Assembly: GCF_001904615.1 (NCBI RefSeq)
Contig: NZ_MRBY01000013.1
Coordinates: 47,948 to 89,577, forward strand
DNA: 41,630 nucleotides
From: [Limnothrix rosea] IAM M-220
GTDB lineage: Bacteria > Cyanobacteriota > Cyanobacteriia > Cyanobacteriales > MRBY01
Direction: 5' to 3'
The notes beneath the pieces are model-generated. The model did no database searches, was not told where the DNA came from, and saw only the letters and a list, made by a program, of their open reading frames with translations. Of the stretch, positions 1-41,630 are shown in pieces. Made by a program: the position numbers and the translations under genes. Numbering within the stretch: position 1 is the stretch's first letter; every line of letters begins with the position of its first letter.

Positions 1-62
1 ACAGGTATCAGTTATCAATGACCAGTTATCAATGACCAGTTATCAATGACCAGATATCAAAA
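1..62. repeat. 14-bp tandem repeat, three units plus a degenerate end
   Basis: The unit CAGTTATCAATGAC occurs three times in a row from about position 9 to 50. It is preceded by CAGGTAT and followed by CAGATATCAA. It belongs to the same short-repeat family (CAGTTAT/CAGATAT heptamers) found at 4285, 6641, 6852, 38800, 41030 and 41480. It lies downstream of the last visible gene of the injection-system operon. Confidence 0.85.
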
Positions 63-147
63 TGTAGGGTGGGTAGAGCGATTTGCAATTTAGCGGGATT
101 TTTAAAAAAATATGTTTGAGCGGAACCCGCCATCGATAAGGTTTTGC

Positions 148-1245
148 TCATGTGGAATTTCGCCTCGCTGTAAATTTTGTTTCATAGCCGTTTTCCTCTG
201 AGTAAGTGTGTTCAACGGCAGTTAGGTAATAAACACCGCTAAATGTACTGCCTGCATCGGTAATCGTGATGGCGCTACCAGCCCGTAGAATGGCTAAGCC
301 TCCGCAGGTTACTTCGGCAGTGATAAAGGCGATCGCCATATCCCGTTGTTGTCCGGTAGCAAGGAGATCGGCTTCTGCTTTTGTTGTAATTGACTCTGTG
401 ACGACTGTGTGGCTCGCTTTTGAGGTGGATGAGCCAAAGGCTTTTTTCGTTTGGACTGTACCGAGTTGTTTACCGCCCATTTTGCCGCCAAGCTTACTAG
501 GTGCTGTGCTTGCCATGCCGACGATCGCCTCTTTATCTTTTACTGACCAACCCCGCACTTCAACCCTTGGCAACTGAGTCATGGTGGTGAGACGGGGCAG
601 AAATTCCAATAAGTCTTTTTGAGCACTAAAACTCATTACCTCTTTCTCTGTGGTGCTGTGGGGACGAAAATGTAAGGTTTTGCCCTCCACCATCAGTTCA
701 TAGCCGATGCGCTTGGCACGGGCCGACAAAAATTCGTAGTCTGTCTGGTTATGTTGCAGCACCGATTCCAGTACGAGTTTTGGCTGAGTTTCGACAACCT
801 TGGGGGTTAAACCATGGATTTCTGCAATCTTTTTGGCGATCGCCGCATCGGACATTTTGGCAAAGGATTTTGTTTTTTTTCCTCGCAATAACAAATGGCG
901 ACGGTCGTGACCCCGCACCACTAATTTCGGATTTTCGCCATGTCTAAACTCCGGCTCTAGCCCTGTAATCTGACCGATAAACACCGTTTTGAGATCTTGA
1001 TTAAAGCCCATCTGGATTTCCACTTCACTCCCAAGGGCAAGCAAAGAATCATCCAGCCATGCCAACTCTTGCTTGAGATCATCCCAAGCCTCAATGGCAA
1101 TCTCGAACATGCCCACTGCATCCAGATCTTCCGACACCGTAATCGACAAAATATCCGACACCAAATCTTTAGCTGCGGCTTTGTTCTCTATCAGCAATTT
1201 AAAGTTTGGGAGCAGGGCTGCTTGGGCAGTTGTTTTTTTCGGCAT
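148..1245 (-). CDS. Contractile injection system hub protein, phage late control gpD / VgrG N-terminal type
   Basis: This 365-residue protein resembles the phage late-control gene D family (gpD, VgrG N-terminal half, Afp8/Pvc8 N-terminal half), which forms the trimeric hub between tail tube and spike. The visible pattern is the family's: an N-terminal beta domain with an interval such as VEIQMGF, then VVRGHDRRHLLLRGKK near residue 110. QTDYEFLSARAKRIGYEL follows near residue 168. The C-terminal part ends in YYLTAVEHTYSEENGYET, typical of hub proteins. No OB-fold needle repeats are present, so the spike tip is probably a separate gene off the left edge. It starts 2 bases after the LysM gene stops, so both are in one leftward operon. 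The family call is firm; its partners are inferred from eCIS order. Confidence 0.85.
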   Translation of the reverse strand: MPKKTTAQAALLPNFKLLIENKAAAKDLVSDILSITVSEDLDAVGMFEIAIEAWDDLKQELAWLDDSLLALGSEVEIQMGFNQDLKTVFIGQITGLEPEFRHGENPKLVVRGHDRRHLLLRGKKTKSFAKMSDAAIAKKIAEIHGLTPKVVETQPKLVLESVLQHNQTDYEFLSARAKRIGYELMVEGKTLHFRPHSTTEKEVMSFSAQKDLLEFLPRLTTMTQLPRVEVRGWSVKDKEAIVGMASTAPSKLGGKMGGKQLGTVQTKKAFGSSTSKASHTVVTESITTKAEADLLATGQQRDMAIAFITAEVTCGGLAILRAGSAITITDAGSTFSGVYYLTAVEHTYSEENGYETKFTARRNST

Positions 1246-1247
1246 AA

Positions 1248-2012
1248 TTAACCCCCTCCCCCAACGGTGCTAGAGGCGGCAAGGGGCGGAATGGTTAGCA
1301 CAGTTCCGGGCTTAAGTTTACGGGGATTGAGTAGCTTATTTTCATCGGCAATAATCCGCCATAAATGGGGGTCTCCATATTCCTCTTCGGAGATGCTGCT
1401 CAGGGTTTCACCGCGTTTGACAATGCGAACTGGATCGTCAACGGGATTGAGTTTTTTATCGGCTAGATCGGCATCTGTCCATGCCTGAAATTCACAATTG
1501 AGTTTTGCTCGGACAGGTGTACCATCTGCCCAGAAGTGGGTTAACTCTTTTTTTACGGACTTAACAAAGCAGCTATCAAAAACAAGACCTTTATCGTCAC
1601 TAAAGTTGCCCCAATAAATTTTGCAGAGGGGAGGACGTTTCGGATCGCCACTTTTGGGGATAGAGGGCACTGTTAGCTCAACAATTTTTTTGGTGTATTT
1701 CTGCACATTCTCCGGCGGAATTTCGCCCACAGAAATATCGATGGGTGAACCAAATAAAGAAACAGGGCGCGGGAAGGAGTTGCGTAATAGTTTGGGAGAA
1801 TGGGTGTAAAGAGTCGTATCGTAAAACAGTTCTAGGCTGAGGGTATCGGGGGAAGAGCTACCCTGTACGAGGTTGCCTTTACGGTTTACATCCCAACCGC
1901 CATAGTCAAAGCTGAGGCTCTGGGGATTAAAAAAGACATAGATGGCATTGGTGCTTAGGAAGTTGCCTTTTATATCGGTTTCGGGGATGATCCTCAGTTT
2001 TGCTAACGCCAT
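1248..2012 (-). CDS. Baseplate / tube-initiator protein with C-terminal LysM domain (Afp7-like)
   Basis: This 254-residue protein has a C-terminal LysM module at about residues 195-245, beginning RIVKRGETLSSI and ending near PGTVLTIPPL. The rest is a beta-rich region with motifs such as FNPQSLSFDYGG near residue 30. In eCIS and phage baseplates, gp53/Afp7-type LysM proteins join the hub to the tube or baseplate wedges, and position next to the gpD hub is the usual order. The tail is VGGGG. The ATG at 2012 lies inside the last codons of the preceding gene (10-bp overlap), which suggests translational coupling. LysM here is a structural domain; nothing indicates cell-wall hydrolysis. Confidence 0.8.
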   Translation of the reverse strand: MALAKLRIIPETDIKGNFLSTNAIYVFFNPQSLSFDYGGWDVNRKGNLVQGSSSPDTLSLELFYDTTLYTHSPKLLRNSFPRPVSLFGSPIDISVGEIPPENVQKYTKKIVELTVPSIPKSGDPKRPPLCKIYWGNFSDDKGLVFDSCFVKSVKKELTHFWADGTPVRAKLNCEFQAWTDADLADKKLNPVDDPVRIVKRGETLSSISEEEYGDPHLWRIIADENKLLNPRKLKPGTVLTIPPLAASSTVGGGG

Positions 2013-3631
2013 CTGCCTTGCCCCCTTCTTTCGCGTTCAATGACCATTTTGCGACGGAGTTTGCGTTCAACTTGGTTGGCGATCGCCTGAATATCAATAG
2101 GTGGGTTCGGTTGCTGTGTAGATGGTAGTGGTGGAGCGTGAAAACTCTCGACGATAGGGGTGGCGATCGCCTGAATATTTGGCTGGGCTGTCGGTGCTTG
2201 TGGTGGTTTGGGAATAGAGGATTGTTGGATGCTTTGAGCAGGGTTCCCTGTTACTGCATGGTTTAGGGGCAAAGCCGATTGATCGCTATTGCTCTGTTGC
2301 GTCAGTGACAAGGGCTGCACTGGTGTGGAGGTCTTAACGGGGATATCCGGTAATGGAGGTGACGGCACGAGGGGTTGTACCAGCGGTATGGTTTGCCGGT
2401 TGTGGTGTGGAGAACGCACTTGGACTGTCGGTAAATCCGATTGCTGTTGACGACGTTGTAAGAGTTGCTCTAGGCGGGTTTTAACAATGGGAAGTGGTTC
2501 TGTTTTGGCTTGTGGAGTATCGGTATTTGCTGGCGGGGTTACGGGTTGTGCCATGACTAGGGGAAGCTCGGTGGGTTGATTTGGTGCTGCTAAATTTTCT
2601 GTCTGGTTAATCTCAGGGCTTTCAAGAACAATTTTTGTCTCGTTTGCATTCTTCACAGCATCCGAATGGGGCGATCGCCGCTGTTCTGATGAATCTGTAT
2701 TTTGAGACAGCGTTAAGGCTTGGGTAATATTTTGATCGCGAGAAGTCGACGGTTGATGGAAAACGGTGATACTTTGGCTTTCATCGGCTGTTTCGTTTAT
2801 TTCGTGCAAACTAACGGCTACTGAATTTGAACTGTCCGGCGATCGCCCTTGTACTTCTGGGATAGTATTTTGAATTAGCGTTAAATCTGGCGTTGTTGCA
2901 TTAGGTGGAGAAACGTCAACTTGATTGGTGACAATGGCAGTTTGTGGAACACTATCATTGGTGACAGAAGGCGATCGCCGCATGTCCGGAGTAACATTTT
3001 CTACCTGAACCAATTGTTCTGTCTGTGTCTTCTCTGCAACCTCACTCGGATCCTTTAGACTCACTGTGGGCAATGGCAACTCAGACGGTGTTAGAGCTTG
3101 AGGCGATCTAGTTTCAGAGGTAACAACGGGTGCGCTCATCTCCTCTTGAAACGGTGATAATTCTTGCGGGAGAGCCGCATAATGCTCAGATAATGGGCGA
3201 TCGCCTACTGATTTAACCGAAGACTCAATACTGGCAGAACTGCCACTGGGATCAATGCGCCGCTGAATCACCAAATCTCCCACAGTATTGCCAGAAGAGA
3301 CAGGCGATCGCCCAGACTGATTCACCACAGGAACAGACAGATCATTCGGTTGTTCCCCATGCCCACGATTCACAACTTGTTGAGCCTGAACGGCCGCACT
3401 ACTCTCGGTTTTGTCAGATAGATCTCGCCGTTGTTGTACCAAGACAATCGGCACAGTATGCCCGTGGACTGCTTGAAACTTACCCCACCGCTGGAACTGC
3501 TGCTCCACTAGCGAAAAACGTGTCAAAAACCGATCCGTGCGGTTAATCAACACTTGCCCCATATTTTGCCGATTTAAAGGCTGTTGGAGACGTTCGACAA
3601 ACCGCTGACTTAGACCCTGCTGCCAATTCAT
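2003..3631 (-). CDS. Long Pro/Gln/Ser-rich eCIS-cluster protein of unknown function
   Basis: This 542-residue protein has two short ordered-looking ends and a long low-complexity middle. Residues 1-70 (MNWQQGLSQRFVERLQQPLN, then RTDRFLTRFSLVEQQFQRWG) and the basic C-terminus (VERKLRRKMVIERERRGQGR) look helical and conserved. About residues 80-500 are rich in Pro, Gln, Ser, Thr and Asn, with few hydrophobic clusters, so probably disordered. The motif R-S-P recurs at least six times, four times encoded by a HIP1 site read in one frame. It is embedded between tube and LysM genes in the operon. It may be a linker or assembly scaffold in the baseplate; that is inference. I do not recognise a named domain. 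Confidence 0.7.
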   Translation of the reverse strand: MNWQQGLSQRFVERLQQPLNRQNMGQVLINRTDRFLTRFSLVEQQFQRWGKFQAVHGHTVPIVLVQQRRDLSDKTESSAAVQAQQVVNRGHGEQPNDLSVPVVNQSGRSPVSSGNTVGDLVIQRRIDPSGSSASIESSVKSVGDRPLSEHYAALPQELSPFQEEMSAPVVTSETRSPQALTPSELPLPTVSLKDPSEVAEKTQTEQLVQVENVTPDMRRSPSVTNDSVPQTAIVTNQVDVSPPNATTPDLTLIQNTIPEVQGRSPDSSNSVAVSLHEINETADESQSITVFHQPSTSRDQNITQALTLSQNTDSSEQRRSPHSDAVKNANETKIVLESPEINQTENLAAPNQPTELPLVMAQPVTPPANTDTPQAKTEPLPIVKTRLEQLLQRRQQQSDLPTVQVRSPHHNRQTIPLVQPLVPSPPLPDIPVKTSTPVQPLSLTQQSNSDQSALPLNHAVTGNPAQSIQQSSIPKPPQAPTAQPNIQAIATPIVESFHAPPLPSTQQPNPPIDIQAIANQVERKLRRKMVIERERRGQGRWR

Positions 3632-3640
3632 AATTTCTCC

Positions 3641-4195
3641 CTACAACCCAAGACTTAATGACGGGAATTTCGTTAAACCTTGATGGGTTAACGTAATTTT
3701 TTCCACTGCCACTTCATCAGACCCTGCATTTAAACCCGGCCCCTCCCAACCAATGGGATATGCCATCTTAAACATCCAGTACATCGGCGGAATCGGCAAT
3801 CGCTTCGCAGGAATCGGCAATCGCTTCGCATTAAGCATCAAAATCGTGCCATTCATCGGCATCACAATGCCTCGACTCGTTGCCTCAAACCACCACCAAA
3901 AAAAATCTACATTCACTAAACCCCGCGACAAGGTAATATCACTCGCGCTGGTGCGGGTCGGAAACTTATGCGTAAAGCCATTGACACCTCCCTCCGCATA
4001 CTCTTCCGTTTCAATACTGCTACTGAGTCCCCCCACTTCACTAAAACCACCAATCACAACTCCTCCCACCTCCACCAAAAAATTATGAACAAGGTACGGA
4101 TCATGACCGAGCTGGCTGGCTGCCGACCCACTCAACAGAGCCGCCTTTAAAGCTGCTTTTAACGCCACACTCGATCCGATACCAATGCCGCCCAT
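3641..4195 (-). CDS. Tail tube protein, T4 gp19-like (second tube paralogue)
   Basis: This 184-residue protein is a tail-tube subunit of the T4 gp19 / Afp1-Afp5 family, which stacks as hexameric rings inside the sheath. The core begins near residue 32 with DPYLVHNFLVEVGG and GGFSEVGGL, then ITLSRGLVN. It ends with EVAVEKITLTHQGL, the typical tube C-terminus. It differs from the other tube (5020-5466) in an N-terminal extension of about 30 residues, rich in Ala/Leu/Lys (ALKAALKAALL), and an in-frame 7-residue duplication AKRLPIP-AKRLPIP. GGAG lies 11 bases upstream of the ATG. It is probably the tube-initiator or baseplate-proximal tube paralogue, judged from its position beside the LysM and hub genes. 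Confidence 0.85.
   Translation of the reverse strand: MGGIGIGSSVALKAALKAALLSGSAASQLGHDPYLVHNFLVEVGGVVIGGFSEVGGLSSSIETEEYAEGGVNGFTHKFPTRTSASDITLSRGLVNVDFFWWWFEATSRGIVMPMNGTILMLNAKRLPIPAKRLPIPPMYWMFKMAYPIGWEGPGLNAGSDEVAVEKITLTHQGLTKFPSLSLGL
3789..3830. repeat. 21-bp perfect tandem duplication inside the tube gene
   Basis: The 21-bp unit (positions 3789-3809) is repeated exactly at 3810-3830. It adds seven residues (AKRLPIP) in frame to the 184-residue tube protein. Perfect identity suggests a recent slippage or duplication event. Confidence 0.9.
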
Positions 4196-4284
4196 TCGGT
4201 TTTCATCTCCAAAAAATTAACGATTAAATGAATGTCTTAAATATCTGAATACTTATCAATGTGGACATTACCCACCCGACAATT

Positions 4285-4319
4285 TGATGTCTGATGTCTG
4301 ATGTCTGATGTCTAATATC
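4285..4319. repeat. 7-bp tandem repeat (TGATGTC), four units plus one variant
   Basis: TGATGTC occurs four times head to tail (4285-4312), followed by TAATATC. It lies in the 127-bp spacer between the second tube gene and the gpE'-like frame, ending just past that frame's stop. It is a heptamer repeat of the same general family as those at 1-62 and 6641-6902. Confidence 0.9.
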
Positions 4320-4322
4320 TGG

Positions 4323-4490
4323 CTACTGTTCACCGTTAATCCGTTGATTAATACTGGCGATTTGCGCTACCCAGTCCTGCCGCTCTCGGTGCTCCAGACC
4401 CATAATTCGGTCGTAGTCCCAATGGAAGTGATAAGCCAAATAGGCGATCTCTTCCTTTAGGCGATCTAGGGGGTAGCGTGTTACTCCCCC
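4323..4490 (-). CDS. gpE'-like tail-assembly extension (DUF6760-like), no start codon, probably made by -1 frameshift
   Basis: This frame encodes about 54 residues beginning VTRYPLDRLKEEIAYLAYHF, then HWDYDRIMGLEHRERQDW and ending NQRINGEQ. The pattern resembles the short eCIS-associated family I know as DUF6760. It also resembles phage P2 gpE', which shares an F-H-W near the start and a later W in a helical segment. The frame is open only back to a TGA at 4511-4509. Between that stop and the conserved region there is no ATG, GTG, TTG or ATN codon. The first possible start (TTG at 4439) would delete 15 conserved residues. It is in the -1 frame relative to the upstream gene and overlaps its last codons. 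Phage gpE/gpE' genes are expressed this way, so I propose a frameshift fusion protein. Confidence 0.65.
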   Translation of the reverse strand, partial: GGVTRYPLDRLKEEIAYLAYHFHWDYDRIMGLEHRERQDWVAQIASINQRINGEQ

Positions 4491-4493
4491 ACT
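4481..4493 (-). promoter_or_regulatory. Candidate -1 ribosomal frameshift site (G5 run before stop)
   Basis: On the minus strand the gpE-like gene ends GTG GGG GAG TAA. A GGG-decoding tRNA can slip back one base on GGGGG and still pair fully with GGG. The ribosome would then read GGA GTA ACA CGC into the downstream frame and avoid the stop. It is not a perfect X-XXY-YYZ heptamer, because the next codon re-pairs poorly. The function is inferred from frame geometry and the missing start codon. Confidence 0.45.
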
Positions 4494-4843
4494 GGCACTG
4501 TCTCCACTTCAAATTCCCCTTGGCAATGGGGACAGGCAACTCGTAAGCGGCTATGGCCATTTTGGTTAATGCGCTGATAGAGATCTTGCAAATAGAGCAA
4601 ATCCCCAGAAAATAACCCCTCAATTATTTGAGTATTAATTTGATCCAGAGTACCGAGACGTGTAATGACCCGTGAAAGCAGAATAATCACGAGATAACCG
4701 GGATTTCGCTGTACTCGTGGGTCGCGCATGGGCATAATTTCATCGTAGGCAGTCGCTAAACGCATCACACCTTCTCGATGGCGATCGCCCTCTGAATCTA
4801 GATAGCCTTGGGGTAAAACGAAGGCAAACTCTGTCTGCTGCAT
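4481..4843 (-). CDS. Phage gpE/gp41-like tail assembly protein of the injection system
   Basis: This 120-residue protein begins MQQTEFAFVLPQGYLDSEG, continues HREGVMRLATAYDEI and NPGYLVIILLSRVITRLG, then IIEGLFSGDLLYLQDLYQRI. It ends with a CPHC motif in an acidic tail. Order and pattern resemble the tail-assembly chaperones of P2/Mu-type phages (gpE, gp41), which lie just after the tube gene, as here. I chose the ATG at 4843 because the conserved region starts there; the frame stays open to 4933 but that stretch is Lys/Asn-rich and unlike the family. AGGG lies very close to the ATG. The CxxC pair might bind zinc with unseen partners. A gp26-like baseplate role is the alternative annotation. 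Confidence 0.65.
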   Translation of the reverse strand: MQQTEFAFVLPQGYLDSEGDRHREGVMRLATAYDEIMPMRDPRVQRNPGYLVIILLSRVITRLGTLDQINTQIIEGLFSGDLLYLQDLYQRINQNGHSRLRVACPHCQGEFEVETVPVGE

Positions 4844-5019
4844 ATCCCTATTAAAGTTCAAATTTAAAAAATGAAAATTAGCGATTTTCCTCTTTTTTAG
4901 CGGATTTTGGAGCCTGTAGCGTTTGATGCACATACTCCGTCACAGACAGCTCATTTCTATGGAGATTCAACACGTCTCATGAATTTTTGTGTGGGTTTAT
5001 CTCAGAATTGATCTCTCAC

Positions 5020-5466
5020 TTAAGCCTTCTTAAACTCAATGCCTTCATAAACAAGCTCTAAAGATTCGATCGCAAATTCATCGGCGGTCGCATTCATATC
5101 AGGTCCCGTCCAAGTCGTTGGCCAACAGTCAGAAAGATTCCAGCGCATAATTTCATCCCCAAGGTCATCGGTCAGCACAATAGAAAGGTTACGGCGAGGA
5201 ATATTGCCTTTAAAGACATCGTTATGCCACTCCCACATTTCACTGTTGTTTGTCATACCCCGTTTGAGGGTGATATTCCCCTTCGAATTTAAACCGGGAA
5301 TTTGACGCATCCCTAGACTGGCATCAGTTCCTTCACGATAAGTTCCAGCGGCACGGGTCAGGGATAAGCCGCTACATTCTTGAAAGCCGGCGTGGACAAT
5401 GTTGTCCCATTCGACCCAAAAGTTATAGCTAGCGAAGGGATCATGGACATTACTTAGGGTTGGCAT
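5020..5466 (-). CDS. Tail tube protein, T4 gp19-like (main tube)
   Basis: This 148-residue protein has standard tube-subunit length and pattern. It begins with DPFASYNFWVEWDN, then AGFQECSGLSL near residue 30, IPGLNSKGNITLKRG near 60, and ends in the beta-hairpin EFAIESLELVYEGIEF. Proteins of this type polymerise as hexameric rings to form the inner tube expelled on sheath contraction. A good ribosome site (AGGAG, eight bases before the ATG) fits high expression. The gene follows the two sheath genes, the usual order. It lacks the N-terminal Ala-rich extension and the AKRLPIP insertion of its paralogue at 3641-4195, so it is the likelier main tube subunit. Confidence 0.9.
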   Translation of the reverse strand: MPTLSNVHDPFASYNFWVEWDNIVHAGFQECSGLSLTRAAGTYREGTDASLGMRQIPGLNSKGNITLKRGMTNNSEMWEWHNDVFKGNIPRRNLSIVLTDDLGDEIMRWNLSDCWPTTWTGPDMNATADEFAIESLELVYEGIEFKKA

Positions 5467-5544
5467 TGGTCAATCTCCTGTAAAAACAAAGTATGTAAGC
5501 TCAAAAAATTGCAAAGAATTGAAGGTAAAGGTCACGAAAAAAAA

Positions 5545-6639
5545 TTAATTTACAGTCACCCCATTTTCGCCGTGGACAAGGGTTAGGTGAATAAATTCGT
5601 TAGGGATGGTGGGTGCAAGCCCAATTTCGGCAATGACTTGCCCTTGGTCGATGGTGGCACTGGTATTGGTAACGGCATCACAGCGGACAAAGTAGGCTTC
5701 GTCGGTGGTTACCCCTTGGAGTGCTCCTTGGTTCCAAAGGGTTTCGCAGTAGTAGGACAGTTCCCGTTGAATACGCAGCCAGAGGGCAATATTGTTTTCT
5801 TCAAAGGTAATATCTGCCAGCTCGCGATCGCACCACCGTTTAAATTGGATAAATAGTCGCTGCACACTGATGTAAAGCCAGTTTGAATCGGTGCTAATGG
5901 TGCGTCCTCCCCAAATCCGCATTCCTCGTCCGGCAAAGGCTCGGATACAGTTAATGGCTGGGCGATCGCCTGTGTTCAGCATTCCCTGTTGGGCTGGGGT
6001 AAAGAGCTGAGAGAGATCCAAGACACCTGCGAGGGCAATATTCGCGGGAGTGCCATGCACACCGACGTGACGATCATTTTGGGTGAAAACCCCAGCAACA
6101 TGACCACAGGGTGGGACGAGGCGATCGCCAAATTCTGTTTTGAGCCAAGGGGCATAAACGGCAGCGCGACGACCTTTTAAGTAATGCCGTTGAGCATCGA
6201 TATCCGATAAGGCATCTAAAATCGCGAGGCGATCGCCCATCCTGTCGCAATGGTCTATCACCATTTGCTGAAGTTGAACCGCTTGGGGATGCAACGCCAC
6301 ATCAGGTACACAGAGCAAATCAAAGTTTTCGATCAATTCTGTTTGCTCTAGACCCTCTCGCAATGCTTGAAAGCCTTTGTCCCGCAGCGGCACGACGTAG
6401 CAAATTTCACCGCCGTTTTCAAAAAAACCCCGAATTACATCCCCAAGAAAGCTATCGGCATTCGTTTGGAAGAGCTGCTCAAATTGTGTCCAGAGCGTTA
6501 AGCGTTTTGCCTCCCATGAGCCATCTCTCGCGGTAGCAATACCGAGAAAAGCGGGAATGCCCGAAAGCAATGCTTCCGTCGGGGTGGGCGCAGAAAAATC
6601 AAGCGTAACGCCCGGAATCTTGAAATCAAAACCTTGCAT
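5545..6639 (-). CDS. Contractile tail sheath protein, shorter paralogue
   Basis: This 364-residue protein matches the sheath family at both ends. The N-terminus reads FKIPGVTLDFSAPTPTEA and ends in the region PAFLGIATA. FFENGGEICYVVPL lies near residue 70. IRAFAGRGMRIWGGRTIS near residue 235 and the closing APTIPNEFIHLTLVHGE are the C-terminal sheath core. It lacks the 100-residue variable insertion of the larger sheath and the usual SPGVYVEE start. Two or three sheath paralogues per locus are normal in eCIS (Afp2-4). No Shine-Dalgarno is visible before its ATG; the leader is made of short repeats, so translation may be weak or coupled. Confidence 0.88.
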   Translation of the reverse strand: MQGFDFKIPGVTLDFSAPTPTEALLSGIPAFLGIATARDGSWEAKRLTLWTQFEQLFQTNADSFLGDVIRGFFENGGEICYVVPLRDKGFQALREGLEQTELIENFDLLCVPDVALHPQAVQLQQMVIDHCDRMGDRLAILDALSDIDAQRHYLKGRRAAVYAPWLKTEFGDRLVPPCGHVAGVFTQNDRHVGVHGTPANIALAGVLDLSQLFTPAQQGMLNTGDRPAINCIRAFAGRGMRIWGGRTISTDSNWLYISVQRLFIQFKRWCDRELADITFEENNIALWLRIQRELSYYCETLWNQGALQGVTTDEAYFVRCDAVTNTSATIDQGQVIAEIGLAPTIPNEFIHLTLVHGENGVTVN

Positions 6640-6640
6640 A

Positions 6641-6750
6641 GACAGGTATCAGGTATCAGTGAACAGTTATCAGTGAACAGGTATCAGGGAACAGGTATCA
6701 GTGGACAGGTATCAGTGAACAGTTATCAGGGAACAGGTATCAGGGAACAA
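6641..6750. repeat. Short tandem repeat array, left arm (CAGGTATCAGTGAA variants)
   Basis: About 110 bp are built from GAACAGGTATCAG and GAACAGTTATCAG units, with GGGAACAG and GGACAG variants. The array ends two bases before the start codon of the shorter sheath gene, so it forms that gene's leader. Read on the opposite strand, it is the same family as the array at 6852-6902, so the two arms can base-pair. Confidence 0.9.
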
Positions 6751-6851
6751 TGGATCATTCTTGATAGGAACGACAAAGGTTGGTGGTAGTTAACTTTTCA
6801 GCAGAAGCCAGTGAAACAGGTCGTTAGTAAACCAATCATCAAATTTATAAT

Positions 6852-6902
6852 TACTGATAACTGATAACTGATAACTGATAACTGTCCACTGATAACTGAT
6901 TA
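6852..6902. repeat. Short tandem repeat array, right arm (ACTGATA heptamers)
   Basis: TAACTGA heptamers run four to five times in a row, then GTCCACTGATAACTGAT. The array overlaps the stop codon of the larger sheath gene. Its reverse complement contains CAGTGGACAGTTATCAG, close to CAGTGGACAGGTATCAG in the left arm. About 100 bp of ordinary sequence (6751-6851) separate the arms. Confidence 0.9.
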
Positions 6903-8303
6903 ACTGCCAGACCATTGGCTAATGCGGAAGATGACAAATTCAGCAGGCTTCACCACCGCCAAACCGATTTCCGTTACCACTTGCCCCGCATCACGGACTT
7001 CGGGGGGGTTGGTTTCTGAATCACATTTCACGTAAAAAGCCTGATCCGGTGTGCTGCCAAACAAACGACCATTACTCCATTCCATCGTGAGAAAGGCGGT
7101 TACATTGCGGGAAATTTTTGCCCAAAGTTCTGAGGTATTGGGCTCGAAAACAGTCCACTGTGTACCCTCATCAATGGATTCTTTAATGTAGTTAAAATGC
7201 CGCCGAATGTTGATGTATTTAAATTCGCCGTTGGCATTGCCCCCAAGGGTGCGCGCCCCCCAGATGCGGATGTTGCCGTTGAGCTGGCGAATGCAGTTGA
7301 TACCGTCGGGGTTTAAGCCGTCTTGTCTGGCTTTACTGATGGCATATTTCAAGCCGAGTGCGCCTAAAATACTTTCATTGGCTGGGGCTTTGTGGACACC
7401 GCGCTGGCTATCTACCCTGGCATAAACACCGGCGATCGCCCCACTGGGTGGCACAAAAATATTGCTATCGGAACTAGGGTCATAGACCTGAATCCAAGGG
7501 AAATATAAGGCGGCGTAATCTGAATTAAAAGGTTTGAGATCCGCAACGAGAGAAGTACTGCTGAGATTTTGATCTTCTTGACTATCTAATATGGCAAAGC
7601 GATCGCCCATCTTCGAGCAGTGGTCGGCAATATCATCGCGGAGGTCGAGACTACCGGGCGCGAGGACTAGGGTAATTTCGTCGATCGCCTCAAAATCTTC
7701 TAGGACACCTGCAATCTTACTTTGACCAGAAATCCAAACAATATAGCAACGCGTGCCGCCATTTCTGAAAAAGCCATATACCGAATGGGCAAGGGTATTT
7801 TGGCCGGCAGTCTCGCCCGTGGGAGCCATAAAGTCCCCAAAATATTTTTTAAATTCGGTGAAATTAGTGCATAGTTTGATTTCCCCTTCCGTGGCATAGG
7901 TTGAGGTGCTGGCAGCGCTGACTTCAGTGTCGTAATAGCCAGTGATCGCTGCGCCGGAAGCTACTGCTGTCTCGAATTTGACGGTGACAGTTTGATCAGT
8001 GTCATTGTTCGTGACGCTTTCAACGGCAACTGCTTCGCCATCGACAAAAAAACCATAATTACCGCCAGACACAGGATATAAAGCCGCAAAAACATAATTC
8101 TTTTTTGTGCCGCCATCCCCCGTACCGATCGCCACAGGAGCCGCGCTAGTGCCAATGGTTTGGGTGGTAGTGCCACTGCTTTGGTAGGCCACGGGATTAA
8201 TTGTGCCAATAAAGGCGGCGATACTGGTTCCGACTCCGGCGATCGGGGCAGAACCGGAGGGCACTTCCTCAACGTAAACACCCGGTGAAAGATAACTCGG
8301 CAT
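6900..8303 (-). CDS. Contractile tail sheath protein, main paralogue
   Basis: This 467-residue protein begins with the sheath signature SYLSPGVYVEEVPSG, followed by IAGVGTSIAAFIGT. A variable insertion at about residues 45-150 probably forms the outer protruding domain. VYGFFRNGGTRCYIVWI near residue 180, INCIRQLNGNIRIWGART near 345 and RRHFNYIKESIDEGTQW near 380 make up the conserved C-terminal core, which ends FVIFRISQWSGS. A GTG at 8312 is in frame. I chose the ATG at 8303 because AAGGAG at 8317-8312 lies eight bases upstream and would overlap a GTG start. Sheath subunits assemble around the tube and drive injection by contracting. Confidence 0.92.
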   Translation of the reverse strand: MPSYLSPGVYVEEVPSGSAPIAGVGTSIAAFIGTINPVAYQSSGTTTQTIGTSAAPVAIGTGDGGTKKNYVFAALYPVSGGNYGFFVDGEAVAVESVTNNDTDQTVTVKFETAVASGAAITGYYDTEVSAASTSTYATEGEIKLCTNFTEFKKYFGDFMAPTGETAGQNTLAHSVYGFFRNGGTRCYIVWISGQSKIAGVLEDFEAIDEITLVLAPGSLDLRDDIADHCSKMGDRFAILDSQEDQNLSSTSLVADLKPFNSDYAALYFPWIQVYDPSSDSNIFVPPSGAIAGVYARVDSQRGVHKAPANESILGALGLKYAISKARQDGLNPDGINCIRQLNGNIRIWGARTLGGNANGEFKYINIRRHFNYIKESIDEGTQWTVFEPNTSELWAKISRNVTAFLTMEWSNGRLFGSTPDQAFYVKCDSETNPPEVRDAGQVVTEIGLAVVKPAEFVIFRISQWSGS

Positions 8304-8311
8304 GGATATCA

Positions 8312-8317
8312 CTCCTT
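8312..8317 (-). promoter_or_regulatory. Ribosome binding site AAGGAG for the main sheath gene
   Basis: AAGGAG on the minus strand, eight bases before ATG 8303. It decides the start against the in-frame GTG at 8312. It contrasts with the shorter sheath gene, which has no such site. Confidence 0.7.
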
Positions 8318-8347
8318 AAGAACATCAAAATTTAAAATCTCTTCTTG

Positions 8348-8382
8348 TCCCCCTTTCAAAGGGGTGGCGAAGCCGGGGGGAT
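8348..8382. repeat. Hairpin-type intergenic repeat (CCCCTTTCAAAGGGG core)
   Basis: The sequence CCCCCTTTCAAAGGGG is an inverted repeat with a short loop, followed by TGGCGAAGCCGGGGGGATC. It resembles dispersed G/C-rich palindromic repeats common in cyanobacterial spacers. It lies between the carboxypeptidase-regulatory-like gene and the sheath gene, in the operon's transcribed region. It could stabilise mRNA ends or attenuate; this is not shown. Confidence 0.6.
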
Positions 8383-8424
8383 CATGGATCACTTCCATCA
8401 CCCTCCATAACCCCAAAGTCTGTC

Positions 8425-9045
8425 TCAATCCAAAACAAAATCGATGGTTGTCATCACCCCCCGTTGCAGCATTACTGATCGCCGTTGCGATGGATGATCA
8501 GTACGAGAAATTTGAAAAACGCTAGGTTGGGTCGAAGCGCTTAACCCCACAAATCGAAACTTGCCGTCTACATCGCTCAGGGTCTCTGCATTATCCTCAA
8601 CTGCTCGAATCTTAGCGTAGGCGATCGCCTGCCCATTCCCTAAAATTTGACCCTTAAGGCCTGTCGGTAAAATCTCGAAATTACCAGTCGCTGTTGCGAA
8701 ATTTATCCCCGTCTGTTGCTGTTGCTGTTTTACCTGAAACGCCCTAGTCACCGCTTGATAGCGATCGCCGCCATCGGGAACTGAAGCCTGTAAAACATAA
8801 TCTCCTAGGGGCAAATCCGTAAAGAAAAAACTGCCGTCGCCACGGGTAAATTGACGATCAATCCTTTCCGGTAAAGTGTCCCATTTTTTCCCCACCTGCA
8901 TCGCCTTCAGCTGAAGAATACGTTGTAATTTCGAGGGCATTTCAATCATCTCTACCCTAGCCCCAGCCAGAGATTCGCCCGTTTCTGCCAGTAAAACTTT
9001 CCCGGCGATCGCCACCTGCACATTTTTGAAAGAGAGTTTTAACAT
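8425..9045 (-). CDS. Carboxypeptidase-regulatory-like (beta-sandwich) protein of the injection system
   Basis: This 206-residue protein has two segments typical of carboxypeptidase regulatory-like beta sandwiches. The first is AIAGKVLLAETGESLAGARV near residue 12 with RGDGSFFFTDLPLGDYVL near 68. The second is GLKGQILGNGQAIAYAKI near 128 with DVDGKFRFVGL near 158. No signal peptide is visible. Such proteins occur regularly next to the DUF4255 and sheath genes of eCIS loci; their structural role is unclear, perhaps decorating or capping the particle. Its ATG follows the stop of the DUF4255 gene directly (TAA then ATG), which implies coupling. Confidence 0.75.
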   Translation of the reverse strand: MLKLSFKNVQVAIAGKVLLAETGESLAGARVEMIEMPSKLQRILQLKAMQVGKKWDTLPERIDRQFTRGDGSFFFTDLPLGDYVLQASVPDGGDRYQAVTRAFQVKQQQQQTGINFATATGNFEILPTGLKGQILGNGQAIAYAKIRAVEDNAETLSDVDGKFRFVGLSASTQPSVFQISRTDHPSQRRSVMLQRGVMTTIDFVLD

Positions 9046-9633
9046 TTAGTGTTTCTCCCCTAGGACCATACCGACTAATGGCGCTTCCGACGCTTCCAAC
9101 TCCAGATCAACGGCGATCGTCACAGTACAGTGCAACACCACCTTCGGCCTTGTGCCATCACGGCCACCCATCGCCTGCCAAAATTCCCCAAAACTATTGA
9201 GATTACTCGGACGCAAACTCACCATACGGATTTGAACCGGCTGATCCTTCAAACTATCCTGCCAATAGACCTCCGGGATACGCCGAAATCGCAACAATAT
9301 CCGCGTTAATTCACCGAGCAACTGGTGCTCCGTTTGAATATCCTCATCATTTTGAGGCCATGCCGTCACCAAATAGGAACAATCAACCCTCGCAGGGGGA
9401 CGCTGTTTTACCGCCCGGCCATTATCCTGCCGCTCCCAACCGCCAACCACATTACGCAACTCCAAATTTTCCTGTACGTCATACAAAAAAAAGTTGAGGG
9501 CTGGCTTCTGGGAAATGGCCCCATGAAAAGGCGTTTCAAAACTAATATGAACTGCCGTTGAAGACGAAGGAACATCCGCCGGAAATTCCCGCTGAATTAG
9601 AGTTTCTAAAGTGGCATCTAAATCTTCAAGCAT
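9046..9633 (-). CDS. DUF4255 protein, Pvc16/Afp16 N-terminal type (tube-cap / terminator)
   Basis: This 195-residue protein shows the DUF4255 pattern. It starts with a helical MLEDLDATLETLIQREF, then VHISFETP near residue 28 and KPALNFFLYDVQENLELRN near 43. CSYLVTAWP follows near 85. In Photorhabdus and Serratia particles, proteins of this type cap the tube and sheath distal to the baseplate. It is the first gene of the leftward operon visible here. AGGA sits four bases before the ATG, a tight spacing. The family call is from pattern; the cap role comes from the family. Confidence 0.8.
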   Translation of the reverse strand: MLEDLDATLETLIQREFPADVPSSSTAVHISFETPFHGAISQKPALNFFLYDVQENLELRNVVGGWERQDNGRAVKQRPPARVDCSYLVTAWPQNDEDIQTEHQLLGELTRILLRFRRIPEVYWQDSLKDQPVQIRMVSLRPSNLNSFGEFWQAMGGRDGTRPKVVLHCTVTIAVDLELEASEAPLVGMVLGEKH

Positions 9634-10066
9634 TGCGTCCTATGAATAATGCTGGCAGCTAACATGGCAGAGTTGAGTCGAACCAAACAATATTTAACCC
9701 ATGGTGATTTCACACTTTTTTATGTAGAAAAAAAATAAAAAAATAAAAACCCATATGCCGCTAGTCTACTGCATCTATTCCAGTGGCAACGATGAACTTA
9801 AGTTTCATTTCTTCACAGAAATCTTCGCTTTATCACAGTATCGAATCTTCACTTAACAAAAGGATGAATTGGGCAACATTTAGAGCTTTTTTGGTAAAGA
9901 TATTTTGCAAAGAAGACGGCGATCGCCCAGCACTCTCCCCATAAAATCTACGTAAAAAACATGGTTAAACACGTTAAAAACAGAAGTAATGAAAGACTTA
10001 TATCAAAATTGTCTGGGTGTGCAGAGATCTTGTACTCCATTATGGAGACGCACAATCTTGCAGCCC
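9634..10066. other. Spacer upstream of the injection-system operon; no supported gene
   Basis: About 430 bp. It should hold the operon's promoter on the minus strand, but I see no convincing -35/-10 pair. An A/T tract (about 9710-9750, runs of A on the plus strand) lies 80-120 bp before the first gene. One HIP1 site lies near 9921. A 26-codon frame beginning near 9864 is not supported. Confidence 0.5.
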
Positions 10067-10327
10067 ATGAATAATCATGCCCACTCGGTAAATAGCCAAG
10101 ATAATGGCGATTTGATTTTTTATGATGAAGCCCCTGAGGATGAAGGATTTGCTAAGTTGTCTTTCTGGGGTGAGCAGAGCCTGGGTATCTAGCGGGTCGA
10201 CAATATTACCTCCTCGGTTTACGGTCGTGCTGCCGACGAATATGCTGATTGTGTAGGGAATGATGTTCTTCCGGCAGAACGGGCGGCTCTGGGTGGAGAA
10301 GAATATACCCAAGCTGTTGAGGGTTAG
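10067..10327 (+). pseudogene. Small gene interrupted by an in-frame amber codon; family unknown
   Basis: An ATG at 10067 opens a frame coding for an acidic sequence (NGDLIFYDEAPEDEGFAKLS). It meets TAG at 10190-10192, then continues in the same frame with RVDNITSSVYGRAADEYADC and ends at TAG 10325-10327. Composition is alike on both sides of the amber codon, so one ancestral gene of about 86 codons is likely. I do not recognise the family. It lies 190 bp upstream of the broken anti-sigma ATPase, so the two may be remnants of one signalling unit. Confidence 0.45.
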
Positions 10328-10514
10328 GAGATGCTTCTCGCAGATTTCATAAAATAGCTACTCGGGTACAGGTTTGAGCATAAAATTAACGGCGATCGCC
10401 CTAATTTCTGCTTTTTCTGATTAATACAAGAGGGTGATGACTATTTTTTCTAGTACGAAGTATTCTGTTAAGTCATTTTTTTCGATACTCTGATGGAGGT
10501 AAGCATTAAAATAA

Positions 10515-10888
10515 AGTTGCAATGTTGCCTTTTTGCTTTATTTGAATAATAATTTCTTGGATAATTTTCCCCAAGGGGAACATTTCGTTTGGAACTGCTT
10601 CTAGAAGCAGTGGTAATGAATATTTTTGAAAATACCTATCTAGAGGATGCAGGATATTTGATTTGCATTCAGTGTACTGCCGCAGACAGGGGTTTGACGA
10701 TGCGCATTGAAGATGATGATGTACCCTTTGACCCGACGATGGTTCCGGAGCCTGAAGCGCCCACCTTCTGCAATGATGCACAAATCGGTGCTATTGGTCT
10801 CCATTTGATGCAGTCCTATGCAGACCGACTGGCATATCAGCGGTGCGATGGCAAAAATATTTTGATTTTTGATTTTATATCTAGCTGA
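10515..10888 (+). pseudogene. Frameshifted RsbW-like anti-sigma ATPase fragment (HATPase_c_2)
   Basis: The C-terminal 100 residues carry the signs of RsbW/SpoIIAB-type kinases: LLLEAVVMNIFENTY (N-box region), IEDDDVPFDP (the D-box, where the usual Gly after Asp-Asp is replaced), IGAIGLHLMQSYADRLAYQR and a final NILIFDF. The preceding part, LNNNFLDNFPQGEHFVW, lies in a different frame from 10515 and joins at about 10592, consistent with loss of one base. The N-terminal third is not recognisable. Such proteins normally bind a sigma or anti-anti-sigma factor; with the frameshift and the altered D-box this copy is probably dead. Confidence 0.6.
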
Positions 10889-10912
10889 TAGTGATGCGGA
10901 GGTGGCTTTCTG

Positions 10913-11497
10913 ATGCCATGGATTCAATATGTTTCTCATGCTCTAAAAATGACAGCCGTGGCGATCGCCCCACTGCTATTAACGCCATGGGTTGTAACGG
11001 CAAATCCCCTAGAAAATATGGCAGGCGAAACCTATCAAGGCTTTGCCTCTAGTGCTTTTGAGCCCATTCAGGTGGGACTACCCAAGGGCATGGAACAGCA
11101 AGGGGGCTGGCTAATCGATTCCATCAAAGAAGAGGCTCCTCTGGTTCTGGCGATTTATCGTTATGGCGAAATGTACATTGTCAGTTTGGAGCAAATTTTA
11201 GAACAGCAACGCCATAGCCACGACGGCATCGTAATCAATGAGCAAACCCGAAAAATCCTCGACTCTGTGACCTTTGCGGAGGAAGGCCGTTGGTTATCGG
11301 AATGCCAGATTAATGGGGAAAAAGATACGGATGTTATTGGGATCAGCGCCCCCTACGATGGGGATTTTGATTTTGATGTGGAGTGGTTTACTGAGTTTCA
11401 AGGGCTTTGGCGCGTAGACCGTGATACGCAGCGGCTAGAGCCACTGTCTCCTGAGAATATTCGCTGTTACAACATTGGCTTTGGTTATGATGGTTAG
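10913..11497 (+). CDS. Secreted protein of unknown function, paralogue 1 (GFGYDG C-terminus)
   Basis: This 194-residue protein has an N-terminal hydrophobic signal (MTAVAIAPLLLTPWVVTA) with a likely cleavage before NPLEN. The mature part is acidic. It contains GLPKGMEQQGGWLID near residue 62, an active-looking but unassigned stretch LVLAIYRYGEMYIVSLEQIL near 80, and ECQINGEKD near 138. It ends with CYNIGFGYDG. It shares this layout with the gene at 11774. GGAGGT lies eight to nine bases before the ATG. Two Cys (ECQ and CYN) are conserved in both copies and could form a disulfide outside the cytoplasm. No known domain recognised. Confidence 0.75.
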   Translation: MPWIQYVSHALKMTAVAIAPLLLTPWVVTANPLENMAGETYQGFASSAFEPIQVGLPKGMEQQGGWLIDSIKEEAPLVLAIYRYGEMYIVSLEQILEQQRHSHDGIVINEQTRKILDSVTFAEEGRWLSECQINGEKDTDVIGISAPYDGDFDFDVEWFTEFQGLWRVDRDTQRLEPLSPENIRCYNIGFGYDG

Positions 11498-11589
11498 GTC
11501 AGGATGGGTCGCAAAGTTAGTTGTATCTAGATTTGCATCGGCTTATTGGGGCACGGCTGATAAATTTATCCTGATTAACTCGATATTGT

Positions 11590-11721
11590 CTCTTTATTTC
11601 TGCCATGGGGGCCTGTCTCTACTGCGCTTGCACCTGCGGCTAAGGCCAATCCGGAAAAATGATGGAACGCGGTGTTGTATTGAATACAGAGGGTTTGGTC
11701 GCAGAACCGATGTTTTATTGA
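11590..11721 (+). pseudogene. Broken N-terminal piece of a third secreted paralogue
   Basis: Between the two secreted paralogues, one frame reads LPWGPVSTALAPAAKANPEK and stops. The neighbouring frame continues MMERGVVLNTEGLVAEPMFY and stops. Joined with a one-base correction in the A5 run near 11655, this gives a signal-peptide end, Ala-Asn-Pro and a following segment like the N-termini of the flanking paralogues (ANPLENMAGETYQG and ANPLEIVEGWVYTS). Evidence is short-range similarity only. Confidence 0.35.
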
Positions 11722-11773
11722 TATCTGCCTCAATCCTGTCGGACAAAAAAATCAAAGCTAGAAGGATATTGTT

Positions 11774-12355
11774 ATGTTTTCTCATCAATTTCTCTCCAAG
11801 TCTTATCGTGCGGTAGCGTTGGCGATCGCCCCGTTACTATTGAGTCCTTTGGCCGCTCTGGCTAATCCCCTAGAAATTGTCGAAGGATGGGTTTATACTT
11901 CCACTTCTTCTCCGGTCTTTGGTGTGGATCAACATGGTTTACCGGAGGGCGTGGTTGATCGAGGTGGATTTGTGCTGGGGGATGCCACGGTAGAGGAGCC
12001 CTATCTCATCTCCCTCTATGATTACAACGGCGAAATGGTGGTTAGTTTCGAGCAGCTATTATTGCAGCGCCAACTTGACCGCGATGGTATGGTCGTCAAT
12101 GAGCAACTCCGCGAACTCTTGGACTCTGCTGTGGTTTCACAGCCTAAAGAGGCTCTCATCGAATGTCAGATTAATGGGGAGATGGATCCAGAAATTGTGG
12201 CGATCGCCAGTGCGACAGGAGATGTGGATATTGATCAAGAATGGATCACTGACTTCCAAGGTGTGTGGCGTGCCAATCGTACAACGAAAGAGTTAGAGCC
12301 TATTGCCTCGGAAAATGTCCGGTGCTACAATATGGGTTTTGGCTACGATGGCTAG
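11774..12355 (+). CDS. Secreted protein of unknown function, paralogue 2 (GFGYDG C-terminus)
   Basis: This 193-residue protein has a signal peptide (VALAIAPLLLSPLAALA) with likely cleavage before NPLEI. It is clearly related to the protein at 10913-11497 across its length. Shared points are GLPEG...GGFVL, YLISLYDYNGEMVVSFEQLL, ECQINGEMD, EWITDFQGVWRANR and the end CYNMGFGYDG. AAGGA lies seven bases before the ATG. The pair is a tandem duplication with substantial divergence. Function is unknown; export to the periplasm or outside is inferred from the signal peptide. Confidence 0.75.
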   Translation: MFSHQFLSKSYRAVALAIAPLLLSPLAALANPLEIVEGWVYTSTSSPVFGVDQHGLPEGVVDRGGFVLGDATVEEPYLISLYDYNGEMVVSFEQLLLQRQLDRDGMVVNEQLRELLDSAVVSQPKEALIECQINGEMDPEIVAIASATGDVDIDQEWITDFQGVWRANRTTKELEPIASENVRCYNMGFGYDG

Positions 12356-12406
12356 AAAGTTCTGCTGTGAATATGCCTTAATTTTGGCATTTTAAACAGA
12401 TTTATT

Positions 12407-12431
12407 GCCCTCGCGCTCCGGGGGCTTTTTT
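12407..12431 (+). terminator. Probable rho-independent terminator after the secreted paralogues
   Basis: GCCC, an 11-13 base loop region and GGGGC are followed by TTTTTT, about 50 bp after the paralogue 2 stop. A second small inverted repeat (ATGCC...GGCAT then TTTT) precedes it at about 12374-12394. Confidence 0.5.
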
Positions 12432-12536
12432 GTGGTGATTTTGGTGGCGATCGCCCTGCATAAAGCTATCTTTTGAGTAGGCGACGATGTTCGGCGTTGG
12501 ACGGATAGGGAAGAAGATCCCCGGAATTTAATGTGA

Positions 12537-12641
12537 TTTGCAGGACTCCCGGAAACCGATGGGCAACGATATTTTTATATTACGGTAGAGGCTCTTCCCG
12601 ATACTGAGCCGGCATTAGCTGAGTGGGCAAAACGGAAATAA
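12537..12641 (+). pseudogene. C-terminal scrap of an unidentified gene
   Basis: A frame without a start codon reads GLPETDGQRYFYITVEALPD then TEPALAEWAKRK and stops at TAA 12639. Upstream coding-like sequence (RRSPEFNVI) lies in another frame. Codon use is like real coding DNA. It sits in an otherwise gene-free 368-bp spacer before the MuiA-like gene. Family not recognised. Confidence 0.35.
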
Positions 12642-12723
12642 CAAATTTCGACAAACATCTATCGCTGCTAAAAAGTCCTGTTAGCCTGAAGTGAGCGATG
12701 CAACAGTCTGGGGAGAAGGCCAT

Positions 12724-14328
12724 ATGGCTCGTAACATTGACACGGCGATCGCCGCGGTGACGGTTTTAAGCGACCGGGCGGTGGTCACCCGTAGGGGCAA
12801 ATTTTCTGTCTCGCCGACGGATCAATATTGGTCAATTTCGCCGTTACCACTGACTATGTCACCGGATTCGATTCGGGTTAAAGGTCGCGGTACAGCCTCG
12901 GTAAAGTTTGTGGCGATCGCCACGGAGACCATCGTGACAGTTGAAAGCCTTGACGATAAAATTGCTCCTCTCAATCAGCGCATCGAAGCGCTACAGGGGG
13001 AGGCTAAAAGCGAAGGCGATCGCCTTAAAACGCTGGCATTACAGCAAAATTTTGTCGGGAATCTCAGTGAAGAAGCCGTTGGACGCTTTGCAAAGAATTT
13101 GGCGACAGCTAAAGTATCCCTCGACCAGGCCAACTCCTTTCTCGATTTTATCGGGACTCAACACCAAACCTTTAGCCAAAAAATTCAAAATCACCAAGAG
13201 CGCATCCGCCAGCTAACCCGCGAAATCCAAGCCCTTGAACAACAAAAAGCACTCCTGCGCAACCCCGCCAAAAAACGCCACTATGACCTCGCTTTAACGG
13301 TGGAAGTTGTTGGTAGCGGTGAATTTGAACTCGATATTAATTACCAAGTCAGCCAGGCAAAATGGTTGCCCCGGTACGACCTTGCCATTGACACCGCTAG
13401 GAAAACCCTAACCCTCGACTACCTTGCAGATGTAATTCAGAGTACCGGCGAAGCTTGGCATAATGCGGATTTGACGATTTCCACTGCCCAAGTTGCCCAA
13501 GGCATTATTCCGCCGGAGCTATCACCGTGGTATCTCAATATTCGTCAAGTGCCGCCCCCAAGACCGATGGCCACTACAATGCCAAGGGCAAAAAAACGGC
13601 GATCGCCTCCACCGGGGAGGGAAATGGCCGACGAGGCAATGGTCGCTGCAGCGATGCCAGAGGAAGAAATTATCGAATCTGCACCATCGACCTCTGAGGT
13701 GAAACAGCAAGGTAGTACCGTGACTTTCCATGTGGGCGCTGGAGGCAATATTCCCAGTGATCATAATCCCCACCAAGTAACCCTATTTCACGGTGAGTAT
13801 CCTATCGAGCTGACCTATTTGGCGTTGCCCCAGAAGGTGAGCTTTGCCTATCTCCAAGGGAACGTCACAAATCCCATGGATGGTGTCACCCTGTTGCCGG
13901 GAGTCGCAAATCTGTTTCGAGATCAAGCCTTTGTCGGGAAAGATCAGCTGCAAAATATTTCGCCGGGACAGGATATGACCTTAAATCTTGGCATCGACGA
14001 GGGATTGCAAATAGAAAGAAAGTTAGGCGATCGCCAAGTAGATAAAACCCTCATTAGTCAACTGCGCCGCATTACCTATGCCTACGAAATAACCGTTAAA
14101 AATCTCCGCGACCAACCAAAATCCCTCACCCTCCAAGAACAAATCCCCATCGGTCGCCACGAAAAAATCAAGGTCAATCTCCAAAAAATAGAACCAAAAA
14201 TCGACCCCACAAAACTCGGCATTCTCACCTGGAAAACAGAGCTTAATCCCCAAGAAAAATTCACCTTCACCTACCAATACACAGTGGAATATCCCCCGAA
14301 TCTGCCAATTCAAGGACTTTTAGAATAG
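12724..14328 (+). CDS. MuiA-type protein (DUF4140 / coiled coil / DUF4139)
   Basis: This protein of about 534 residues follows the mucoidy-inhibitor A layout. The N-terminal DUF4140 region includes VTVLSDRAVVTRRGKF and LPLTMSPDSIRVKGRG. A coiled coil follows at about residues 75-180 (Gln/Lys-rich heptads such as IRQLTREIQALEQQKALL). The DUF4139 half has YQVSQAKWLPRYDLAI, LTLDYLADVIQSTGEAW, ISTAQVAQG and YEITVKNLRDQPKSL. No signal peptide is visible. A frame start at GTG 12691 exists, but GGGAGAAGG just before ATG 12724 favours the later start. The molecular role is poorly known; the name comes from a mucoidy phenotype. A Pro/Met/Ala-rich segment interrupts DUF4139 near residues 290-330. Confidence 0.85.
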   Translation: MARNIDTAIAAVTVLSDRAVVTRRGKFSVSPTDQYWSISPLPLTMSPDSIRVKGRGTASVKFVAIATETIVTVESLDDKIAPLNQRIEALQGEAKSEGDRLKTLALQQNFVGNLSEEAVGRFAKNLATAKVSLDQANSFLDFIGTQHQTFSQKIQNHQERIRQLTREIQALEQQKALLRNPAKKRHYDLALTVEVVGSGEFELDINYQVSQAKWLPRYDLAIDTARKTLTLDYLADVIQSTGEAWHNADLTISTAQVAQGIIPPELSPWYLNIRQVPPPRPMATTMPRAKKRRSPPPGREMADEAMVAAAMPEEEIIESAPSTSEVKQQGSTVTFHVGAGGNIPSDHNPHQVTLFHGEYPIELTYLALPQKVSFAYLQGNVTNPMDGVTLLPGVANLFRDQAFVGKDQLQNISPGQDMTLNLGIDEGLQIERKLGDRQVDKTLISQLRRITYAYEITVKNLRDQPKSLTLQEQIPIGRHEKIKVNLQKIEPKIDPTKLGILTWKTELNPQEKFTFTYQYTVEYPPNLPIQGLLE

Positions 14329-14421
14329 GGGCTGAGTGCGGCGATCGCCGGGCGGGTTGACGAAGGAAGTACAATGGGAGATGGCTTAAATTAAGCAGAC
14401 TGTAAACGCTCACAGAAATTC

Positions 14422-16038
14422 ATGTCAGCAGAATTACTCAACGAAATCGAAGATGCCGTCCGGACACGACGGAATTTTGCGATTATCTCCCACCCTGACG
14501 CAGGTAAAACCACCCTCACCGAAAAACTCTTGCTCTATGGAGGCGCGATCCATGAAGCAGGGGCAGTAAAGGCACGGCGAGAACAGCGGAAAGTAACCTC
14601 TGACTGGATGGAAATGGAGCAACAACGGGGGATTTCGATCACCTCCACAGTGTTGCAATTTCTCTACAACGGCTACCAAATTAATCTCCTCGACACACCG
14701 GGTCACCAAGATTTTAGTGAAGATACCTACCGTACCCTAGCAGCGGCTGATAATGCCGTCATGCTCGTCGATGCGGCAAAGGGTCTAGAAACCCAAACCC
14801 GCAAATTATTTGAAGTCTGCAAACTGCGATCACTGCCGATTTTTACCTTCGTCAATAAGCTTGACCGTCCCGGTCGAGAACCCCTAGAGCTGATCGATGA
14901 AATTGAAAGTGAATTGGGTCTATCGACCTATGCGGTGAATTGGCCAATCGGCATGGGCGATCGCTTCCAAGGCGTTTATGACCGTCGCGAAGGTAAAGTG
15001 CACTTATTCGAACGCACAGTTCACGGTGCGAAGGAAGCAAAGGACACAATCTTTGACCTTGATGATCCCATTTTAGAAGAACTCATCGAACCAGAACTAT
15101 ACGAACAATTCCGGGAAGAGTTAGAAATTCTCGACGAAATCGGTGCAGAATTTGACCTCGAAGCGATCCATGGCGGCCAACAGACCCCCATCTTTTTTGG
15201 TAGTGCCATGACCAACTTTGGTGTGCAGCTATTTCTCACCTCCTTCCTCGACTATGCCCTAAAACCCGAACCCCGCGCTTCGACCCTCGGCGACCTAGAA
15301 CCGACCTACCCAGAATTCACCGGATTTGTGTTTAAGCTCCAGGCCAATATGGATCCTAAACACCGCGATCGCGTCGCCTTTGTGCGGGTTTGTACAGGCA
15401 AATTTGAGAAAGATATGACCGTCAGTCATGCTCGGACAGGCAAAACGGTGCGCCTATCCCGTCCCCAAAAGCTCTTTGCCCAAGGGCGCGAATCCCTCGA
15501 AGAGGCCTATGCTGGCGATGTAATTGGTTTAAATAATCCCGGCGTTTTTGCCATTGGCGACACCATTTATAAAGGCAAAAAGCTTGAGTATGAAGGCATT
15601 CCCTGTTTTTCTCCCGAACTATTTGCCTATCTTAAAAATCCCAATCCCTCCAAATTTAAGCAGTTTCAAAAGGGGATTAAAGAATTGCAAGAAGAAGGTG
15701 CGGTACAAATTATGTATTCCACCGATGAATTTAAGCGAGAACCCATCCTTGCGGCGGTGGGACAACTGCAATTTGAAGTGGTGCAGCATCGTCTCCAGAG
15801 TGAATATGGTGTCGAAAGTCGCCTCGAACCGATGGGCTATAGTGTGGCGCGTTGGGTGACCAATGGCTGGGAAGCCCTCGAAAAAGCTGGCAAAATTTTT
15901 AATACGATGGTCGTCAAAGATTTGTGGGAGCGTCCTGTTTTACTCCTGAAAAATGAGTGGAATCTCAATCAAATTAGGAGTGATCATCCCCATCTCGAAC
16001 TGTCGGCGATCGCCCCCATTGGTACTGCTACAAAATAA
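14422..16038 (+). CDS. prfC: Peptide chain release factor 3
   Basis: This 538-residue translational GTPase removes RF1/RF2 from the ribosome after peptide release. The GTP motifs are HPDAGKTT (residues 24-31), the switch I stretch QQRGISITS (near 68), DTPGHQDF (91-98) and NKLDRPGR (145). The RF3-specific insert and domain II ([18 protein letters not shown], near 320) follow. The C-terminal domain includes [20 protein letters not shown] near residue 450. Length is as in E. coli RF3. The ATG at 14422 gives the usual N-terminus. A TerD gene starts 20 bp downstream in the same direction. High confidence. Confidence 0.97.
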
Positions 16039-16058
16039 AAGTTTAAACTGAAAATATT

Positions 16059-16664
16059 ATGGTAATTCAACTCAAAAAAGGAAATAGTATTTCCTTAAAA
16101 AAAGAAGCTCCCAAACTCAATAAAATCATGTTGGGATTGGGGTGGGATATGGCAAAAAGTCCTGCTCGCAGAAATCTCTTGGATCTTTTTAAAGCGAGTA
16201 CAACTATTGATCTTGATTCTTCTGTGTTGTGCCTCAATGCCAGCGAGAAGCTAAAGGGTAAAAACGATGTCGTTTATTACGCAAATCTGCACCATAGCTC
16301 TGGGGCAATCCACCACCAAGGCGATAATCTTACTGGTGAGGGCGAGGGCGATGATGAGCAAATTTTAGTAGAACTCAATAAAATCCCTGAGTATATTTCG
16401 TCCCTTTTATTTACGGTAAATATTTATATGGGAAAAGAAAGAAAACAGGATTTTAGCGGAATACAAAATGCCTTTGTTCGTTTAGTTGATCTGAGTAACA
16501 ATCGTGAAATTGCCTATTACAAACTGTCCGAGTCGGCCTATACAAATCAAACATTAATGAAAATGGCTGAGTTGCGCCGTACTCGTGAGGGTTGGCAAAT
16601 GAAAGCGATTGGTGAAGGGTCGCAATATAGTCTTGATGATCTGGTGAAAATATATCGTAATTAG
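16059..16664 (+). CDS. TerD-family calcium-binding stress protein
   Basis: This 201-residue protein matches the TerD fold. The N-terminus is IQLKKGNSISLKKEAPKLNK. GLGWDM follows at about residue 26, then DLDSSVLCLN near 51. The Ca-binding signature GDNLTGEGEGDDEQI is at residues 88-102 with its acidic ligands intact. Later come NAFVRLVD and EIAYYKLSE. TerD proteins are linked to tellurite, phage and envelope stress responses; the biochemical role is unsettled. It is the first of three closely spaced genes (gaps 21 and 30 bp) that follow prfC by 20 bp. No clear ribosome site precedes the ATG. Confidence 0.9.
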   Translation: MVIQLKKGNSISLKKEAPKLNKIMLGLGWDMAKSPARRNLLDLFKASTTIDLDSSVLCLNASEKLKGKNDVVYYANLHHSSGAIHHQGDNLTGEGEGDDEQILVELNKIPEYISSLLFTVNIYMGKERKQDFSGIQNAFVRLVDLSNNREIAYYKLSESAYTNQTLMKMAELRRTREGWQMKAIGEGSQYSLDDLVKIYRN

Positions 16665-16685
16665 TCGGCGATCGCCGACTCTGTT

Positions 16686-17153
16686 ATGGCAGATTTCAAG
16701 GATGAATGGTCGCCACTTTCACGGCAAGATTTTTATCAGTGGCTTACCCAAATCCCTAGTCAAATGCAGGCTAGTAATTTACCCAAAAAAGACATTGATC
16801 AATTGTGTCGAGTACTAAAATTAATGGCAATTGATGAAGAGCTAAAAATTAAAAGTACGCTACGCTTGTTACTATTGCAGCTACTAAAATGGCAACATCA
16901 GCCCCAAAACCGCTGTCATCGGTGGGTCGAAACAATGAGCGAATATCGCTACCAGCTCAATGATTATTTTACAGCGAGTCCAACGTTAAAAGATTTTGCC
17001 GAATCGGTACTTTTTGATTGTTACCAGGCTGCTTGCGCTACGATGTCCATCGAAGATCATGTCCCGGTGGAGCATTTTCCCGCAGCATCTTTTCCTAAGG
17101 ATGTCCCTTTTTCAATGGCAGAGATTTCTGATCTAAACTACTTTCCAAAATGA
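16686..17153 (+). CDS. DUF29 family protein
   Basis: This 155-residue protein fits DUF29, small helical proteins frequent and multi-copy in cyanobacteria. Visible parts are DEWSPLSRQDFYQWLTQIPS at the N-terminus and KIKSTLRLLLLQLLKWQHQP near residue 57. RWVETMSEYRYQLNDYF follows near 79, then SPTLKDFAESVLFDCYQAAC, and the Asp/Phe/Pro-rich end VEHFPAASFPKD. The HLLKWxxQP-like helix and the SPSLK-like motif are the best marks. Function unknown. It lies between TerD and DUF1493 genes in one direction. Confidence 0.75.
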   Translation: MADFKDEWSPLSRQDFYQWLTQIPSQMQASNLPKKDIDQLCRVLKLMAIDEELKIKSTLRLLLLQLLKWQHQPQNRCHRWVETMSEYRYQLNDYFTASPTLKDFAESVLFDCYQAACATMSIEDHVPVEHFPAASFPKDVPFSMAEISDLNYFPK

Positions 17154-17183
17154 TTTTTTACCATTTAATTTGAGGCTATAGCA

Positions 17184-17621
17184 ATGGTGGCGATCGCCGA
17201 AGTTTATCGCTTTATCCAAACAGAATTAGAAGTTTCTGAAACCCTGTTAAATCCAGATACTGATTTATTCCAAACCTTTGATTTACAAGCGGATGCCTGC
17301 AACGACTTCATGAAAAGTTTTGGCGAGGAATTTAAAGTCGATTTAGATAACTATCTTTGGTATTTCCATCATGGCGAAGCGGGGTTAAATATTGGCGGTT
17401 TTATTTTCGCGCCGCCCTACCGTCGCGTTGAACGGCTGGCTATCACCCCTGAAATTTTACAAAAAGCAGCAACAAAAAAACGTTGGAAACTGCAATACCC
17501 TGACCATGATATTCCGAAGAAACGTTGGGATATGGTGATCAATAAAGCAATTTTGTTTTTTGTCTTTTTTTATTCCCTCAATCGCTTTGCTCCGCTACTG
17601 ATTGACCGTTTTCTCGGCTAA
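17184..17621 (+). CDS. DUF1493-like protein with C-terminal membrane segment
   Basis: This 145-residue protein begins like acyl-carrier-protein-related DUF1493 proteins: a first helix (VYRFIQTELEVSE), then PDTDLFQTFDLQADACNDFM, FKVDLDNYLWYFHHGEAG, and a late AITPEILQKAATKKRW. There is no Ser in an ACP-type DSL motif, so it is unlikely to carry phosphopantetheine. The last 30 residues (INKAILFFVFFYSLNRFAPL) look like one membrane helix, placing the soluble domain at the inner face. It starts 30 bp after the DUF29 gene. Function unknown. Confidence 0.6.
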   Translation: MVAIAEVYRFIQTELEVSETLLNPDTDLFQTFDLQADACNDFMKSFGEEFKVDLDNYLWYFHHGEAGLNIGGFIFAPPYRRVERLAITPEILQKAATKKRWKLQYPDHDIPKKRWDMVINKAILFFVFFYSLNRFAPLLIDRFLG

Positions 17622-17698
17622 TAAAGCTCATAAAAAAGAGGCGATCGCCCCTTACCCATTACATCTAGATTTTAGCTTGAAAACTTGTACAAAATATC

Positions 17699-18922
17699 CT
17701 AGCGAGCATTGGTCGCCTTGGCCTCGGCCATATCTTGCTCGACAGCGAGATGGAGCAATTCCCGTAGATTTGGCATAACGGCTAAAGCCCTAGTCCAGTC
17801 AGGAATTCGAGAAGCTACCGGTTCGTTGAGATATTTTTTAAACGCAATGGGAATCACTTTCTCGAAACTTTCTACCGTCATCTCTTCCCGGTGGCGATCG
17901 TAGGGGATGCCATTACAGGTTGCATCAACAAAATATTGACGAATTAAATCCTGGGCAACGCGCCTAAACTTCACTTGCAATGCCGTTTGATGACCCTTAG
18001 AAAAAACGACCGATTCAGACTCCGTTAGGGTGCGCAAAATCGATGACAAAATCTCCGTACACATCTTTTGCAAGCCTTCCGTGGGATTGTCGCCCACTGC
18101 TTTATGCTTGTGGTCAAAAAAGCCAAGATCCACCTGGGCAATCCGTTTGGGAGCCGCATTGCGATACACTTCCGCCAGCAACCCTACCTCTAAACCCCAG
18201 TCGCAGGGAATGCGGAGGTTTACCGCCAGTACCGAGGTCAGGGCAAATTCTCCCGCTAGTGGATAACGGAAGGAGCGCAGATAATGTAGATAAGCATTAC
18301 GACCCAGAACATCCTCAAGGGTGGCCAGCAATGGCGCAACGAATAACCGCACAGCGCGACCATGCATCGCACGGGTTTCTAGGCCGAGGCGGGTGTAATA
18401 GGCTTTATTGTAGGCAATGCCAAATTCTGGTTCGGCAACTGGATAAAAAAGTTTGGCGACAAGGGAGCGGTCAAAGGTGACAATATCGGCATCGTGCAGG
18501 GCAATGATATCGGCTTGTAGGGAAGATAGACCCAGCCCTAACCACACGGCCCAACCTTTACCGGCGTAATCAAGTAAATTAAGCTTTTTTTCTGCCAGTT
18601 TACTGATCAGTTCTGTAATTCTGGGGCCATTAGTCCAGATCACGTTGACATGCTGGGGCAGTTCGCTAAAAAACTCGACGGCATGGTGATATTGTTCTTG
18701 GGTTTCGGCATACAGGCAGACATTAACGAACTTGATGTAATCACAGCTTTTAAGGTGTTTTTTGATGGTGGTTAGGGCTGGACGTTGGAGTTCTTCGTAT
18801 AGGGAAGGAATGAGCAAAGCCATGGGGCTTGTTGCACTGAGAGTCCGTAGCCTTTTTTCTAGATAGCTAATGTCGGCGTTAAAGTCGTGGATCGTTGTAA
18901 TAAAGTCTTGATTGAAATCCAT
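17699..18922 (-). CDS. gpgS: Glucosyl-3-phosphoglycerate synthase (GT81 type)
   Basis: This 407-residue cytosolic glycosyltransferase should transfer glucose from a nucleotide sugar to 3-phosphoglycerate, the first step of glucosylglycerate synthesis. Family marks are LLIPSLYEEL near residue 37, GKGWAVWLGL near 121, and the metal-binding ALHDADIV with D144-x-D146. FDRSLVAKLFYPV, AGEFALTSVLA and the GLEVGLLAEVY stretch follow. The length is normal for the cyanobacterial and archaeal form. It is divergent from the phosphorylase/phosphatase pair across a 326-bp spacer. That context supports glucosylglycerate rather than mannosylglycerate. Start ATG 18922. Confidence 0.85.
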   Translation of the reverse strand: MDFNQDFITTIHDFNADISYLEKRLRTLSATSPMALLIPSLYEELQRPALTTIKKHLKSCDYIKFVNVCLYAETQEQYHHAVEFFSELPQHVNVIWTNGPRITELISKLAEKKLNLLDYAGKGWAVWLGLGLSSLQADIIALHDADIVTFDRSLVAKLFYPVAEPEFGIAYNKAYYTRLGLETRAMHGRAVRLFVAPLLATLEDVLGRNAYLHYLRSFRYPLAGEFALTSVLAVNLRIPCDWGLEVGLLAEVYRNAAPKRIAQVDLGFFDHKHKAVGDNPTEGLQKMCTEILSSILRTLTESESVVFSKGHQTALQVKFRRVAQDLIRQYFVDATCNGIPYDRHREEMTVESFEKVIPIAFKKYLNEPVASRIPDWTRALAVMPNLRELLHLAVEQDMAEAKATNAR

Positions 18923-19248
18923 ATTGGGCGACCTTTTTCACAAAGCAAGCTGAATGTCCTAAGGGTATCGTATTCTTTTCAATTCTTTGTGCTCTATGTG
19001 CTAAAAGGTGTAACAACCCCTACAACGTAGGCTGGGATGCGTTTTAGACTTAGGTCTAATTGCAGTATTGCCCAGGACAAAGGGGGGTGACATGGGACTG
19101 ATAGGAAACTTGGTCTTGATTATTGTTTGTCTTTTTAAGGTAATGGGACTGGGTGATCTTTTGTGTTTATTTTGTCGGACAAGGGGCTCTGGTTTGTGCC
19201 TTGGTTGTGGGCTACTGAAGTGATGATGTTTAGGTGTTTTAACTGGTT
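18923..19248. other. Divergent promoter region of the glucosylglycerate locus
   Basis: 326 bp without a supported gene between gpgS (minus) and the phosphorylase gene (plus). It must hold both promoters. T-rich on the plus strand from about 19110 on. No riboswitch, clear operator or convincing -35/-10 pair seen. Confidence 0.5.
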
Positions 19249-21009
19249 ATGACTGTTTCTTTTTCTGATTTTGGCGATCGCCTCCGGTTTTATTTAGAGA
19301 CTCTTTATCCTGATGTGGAGTTTGGGGTATTAAAAGCTAGGATCGTCAAGGCGATCGCCGAGCATGTACCGGAGGAAGGGACGGCAGCGGCACCGCAGCT
19401 GTGGGACGAAACGACGACATTGGTGATTACCTATGGCGATACTCTGTTGCCGAGCCAAGATGAGGGCGATCGCCCGACTTTACCGATTTTGAAAGAGTTT
19501 CTGGATGCTCGTCTGGATGGGGTGATTAGTGGTGTTCATATCCTGCCGTTTTTCCCCTATAGCTCTGATGATGGTTTTGCCGTGATTGATTATCTGAAGG
19601 TCAATCCTCGTCTAGGCACTTGGGATGATGTGGCGGCGATCGCCGAGAACTTTGAAGTGATGGCAGATCTTGTGATTAACCACATTTCCAGCCAATCCGA
19701 ATGGTTCCAGCAGTTCATTAAACAAGAAGAACCCGGCTGTCACTACTTCATCGAATATCCCCCCGAAACCGATTGCCACCAAGTGATTCGCCCCCGCAGT
19801 AGCCCCCTACTAACGCCCGTCGACACCGTCAATGGCATCAAATATGTGTGGACAACCTTTAGCGCCGATCAAGTGGATGTGAATTTCGCGAATCCTGACG
19901 TGCTATTGGAATTTATCAATATTCTGCTGAGCTATTGCCGTAATGGGGCGCGCTTTATTCGCCTTGATGCCGTTGGCTTTCTTTGGAAAAGATTAAATAC
20001 GCCCTGTATCCACCTGCCAGAAACCCATTTTGCCATTCAGCTTTTTCGGGAAATTTTGGCCGTAACCTATCCCGACACCGTGCTCATTACCGAGACGAAC
20101 GTTCCTAACCGTGAAAATCTCAGCTATTTCGGGCGGGGCAATGAAGCCCACATGATCTACAACTTTAGTCTGCCGCCACTGCTGTTAAACGCTTTAATTC
20201 GTGGCGAGTCGAAACACCTCAAAACTTGGATGAAAAGTATGCCGCCAGCCCAAGAGGGTTGTGCTTATTTCAACTTCACCGCTTCCCATGACGGGATAGG
20301 GTTACGTCCGGCGGAAGGTCTCATTGAAGGAGAAGAGTTTACCCAGCTGGTGAAAACCATTGAAGGCTTCGGGGCAAGGATTAATTACCGTAGTCAGAGT
20401 GATGGTACTCAGCGTCCCTATGAGCTGAATATTTCCTTGTTTGATGCCCTCAAAGGCACGATCAAAGGTGAGGATAAATGGCAACGGCAGCGGTTTGTTT
20501 GCTCCCAAGCGATCATGATGGCTCTCGAAGGTGTGCCTGCGTTTTATATCCATAGTTTGCTGGCAACGCCCAATGACTATGAAAAATTAGAAGCCACAGG
20601 ACACAATCGCAGCATTAACCGCCACCAATGGGATTATGCAGAGCTGTGTGCCAAGCTGGATGACCCGGACTCTGACCAACATTGGGTCTTTAATGAACTC
20701 AAAAGGTTGATTTCCATCCGGCGGCAACAAAAGGCGTTTCACCCCAATGCCACCCAATACACCCTTGATTTTCGGAGTGGCTCAATTTTTGGGTTGTGGC
20801 GGCAAAGTCGCGATCGCCGTCAGAGTATTTTTTGCATTTACAATCTCAGCGATCGCCCGAAGTCAGTGGCTGTATCAAACTTAAATTTGATTTGTACCGA
20901 CGAATGGCATGATCTCCTTGGTAGACTCACCATTACCGAGGACACCGAAAAGTTAAACCTCAGTCCCTACCAAATCGCTTGGATTACCAATGTTCCTTTG
21001 CTTCACTGA
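19249..21009 (+). CDS. GH13_18 sugar phosphorylase, probably glucosylglycerate phosphorylase
   Basis: This 586-residue glycoside hydrolase family 13 enzyme is of the sucrose-phosphorylase type. GH13 regions: ADLVINH at residue 139, FIRLDAVGF with nucleophile D240, LITETNVP with acid/base E282, and ASHDGIG with D348. HILPFFPYSSDDGF near 97 is a strong subfamily mark. Members phosphorolyse sucrose, glucosylglycerate or glucosylglycerol to glucose-1-phosphate. Neighbouring gpgS and gpgP genes favour glucosylglycerate, i.e. recycling of the compatible solute. Acceptor specificity cannot be read safely from sequence alone. The 3' end overlaps the phosphatase gene by 20 bp. Confidence 0.85.
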   Translation: MTVSFSDFGDRLRFYLETLYPDVEFGVLKARIVKAIAEHVPEEGTAAAPQLWDETTTLVITYGDTLLPSQDEGDRPTLPILKEFLDARLDGVISGVHILPFFPYSSDDGFAVIDYLKVNPRLGTWDDVAAIAENFEVMADLVINHISSQSEWFQQFIKQEEPGCHYFIEYPPETDCHQVIRPRSSPLLTPVDTVNGIKYVWTTFSADQVDVNFANPDVLLEFINILLSYCRNGARFIRLDAVGFLWKRLNTPCIHLPETHFAIQLFREILAVTYPDTVLITETNVPNRENLSYFGRGNEAHMIYNFSLPPLLLNALIRGESKHLKTWMKSMPPAQEGCAYFNFTASHDGIGLRPAEGLIEGEEFTQLVKTIEGFGARINYRSQSDGTQRPYELNISLFDALKGTIKGEDKWQRQRFVCSQAIMMALEGVPAFYIHSLLATPNDYEKLEATGHNRSINRHQWDYAELCAKLDDPDSDQHWVFNELKRLISIRRQQKAFHPNATQYTLDFRSGSIFGLWRQSRDRRQSIFCIYNLSDRPKSVAVSNLNLICTDEWHDLLGRLTITEDTEKLNLSPYQIAWITNVPLLH

Positions 21010-21841
21010 TCTCGACGGCACATTACTAAACCATGATGACTACCAGTATGATGATGCCGTTCCCACTCTCAAAAAACTACGGTCGGCAGGCGTACCGGTG
21101 ATACCCACCACGAGTAAAACCAAGGCTGAGGTCAGTGATTTACGCGCTGCTCTCGGTTTGGGGGATCCCTTCATCGTTGAAAATGGAAGCGGTGTTTTTT
21201 TTGAGCTAAACGATACGCGTTTTGATTTTCAGCAGATTGTGCAATTAGAAAAGTTATCAACAACAGTGGTGGCGAATCTCGACATGCTTACCCTAGGGGT
21301 AACTTACGAAGAGGCTCGGCAAGGTCTTCAGCAATTGTCAGAGCAGACCGGTGAAACCTTACGGGGCTTTGGGGATTTGACGGTCGCGGAATTAGAAGCG
21401 GCTACAGGATTATCTGCTGAAGCGATCCAACAGGCCTGCGATCGCCAATTTAGTGAGCCCTTTGTTCGACCAGAAACTTCCATGCAAACCCTAGAGGCGA
21501 TCGCCCAAGAACTCGGCTTTAAAATCCTTGTGGGGAACCGCTTTTGTCACCTACTCGGAGCCGGAGCGGCAAAGGGTCGTGCGGTGCAACTGGTGGCGAA
21601 GGCATGGCAACTGACCCATGATGGGGACGAAAAAATTACCACGGTAGGTTTAGGAGACAGCCCCAATGATTTGTCGCTGCTCGAAGCTGTTGATGTGGCC
21701 ATTGTTGTGCCGGGAATAAAGGGCGCTCACCCTGATTTGATTCCTTTTATCGAGAAATATGGCTGGCAAGTAGCGCCAGATACAGGCTGTCGTGGTTGGT
21801 CTGGGGCGGTGGAAGCGGCGATCGCCCAGCATTTGTCGTAA
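20990..21841 (+). CDS. Glucosyl-3-phosphoglycerate phosphatase, HAD-IIB (MpgP-like)
   Basis: This 283-residue HAD phosphatase begins MFLCFTDLDGTLL with catalytic D7 and D9. IPTTSKTKAEV (motif II Thr/Ser) follows near residue 38, then GAGAAKGRAV with Lys195 (motif III) and GLGDSPNDLSLL (motif IV) at 221. The cap region and length match mannosyl-/glucosyl-3-phosphoglycerate phosphatases. It would release phosphate from glucosyl-3-phosphoglycerate to give glucosylglycerate. The ATG lies inside the last codons of the phosphorylase gene (20-bp overlap), so the two are co-translated. The gpgP name fits the context; substrate is inferred. Confidence 0.85.
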   Translation: MFLCFTDLDGTLLNHDDYQYDDAVPTLKKLRSAGVPVIPTTSKTKAEVSDLRAALGLGDPFIVENGSGVFFELNDTRFDFQQIVQLEKLSTTVVANLDMLTLGVTYEEARQGLQQLSEQTGETLRGFGDLTVAELEAATGLSAEAIQQACDRQFSEPFVRPETSMQTLEAIAQELGFKILVGNRFCHLLGAGAAKGRAVQLVAKAWQLTHDGDEKITTVGLGDSPNDLSLLEAVDVAIVVPGIKGAHPDLIPFIEKYGWQVAPDTGCRGWSGAVEAAIAQHLS

Positions 21842-21864
21842 TCAAGATTAACGCCCCGTAGAAA

Positions 21865-23241
21865 TTAAGCTGATTGTAAAGTACGAACAGAGCGCTTCTG
21901 TTTCCCTTTTTGGCGATCTCTGTTTGCCCGAAAAATCCAGTAGGTCAAATAGGGTAGCGTTAATGTTAAAGCAATACCCAGTAATGCACCCCACTCCAAT
22001 GTGTTTGTGCTGTCATGCCACATTTGCCAATATCGCTCCAAGTGGTGAAACATAAAAAATGTGCCAAAAACCATATAAAGAGAGCGTTCCCCTTGGTTAC
22101 GACAGGAGTAGCCGCCGAGGGCACAATAGAAAAACACCGAAGCCAAAGCCCACAACATCAGCTGTCCACTCACGCCAACAAATAAATTGGTGAGGATGGT
22201 GGATTGATAAATAAGACCATGCCATAGCGCGATCATAATCACCATAAAAATCAATAAAAATCGTCGTCTGCCCAAAAAGAGAAGGAGTCCCCACAGGCCA
22301 TAAAAACTACCAAAGAGAAGCGGCGATCGCCCCGATGCGGCCATGACACCACCTCCCTCAAAGGGATTATTAATGGCCGTTGGCAAATAACCCATTAAGC
22401 TATAGCCAAGGGCCTGTCCAATATCAAAAATCAGCGTTCCCGCCACACTGAAGGCAAAATCGAAAAGTGGCACGACAAAGAGGATCAGCCCAACAGCTAA
22501 ACCAAAACCAAGGGGCAACCAAAATTCTTCCTCTTCCTTGAAAGAGACAAATTTTTTGTAAAAGGTTTTTTGGCGGCTCAGTAGAATATCGTCGAGCATA
22601 ATATCCTCCGCCCAGGATGGTTCCAGTTGTCTGGCTGTTAAACCTATGACCTGTACAATTTCCACTGCGGGCAGGTCTAGTCGCTGCAAAAGATCGTAAA
22701 TAATCGTGAGGCAAGCTTCCCGCTGGGGCACTTGTCGTCCCCGTAGCTCTACCCGAATGATGTTGCTGTGGTGGACAACTTTCGCTGCGACATCTAAATT
22801 TTGGAGATTTTTATTAATGGCGATCGCCAATTGTGTCGCCGAGGTTAATTGTGCTGTTTTGCCAGCTTTTCGCTTAACGGCAATGGCCGAGCTAGCCGGG
22901 GAATCTAGTTCAGTGGTGCGCTCTAGAAAAGTCTGATTTAGCGTAATTTCGCTTAATAGAAAAGTCTGTTGCCAGACAGCCTGCAAATCACCATAATGCC
23001 TCGCAGAAATTTTGACGAGTTCGACATTGTCTGGGTTAAGCCTACGGATTAGCTGCTGCACAGGGGGCAAAATCACTTCGGGTGGTGGTGGCTCTAAGCT
23101 ATCGAGGCTGAGGTTTAGACAATAGCGGTCTGGTGTTGCCGTTACCCACACATTAAAACGCGCCAGATGATTCCCCAGAAAACTGGCGATCGCCTCAGGT
23201 TCCCCCTGTTTTGCGTAGCGAACTAACCGAGACTCATCCAT
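21865..23241 (-). CDS. Polytopic membrane protein with duplicated cytosolic domain, unknown function
   Basis: This protein of about 458 residues has a soluble N-terminal half and several membrane helices in the C-terminal half. The soluble part holds two related units. The first is MDESRLVRYAKQGEPEAIAS to VELVKISARHYGDLQAVW, the second TSATQLAIAINKNLQNLDVA to GLTARQLEPSWAEDI. This duplicated unit is common in cyanobacterial proteins. Membrane segments begin at FWLPLGFGLAVGLILFVV, followed by four or five more; the tail is basic. I chose ATG 23241 because the family starts MDE-x-x-L. ATG 23280 (preceded by AGGGAG) and 23346 are possible. It converges on the phosphatase gene with 23 bp between stops. 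Confidence 0.65.
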   Translation of the reverse strand: MDESRLVRYAKQGEPEAIASFLGNHLARFNVWVTATPDRYCLNLSLDSLEPPPPEVILPPVQQLIRRLNPDNVELVKISARHYGDLQAVWQQTFLLSEITLNQTFLERTTELDSPASSAIAVKRKAGKTAQLTSATQLAIAINKNLQNLDVAAKVVHHSNIIRVELRGRQVPQREACLTIIYDLLQRLDLPAVEIVQVIGLTARQLEPSWAEDIMLDDILLSRQKTFYKKFVSFKEEEEFWLPLGFGLAVGLILFVVPLFDFAFSVAGTLIFDIGQALGYSLMGYLPTAINNPFEGGGVMAASGRSPLLFGSFYGLWGLLLFLGRRRFLLIFMVIMIALWHGLIYQSTILTNLFVGVSGQLMLWALASVFFYCALGGYSCRNQGERSLYMVFGTFFMFHHLERYWQMWHDSTNTLEWGALLGIALTLTLPYLTYWIFRANRDRQKGKQKRSVRTLQSA

Positions 23242-23525
23242 AATGCCGATATATGCAGACCTACTCACTAAACAACCCATACCACTCCCTTGATTACCGA
23301 AATAAAAACGAGAGCTTAGAACCCTGCGAGAGTTTTCGATAGACAAAAATGAAGTACAGAATTTCTATTTGTTATTACAGATACATTGTTGTTTAACAGG
23401 AAAAGTTGTTTTTGCCCCTCGTATTTTTTTGCCGCAATTCCTATGGACGCTATGTTGTGCCAGAGGCCGAAAAGCCCATAAATCAAGGCTTTGGGACAGC
23501 TAGAAATTTTTATTTAAAGTTTCGG

Positions 23526-24074
23526 TTAAGAAATGAGCCGCCATTCAGAAATGACAGATGCTGGCACTTTAAGGGTTGCCCGTTGTACCGTCGGTAGCTC
23601 CAGGACTAGAGGCTCATCTTGGGGTAGCCGCGGCAAAATTTCGGTGATATCGTACTGGCCAACATTAGCCGCTGGCCCATTGTCCCCAAATTCGTCAGGG
23701 GCTTGAAAATCCTGACCGCTACGGGTCTGAATCAGTAAAGGCTGGGGGTGTTGAAAGTCAATTTGAGTAGGAAATCCCACTAGGCGCAACTCCAGATGGC
23801 CTGCCACTCCATTTTTGACATCTCGAAATACCACCACTTGCCAAGGACGACGGTCAATATCCCGCAATGAATGGCGCGCTTGATCGAGCATGTCGCCATT
23901 GCCGTTATGGTACTGACGAATGTCTGCCCGACTCAGGGGTGTCCAGATACCGTCGCTGAGTAAGAGCAAGAGGCTCAAACCGAGGATAAGTAGTAGTCGC
24001 TTTAATATGCGTCTGAGTATACGTCGGCTTGGTTGCCCGGTAGAGTTTTGGGGAGATGTTTCTCTTTTGATCAT
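23526..24074 (-). CDS. DUF3122 protein
   Basis: This 182-residue protein has an N-terminal basic stretch and a hydrophobic anchor (RLLLILGLSLLLLLSDGIW, near residue 25). The DUF3122 domain follows: ARHSLRDIDRRPWQVVVFRD near 67, LELRLVGFPTQIDFQHPQPL, GPAANVGQYDITEILPRLP near 140, and a terminal PASVISEWRL. The family is essentially cyanobacterial and of unknown function; the anchor puts the domain outside the cytoplasm. The frame is open further upstream to 24341, but the family starts at ATG 24074. Its start is 95 bp from that of the divergent lipoprotein gene. Confidence 0.85.
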   Translation of the reverse strand: MIKRETSPQNSTGQPSRRILRRILKRLLLILGLSLLLLLSDGIWTPLSRADIRQYHNGNGDMLDQARHSLRDIDRRPWQVVVFRDVKNGVAGHLELRLVGFPTQIDFQHPQPLLIQTRSGQDFQAPDEFGDNGPAANVGQYDITEILPRLPQDEPLVLELPTVQRATLKVPASVISEWRLIS

Positions 24075-24168
24075 TTTTTGTAACGATAGGCAAATCACAA
24101 AAACCTGCTTATATGATGATGGCACAGGACAATGACAATGTAGTTCGTTATTTATGAGTGGGTTTGGT

Positions 24169-25806
24169 ATGAAAAAAGTCTGGCGATCGCCGTTACTGTG
24201 GGGCTGTGCAATGACATTCCTATTCGCCTGCGAAGAGACAACAACTAGCGACAACACAAACTCTAGCGTCTCGGAACCCGTTGCCGAAACCCCCGCAAAT
24301 TGCCCCGATAGCGATCCAGAAGCGCGAAAATTTGATGCCAATAGCCAAGCCTATCTCACAGAAATTTTTAATTATGCGACCCAAGAAGTAGATTTCACCG
24401 ATGATACCGTTACTTTTCAAACGGTAAATCATGACTTAGTTTTTTGTCGGGCAAATAATGAATGGGCGATTTTGTCACCAAGCCTGACCCAAGCGGAAGA
24501 TGACTTTGATGGCTTGGCCTTTGACGAATTGTCCGACCCTCCCCGTGAAACCATTGAGGCTAACGGTCAAACGATTCAGTATCGTGCGAATTTATCTCCC
24601 AATCCTTTTCCCGATTACGGCAAAAGCCCCGAAAAAGTCGTTTTTGAATTAACCCCAGATGGTGCGACAGAACCGCTCACCTTAGATCTCTACACCCTAG
24701 AGCAGGTGCGCCAACTTGGTCTTGGCTTTGACCTCGGTTTTCCCATGGTGAGTCGTGTCGTGCAAATTGAGGATGCTTTACTGTTTGCGGTGATATCCGA
24801 GCAAGGGGAAGGATTTAGCGGACTGACAACCCTCATTCGCTACGACCTCAATACCAATAGTCTGGAAAAAACCCAGCCGATTAATTTAATCGGTGAGCAA
24901 ATTACCGATATGCTTGCGACGACGGTCGGTAATGAGACCATTTTGTGGCTAGGAACAAAATATTCTGTGGAAGGGTCTGCTTTAGTGCCCGCGAAGGGCT
25001 TGGTCACTTATACCTTTACCGCTGATACTTGGCAGAACGGTAAAACGGCGGCCTATAGTGTGCACAATAGTCCCCTTGTGGGGGCAATCCCGACGGATTT
25101 AGCCCTTGATGGTGAATCGCTATGGGTTGCGACGGGGAGTGGGATTTGTGAGTTTCCATGGCAACAGGTCAAAGACTGGGAAGCGTGGAATTGTTGGGAA
25201 TTTATTTTGGAAACGGCAATTCCGACTGGTGGTATTCCCCTGTATGGCAGCTTGTTGGGGACAACGCCCTTGACGACTTTAACGCCCACGGGAGAGTCGG
25301 CCACGACTGAAGTGTACTGGTGGTCTAGTCTTACTCCCATGGAGTTTGAGGAGGAGGCCAATCGCCTTGGTCGGTTTGAGGTGGCTTACCCGGTGGGGAT
25401 CATGGTGACGGTACCGGAAGGGGGTTACCGCTGGCAAAATGAGGCATCGTCCCAGCCCACACCGCCTTGGGAAACTAATGTTTTTTGGCCAGGACGGGAA
25501 TGGCATTGGGGTGGCGATCGCTTTGTCCGTGGCTTTGATGAAGTGAATATTAATGTCTTCGCTCTTGGGGCATCGGGCATCAGCGAAAGGGGTTATACGG
25601 ATGCTGGACTGCTTGATGTGAATGCGATGCGAGGGGAGCTAGAGCTCGTTGAACTGACCTCTGCGAGTACAACGGTGCAGCATTTTTCTGGTTGGGTCGA
25701 AGATGGACAAATTGAACCATATTTTTCTGTGATTCCCTCTCGGAAAATGCAGCCATCAACGCCAAATCCCATAAAGGCGATCGCCCCGACCTTAGAAGAA
25801 TTTTAG
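24169..25806 (+). CDS. Lipoprotein of unknown function
   Basis: This protein of about 545 residues begins MKKVWRSPLLWGCAMTFLFA followed by Cys21, a lipoprotein signal with lipobox LFAC. It is then Thr/Ser/Asn-rich to about residue 45. The body is acidic, Trp-rich and beta-like, with segments such as ESLWVATGSGICEFPWQQ near residue 315 and LIRYDLNTNSLEKTQPIN near 225. Such stretches recall beta-propeller blades, but no repeat is clear enough to claim. ATG 24154 is in frame; 24169 gives the better signal sequence. Divergent from the DUF3122 gene. No family recognised. Confidence 0.7.
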   Translation: MKKVWRSPLLWGCAMTFLFACEETTTSDNTNSSVSEPVAETPANCPDSDPEARKFDANSQAYLTEIFNYATQEVDFTDDTVTFQTVNHDLVFCRANNEWAILSPSLTQAEDDFDGLAFDELSDPPRETIEANGQTIQYRANLSPNPFPDYGKSPEKVVFELTPDGATEPLTLDLYTLEQVRQLGLGFDLGFPMVSRVVQIEDALLFAVISEQGEGFSGLTTLIRYDLNTNSLEKTQPINLIGEQITDMLATTVGNETILWLGTKYSVEGSALVPAKGLVTYTFTADTWQNGKTAAYSVHNSPLVGAIPTDLALDGESLWVATGSGICEFPWQQVKDWEAWNCWEFILETAIPTGGIPLYGSLLGTTPLTTLTPTGESATTEVYWWSSLTPMEFEEEANRLGRFEVAYPVGIMVTVPEGGYRWQNEASSQPTPPWETNVFWPGREWHWGGDRFVRGFDEVNINVFALGASGISERGYTDAGLLDVNAMRGELELVELTSASTTVQHFSGWVEDGQIEPYFSVIPSRKMQPSTPNPIKAIAPTLEEF

Positions 25807-26076
25807 CAAAAACCTTAATAACGAAGAGTTTTCACTATCCTGTTTTGCTGGCCTATCGAGATTAATTAACGTCAGGTCGGGTTAAAATTTCAACCTGAAT
25901 GCCTCCGAGAAACGGGAGACACAGGAAGAGGAAGAAACGGTGAATCAATCGAAATTCACATTTTTTGATACCTGTGGTTGTTGGTTGGCATAAAAAATCC
26001 CCCCTCACTCACTCTCCCCTTCACCGCATCGTCATTCCGAACCTTTCTTAAACCGAACTCAGGTTAATTACTAGCC

Positions 26077-27351
26077 CTAGTTGGCTGGTAAAACATTAAA
26101 GGTGACCCTTGCCTGTGAGCGATTTTGGCCATCACTGACTGTGTAGGTAAAGCTATCTGTGCCAATAAATCCCGGATTTGGCGTATATTGCAAACCGCCG
26201 CCATTAAAGATAACTAATGTTCCGTTTTGACCAGCATAATTGTACACGGGGACTTGGAGTTGTAGATTTTCGGGATTCAAATCATTAGCTAAAATGCCTG
26301 GGGCTTGTAGTGAAAACAGCGTGTTTGCTACCACCTCAAAACTGTCATTTTGAGCCGCTAGTGTCGGTTGGCTGGCAACAATGGACAAGGTGACTTCTGC
26401 TTGGGCGGTATTTGTGCCGTCGCTCACGGCGTAAATAAAACTGTCAGTGCCGACAAAGTCTGGGTTGGGTGTGTATTCAAAAGAACCATCGACATAGACT
26501 TTTAAAGTGCCATTTTGGGCTCCTCGAATGGTGTGTGGAGAATTGAGTGGATCACCATTTAAATCGTTATCATTGCCGAGGAAACCGGGAGATGGAATTG
26601 TTAATGTACTGTTGGCAGTTAGTTGAAAGCTGTCATTGGTGGCATTAGGGGCAAAATTTTCTGCTAGATCAGATATGGCCGTATTGGTTGTGGCAGGTAA
26701 GTTTAGTGCGACTTCGAGTTGGTTGATAATGTCCGCTTGAATCCAGTCTTCGGTAGTGGCGCGATCGCCGTCATCACTAAATTGAGAGCAACCAAAATCA
26801 GGATTACAGGGTTGTTCGCCAAGATTAAAGGTATCCGTGTCGTTGTGGGTATTGGGTAGTTGGAAATAACTGAGAAACACACCAACTTGAGGACTCACTG
26901 CATTGGAATAGAGCACCGTATCATTAGTGGGTGGATGGACTAGAGCCACCAGCTGAATCGGACGTTCAATAAGAGGAACGAGCTTGGCAACGGACTGGGC
27001 TCCGACGGCTTGTCCAATAAGAAAAATAGGGCGGCTTTCAGGAATTTTATTTAAAGCAGATTTCCCGTCGATGATCAATAAGGTGTCAGGGCTGTCGAGG
27101 GAGCGTAACTGAATCCCATGGGGAGAACTACCACCTTCAATAAAATCAGTGTGGGGCATTTGCCAGATTTCCGCATCTAACTGTTTTAAAGCCATCTCTA
27201 CAGCTTGCATCTGTACTGCATCACCATTAACCACAACGGCTAAGGGACGGGTCTCCTGTGCCAGAGCCGGGATGGCAAAAAATGTCATGGCAGGGGCGAT
27301 CGCCGCAATAGTTGTGAGGTTAAAAAGACGGAGTCGTTTAAAAAGATTCAT
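26077..27351 (-). CDS. Exported protein with two C-terminal cadherin/Ig-like repeats
   Basis: This protein of about 424 residues has a signal peptide (ending FFAIPALAQ). The N-terminal half has an alpha/beta character (RPLAVVVNGD, DTLLIIDGKSALNKIP, RPIFLIGQAVGAQSVA, QLVALVHPP). It resembles a hydrolase fold, but GQAVG stands where a Ser nucleophile elbow would be. The C-terminal half holds two bacterial cadherin-like tandem repeats of about 85-90 residues. Each begins NDSF and has a conserved Gly/Asn-Asp segment and an NGTL strand. Each closes with YTPNPxFxGTDSF and AVSDG or TVSDG. A GTG/TTG start just upstream is possible; ATG 27351 is chosen. Adhesive or envelope function is inferred. Confidence 0.7.
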   Translation of the reverse strand: MNLFKRLRLFNLTTIAAIAPAMTFFAIPALAQETRPLAVVVNGDAVQMQAVEMALKQLDAEIWQMPHTDFIEGGSSPHGIQLRSLDSPDTLLIIDGKSALNKIPESRPIFLIGQAVGAQSVAKLVPLIERPIQLVALVHPPTNDTVLYSNAVSPQVGVFLSYFQLPNTHNDTDTFNLGEQPCNPDFGCSQFSDDGDRATTEDWIQADIINQLEVALNLPATTNTAISDLAENFAPNATNDSFQLTANSTLTIPSPGFLGNDNDLNGDPLNSPHTIRGAQNGTLKVYVDGSFEYTPNPDFVGTDSFIYAVSDGTNTAQAEVTLSIVASQPTLAAQNDSFEVVANTLFSLQAPGILANDLNPENLQLQVPVYNYAGQNGTLVIFNGGGLQYTPNPGFIGTDSFTYTVSDGQNRSQARVTFNVLPAN

Positions 27352-27523
27352 ATTTGGCAAAATAACTCGAAAAATTGACCGTAATCCATAACAAACAACC
27401 TTGGTGGACGCGACAAAACCACCGTTGTTTTAGCGTATTTGTACGACAAAATTAGTTGTAATCCTGATAAAAATTAAACCTTAAAAATTAAACCTTAAAA
27501 ATTAAATTATTTTGGGCAGTGCC

Positions 27524-29044
27524 CTAGAAATTTAACCAAGTGGCGATCGCCCCAGGTACAGGTAAAAAGATTAATGTCACAAACACCAAACTTAAAATTC
27601 CGGCAAAATCGCGACGATTATCCAGCTCCGTTACATCGTTTAAGGCCGGTTGATTGGTTAGGGGCATCAAAATAGCAAAGATGGCAAGGAATAAAAAATT
27701 TGGCTCGACAAAGGCAACGGCAATCATACAAAGGCGCGCCACCTGAGCGATCACACCGGCCGTACGTTGACCAAAGACCGCATGACTCATCAGACCGCCG
27801 TCCAACTGCCCAATGGGTAAAAGCTGCATACCGCCGAAAATAAAGGCCACATAACCGGCGATCGCCACGGGATGTAAATCAATCGCCATATCGGCAGTGA
27901 ACTGTGCCCCCATCGCTAAGCGACTAATGAGAGCCAATAAAAAAGAAAAACGCGGGTCAAATTCATTCAGGGTTAATAAACTAGTTTCCTCCGGCATCGG
28001 CACAACCTGGGACAAACTTAAACCAATCCAGAGACAGGGTAAGGTCAATAACATCCCCACCCACGAGCCAGCAGCCGCAATATCAAAAAGCGCTTGGCGG
28101 TGGGGAATGGGAGAACGACGTTGGGTATAGGCACCTAAAGTACCAACAAAAAATGGAATGGGCACAAAATAGGGCAGATTTGATTTGACCTTGTAATACA
28201 AACCCGTGAAATAGTGACCAAGCTCATGGAGTCCTAAAATCAAGACCACCAGAAAACCATAGGGAAAGCCCCGCCACAGTAACGAGGGATCTTGCTGGAG
28301 AGCTTCCGGTTCGATATTTTGCAGTTCCACACCCATCACTGTCGCCGTAAATATCGTGATCACCATCAGGGCGATCGCCAAAAATGGCCGAGTGAGAGGT
28401 TCTTGATTACCAGACTCTTGTGCCGCTTTCCAAGGATTGGGGACGAGGGCAAAAAACGGTTGACCCTTAAAGCTCTCCTGAAACACAACGATAAAGCGAT
28501 CGCCAAATAAATTTTCGACATTCTCGCGAATAGTACGATAAGCCTCCTTTGGGACAGCCCTTAATTTGCCACGACAGATGACAGCTTGGGGGTAATAGTC
28601 AATATTTTGGAGATAATAGATCCCCCAAGGAAAACAGTCCCTTAGGGCTTCTTCCTCTTTGTTGCTGATGGGACGGATCGCTTGTTTGGGTTTTTGATCG
28701 GTATTTGAATGTTCTTTTTTCAGAGAAATGGTGCTTTTGCTTTTTTTCGGCAGCACTTCAGAAGCCACTTCTGTCGTTTGATTATCTTCTTTATTCGCCG
28801 GTTTACCCCATTCAATCAGCGACCAATAGGTGACTGGCGAAATGATCAGTAGAGGCAACATCGCCAAGAGGGGCATTTGGACGGCTGTGCCATAGATCAA
28901 AATCCAGATCAACCAAGACGATGCCGGAAGCATCATCACCAGCCAGAGCAAGCCGATGGGAGCCTTGTTTTCTCGCGGTACAGTGCGACGGATGAGGGTG
29001 TAGGTCAACACACCCATAATAAAAAAGAGCAACCAGACTTCCAT
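27524..29044 (-). CDS. Site-2 protease family M50 membrane metalloprotease (EGY-like)
   Basis: This 506-residue polytopic protein belongs to the EGY-type S2P group of cyanobacteria and plastids. The zinc motif is GLHELGHYF with H273, E274 and H277. The third ligand is in LLPIGQLDGG, D415. A cytosolic region (about residues 80-200) precedes the protease core; it contains DCFPWGIYYLQ and LFGDRFIVVFQE, family-specific for EGY proteins. Residues 100-130 are Lys/Asn-rich linker. It cleaves within membranes; substrates here are unknown. It is divergent from the MBL-fold gene, with 131 bp between starts. Confidence 0.9.
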   Translation of the reverse strand: MEVWLLFFIMGVLTYTLIRRTVPRENKAPIGLLWLVMMLPASSWLIWILIYGTAVQMPLLAMLPLLIISPVTYWSLIEWGKPANKEDNQTTEVASEVLPKKSKSTISLKKEHSNTDQKPKQAIRPISNKEEEALRDCFPWGIYYLQNIDYYPQAVICRGKLRAVPKEAYRTIRENVENLFGDRFIVVFQESFKGQPFFALVPNPWKAAQESGNQEPLTRPFLAIALMVITIFTATVMGVELQNIEPEALQQDPSLLWRGFPYGFLVVLILGLHELGHYFTGLYYKVKSNLPYFVPIPFFVGTLGAYTQRRSPIPHRQALFDIAAAGSWVGMLLTLPCLWIGLSLSQVVPMPEETSLLTLNEFDPRFSFLLALISRLAMGAQFTADMAIDLHPVAIAGYVAFIFGGMQLLPIGQLDGGLMSHAVFGQRTAGVIAQVARLCMIAVAFVEPNFLFLAIFAILMPLTNQPALNDVTELDNRRDFAGILSLVFVTLIFLPVPGAIATWLNF

Positions 29045-29175
29045 GAAACTTGACGTTTAACCTTCCTAAAAATACTGAGACTACCGACGGCGATCGCCAC
29101 CATAGATAAATTGTCGAAACCCCAAGGGAATGCAACAATAGTAGCGATTTACCAACAGAAATAGGCGATACCGCG

Positions 29176-29847
29176 TTGAACAATATCCGTCCCCCCAAAC
29201 CCCCTCGCGAGATCTTCCCCACGGTCTATAGCTTCACACCAAATCGCGAAACCTTGGGTGGTACAGCCTACTTCATTGTAGAAAAAAGCGGCAACACATT
29301 GGTAGATTGCCCCCCTTGGCACGATGGTACGGTGGATTTTCTGCGGGAACAAGGCGGCGTTAAGACCCTGTTTATGACCCATCGCAGCGCCATCAGTAAC
29401 CAAGTGGCAAAAATTCAGGCAGCCCTAGAATGTGAAATTGTCATCCAAGAACAAGAAGCTTACCTTATGCCTGAGGCCACAGTGACTCCCTTTCGAGACC
29501 ATTGGCAGCGGGGATCACTAACCGCCCTTTGGACACCGGGATTTTCGCCGGGCTCCTCCTGTTTATACTACGAAAATGAAGGTGGTTGTCTATTTACCGG
29601 GAGACATTTATTACCAAACCAACAGGCTGAACTGTTAGCCTTACGCACCCCTAAAACATTCCATTGGGGTCGCCAACTAAAAGGAATCGAGACCCTAATC
29701 CAACGATTTAGTGCCGTAACTTTAAGTCATATTTTGCCCGCTGCCAATGTCGGTTTTTTGCGGGGGAAAGGATATGTGCCAGAGGCCTATGGACAATTGA
29801 AAAATGCTGTGGAACGGTCTCAAACACAACCGGAAATCAACCTTTAA
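29176..29847 (+). CDS. Metallo-beta-lactamase-fold protein lacking its metal ligands
   Basis: This 223-residue protein keeps the MBL framework. The N-terminal strands are NTLVDCPPWHDGTVDFL; the loop that should read THxHxDH reads THRSAISN (H69 only). TPGFSPGSSCLYYEN replaces the usual TPGH, and GGCLFTGRHLL replaces the FTGD Asp. Only two of the usual ligands have a counterpart, so binuclear zinc catalysis is unlikely. Start: there is no ATG in the open frame, only TTG 29176, whose next codons fit the family. Divergent from the S2P gene. Could be an inactive or repurposed member; no substrate can be given. Confidence 0.65.
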   Translation: MNNIRPPKPPREIFPTVYSFTPNRETLGGTAYFIVEKSGNTLVDCPPWHDGTVDFLREQGGVKTLFMTHRSAISNQVAKIQAALECEIVIQEQEAYLMPEATVTPFRDHWQRGSLTALWTPGFSPGSSCLYYENEGGCLFTGRHLLPNQQAELLALRTPKTFHWGRQLKGIETLIQRFSAVTLSHILPAANVGFLRGKGYVPEAYGQLKNAVERSQTQPEINL

Positions 29848-29872
29848 ATAGAGAGTTTTAGCCTGTGAATTT

Positions 29873-29898
29873 AGGTTTTACAATGAGGTTTTACAATG
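29873..29898. repeat. 13-bp tandem repeat (AGGTTTTACAATG), two units
   Basis: Two perfect units followed by a partial AGGTTTTGAAT. Flanking TGAATTTAGG repeats lie on both sides. It lies in the spacer before the sigma-like gene, so it may affect its promoter. Confidence 0.75.
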
Positions 29899-29950
29899 AG
29901 GTTTTGAATTTAGGCTTTAAACTATAATCAACTGCCATGCGGGGCAAGCT

Positions 29951-31264
29951 GTGACCTCACTCCACCAATTTCTTACTCTTTATCAGGCTCACAATGACTT
30001 TGAAAAAAATGTTGTTGAGATTTTACGGAGTGGCCTCAGTCTAAAAGCGTTGCGGGAAAATTCTGGTTTAACAGCGAGACAACAGCGCCGTTGGGAATTT
30101 GAGTGGAAAAAATGGCGATCGCACCTATTGCTCCAGGTCTTTTATCGATTGCCAAATTTATCGCGTCCCCACCGGGAAATTGCAACCCAGTACCGCGATG
30201 AATATGACAGTTTACTGAATGAAATTGCTGCGGAATTTGTTTGTCGTATTTTGATGGAGTTTGACCCGGATTTAGGGGTGCGTGGTAGCAGTTTAACGGC
30301 AAAGTTAAGTATTTGGGTGAATAGCAAACTGCGGCTTAAATGGCGGTTGTTGGAGTTGATTACGCCGCAGAAAAAGACCCGTGAGTTGCAACTATTAGAG
30401 CTAATTCTAAATTTAACGAAACGATCGCCAGACGGTTTTACCAAATCAGAGTTTCTCTTGGCAATCGCCCCAAAGAAAAATATCACTGAAGCTTGGGCAA
30501 CGGAATTTTTATTGGAGTTATTACCCCGGTTTTGGTCGTCTGCTCCGGAAGGCGATCGCTATTTTTTTGATGATCAACGCCTCGAAACTTATATTGATCA
30601 ATGGCAACAGCCGCTGTACGTTATTACCCTCGATCCGGCGATCGCCACCCAAATTCCAGCGCCAGATTTATCCCCTGTCCAAGAAGACATTCCCACACTG
30701 TCCGAAAAAATCACAAATTTATTATTAGAAAATCGCAGTCAACTAGAAAAAATATGCGTCAAAAATAATCCCAGCTGTAACTGTGTGCGCCTATTAGAAA
30801 ACTATTTTCAGCAGCAACTCTACCAAGTCAAAATAAATGAAGAAAATGTGACCCGGCTCCTCGGTGTCAAAAGACCAACCTATCAATCCCACCTCGAACG
30901 TAAATGTTTGCCTGCTTTTTGGGAATTGGCAATCTATACTTCTCCTGTTAGTCAAATCAATCATAAAACTCATCAAATACCGTTAAAAAATTATATCGAA
31001 ATAGATCCGAAATATCGCTTAAGGAAATGCTATTATTCTGACAGAAATGGTGTTGACTATATTAATTGTAATAGTCAAAATCTCGCGACACAAATACTTT
31101 TATTTTTTACTCCCAAACCAGAAAAATGGAAAAATCTTGCTTTGTTTTACCAGCTTAGTTGCGATACGCTGATGCGGTTTTGGAAAATGAAATGTCTTTT
31201 CCTCATTAGCCTAATCACGTTTGAGTTGGAGTCCGAACTGACTGATTGCGTTGAGGTGGATTGA
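29951..31264 (+). CDS. Divergent sigma-70-like protein (tentative)
   Basis: This 437-residue protein has no clear match that I can name. Suggestive signs: an N-terminal region with SGLTARQQRRWEFEWKKW, then YDSLLNEIAAEFVCRILMEF and DPDLGVRGSSLTAKLSIWVN. The last recalls the F-x-P-x-x-G-x-S-L-x-x-Y-x signature after sigma region 2. A late NEENVTRLLGVKRPTYQSHL resembles a helix-turn-helix. In other cyanobacteria a degenerate sigma-70-like gene often precedes DUF1822, as here. It starts at GTG 29951; no ATG is nearby. Its stop lies two bases before the DUF1822 start codon, so the pair is probably co-translated. It may be a regulator rather than a true sigma factor. Confidence 0.4.
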   Translation: MTSLHQFLTLYQAHNDFEKNVVEILRSGLSLKALRENSGLTARQQRRWEFEWKKWRSHLLLQVFYRLPNLSRPHREIATQYRDEYDSLLNEIAAEFVCRILMEFDPDLGVRGSSLTAKLSIWVNSKLRLKWRLLELITPQKKTRELQLLELILNLTKRSPDGFTKSEFLLAIAPKKNITEAWATEFLLELLPRFWSSAPEGDRYFFDDQRLETYIDQWQQPLYVITLDPAIATQIPAPDLSPVQEDIPTLSEKITNLLLENRSQLEKICVKNNPSCNCVRLLENYFQQQLYQVKINEENVTRLLGVKRPTYQSHLERKCLPAFWELAIYTSPVSQINHKTHQIPLKNYIEIDPKYRLRKCYYSDRNGVDYINCNSQNLATQILLFFTPKPEKWKNLALFYQLSCDTLMRFWKMKCLFLISLITFELESELTDCVEVD

Positions 31265-31266
31265 CT

Positions 31267-32088
31267 ATGCAATATCTTAATGCCGTCGTCACCATTGATG
31301 TTGCGCCCCAATGGCTGGCGATCGCCGAAAAATTTGCAGCGGAACAAACAAAAGCATCCCAACAAAAACTTATTTTGCAACAAACCCTCGCTATCCTTAG
31401 TTTGCAAAAATATTTAGAGCTAGCAGAGATTAAAACAGCACCGACAGAAAGCTACAGTTGGCATCCCCAAACCCGTACCCTAACGGCCTGGGCAGATCTA
31501 TTGTTGCCAGACTATGGACGATTATTTTGCTGTTTTGCTGATACATCGCAACAGGTTAACTTGCCGCCTATTTTGCCCATAAATACCTTGGGATTTGTTG
31601 TAACAGACATTAGTGCTGATTTTACGGTCGTTTATCTGAAAGGTTTTTTACCCTATCGCTATTTGAGTCCTGATCATCAGCATTTTTTTGCCCCAGAAAT
31701 ACAACTGATTTCTACACTATTTGATGAGCTATATCTTCTTTCGGAAAAAAGACTGTTAGTCGCGTCAGAGGTACAACGAGCCATGGCAATAGATGCAGAG
31801 CTACGGGACTATTTTTCGATATTTTTAATGCCAGAAAATTTAATGGATATTGTCAATCGTTTAAATTATTCTTTAGACTTGGATGGGGTGGAGCCCCAGA
31901 CTTTGTTATTCGGAAAATCAGATGATGAGATGGAGTCTATTTATGCGGTGACTGAGTCTTCCACTGAGAATTATGAAAATAATTTAGTGCAGGAAAAAAT
32001 TATTATAGCAACGGCTCAATTGACACGATCATTGTTAGGAAAGATTCGTGAGCTACATCAAGATTTTGGTTTAATGGAATTATCTTGA
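31267..32088 (+). CDS. DUF1822 family protein
   Basis: This 273-residue protein matches DUF1822. The N-terminal helix includes QTLAILSLQKYLELAEI, then the family's S-x-W pattern (ESYSWHPQTRTLTAWADLLL, near residue 75). GRLFCCF follows, then TLGFVVTDISADFTVVYLKG, and the late part is helical. Function unknown; the family is cyanobacterial and often adjoins sigma-like and CHAT-domain genes. I start at ATG 31267, with GAGGTGG about ten bases upstream. A TTG at 31261 would overlap the previous stop. Confidence 0.75.
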   Translation: MQYLNAVVTIDVAPQWLAIAEKFAAEQTKASQQKLILQQTLAILSLQKYLELAEIKTAPTESYSWHPQTRTLTAWADLLLPDYGRLFCCFADTSQQVNLPPILPINTLGFVVTDISADFTVVYLKGFLPYRYLSPDHQHFFAPEIQLISTLFDELYLLSEKRLLVASEVQRAMAIDAELRDYFSIFLMPENLMDIVNRLNYSLDLDGVEPQTLLFGKSDDEMESIYAVTESSTENYENNLVQEKIIIATAQLTRSLLGKIRELHQDFGLMELS

Positions 32089-32266
32089 TTTAAGTTTTGA
32101 AAGGGTGAGTCGTTGTTACAAAAAATTCATTTTGTGGCTTGTCTTGAAAATAAAACGACATAATACAGTCACAGTTTTTATCGGTTTTGGATTGTTGGTT
32201 TTCGGTGATTATGATTGGTCATGTAACCTGTCAATGTTTATGGCTGCTGTTTACTGATGGGTGACG

Positions 32267-35200
32267 ATGTTGCGCTCTTTTTCTCAGCGACCTTACGTTA
32301 TTGCAAAACAGAGTTTGTGGGCGGTACAGGCTTCGACTTTGGCGATCGCCGCCTTGGGGCAGTGGCTAACTGAAATTACGGCGCAAGAAACCCCAGGGTT
32401 TGGTGGTTTTGTGGTGGTACGGGATGGCGCATTTTTCGGGATAGTGACGGTGGAGCATTTGTTGCAATGCTGTGTCAGTGACTTTCATTGGCGGCAAAAA
32501 ACAGTGGCTGAATTGGCAGTATTGCCAAGGCAAATATTGACAATAGAGGAGCTGGATAAGCCCCATCGCATTTTGGCAGTAATGCATGGCCAAGGGTTGC
32601 AGTGGTTGGTGGTAGCTGATGCTGGGGGACAATGGCAGGGGATCGTCACGAAGGCTTTATTGCAGCGCGCCCTTGGGCAGGAATATTTACTGGAGATAGT
32701 CCGTGTGGGGGCGGTTTTGGTGCAACAGGAAATGGCTGTGTTGCCTGAAGTGTCTCTCTTTGCGGCGGCTCAGGTGTTACTCAAGCAACGTCCGTTGGCG
32801 GCGATCGCCATCACGGTATCTTCGGGTCAAATTCAGGGCTATTTGTCGCCGTTAGAATTTTTGCGAGCTTGTGATCAAGGGGCAGATCTGGGACAGGCGA
32901 TCGCCGCCCTTTGGCAAAAAACATCCGTTCCCCTAGTCGATCAAGGGATGCCGTTGGGAGAAATTGCCACCGTGATCCGTAGCAGCCCAGTGGGACAAGT
33001 CTGGGTAATGGATGAAGTAGGAGACTGGTGCGGTGTCATTACGGAGCAAGCTTTACTGGATTGTTGTGACCCGGTGGCACAATCTCTTAAATTACAGAGC
33101 CAAACAATTACATCGCCATCTTTGCCAACTTCTAGGGGGGCGATCGCCATGCCCTCACCCCCTAATATTCGTCCATTATCCCCAGATCTAACCCCGTCAT
33201 TTTCTGAGCATCAGGGTGCGGTAAAGTCTGGAAATTTAGAGGCAAAGCCGACACAGACAGAGATAGTCACTGCGTTGCAGCGGGAAAGGGATTTCTTGGC
33301 AACAATGTTTGATTTAACGGGCGTTTTTTTGTTTGTCCTGGATCAGCAGGGTTGCATTGTCCGGTTTAACCCCGCCTGTGAAGCATTAACCGGTTACCGT
33401 TTTGAGGAAGTACGGGGCAAATATCTTTGGGAACTCTTTCTCAAAGCCGCAGATGTCAATGCCATGATCCAAGAGGTGTCGCGGTTAATTCAGGAGCAAA
33501 CCCCCAGTACCCAAGACATCGACTGGCGATCGCGGGATGGTCGTCTCCATGCCATGGGCTGGTCTTATACCGTCCTTTACAGCGAGCAGGAGCAAGCCCA
33601 TTATATTATTGCAGCGGGAGTGGATCATAGCGATCGCCTCCAGTTAGAACGAACCCTCAAAACCCTCAATCAAGAACTAGAGCAACGGGTAGAAGAGCGC
33701 ACCATTGCCCTCCATGAAACCCAGAATAATCTTTATCGCCAGTTAGCCGCCGTTGAAGCCGCCGTCGAGGCGATCGCCATCCTCGAAAACGATCAATTTG
33801 TGTCGGTCAATTCTGCCTTTCTCCAACTCTTTGGCTATCCCCATCTACTCAGTCTCCATCACCGCTCCTGGCAAGACCTGTTTGATCCAGCCGAACACCA
33901 ACGTCTAGCATCAGAAATTTGCCCCCACCTCAACCAAAATCAATCCTGGCAAGGGGAGGCGATCGCCCGCCGCCAAGACGGCAGCACCTTCCACCAAGAA
34001 GTGTCTTTGACCCTCACGACCGCAGGCCTACTGATCTGCGTGTGCCGAGATATCAGCGCCCGTAAAACAGCCGATGCCAAACTACGAAAAACAGAAGTTT
34101 TACTAAGATCTCAATACAACAACTTTCCGATTCCTACCTACACCTGGCAATACCGCGATCGCCACTTTTATCTAACCCATTACAACACAGCAGCCGACCT
34201 TGCCAATGACCATCAACTCGCCCATTTTTTAGGACAAAGTAGCAAAATTGTTTATGGTGAAAAACATCAAATTCATCGCAATATCGAAAAATGTTTCCTA
34301 GAAAAACGCAGCTTTGAAGCCAACCTTAAAACACAATATCGCGCCTCCACAGATCAGCCACTTTTTCTTCGTTATTTAATAATTTCCTATATTTTTATTC
34401 CCCCCAATATGGTGATGGTTCATACCCAAGACCTCACCGAACAAAAACGAGCAGAAGCTAAATTGCGGCAAAATCAAGCCTTTTTAAAACAAGTTATTGA
34501 CAATGATCCCAACCTGATTTTCGTTAAAGATCTCCACGGGCAATTTATCTTAGTAAATCAAGCCGTCGCGGATTTATATGGTGTTGAAACACAAGATTTA
34601 CTAGGAAAAACAGAAGCAGAATTTAATCCCCATACAGAAGAAACCGAGCGCTTTCTCATCACCGATCGCCTCACCCTCGAACGACAGAAAATCACCCTTT
34701 TTCAAGAAGAGAAAGTGACTGATTGTCTTGGAGAAACCCGCTACTTTCGCACCATTAAAATTCCGCTAAAATCCAGTAAAAATGACCAATATACCCAGAT
34801 TTTAGGAGTGGCCTCAGACATTACCCAGCAACGACAGGCACAACAAAAATTAGAAGATGCCCTTGACCAAGAACGTAATCTTAATTATCTCAAAAGTCGT
34901 TTTATTAATACGGCTTCCCACGAATTTCGTACGCCTCTAACCGTGATTTTAGGGGCGACGGATATCCTGCAAAACTACGGTAATACCTTGTCTCCGGATA
35001 GATATGCCCAGCATTTGAAAAATATTGAAATTAATGCCCACCGTATTGAAGAATTAATTAATAATTTGCTTTCTACGAGCCGTTTAGAGTCTGGTAAATT
35101 ACAATGCGATCGCCAACCGACCAATATCATAAAACTTTGTGAATCGATTATTGCTGATATGAAGCTGAGCCATGGTAAACATCATAAAATCGAATTAATT

Positions 35201-35566
35201 ACGAGTAATATTATTTCAAATCCAGTCATGGTTGACCCAAATTTATTGCGTCATATTTTAAGTAATTTGTTAACCAATGCCTGTAAGTACTCTAGGGACC
35301 ATAGCTATGTGACGCTCGAGATGAGTCGTGAGTCTCAAAGCTTATCTTTTGTCGTTAAAGATGAAGGTGTTGGTATTCCTGAGGCGGATCAGCCCCATTT
35401 GTTTGACTCTTTTTATCGTGCCGGCAACGCTGGCAATATTTCAGGCTCTGGTCTAGGTCTCAATATTGTTTACGAGTACACCAAACTCCACGGTGGTACG
35501 ATTCGTTTCTCTAGTAAACTCCATGTCGGGAGCACTTTTATTGTTGATATTCCCCTTTCTGTCTAG
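32267..35566 (+). CDS. CBS-PAS hybrid-input histidine kinase
   Basis: This soluble sensor kinase is about 1099 residues, with no membrane helix. Four CBS-like segments occupy about residues 15-285 (two Bateman modules; for example FVVVRDGAFFGIVTVEHLL and GDWCGVITEQALL). Four PAS-like domains follow at about 335-455, 495-600, 610-720 and 740-855. They are separated by short coiled coils (ELEQRVEERTIALHE). HisKA has SHEFRTPL with phospho-acceptor H885. The HATPase domain has NLLTNACKYS, DEGVGIPE and GSGLGLNIV. CBS pairs usually sense adenine nucleotides; PAS can bind cofactors, but no ligand residues are assigned. The next gene, a REC-kinase, begins 12 bp later, so they likely form one phosphorelay. 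Confidence 0.9.
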   Translation: MLRSFSQRPYVIAKQSLWAVQASTLAIAALGQWLTEITAQETPGFGGFVVVRDGAFFGIVTVEHLLQCCVSDFHWRQKTVAELAVLPRQILTIEELDKPHRILAVMHGQGLQWLVVADAGGQWQGIVTKALLQRALGQEYLLEIVRVGAVLVQQEMAVLPEVSLFAAAQVLLKQRPLAAIAITVSSGQIQGYLSPLEFLRACDQGADLGQAIAALWQKTSVPLVDQGMPLGEIATVIRSSPVGQVWVMDEVGDWCGVITEQALLDCCDPVAQSLKLQSQTITSPSLPTSRGAIAMPSPPNIRPLSPDLTPSFSEHQGAVKSGNLEAKPTQTEIVTALQRERDFLATMFDLTGVFLFVLDQQGCIVRFNPACEALTGYRFEEVRGKYLWELFLKAADVNAMIQEVSRLIQEQTPSTQDIDWRSRDGRLHAMGWSYTVLYSEQEQAHYIIAAGVDHSDRLQLERTLKTLNQELEQRVEERTIALHETQNNLYRQLAAVEAAVEAIAILENDQFVSVNSAFLQLFGYPHLLSLHHRSWQDLFDPAEHQRLASEICPHLNQNQSWQGEAIARRQDGSTFHQEVSLTLTTAGLLICVCRDISARKTADAKLRKTEVLLRSQYNNFPIPTYTWQYRDRHFYLTHYNTAADLANDHQLAHFLGQSSKIVYGEKHQIHRNIEKCFLEKRSFEANLKTQYRASTDQPLFLRYLIISYIFIPPNMVMVHTQDLTEQKRAEAKLRQNQAFLKQVIDNDPNLIFVKDLHGQFILVNQAVADLYGVETQDLLGKTEAEFNPHTEETERFLITDRLTLERQKITLFQEEKVTDCLGETRYFRTIKIPLKSSKNDQYTQILGVASDITQQRQAQQKLEDALDQERNLNYLKSRFINTASHEFRTPLTVILGATDILQNYGNTLSPDRYAQHLKNIEINAHRIEELINNLLSTSRLESGKLQCDRQPTNIIKLCESIIADMKLSHGKHHKIELITSNIISNPVMVDPNLLRHILSNLLTNACKYSRDHSYVTLEMSRESQSLSFVVKDEGVGIPEADQPHLFDSFYRAGNAGNISGSGLGLNIVYEYTKLHGGTIRFSSKLHVGSTFIVDIPLSV

Positions 35567-35578
35567 GGCTTGGTGCTA

Positions 35579-36676
35579 ATGACAACTATTTTGGTGATTG
35601 AAGATGAACAAGCAATTGCGGATATTATCTATGATATTTTGACGGCGCAGGGGTTCACAGTGCTCATGGCTTATGATGCCCCCCGTGGGATTGAGATTGC
35701 GATGGAAAAATTACCGGATCTCATTCTTTGTGATGTGGGACTGCCCCCGGTGCCTAGGGGAGGTCATGAGGTATTGCGGCAGTTGCGGAAAAATAATGCG
35801 ACTTTAGCGATTCCCCTTATTTTTTTAACGGCTTTTTCTGCGGATGAGGATATCCGTGAGGGTATGGAGCTGGGGGCGGATGATTATTTAACGAAACCTT
35901 TTTCGACGGAAACTTTATTGCGAGCGATTGAAACCCGATTAAGCAAACAGGTTCAATTGAAATCCTATTATGAAAGTTCTTTAGAGAGGCTCCGCCAAAG
36001 TATTATGACTTCTCTTCCCCATGAGTTTCGAACGCCTTTGGTGGGGATTTTAGGGGCGTCAGAATTTTTATTGGCGGATCTTGATAATTTGGAGCTGGGT
36101 ACGATTCGAGAGCTACTGCTTGATATTCGTCAGTCTGGCGATCGCCTCCATAAATTAATCCAAAAATATCTATGCTTTGTGCGGTTACAAGACCGCTATT
36201 TACGATATACTCCGCCAGAAACAAGGATTGCCGCTTCCTCTACTGACCTTGTAATAGACATTGCGCGACAGGCCTTGAGTGATCATGAAAGGGAAAGTGA
36301 TCTGAATGCCATCATCTCCATTGAAAGTACATGTCTTAATGGCTGTGATTGCCAACGACTTTTTAGTGAACTGTTGGATAATGCGGCAAAATTTTCCCCG
36401 GCCGGGACTCCAATTCTCTTAAAGTTTTTTACGGAAGCAGACTATGAATGCATCGTCGTAAAAGACTATGGGCGCGGCATGGCGGAAGAAGAGCGCCAAA
36501 ATATTGGTGCTTTACAACAATTTCAGCGGGAACAACATGAGCAACAGGGAGCTGGACTAGGGTTGGCGATCGCCCAGCTCATTGCCAAAATTTACGGTGG
36601 CCAGTTGCACATCGACAGCGAACCCGGTATCGGCACATCGGTGCATGTGACTTTACCGAAAACACCAAGCCCCTAA
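35579..36676 (+). CDS. Response regulator-histidine kinase hybrid (REC then HisKA/HATPase)
   Basis: This 365-residue cytosolic protein has an N-terminal receiver with acidic pocket E8-D9, phospho-acceptor D52 (LILCDVGLP), T84 and K106 (LTKPF). HisKA follows with LPHEFRTPLVG, H148. The HATPase has ELLDNAAKFSP, DYGRGMAEEE and GAGLGLAIAQLI. A TTG start at 35570 is possible; ATG 35579 is preferred. It is the second gene of a two-kinase operon. D52 is a plausible target for the upstream kinase. Its stop codon overlaps that of the convergent VWA gene by sharing CTAA. Confidence 0.9.
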   Translation: MTTILVIEDEQAIADIIYDILTAQGFTVLMAYDAPRGIEIAMEKLPDLILCDVGLPPVPRGGHEVLRQLRKNNATLAIPLIFLTAFSADEDIREGMELGADDYLTKPFSTETLLRAIETRLSKQVQLKSYYESSLERLRQSIMTSLPHEFRTPLVGILGASEFLLADLDNLELGTIRELLLDIRQSGDRLHKLIQKYLCFVRLQDRYLRYTPPETRIAASSTDLVIDIARQALSDHERESDLNAIISIESTCLNGCDCQRLFSELLDNAAKFSPAGTPILLKFFTEADYECIVVKDYGRGMAEEERQNIGALQQFQREQHEQQGAGLGLAIAQLIAKIYGGQLHIDSEPGIGTSVHVTLPKTPSP

Positions 36677-37443
36677 AATCCAGACAGATTGCTTGCAGAC
36701 TGACTGACCTGTACTGCCGATTGGGAAAACAGTTGAAACGCCTGACGAATTTCCTGTTCCCCTTGGCCGGGGGTCAAAATCCATTCATCACGAATACCCA
36801 TCTCGCGGAATACTTTACGGAAATCGGTCTGATAACCATCGTCAATGCCCATGGCGGCGATCGTATGGTTTTCAACTTTGAGCATATCTTCGACCACAGC
36901 TTTGACATCCTTTGCCGTTGCCCGTCGGGAACTCACATCCGCACCATCCGTAATCAGCAAGGTAATCGTACGAACCGGTACACCGTTATCACTAAATTCC
37001 TGTGCCTTCGCTAATACTGTGCCCAGCAAAACGAGGCTCTGATCATAGAGAGGTGTGCCTAGACGCGGATCATAATTTTGCGGTGTCATGCGCACTGCTT
37101 GGTCTAAAAAACAGTAGGGATACAACACAAAACCATTGAGATAGCGATTGTGAATGAGGATTTCGCCCGTTTGGGGACATTGAGCGAGAGCATCTAGAAC
37201 AGCATTATGACCGCCCCGTACCGCCTGGGCATTACTGCCATAGCGAATAGAACTGGAATCGTCGGGCATCACAGTCACTAAAACAACTTCCGACGACATG
37301 ACATCATCGACTTCGATACCAAGTCCCGCCTGAATAGCCACACCTAAATCATGAACATCGAGGGATTGTAAGGCTGCCTGTGACAACATACCTTCGGCAT
37401 GAGCGCCTTGAAATAATGCTTGAATGTCTTGGGGATAACTCAT
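36673..37443 (-). CDS. VWA-domain protein with intact MIDAS
   Basis: This 256-residue cytosolic protein has a von Willebrand factor A domain. The MIDAS D-x-S-x-S motif is D61-S63-S65 (PDDSSSI). T130 is in RLGTPLYD and D166 in LLITDGADVSSR, so all three loop groups are present and metal binding is likely. The first 50 residues are helical (LFQGAHAEGMLSQAALQSLD). A C-terminal tail rich in Ser/Gln ends LSGF. No signal peptide or membrane helix. It converges on the REC-kinase gene. Such proteins mediate metal-dependent protein contacts; the partner is unknown. Confidence 0.8.
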   Translation of the reverse strand: MSYPQDIQALFQGAHAEGMLSQAALQSLDVHDLGVAIQAGLGIEVDDVMSSEVVLVTVMPDDSSSIRYGSNAQAVRGGHNAVLDALAQCPQTGEILIHNRYLNGFVLYPYCFLDQAVRMTPQNYDPRLGTPLYDQSLVLLGTVLAKAQEFSDNGVPVRTITLLITDGADVSSRRATAKDVKAVVEDMLKVENHTIAAMGIDDGYQTDFRKVFREMGIRDEWILTPGQGEQEIRQAFQLFSQSAVQVSQSASNLSGF

Positions 37444-37628
37444 TTACTTTAATGTTAAATCTACACTTTTTATTTTAGCTGTCTTTTTGACACTTTGGTG
37501 TGATTCAAGAAAACTGAGGGATGGTCACGAAAAGTTAACCTTTAAATCTGGGATTGCAGATGGCGGAGCGGGGCTAATCAAGTAAGATTGAGCGCAGAAG
37601 TTTATGTCAATGTAAAGGTCATATATTT

Positions 37629-38768
37629 ATGTCTCTGGTGAAAGCTAAGCCTGCTCTCCTGGTTCTCGCAGACGGTACAACTTATCAAGGGCGTTCTTTT
37701 GGGGCAACGGGTACAACCTTTGGTGAAGTTGTTTTTAATACGGGAATGACGGGGTATCAGGAGGTACTCACTGATCCGAGTTATCGTGGTCAGGTTGTCA
37801 CTTTCACCTATCCGGAATTGGGTAATACTGGTGTTACGCCTGAGGATGAGGAGTCTGGTGGCCCCCAAGTGAAAGGGGCGATCGCCCGGAATATTGCACT
37901 CCGTCCGAGTAACTGGCGATCGACCCAAGCTCTACCGGATTACCTCAAAGAACATAATGTTGTCGGGATTTATGGCATCGATACCCGAGATTTGACGCGA
38001 CGATTACGGGTTTCTGGTTCGATGAACGGTGCTATCTCCACAGAAATTTTAGATGCTGAAGAGTTACTGCGTCAGCTCCAAGAAACGCCTAGTATGGAAG
38101 GTCAAAACCTTGTGAAGGAGGTGACCACCTCTGAGATTTATGAATGGACAGAAACCACCGATAGTCATTGGGAATTTAGTGATACGACTAAGGCTAATGC
38201 TGATTTAACGGTGGTTGCCGTTGACTTTGGTGTGAAGCGCAATATTCTCAAGCGTTTAGCGAGCTATGGTTGCAAGGTGATTGTTGTGCCTGCCAATACT
38301 CCTGCCGAGAAAATTCTTGCTTACAATCCTGATGGTATTTTCCTTTCCAATGGCCCCGGTGATCCAGCCGCGGTCACAGAAGGTATTGCGACCGTAAAAG
38401 ATCTACTGGAAGCGAAAAAGCCCACCTTCGGGATTTGTATGGGTCACCAGATTCTTGGTCTTTCCCTTGGTGCTGAAACTTTTAAGCTCAAGTTTGGTCA
38501 CCGTGGTCTGAATCAACCGGCAGGACTAAAACAAAAGCAAATTGAAATAACCAGTCAAAATCATGGTTTCGCCATCGCAGAGGAGTCGATGAGCGATGAT
38601 ATCGAAATTACTCACCTCAATCTTAATGACCGCACTGTGGCGGGTCTCGAACATAAGGAATTACCGTTCTTCTCGGTGCAATACCACCCTGAAGCGAGTC
38701 CAGGCCCCCATGATGCCGACTACCTCTTTGATAAATTCGTTCAGGCTATGCGTGAACATAAGGGCTAA
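37629..38768 (+). CDS. carA: Carbamoyl phosphate synthase small (glutaminase) subunit
   Basis: This 379-residue glutamine amidotransferase supplies ammonia to CarB for carbamoyl phosphate, used in pyrimidine and arginine synthesis. The N-terminal domain has [13 protein letters not shown] and [17 protein letters not shown]. The class I glutaminase domain has [20 protein letters not shown], the nucleophile C270 in [11 protein letters not shown], and H353/E355 in [17 protein letters not shown] near residue 290 is the CarA mark. Length is standard. carB is not adjacent, as is usual in cyanobacteria. The 3' end is 11 bp from a HIP1-bounded repeat module. Confidence 0.97.
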
Positions 38769-38779
38769 TAAGATTGGGC

Positions 38780-38854
38780 GGCGATCGCCATTTTTCAGGT
38801 ATCAGACATCAGATATCAGACATCAGTAACAATCAAAGGTCTGCGGCGATCGCC
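38780..38854. repeat. HIP1-bounded repeat module, copy A
   Basis: GGCGATCGCC, then CATTTTTCAG-type sequence, ATCAGACATCAGATATCAG heptamer units, GTAACAATCAAAG and CTGCGGCGATCGCC. Copies B (41014-41095) and C (41469-41543) have the same order. Copy A overlaps the last codons of the CHASE kinase gene. Confidence 0.85.
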
Positions 38855-40868
38855 GCCCAGATAAACATATCGGCAGCTCAATACTCAACGTTGTCCCCTC
38901 TCCCAGCACAGAAAAACAAGATAAATTGCCACCATGCTTTTCGACAATGACCTGATAACTAATGGATAACCCCAGCCCCGTGCCCTTGCCCACAGCCTTC
39001 GTCGAGAAAAATGGATCAAACATTTTTTCCTGTACCTCCATTGGTATCCCCGACCCATTATCACTAATCTGAATATTGACGTAATCTCGCCGAAGCCGAG
39101 CCGTAGAAATCGTAATAGTCGGCTGTTCAGTCAAATGATTTTGCGGCGGTTGAAACGTCTCCAGCACATCAATCGCATTGTTGATAATATGCATAAAAAC
39201 CTGATTTAAATCACTCGCATAACACTCAATTTCAGGCAGCTCACCGTACTGCCGCTGAATTTGAATTTCACTACGCCGCGCATTGCCCCTAAACCGACTA
39301 TGCAGAAAAATTAGAGTATTATCCAAACCAGAATGCACATCAATTATTTTGAGTTGCGCCTCATCCAACCGCGAGAAACTTCGCAAAGAAGCCACAATCT
39401 CCTGCAATCGCTTCGTACCAGAACTCATAGAATCCAATAGTCGCGGTAAATCATCAACAATAAAATCTAAATCCATATCATCCGATAATGCCTGAAATTT
39501 GCGATCCTTCGCACAAGCTGTCTGCTCACAATGCTGAATTAAACGCAGTAAATCCTGAAAATAACGTCTGGCATAATTCGCGTTATTCATCACATAGTTC
39601 AAAGGATTATTAATTTCGTGGGCAACACCACCGACTAATCGACCTAGAGCAGACATTTTCTCGGTGTGAATCAGCTGGGTCTGAGTCCGGTTGAGCTTGT
39701 TGAGCAGTGCTTCTAGTTCTGCATTTTTTTCATTGGTTTTTAAGGTGGCTTGCTTTGACAAAACTAAATAGAACACAAGGGAAATTGTCGTCGCGAGCCC
39801 AAAACCGATGACACTAACGGTGCGTAAACTTAACCAGCTAAACTTTTGTGTCGGCAAAATAACGATGGATAATTCTCGTTGGGCAGTGTGAATGGAGTAG
39901 ATGCAGGCGTTAATGGTCTGATTTCCTAGGGGACAAGGTCGTTTGAGTAGGGCATCGGCGATCGCCTCATCACCACGGTGAGCTTCAGGGATAATCTTCG
40001 TCTGATTATGACGACGATAAGCAATCAAACTAGTATTACTATTGAGACTGTCTTTTTGAAATGCCGATTCAAGTTGATCCTCCGCAATGTCATAAACATA
40101 GAAATCAAGACCCTTAATATTTAATTCACTCACACTTTTCTCCAGCCACATAGCCGTTTCATAAAAGCTAGAAACATAACCTAGGAGGATCGGTTCAGCG
40201 TCATGGGTTTGACTCGGTTTATCACCTGTTCGGTTAGCAAAGACTGGCAAGTACTGCACAAAACCACTCTCACCATTTTCTAGCGTTAATGAGCGGGTGC
40301 TGGAAAGAAGTTCTAAACGTGCAGCTCTTTCGAGGGTAATTCGTCGTTCGGTGTTGGTTTTTGCATCTAAGCCGATGTAAGGTCGGAAGTCCATGCGCGA
40401 ATAAACATAGGTTAACGGCAAAAAATAAGGGGTTGATGAGAGGGTGCCGTTGGGGTAAGAGCGGATTGAGGTATTGAGATTTTGGTGGGCTAAAGTTGCT
40501 TCATAGGTTGATTTTTCGGCGGTGGGAACGACTTCTGTCCAGCCGAAGCCGAGGAGCCCTGTTTGGTAAGGCAGTAGTGATCCGGCAAAGCTTTCAAATT
40601 CATTGCGGGAAACGTCACGGGTTTGGGAGGCATTCCAAAAAGCGCCAAGGGCACGGGTCGCTTCTCCGAATCTGTCTAGCTCTTGCTGCATGGTATGCCT
40701 GAAGAGATAAGATTGCTCGCGAAATTCTTCTCGTTGTTCTTTGGCTTGTATTTGTCCAACGGAATGGGCTGCTACAGCGGTAGTGAGAATCCCGATAGTT
40801 GCGACTCCGATGGCGATTTTGTGTTGGTTTAGGGTCTGCAATGGCTCCCACGGAAAGATTAGCAACAT
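38823..40868 (-). CDS. Membrane histidine kinase with CHASE sensor domain
   Basis: This protein of about 681 residues has a membrane helix at about residues 17-37, then a periplasmic CHASE domain (about 60-290; [44 protein letters not shown]). A second membrane helix follows near 350-372 ([18 protein letters not shown]). HisKA has the NtrB-like [19 protein letters not shown]417. The HATPase has [22 protein letters not shown] and GTGLGLSIS, then ends ELPI. The last 11 residues ([11 protein letters not shown]) are encoded by repeat copy A. The frame stays open to ATG 40958, but that extra 30-residue N-terminus is inside duplicated DNA whose homology ends at 40883, so ATG 40868 is preferred. Confidence 0.85.
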
Positions 40869-40882
40869 CAAATTTGATTTCT

Positions 40883-41093
40883 GTTTGGACAAGGTAATTT
40901 TGTGATTGGCTTTTGTGATAGATGCAGCTACCAAAATGTTATCAAAAATAATTCTCATTTGCTATGCGGGTATGGGAGGATGAGTGATGGCTAAGGGTGT
41001 GGCAATATCGGCCGGCGATCGCCATTTTTTAGATATCAGTTATCAGTTATCAGATATCAGACATCGGTAACAATCAAAGCTCTGCGGCGATCG
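40883..41093. repeat. Direct duplication, first copy (about 210 bp)
   Basis: This segment matches 41338-41541 from GTTTGGACAAG to CTGCGGCGATCG. Up to the repeat heptamers there are about nine differences in about 155 bp, all transitions, with no indels. It includes the alternative kinase start at 40958, a spacer and HIP1 module copy B. Confidence 0.9.
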
Positions 41094-41095
41094 CC
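41014..41095. repeat. HIP1-bounded repeat module, copy B
   Basis: GGCGATCGCCATTTTTTAG at 41014 to CTGCGGCGATCGCC ending at 41095. The inner heptamer run is one unit (7 bp) longer than in copies A and C and has a GTTATCA variant. Confidence 0.85.
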
Positions 41096-41337
41096 ACCTC
41101 ATTTCCCCCAAAAAACTTACCCATAAAAAACACCCAATAGGAGGGGTTGATCTTTGTTTTTTACTTGTGACTCTTGATTTAACTCAGTTATTTGACCATA
41201 ACTAAACAGTCGAACTGAAACATTAGCGATGAATCGCAGGAGCCTAAAGCGTAATGGGTATTTGCACACCAGCCGCCAAATTAAGAGAGGTGTAAGGATT
41301 ACGCTCGTGCATTACTCCAAGACCGAGGTTTGCATGG
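41096..41337. other. Spacer between the two duplication copies; inverted repeat, no supported gene
   Basis: About 240 bp of unique sequence between the duplicated segments. It holds the 41249-41304 inverted repeat. A 43-codon frame from ATG 41229 runs into the second duplication copy; it has no clear ribosome site and I do not call it. Confidence 0.5.
41249..41304. other. Inverted repeat with potential RNA secondary structure
   Basis: GCGTAAT (41249-41255) pairs perfectly with ATTACGC (41298-41304). Inside, ACACC and GGTGT can form a second stem. The loop is about 18 bases. No T-run follows, so it is not a standard terminator. It could be a small structured RNA or a remnant of a mobile element end. 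Confidence 0.5.
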
Positions 41338-41541
41338 GTTTGGACAAGATGATTTTGTGATCGGCTCTTGCGATAGATGCAGCTACCAAAATATTATCAA
41401 AAATAATTCTCATTTGCTACGCGGGTATGGGAGGATGAGTGACGGCTAAGGGTGTGGCAATATCGGCCGGCGATCGCCATTTTTCAGATATCAGACATCA
41501 GATATCAGACATCAGTAACGATCAAAAGTCTGCGGCGATCG
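41338..41541. repeat. Direct duplication, second copy (about 204 bp)
   Basis: This is the partner of 40883-41093. On the minus strand it also preserves the frame that encodes MRIIFDNILVAASI from ATG 41413, ending in a short open frame (stop near 41313). It contains HIP1 module copy C. Confidence 0.9.
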
Positions 41542-41543
41542 TC
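41469..41543. repeat. HIP1-bounded repeat module, copy C
   Basis: GGCGATCGCCATTTTTCAG at 41469 to CTGCGGCGATCGTCC. The right-hand HIP1 site is changed by one base (GATCGT). The inner part is nearly identical to copy A. Confidence 0.85.
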
Positions 41544-41630
41544 CTTGAATTCTCTTGCTATAGTCGAAACGTAATTAACGTCAGTTATGGATAAGCATGT
41601 AGCCAAAATTCTCTAGAGAAAAAGAGACAC

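Follow-up and report, generated by a model that had tools for sequence, protein, structure and literature searches.

A conserved G-rich slip site at which bacteria and archaea with injection machines appear to make one assembly helper in two lengths

The stretch of DNA analysed here (the window, 41,630 nucleotides of a contig of Limnothrix rosea IAM M-220) carries on its minus strand a contractile injection system operon, including a GPD hub. The adjoining contig contributes a spike (Phage_base_V), gp25, Baseplate_J, Tail_P2_I and a CIS spike tip, and the whole set of sheath, gp19 tube, CIS_tube/LysM, GPD hub, gp25, Baseplate_J, Tail_P2_I, Phage_base_V, CIS_spike_tip and Pvc16_N members brings sheath, tube, baseplate, spike and spike tip together in one cluster, which identifies it as an eCIS. 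No head or packaging genes were found among the ORFs scanned with Pfam, which are a part of the contig's ORFs. The features that concern us are as follows.

9046..9633, minus strand: Pvc16 N-terminal domain protein (PF14065)
6900..8312, minus strand: another sheath protein (PF04984, PF17482)
5545..6639, minus strand: sheath protein (PF04984, PF17482)
5020..5466, minus strand: tail tube protein (Phage_T4_gp19, Pfam), upstream neighbour of the gpE-like gene
4481..4843, minus strand: gpE-like protein, likely a tail assembly chaperone, 0 frame, 120 aa, the short product (ORF; phrog_508, E 0.0036)
4484..4490, minus strand: putative slip heptamer G GGG GAG, 0-frame codons GGG GAG, immediately 5' of the TAA (sequence)
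4481..4483, minus strand: 0-frame stop TAA, end of the short form (sequence)
4323..4484, minus strand: start-less -1 frame including its stop, DUF6760/gpE'-like extension, 53 aa after the predicted shift (PF20546, E 3.3e-12)
4444..4477, minus strand: where relatives have their downstream hairpin (GCTACC...GGTAGC); the helix is degenerate in the window (conservation in relatives)
3641..4195, minus strand: second tube-like protein (Phage_T4_gp19, Pfam), downstream neighbour of the DUF6760 frame
1248..2012, minus strand: CIS tube/LysM protein (PF19266, PF01476)

The tube gene thus lies directly upstream of the gpE-like gene, as the sequence-only reading of this DNA had claimed. The DUF6760 frame is followed by the second tube-like gene and then by a 542-aa ORF (2003-3631) which, as a candidate tape measure, gave zero Pfam matches.

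The gpE-like ORF runs from an ATG at 4843 to a TAA at 4483-4481 on the minus strand, and its final codons are GTG (4492-4490), GGG (4489-4487), GAG (4486-4484) and TAA, which places a GGGGG run at 4490-4486. Its overlap with the DUF6760 frame is G GGG GAG TAA. This second frame opens after a TGA at 4511-4509, reads SGDSASGGVTRYPLDRL...NGEQ and stops at 4325-4323; 5' of its conserved region it contains no ATG, GTG, TTG, CTG or ATN codon. Against Pfam DUF6760 (PF20546) it scores 46.7 bits, with a cut-off of 27. Tandem slippage on G GGG GAG would retain the entire gpE-like chain (...PVGE) and continue as V-T-R-YPLD, so that the fusion would comprise 120 + 53 = 173 residues. The sequence-only reading had described a frame at 4323-4484 without a start codon, lying exactly in the -1 frame of the gene that ends at 4481, and a GGGGG run near that gene's stop; all three descriptions hold in the DNA, and the short form of 120 residues with a fusion of "about 170" proposed there can be refined to 120 and 173.

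Relatives were collected by DUF6760 protein similarity only, so the slip site and the hairpin had no role in finding the loci; the peptide pattern of the named loci has its first residues (VA) inside the hairpin's 3' arm and extends downstream. The named loci are the best 80 of 569 confirmed stretches. They include loci from cyanobacteria, Chloroflexi, Actinobacteria, Myxococcota, Nitrospirae, Gemmatimonadetes, Caballeronia, Ramlibacter, Geobacter, Candidatus Uabimicrobium and MAGs of Bacillota and Clostridia and, among the archaea, from Candidatus Methanoperedens and Methanosarcinales. Searches around the window found a DUF6760 match in 16 of the 60 nearest genomes and in 32 of 386 genomes of its phylum (35 matches, five without a locus entry; G247, G272 and the second of G204 were left out altogether). 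Sampled genomes of four other phyla gave matches in 18 of 246 (the phylum of an actinobacterium), 17 of 201 (of a Chloroflexi genome), 8 of 299 (of a betaproteobacterium, five being dropped for another arrangement) and 10 of 196 (of a Methanoperedens). Seven loci were dropped (L025, which is short and without an upstream ORF, and L171 and L175-L179, which are weak, unrelated or T4_baseplate-type matches), and repeats of earlier loci (L136, L137, L156, L172 and L180) were left out; the set then stood at 171 loci, with 159 distinct junctions among them. These loci are related to one another, and the counts below are of non-independent events.

The arrangement of the two frames is almost constant. 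With a gpE-like profile, the nearest upstream gpE-like domain lay in the frame that makes DUF6760 the -1 frame in 155 of the 159 distinct loci, which is not the arrangement of chance and bears out the frame relation that had been read from the window alone. In these loci, as in the window, the second frame is -1 and overlaps the end of the first, as in the gpE/gpE+E' pair of phage P2. Taking the best-scoring instead of the nearest domain gave the expected frame in 145 of 159, because some loci carry a second gpE-like domain further upstream. The four exceptions are L020, in which one gene carries both parts in frame; L042, with a broken gpE-like gene; L147, where the gpE-like domain is in DUF6760's own frame with a stop in between; and L149, which gave no gpE-like match with the profile. 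The profile count supersedes an earlier one in which a regular expression was applied to 177 anchored loci and placed 155 in the expected frame and 2 in the other, with 1 fused and 19 unrecognised.

A GGGGG run occupies one fixed place, -15 to -11 from a conserved Tyr codon, in 139 of the 159 distinct loci, so that the overlap holds a candidate slip site as it does in the P2 pair. Among these, 122 carry a Tyr-Pro motif (Tyr-Pro-type), and in all 122 the 0-frame codon is GGG, which the other glycines of these genes use in 198 of 863 cases; a second GGGGG within the preceding 280 nt occurs in 17 of the 122. The slip site looked for on the strength of the sequence-only reading is therefore conserved in both its position and its codon. 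The next 0-frame codon (n=139) is GAA in 59, GAG in 53, GGG in 18 and GGA in 9, and in 131 of 139 the 0 frame ends at a stop two or three codons past the GGG. A strict X XXY YYZ heptamer, with GGG or GGA as A-site codon, is found in 27 of 139, while G GGG GAR requires a G-U pair. G GGG GAR departs from the textbook X XXY YYZ form. Passages of PMC10885494 describe GGGGGAA, under the name 'fivetwo', as the slip motif at about a thousand phage frameshift sites that have been annotated, and make the same G-U re-pairing argument; these annotated frameshifts support the view that G GGG GAA can work. Shine-Dalgarno-like sequences, possible upstream stimulators, also occur, with -15, -19 and -20 from the G run as their commonest offsets when coding constraint is not factored in.

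The remaining 20 of 159 loci have no GGGGG at the fixed place. The G run is displaced or longer in L076, L174 and L145; haloarchaeal loci carry GGGAAAT further upstream (L185, L186, L188 and L189) or GGGAAAC (L187); and other heptamers are GGGGAAA (L183), GGGAAAG (L173), GGGAAAA (L087) and GGAAAAG (L013). The heptamer of L173, G GGA AAG, is also that of the lambda slip site. The variants GGGAAAT, GGGAAAG, GGGAAAA, GGGGAAA and GGAAAAG would all remain shiftable. In L072 and L146-L151 there is no GGGGG at the fixed place and an ATG (in L147 a GTG) lies near the domain. The in-frame fusion L020 completes the 20.

In most of the 122 Tyr-Pro-type loci a hairpin, GCTACC.CTC../..GAG.GGTAGC, can begin 6 nt past the slip heptamer. 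Its core of six pairs is complete, with a 6-nt spacer, in 114 of the 122, and the full core is also present in 10 of 10 methanogen-type archaeal loci checked, one of which (L183) lies outside the 122, and in the named actinobacterial loci L041 and L085. The stem-loop that a canonical -1 signal has a few nucleotides past its slip site is found in most Tyr-Pro-type loci, and is missing from the window and from the 17 non-Tyr-Pro loci. Across 71 diverse rows 85.4% of cells were paired, as against 33-62% when the partner was slid by 1-3 columns. Compensatory changes are present as well: cells changed on both sides numbered 28, compared with 13.7 +/- 2.9 in shuffles (0/500 as high; 71 rows), and the covariation score was 0.150 against 0.114 +/- 0.007 (0/500); two coarser of the five covariation measures showed no excess over the shuffles (234/500 and 275/500). 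Wherever a row has TAT, which is the case in four, the partner column holds A (UA:4). For the inner helix, 288 Watson-Crick cells were counted over 139 loci, against 253.9 +/- 5.8 (0/2000) when 3' arms were swapped among loci of similar G+C.

Codon choice points the same way. The Tyr codon is TAC in 118 of 122 (282 of 675 elsewhere in the same genes), Val is GTA in 107 of 114 (188 of 1154 elsewhere) and ATA is used in 5 of 8 (155 of 1279 elsewhere), each skewed in the direction that the hairpin needs. Relative to synonymous resamples of the 45 nt, the stability had a mean z of -3.35, with 104 of 122 loci below -2. In the window (L007) the named helix is unstable, at +5.8 kcal/mol and z +1.1, and in L008, of the same genus, the hairpin is weak (-1.9); the genus of the window has lost it.

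When the slip site was part of the alignment, RNAalifold preferred a GGGGG:CCCC pairing, of which the G side is invariant. A ribosome on the slip site would melt this pairing, and taken one by one, 61 of the 71 sequences favour the hairpin as the stabler pairing. When the slip columns were left out, RNAalifold predicted a structure only with ribosum scoring or with L007 and L008 removed, and otherwise none for the full 71 rows. The window had no Rfam match at the gathering score. A search of six loci against Rfam at E up to 0.5 returned three matches, all in L023, far under their gathering scores and away from the signal, and these were discarded.

The two proteins differ in how far they can be tied to P2. 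Profile-profile comparison of DUF6760 with P2 gpE' (hhalign), which the sequence-only reading had proposed for the short frame, gave a probability of 94.3% and E 1e-7 over the region around FHW. PF06528 was touched by 14 of 26 DUF6760 members (hmmscan, E up to 1), with a best E of 0.0011, and both families match phrog_10636; scores of single sequences are weak, the natural in-frame fusion of gpE-like protein and DUF6760 in L020 reaching 16.1 bits with a 23-bit cut-off. In L176 and L179 a T4_baseplate-like part and a DUF6760-like tail, both below the Pfam cut-offs, likewise share one frame, and these three joins indicate that the fusion protein has also evolved without a shift. For the first frame, hhalign of the gpE-like profile against P2 gpE gave 0.1%, no match, and PF10109 was found in one of 23 gpE-like members, at E 0.02. 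All 23 members sampled matched phrog_508 'tail assembly chaperone' (E up to 0.1, best 4.9e-9). The proposed gpE/gpE'-like pair therefore stands for the short frame, which matches gpE', and is gpE-like upstream by position and PHROG, not by profile comparison with P2 gpE itself.

Structure comparison used a predicted model of the gpE-like protein with a mean pLDDT of 77. Its best solved neighbours were Bacillus YqbN (3klu; Z 6.8), the HK97 tail assembly chaperone (2ob9; Z 6.1) and a PICI-like element protein (Z 5.0), the next being at 2.1; the YqbN and HK97 alignments cover 90 and 84 residues at rmsd 4.2 and 4.0, and Z below 8 may reflect a common arrangement. Sequence identity is 8%, and Foldseek aligned the model with 2ob9 at E 0.17. 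In BFVD, T4-type baseplate hub assembly proteins were among six matches at E up to 0.001, the named match having E 1.9e-6. By sequence, no solved structure was found for DUF6760, and the single match of the gpE-like protein, to DNA polymerase theta at E 0.86, was rejected. Searches of phage records with the window's DUF6760, the window's gpE-like protein and the L092 DUF6760 (tblastn, E up to 1) gave no match.

We consider it very likely that the two frames are one gene, expressed through programmed -1 ribosomal frameshifting as a 120-residue protein and a 173-residue fusion, and likely that the role is that of a chaperone. Most ribosomes would read the gpE-like frame to its stop and release the 120-residue protein, likely a tail assembly chaperone. 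In a minority, tRNA-Gly on GGG and tRNA-Glu on GAG would slip one base back to GGG and GGA, the Glu anticodon re-pairing with GGA through a G-U pair; the shifted ribosomes would bypass the stop and append the 53-residue DUF6760/gpE'-like domain. The hairpin 6 nt downstream probably stimulates the shift in most Tyr-Pro-type relatives. Lambda gpG/gpGT and P2 gpE/gpE+E' suggest, as analogues, that the short form would keep hold of an internal assembly partner and that the fusion would bring in the tube protein; the ratio of the two forms would then matter for tube assembly.

Alternatively, termination and reinitiation at an overlapping (ATGA/GTGA) or non-standard start would give a separate DUF6760 protein. 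No ATG, GTG or TTG occurs in the 45 nt 5' of the domain in 103 of the 139 GGGGG loci, including the window, which also lacks CTG and ATN; the absence of starts noted in the window therefore extends to most relatives. Such a codon does lie between slip site and domain in the other 36 (21 of 122 Tyr-Pro-type and 15 of 17 others), and 88 of 139 have a candidate start of some kind when CTG and ATN are counted. At codon -9, however, 9 of 12 ATG or GTG codons coincide with a TGA stop formed there, and in loci with a later stop codon -9 still starts RT in 66 of 69, as expected if the -1 frame is translated at that point. Reinitiation finds support in the 17 non-Tyr-Pro loci (nine from the actinobacterial and eight from the Chloroflexota sample), which keep the G run and have only 1-3 of the six core hairpin pairs; lacking the hairpin, and mostly having a GTG or other near start, they may work differently from the Tyr-Pro-type loci. 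It is also suggested by actinobacterial L146, L148, L150 and L151, in which an ATG overlaps the stop with no GGGGG, by the reduced run and ATGATG of L072, and by public annotation, where the frame is called as a protein of its own ('DUF6760 family protein') in L201, L203, L205 and L206, four of the seven plasmid stretches. A start codon has no need of either a fixed GGGGG or a hairpin, however, and the G run abuts the would-be start, which would leave no room for a ribosome site. Overall we judge reinitiation unlikely.

Transcriptional slippage at the G run, producing mixed mRNAs of which some encode the fusion, would make use of the homopolymer that is present; yet the run is short in most loci, several loci have mixed heptamers (GGGAAAT, GGAAAAG), and a hairpin at fixed spacing under synonymous constraint fits ribosomal slippage, leaving this explanation very unlikely. 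Decay of the -1 frame, or a sequencing error in it, with loss of the start would account for the missing start codon in the window and could appeal to the single in-frame gene of L020, but it is already contradicted by the conservation of the frame relation in 155 of 159 loci and of a protein whose Y, P, E, A, H, W, R and other positions do not vary in two alignments, and we give it next to no credence.

Programmed frameshifting would also account for some odd features of annotation, which tends to miss such a gene or to split it in two. A match was found in 34 plasmid records, and joined-gene annotation was found in none of the seven stretches examined: L202 and L204 have no features annotated there, L200 has no annotated gene on the DUF6760 frame, and for the annotated DUF6760 protein the called start codon is ATT (L203) or ATA (L205). 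The ATT and ATA starts and the missing gene of L200 are explained by the frameshift reading. In IMG/VR, nine contigs carry DUF6760 relatives, with the -1 relation in 9 of 9 and no ATG, GTG or TTG 5' of the domain in 8 of 9; the junctions of L210 and L211 are identical, and the ORFs of L211, by eye, encode Pvc16-like, sheath, tube, LysM and baseplate proteins in the window's order. A junction DNA pattern that recovers 80 of the 159 known loci found five viral contigs, all within the nine found by protein.

Among the closest known systems is the gpE/gpE+E' pair of P2 (AF063097; Phage_TAC_7 PF10109 and Phage_P2_GpE PF06528), which likewise stands straight after the tube gene and whose gpE' is related to the DUF6760 extension. 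Unlike P2, the first-frame proteins are not detectably homologous (120 aa here, 91 aa in P2), the next gene is a second tube-like gene and not the tape measure gene T, and the pair belongs to a cell-encoded injection system. Lambda gpG/gpGT offers a single chaperone in short and -1 extended forms, as described in passages of PMC5009743. The GGGGGAA frameshifts of SEA-PHAGES share the heptamer and the G-U argument in the part of PMC10885494 cited above, but those are phages, and the likeness is one of slip motif. HK97 and YqbN are the best solved neighbours of the gpE-like model, at the 8% identity given above, and the T4-type baseplate hub assembly proteins (T4_baseplate PF12322), its matches in BFVD, are larger, have no need of a frameshift, and score under the Pfam cut-offs.

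No mention of DUF6760 by name was found in open-licence PMC papers, nor, among the matches listed by title and start of abstract in those papers, a report of frameshifting in a contractile injection system. The GeneTack survey includes an HK97-related cluster of phage tail assembly chaperones, and its passages drawn on here name no injection system (PMC3711429). We read this as a probable case of phage-type chaperone frameshifting that cellular injection systems have retained, with a slip-plus-hairpin signal of its own and a first-frame protein in which no homology to P2 gpE was detected.

A broader reading, to which we give an even chance, is that GGGGG[AG], the 6-nt spacer and GCTACC...GGTAGC form an ancient single cis-acting module retained in contractile injection systems of methanogen-type archaea and of many bacterial phyla. 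In that case it would count as one of the few conserved programmed frameshifts of cellular genes (neither phage nor transposon) and as a rare one for archaea, with the ratio of the two forms controlling tube assembly or length where there is no recognised tape measure. Streptomyces CIS lack the typical tape measure (Afp14) and encode proteins of unknown function, according to passages of PMC10066040.

Bacteria and archaea with such injection machines thus appear, from their genomes, to make one assembly helper in two lengths at a conserved G-rich slip site. DUF6760 gains a likely role, and the cellular and archaeal candidates join a short list of programmed frameshifts, whose archaeal examples in passages of PMC8211752 are a fucosidase gene, several haloviruses and a suggested magnesium chelatase case. 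Research on contractile injection systems treats them as delivery devices, both natural and engineered, and a chaperone of two lengths would be a direct handle on what sets the tube in some of them.

The slip site, the presence of a nearby start codon or the hairpin differs at several of the loci gathered by protein similarity to DUF6760, the gpE'-like domain encoded in the start-less -1 frame. At one of these (L072) the G run of the slip heptamer is shortened to GGGG, ATGATG stands ahead of the domain and the downstream hairpin is retained; the locus looks like a switch from frameshifting to re-initiation. The G run is kept and the hairpin is absent at actinobacterial and some Chloroflexota loci (L139-L144, L152-L154 and L163-L170), most of which have a GTG or other start close to the stop. 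The GCTACC hairpin is also absent from the haloarchaeal loci (L185-L189), where only one or two of its six core pairs are present. Their gpE-like proteins, the predicted tail assembly chaperones, are extended by long C-terminal tails, and these loci have GGGAAA(T/C) as a site that lies further upstream than elsewhere in the set.

The 3' arm of the hairpin commonly reads GAGGAGGTAGC (for example in L092; columns 40-50 of alignment A7), and so includes a Shine-Dalgarno-like AGGAGGT within the coding frame. No conserved start 3' of this AGGAGGT was noticed in passing.

More than one gpE-like domain match was counted by profile within 900 nt upstream in 26 of the 159 loci (L013-L021, L024, L093, L113-L115, L118, L124-L127, L129, L131, L132, L134 and others). 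The majority are cyanobacterial and have the appearance of carrying a second gpE-like gene. The multiple matches at L042 and L117 are fragments split over two frames; at L042, from a Brocadiaceae MAG, the frame changes inside the gpE-like gene itself, with the G run and DUF6760 intact, reflecting either an assembly error or decay.

Further features lie between the genes of the injection-system operon in the window:

4285-4321, 9-60, 6650-6749 and 6853-6906: tandem repeats, TGATGTC among them, with a period of 7 or 14
2003-3631: a 542-aa ORF, with the second tube gene on one side and the gene for the LysM protein on the other

The repeat at 4285-4321 is directly 3' of the DUF6760 stop, and similar copies occur elsewhere in the same genome. 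The 542-aa product, high in P, Q, S and T and with no Pfam match, is a candidate unstructured partner or ruler.

At L176 and L179 one frame encodes a protein whose N-terminal part is T4_baseplate-like and whose C-terminal tail is DUF6760-like; these proteins are perhaps a related hub chaperone.
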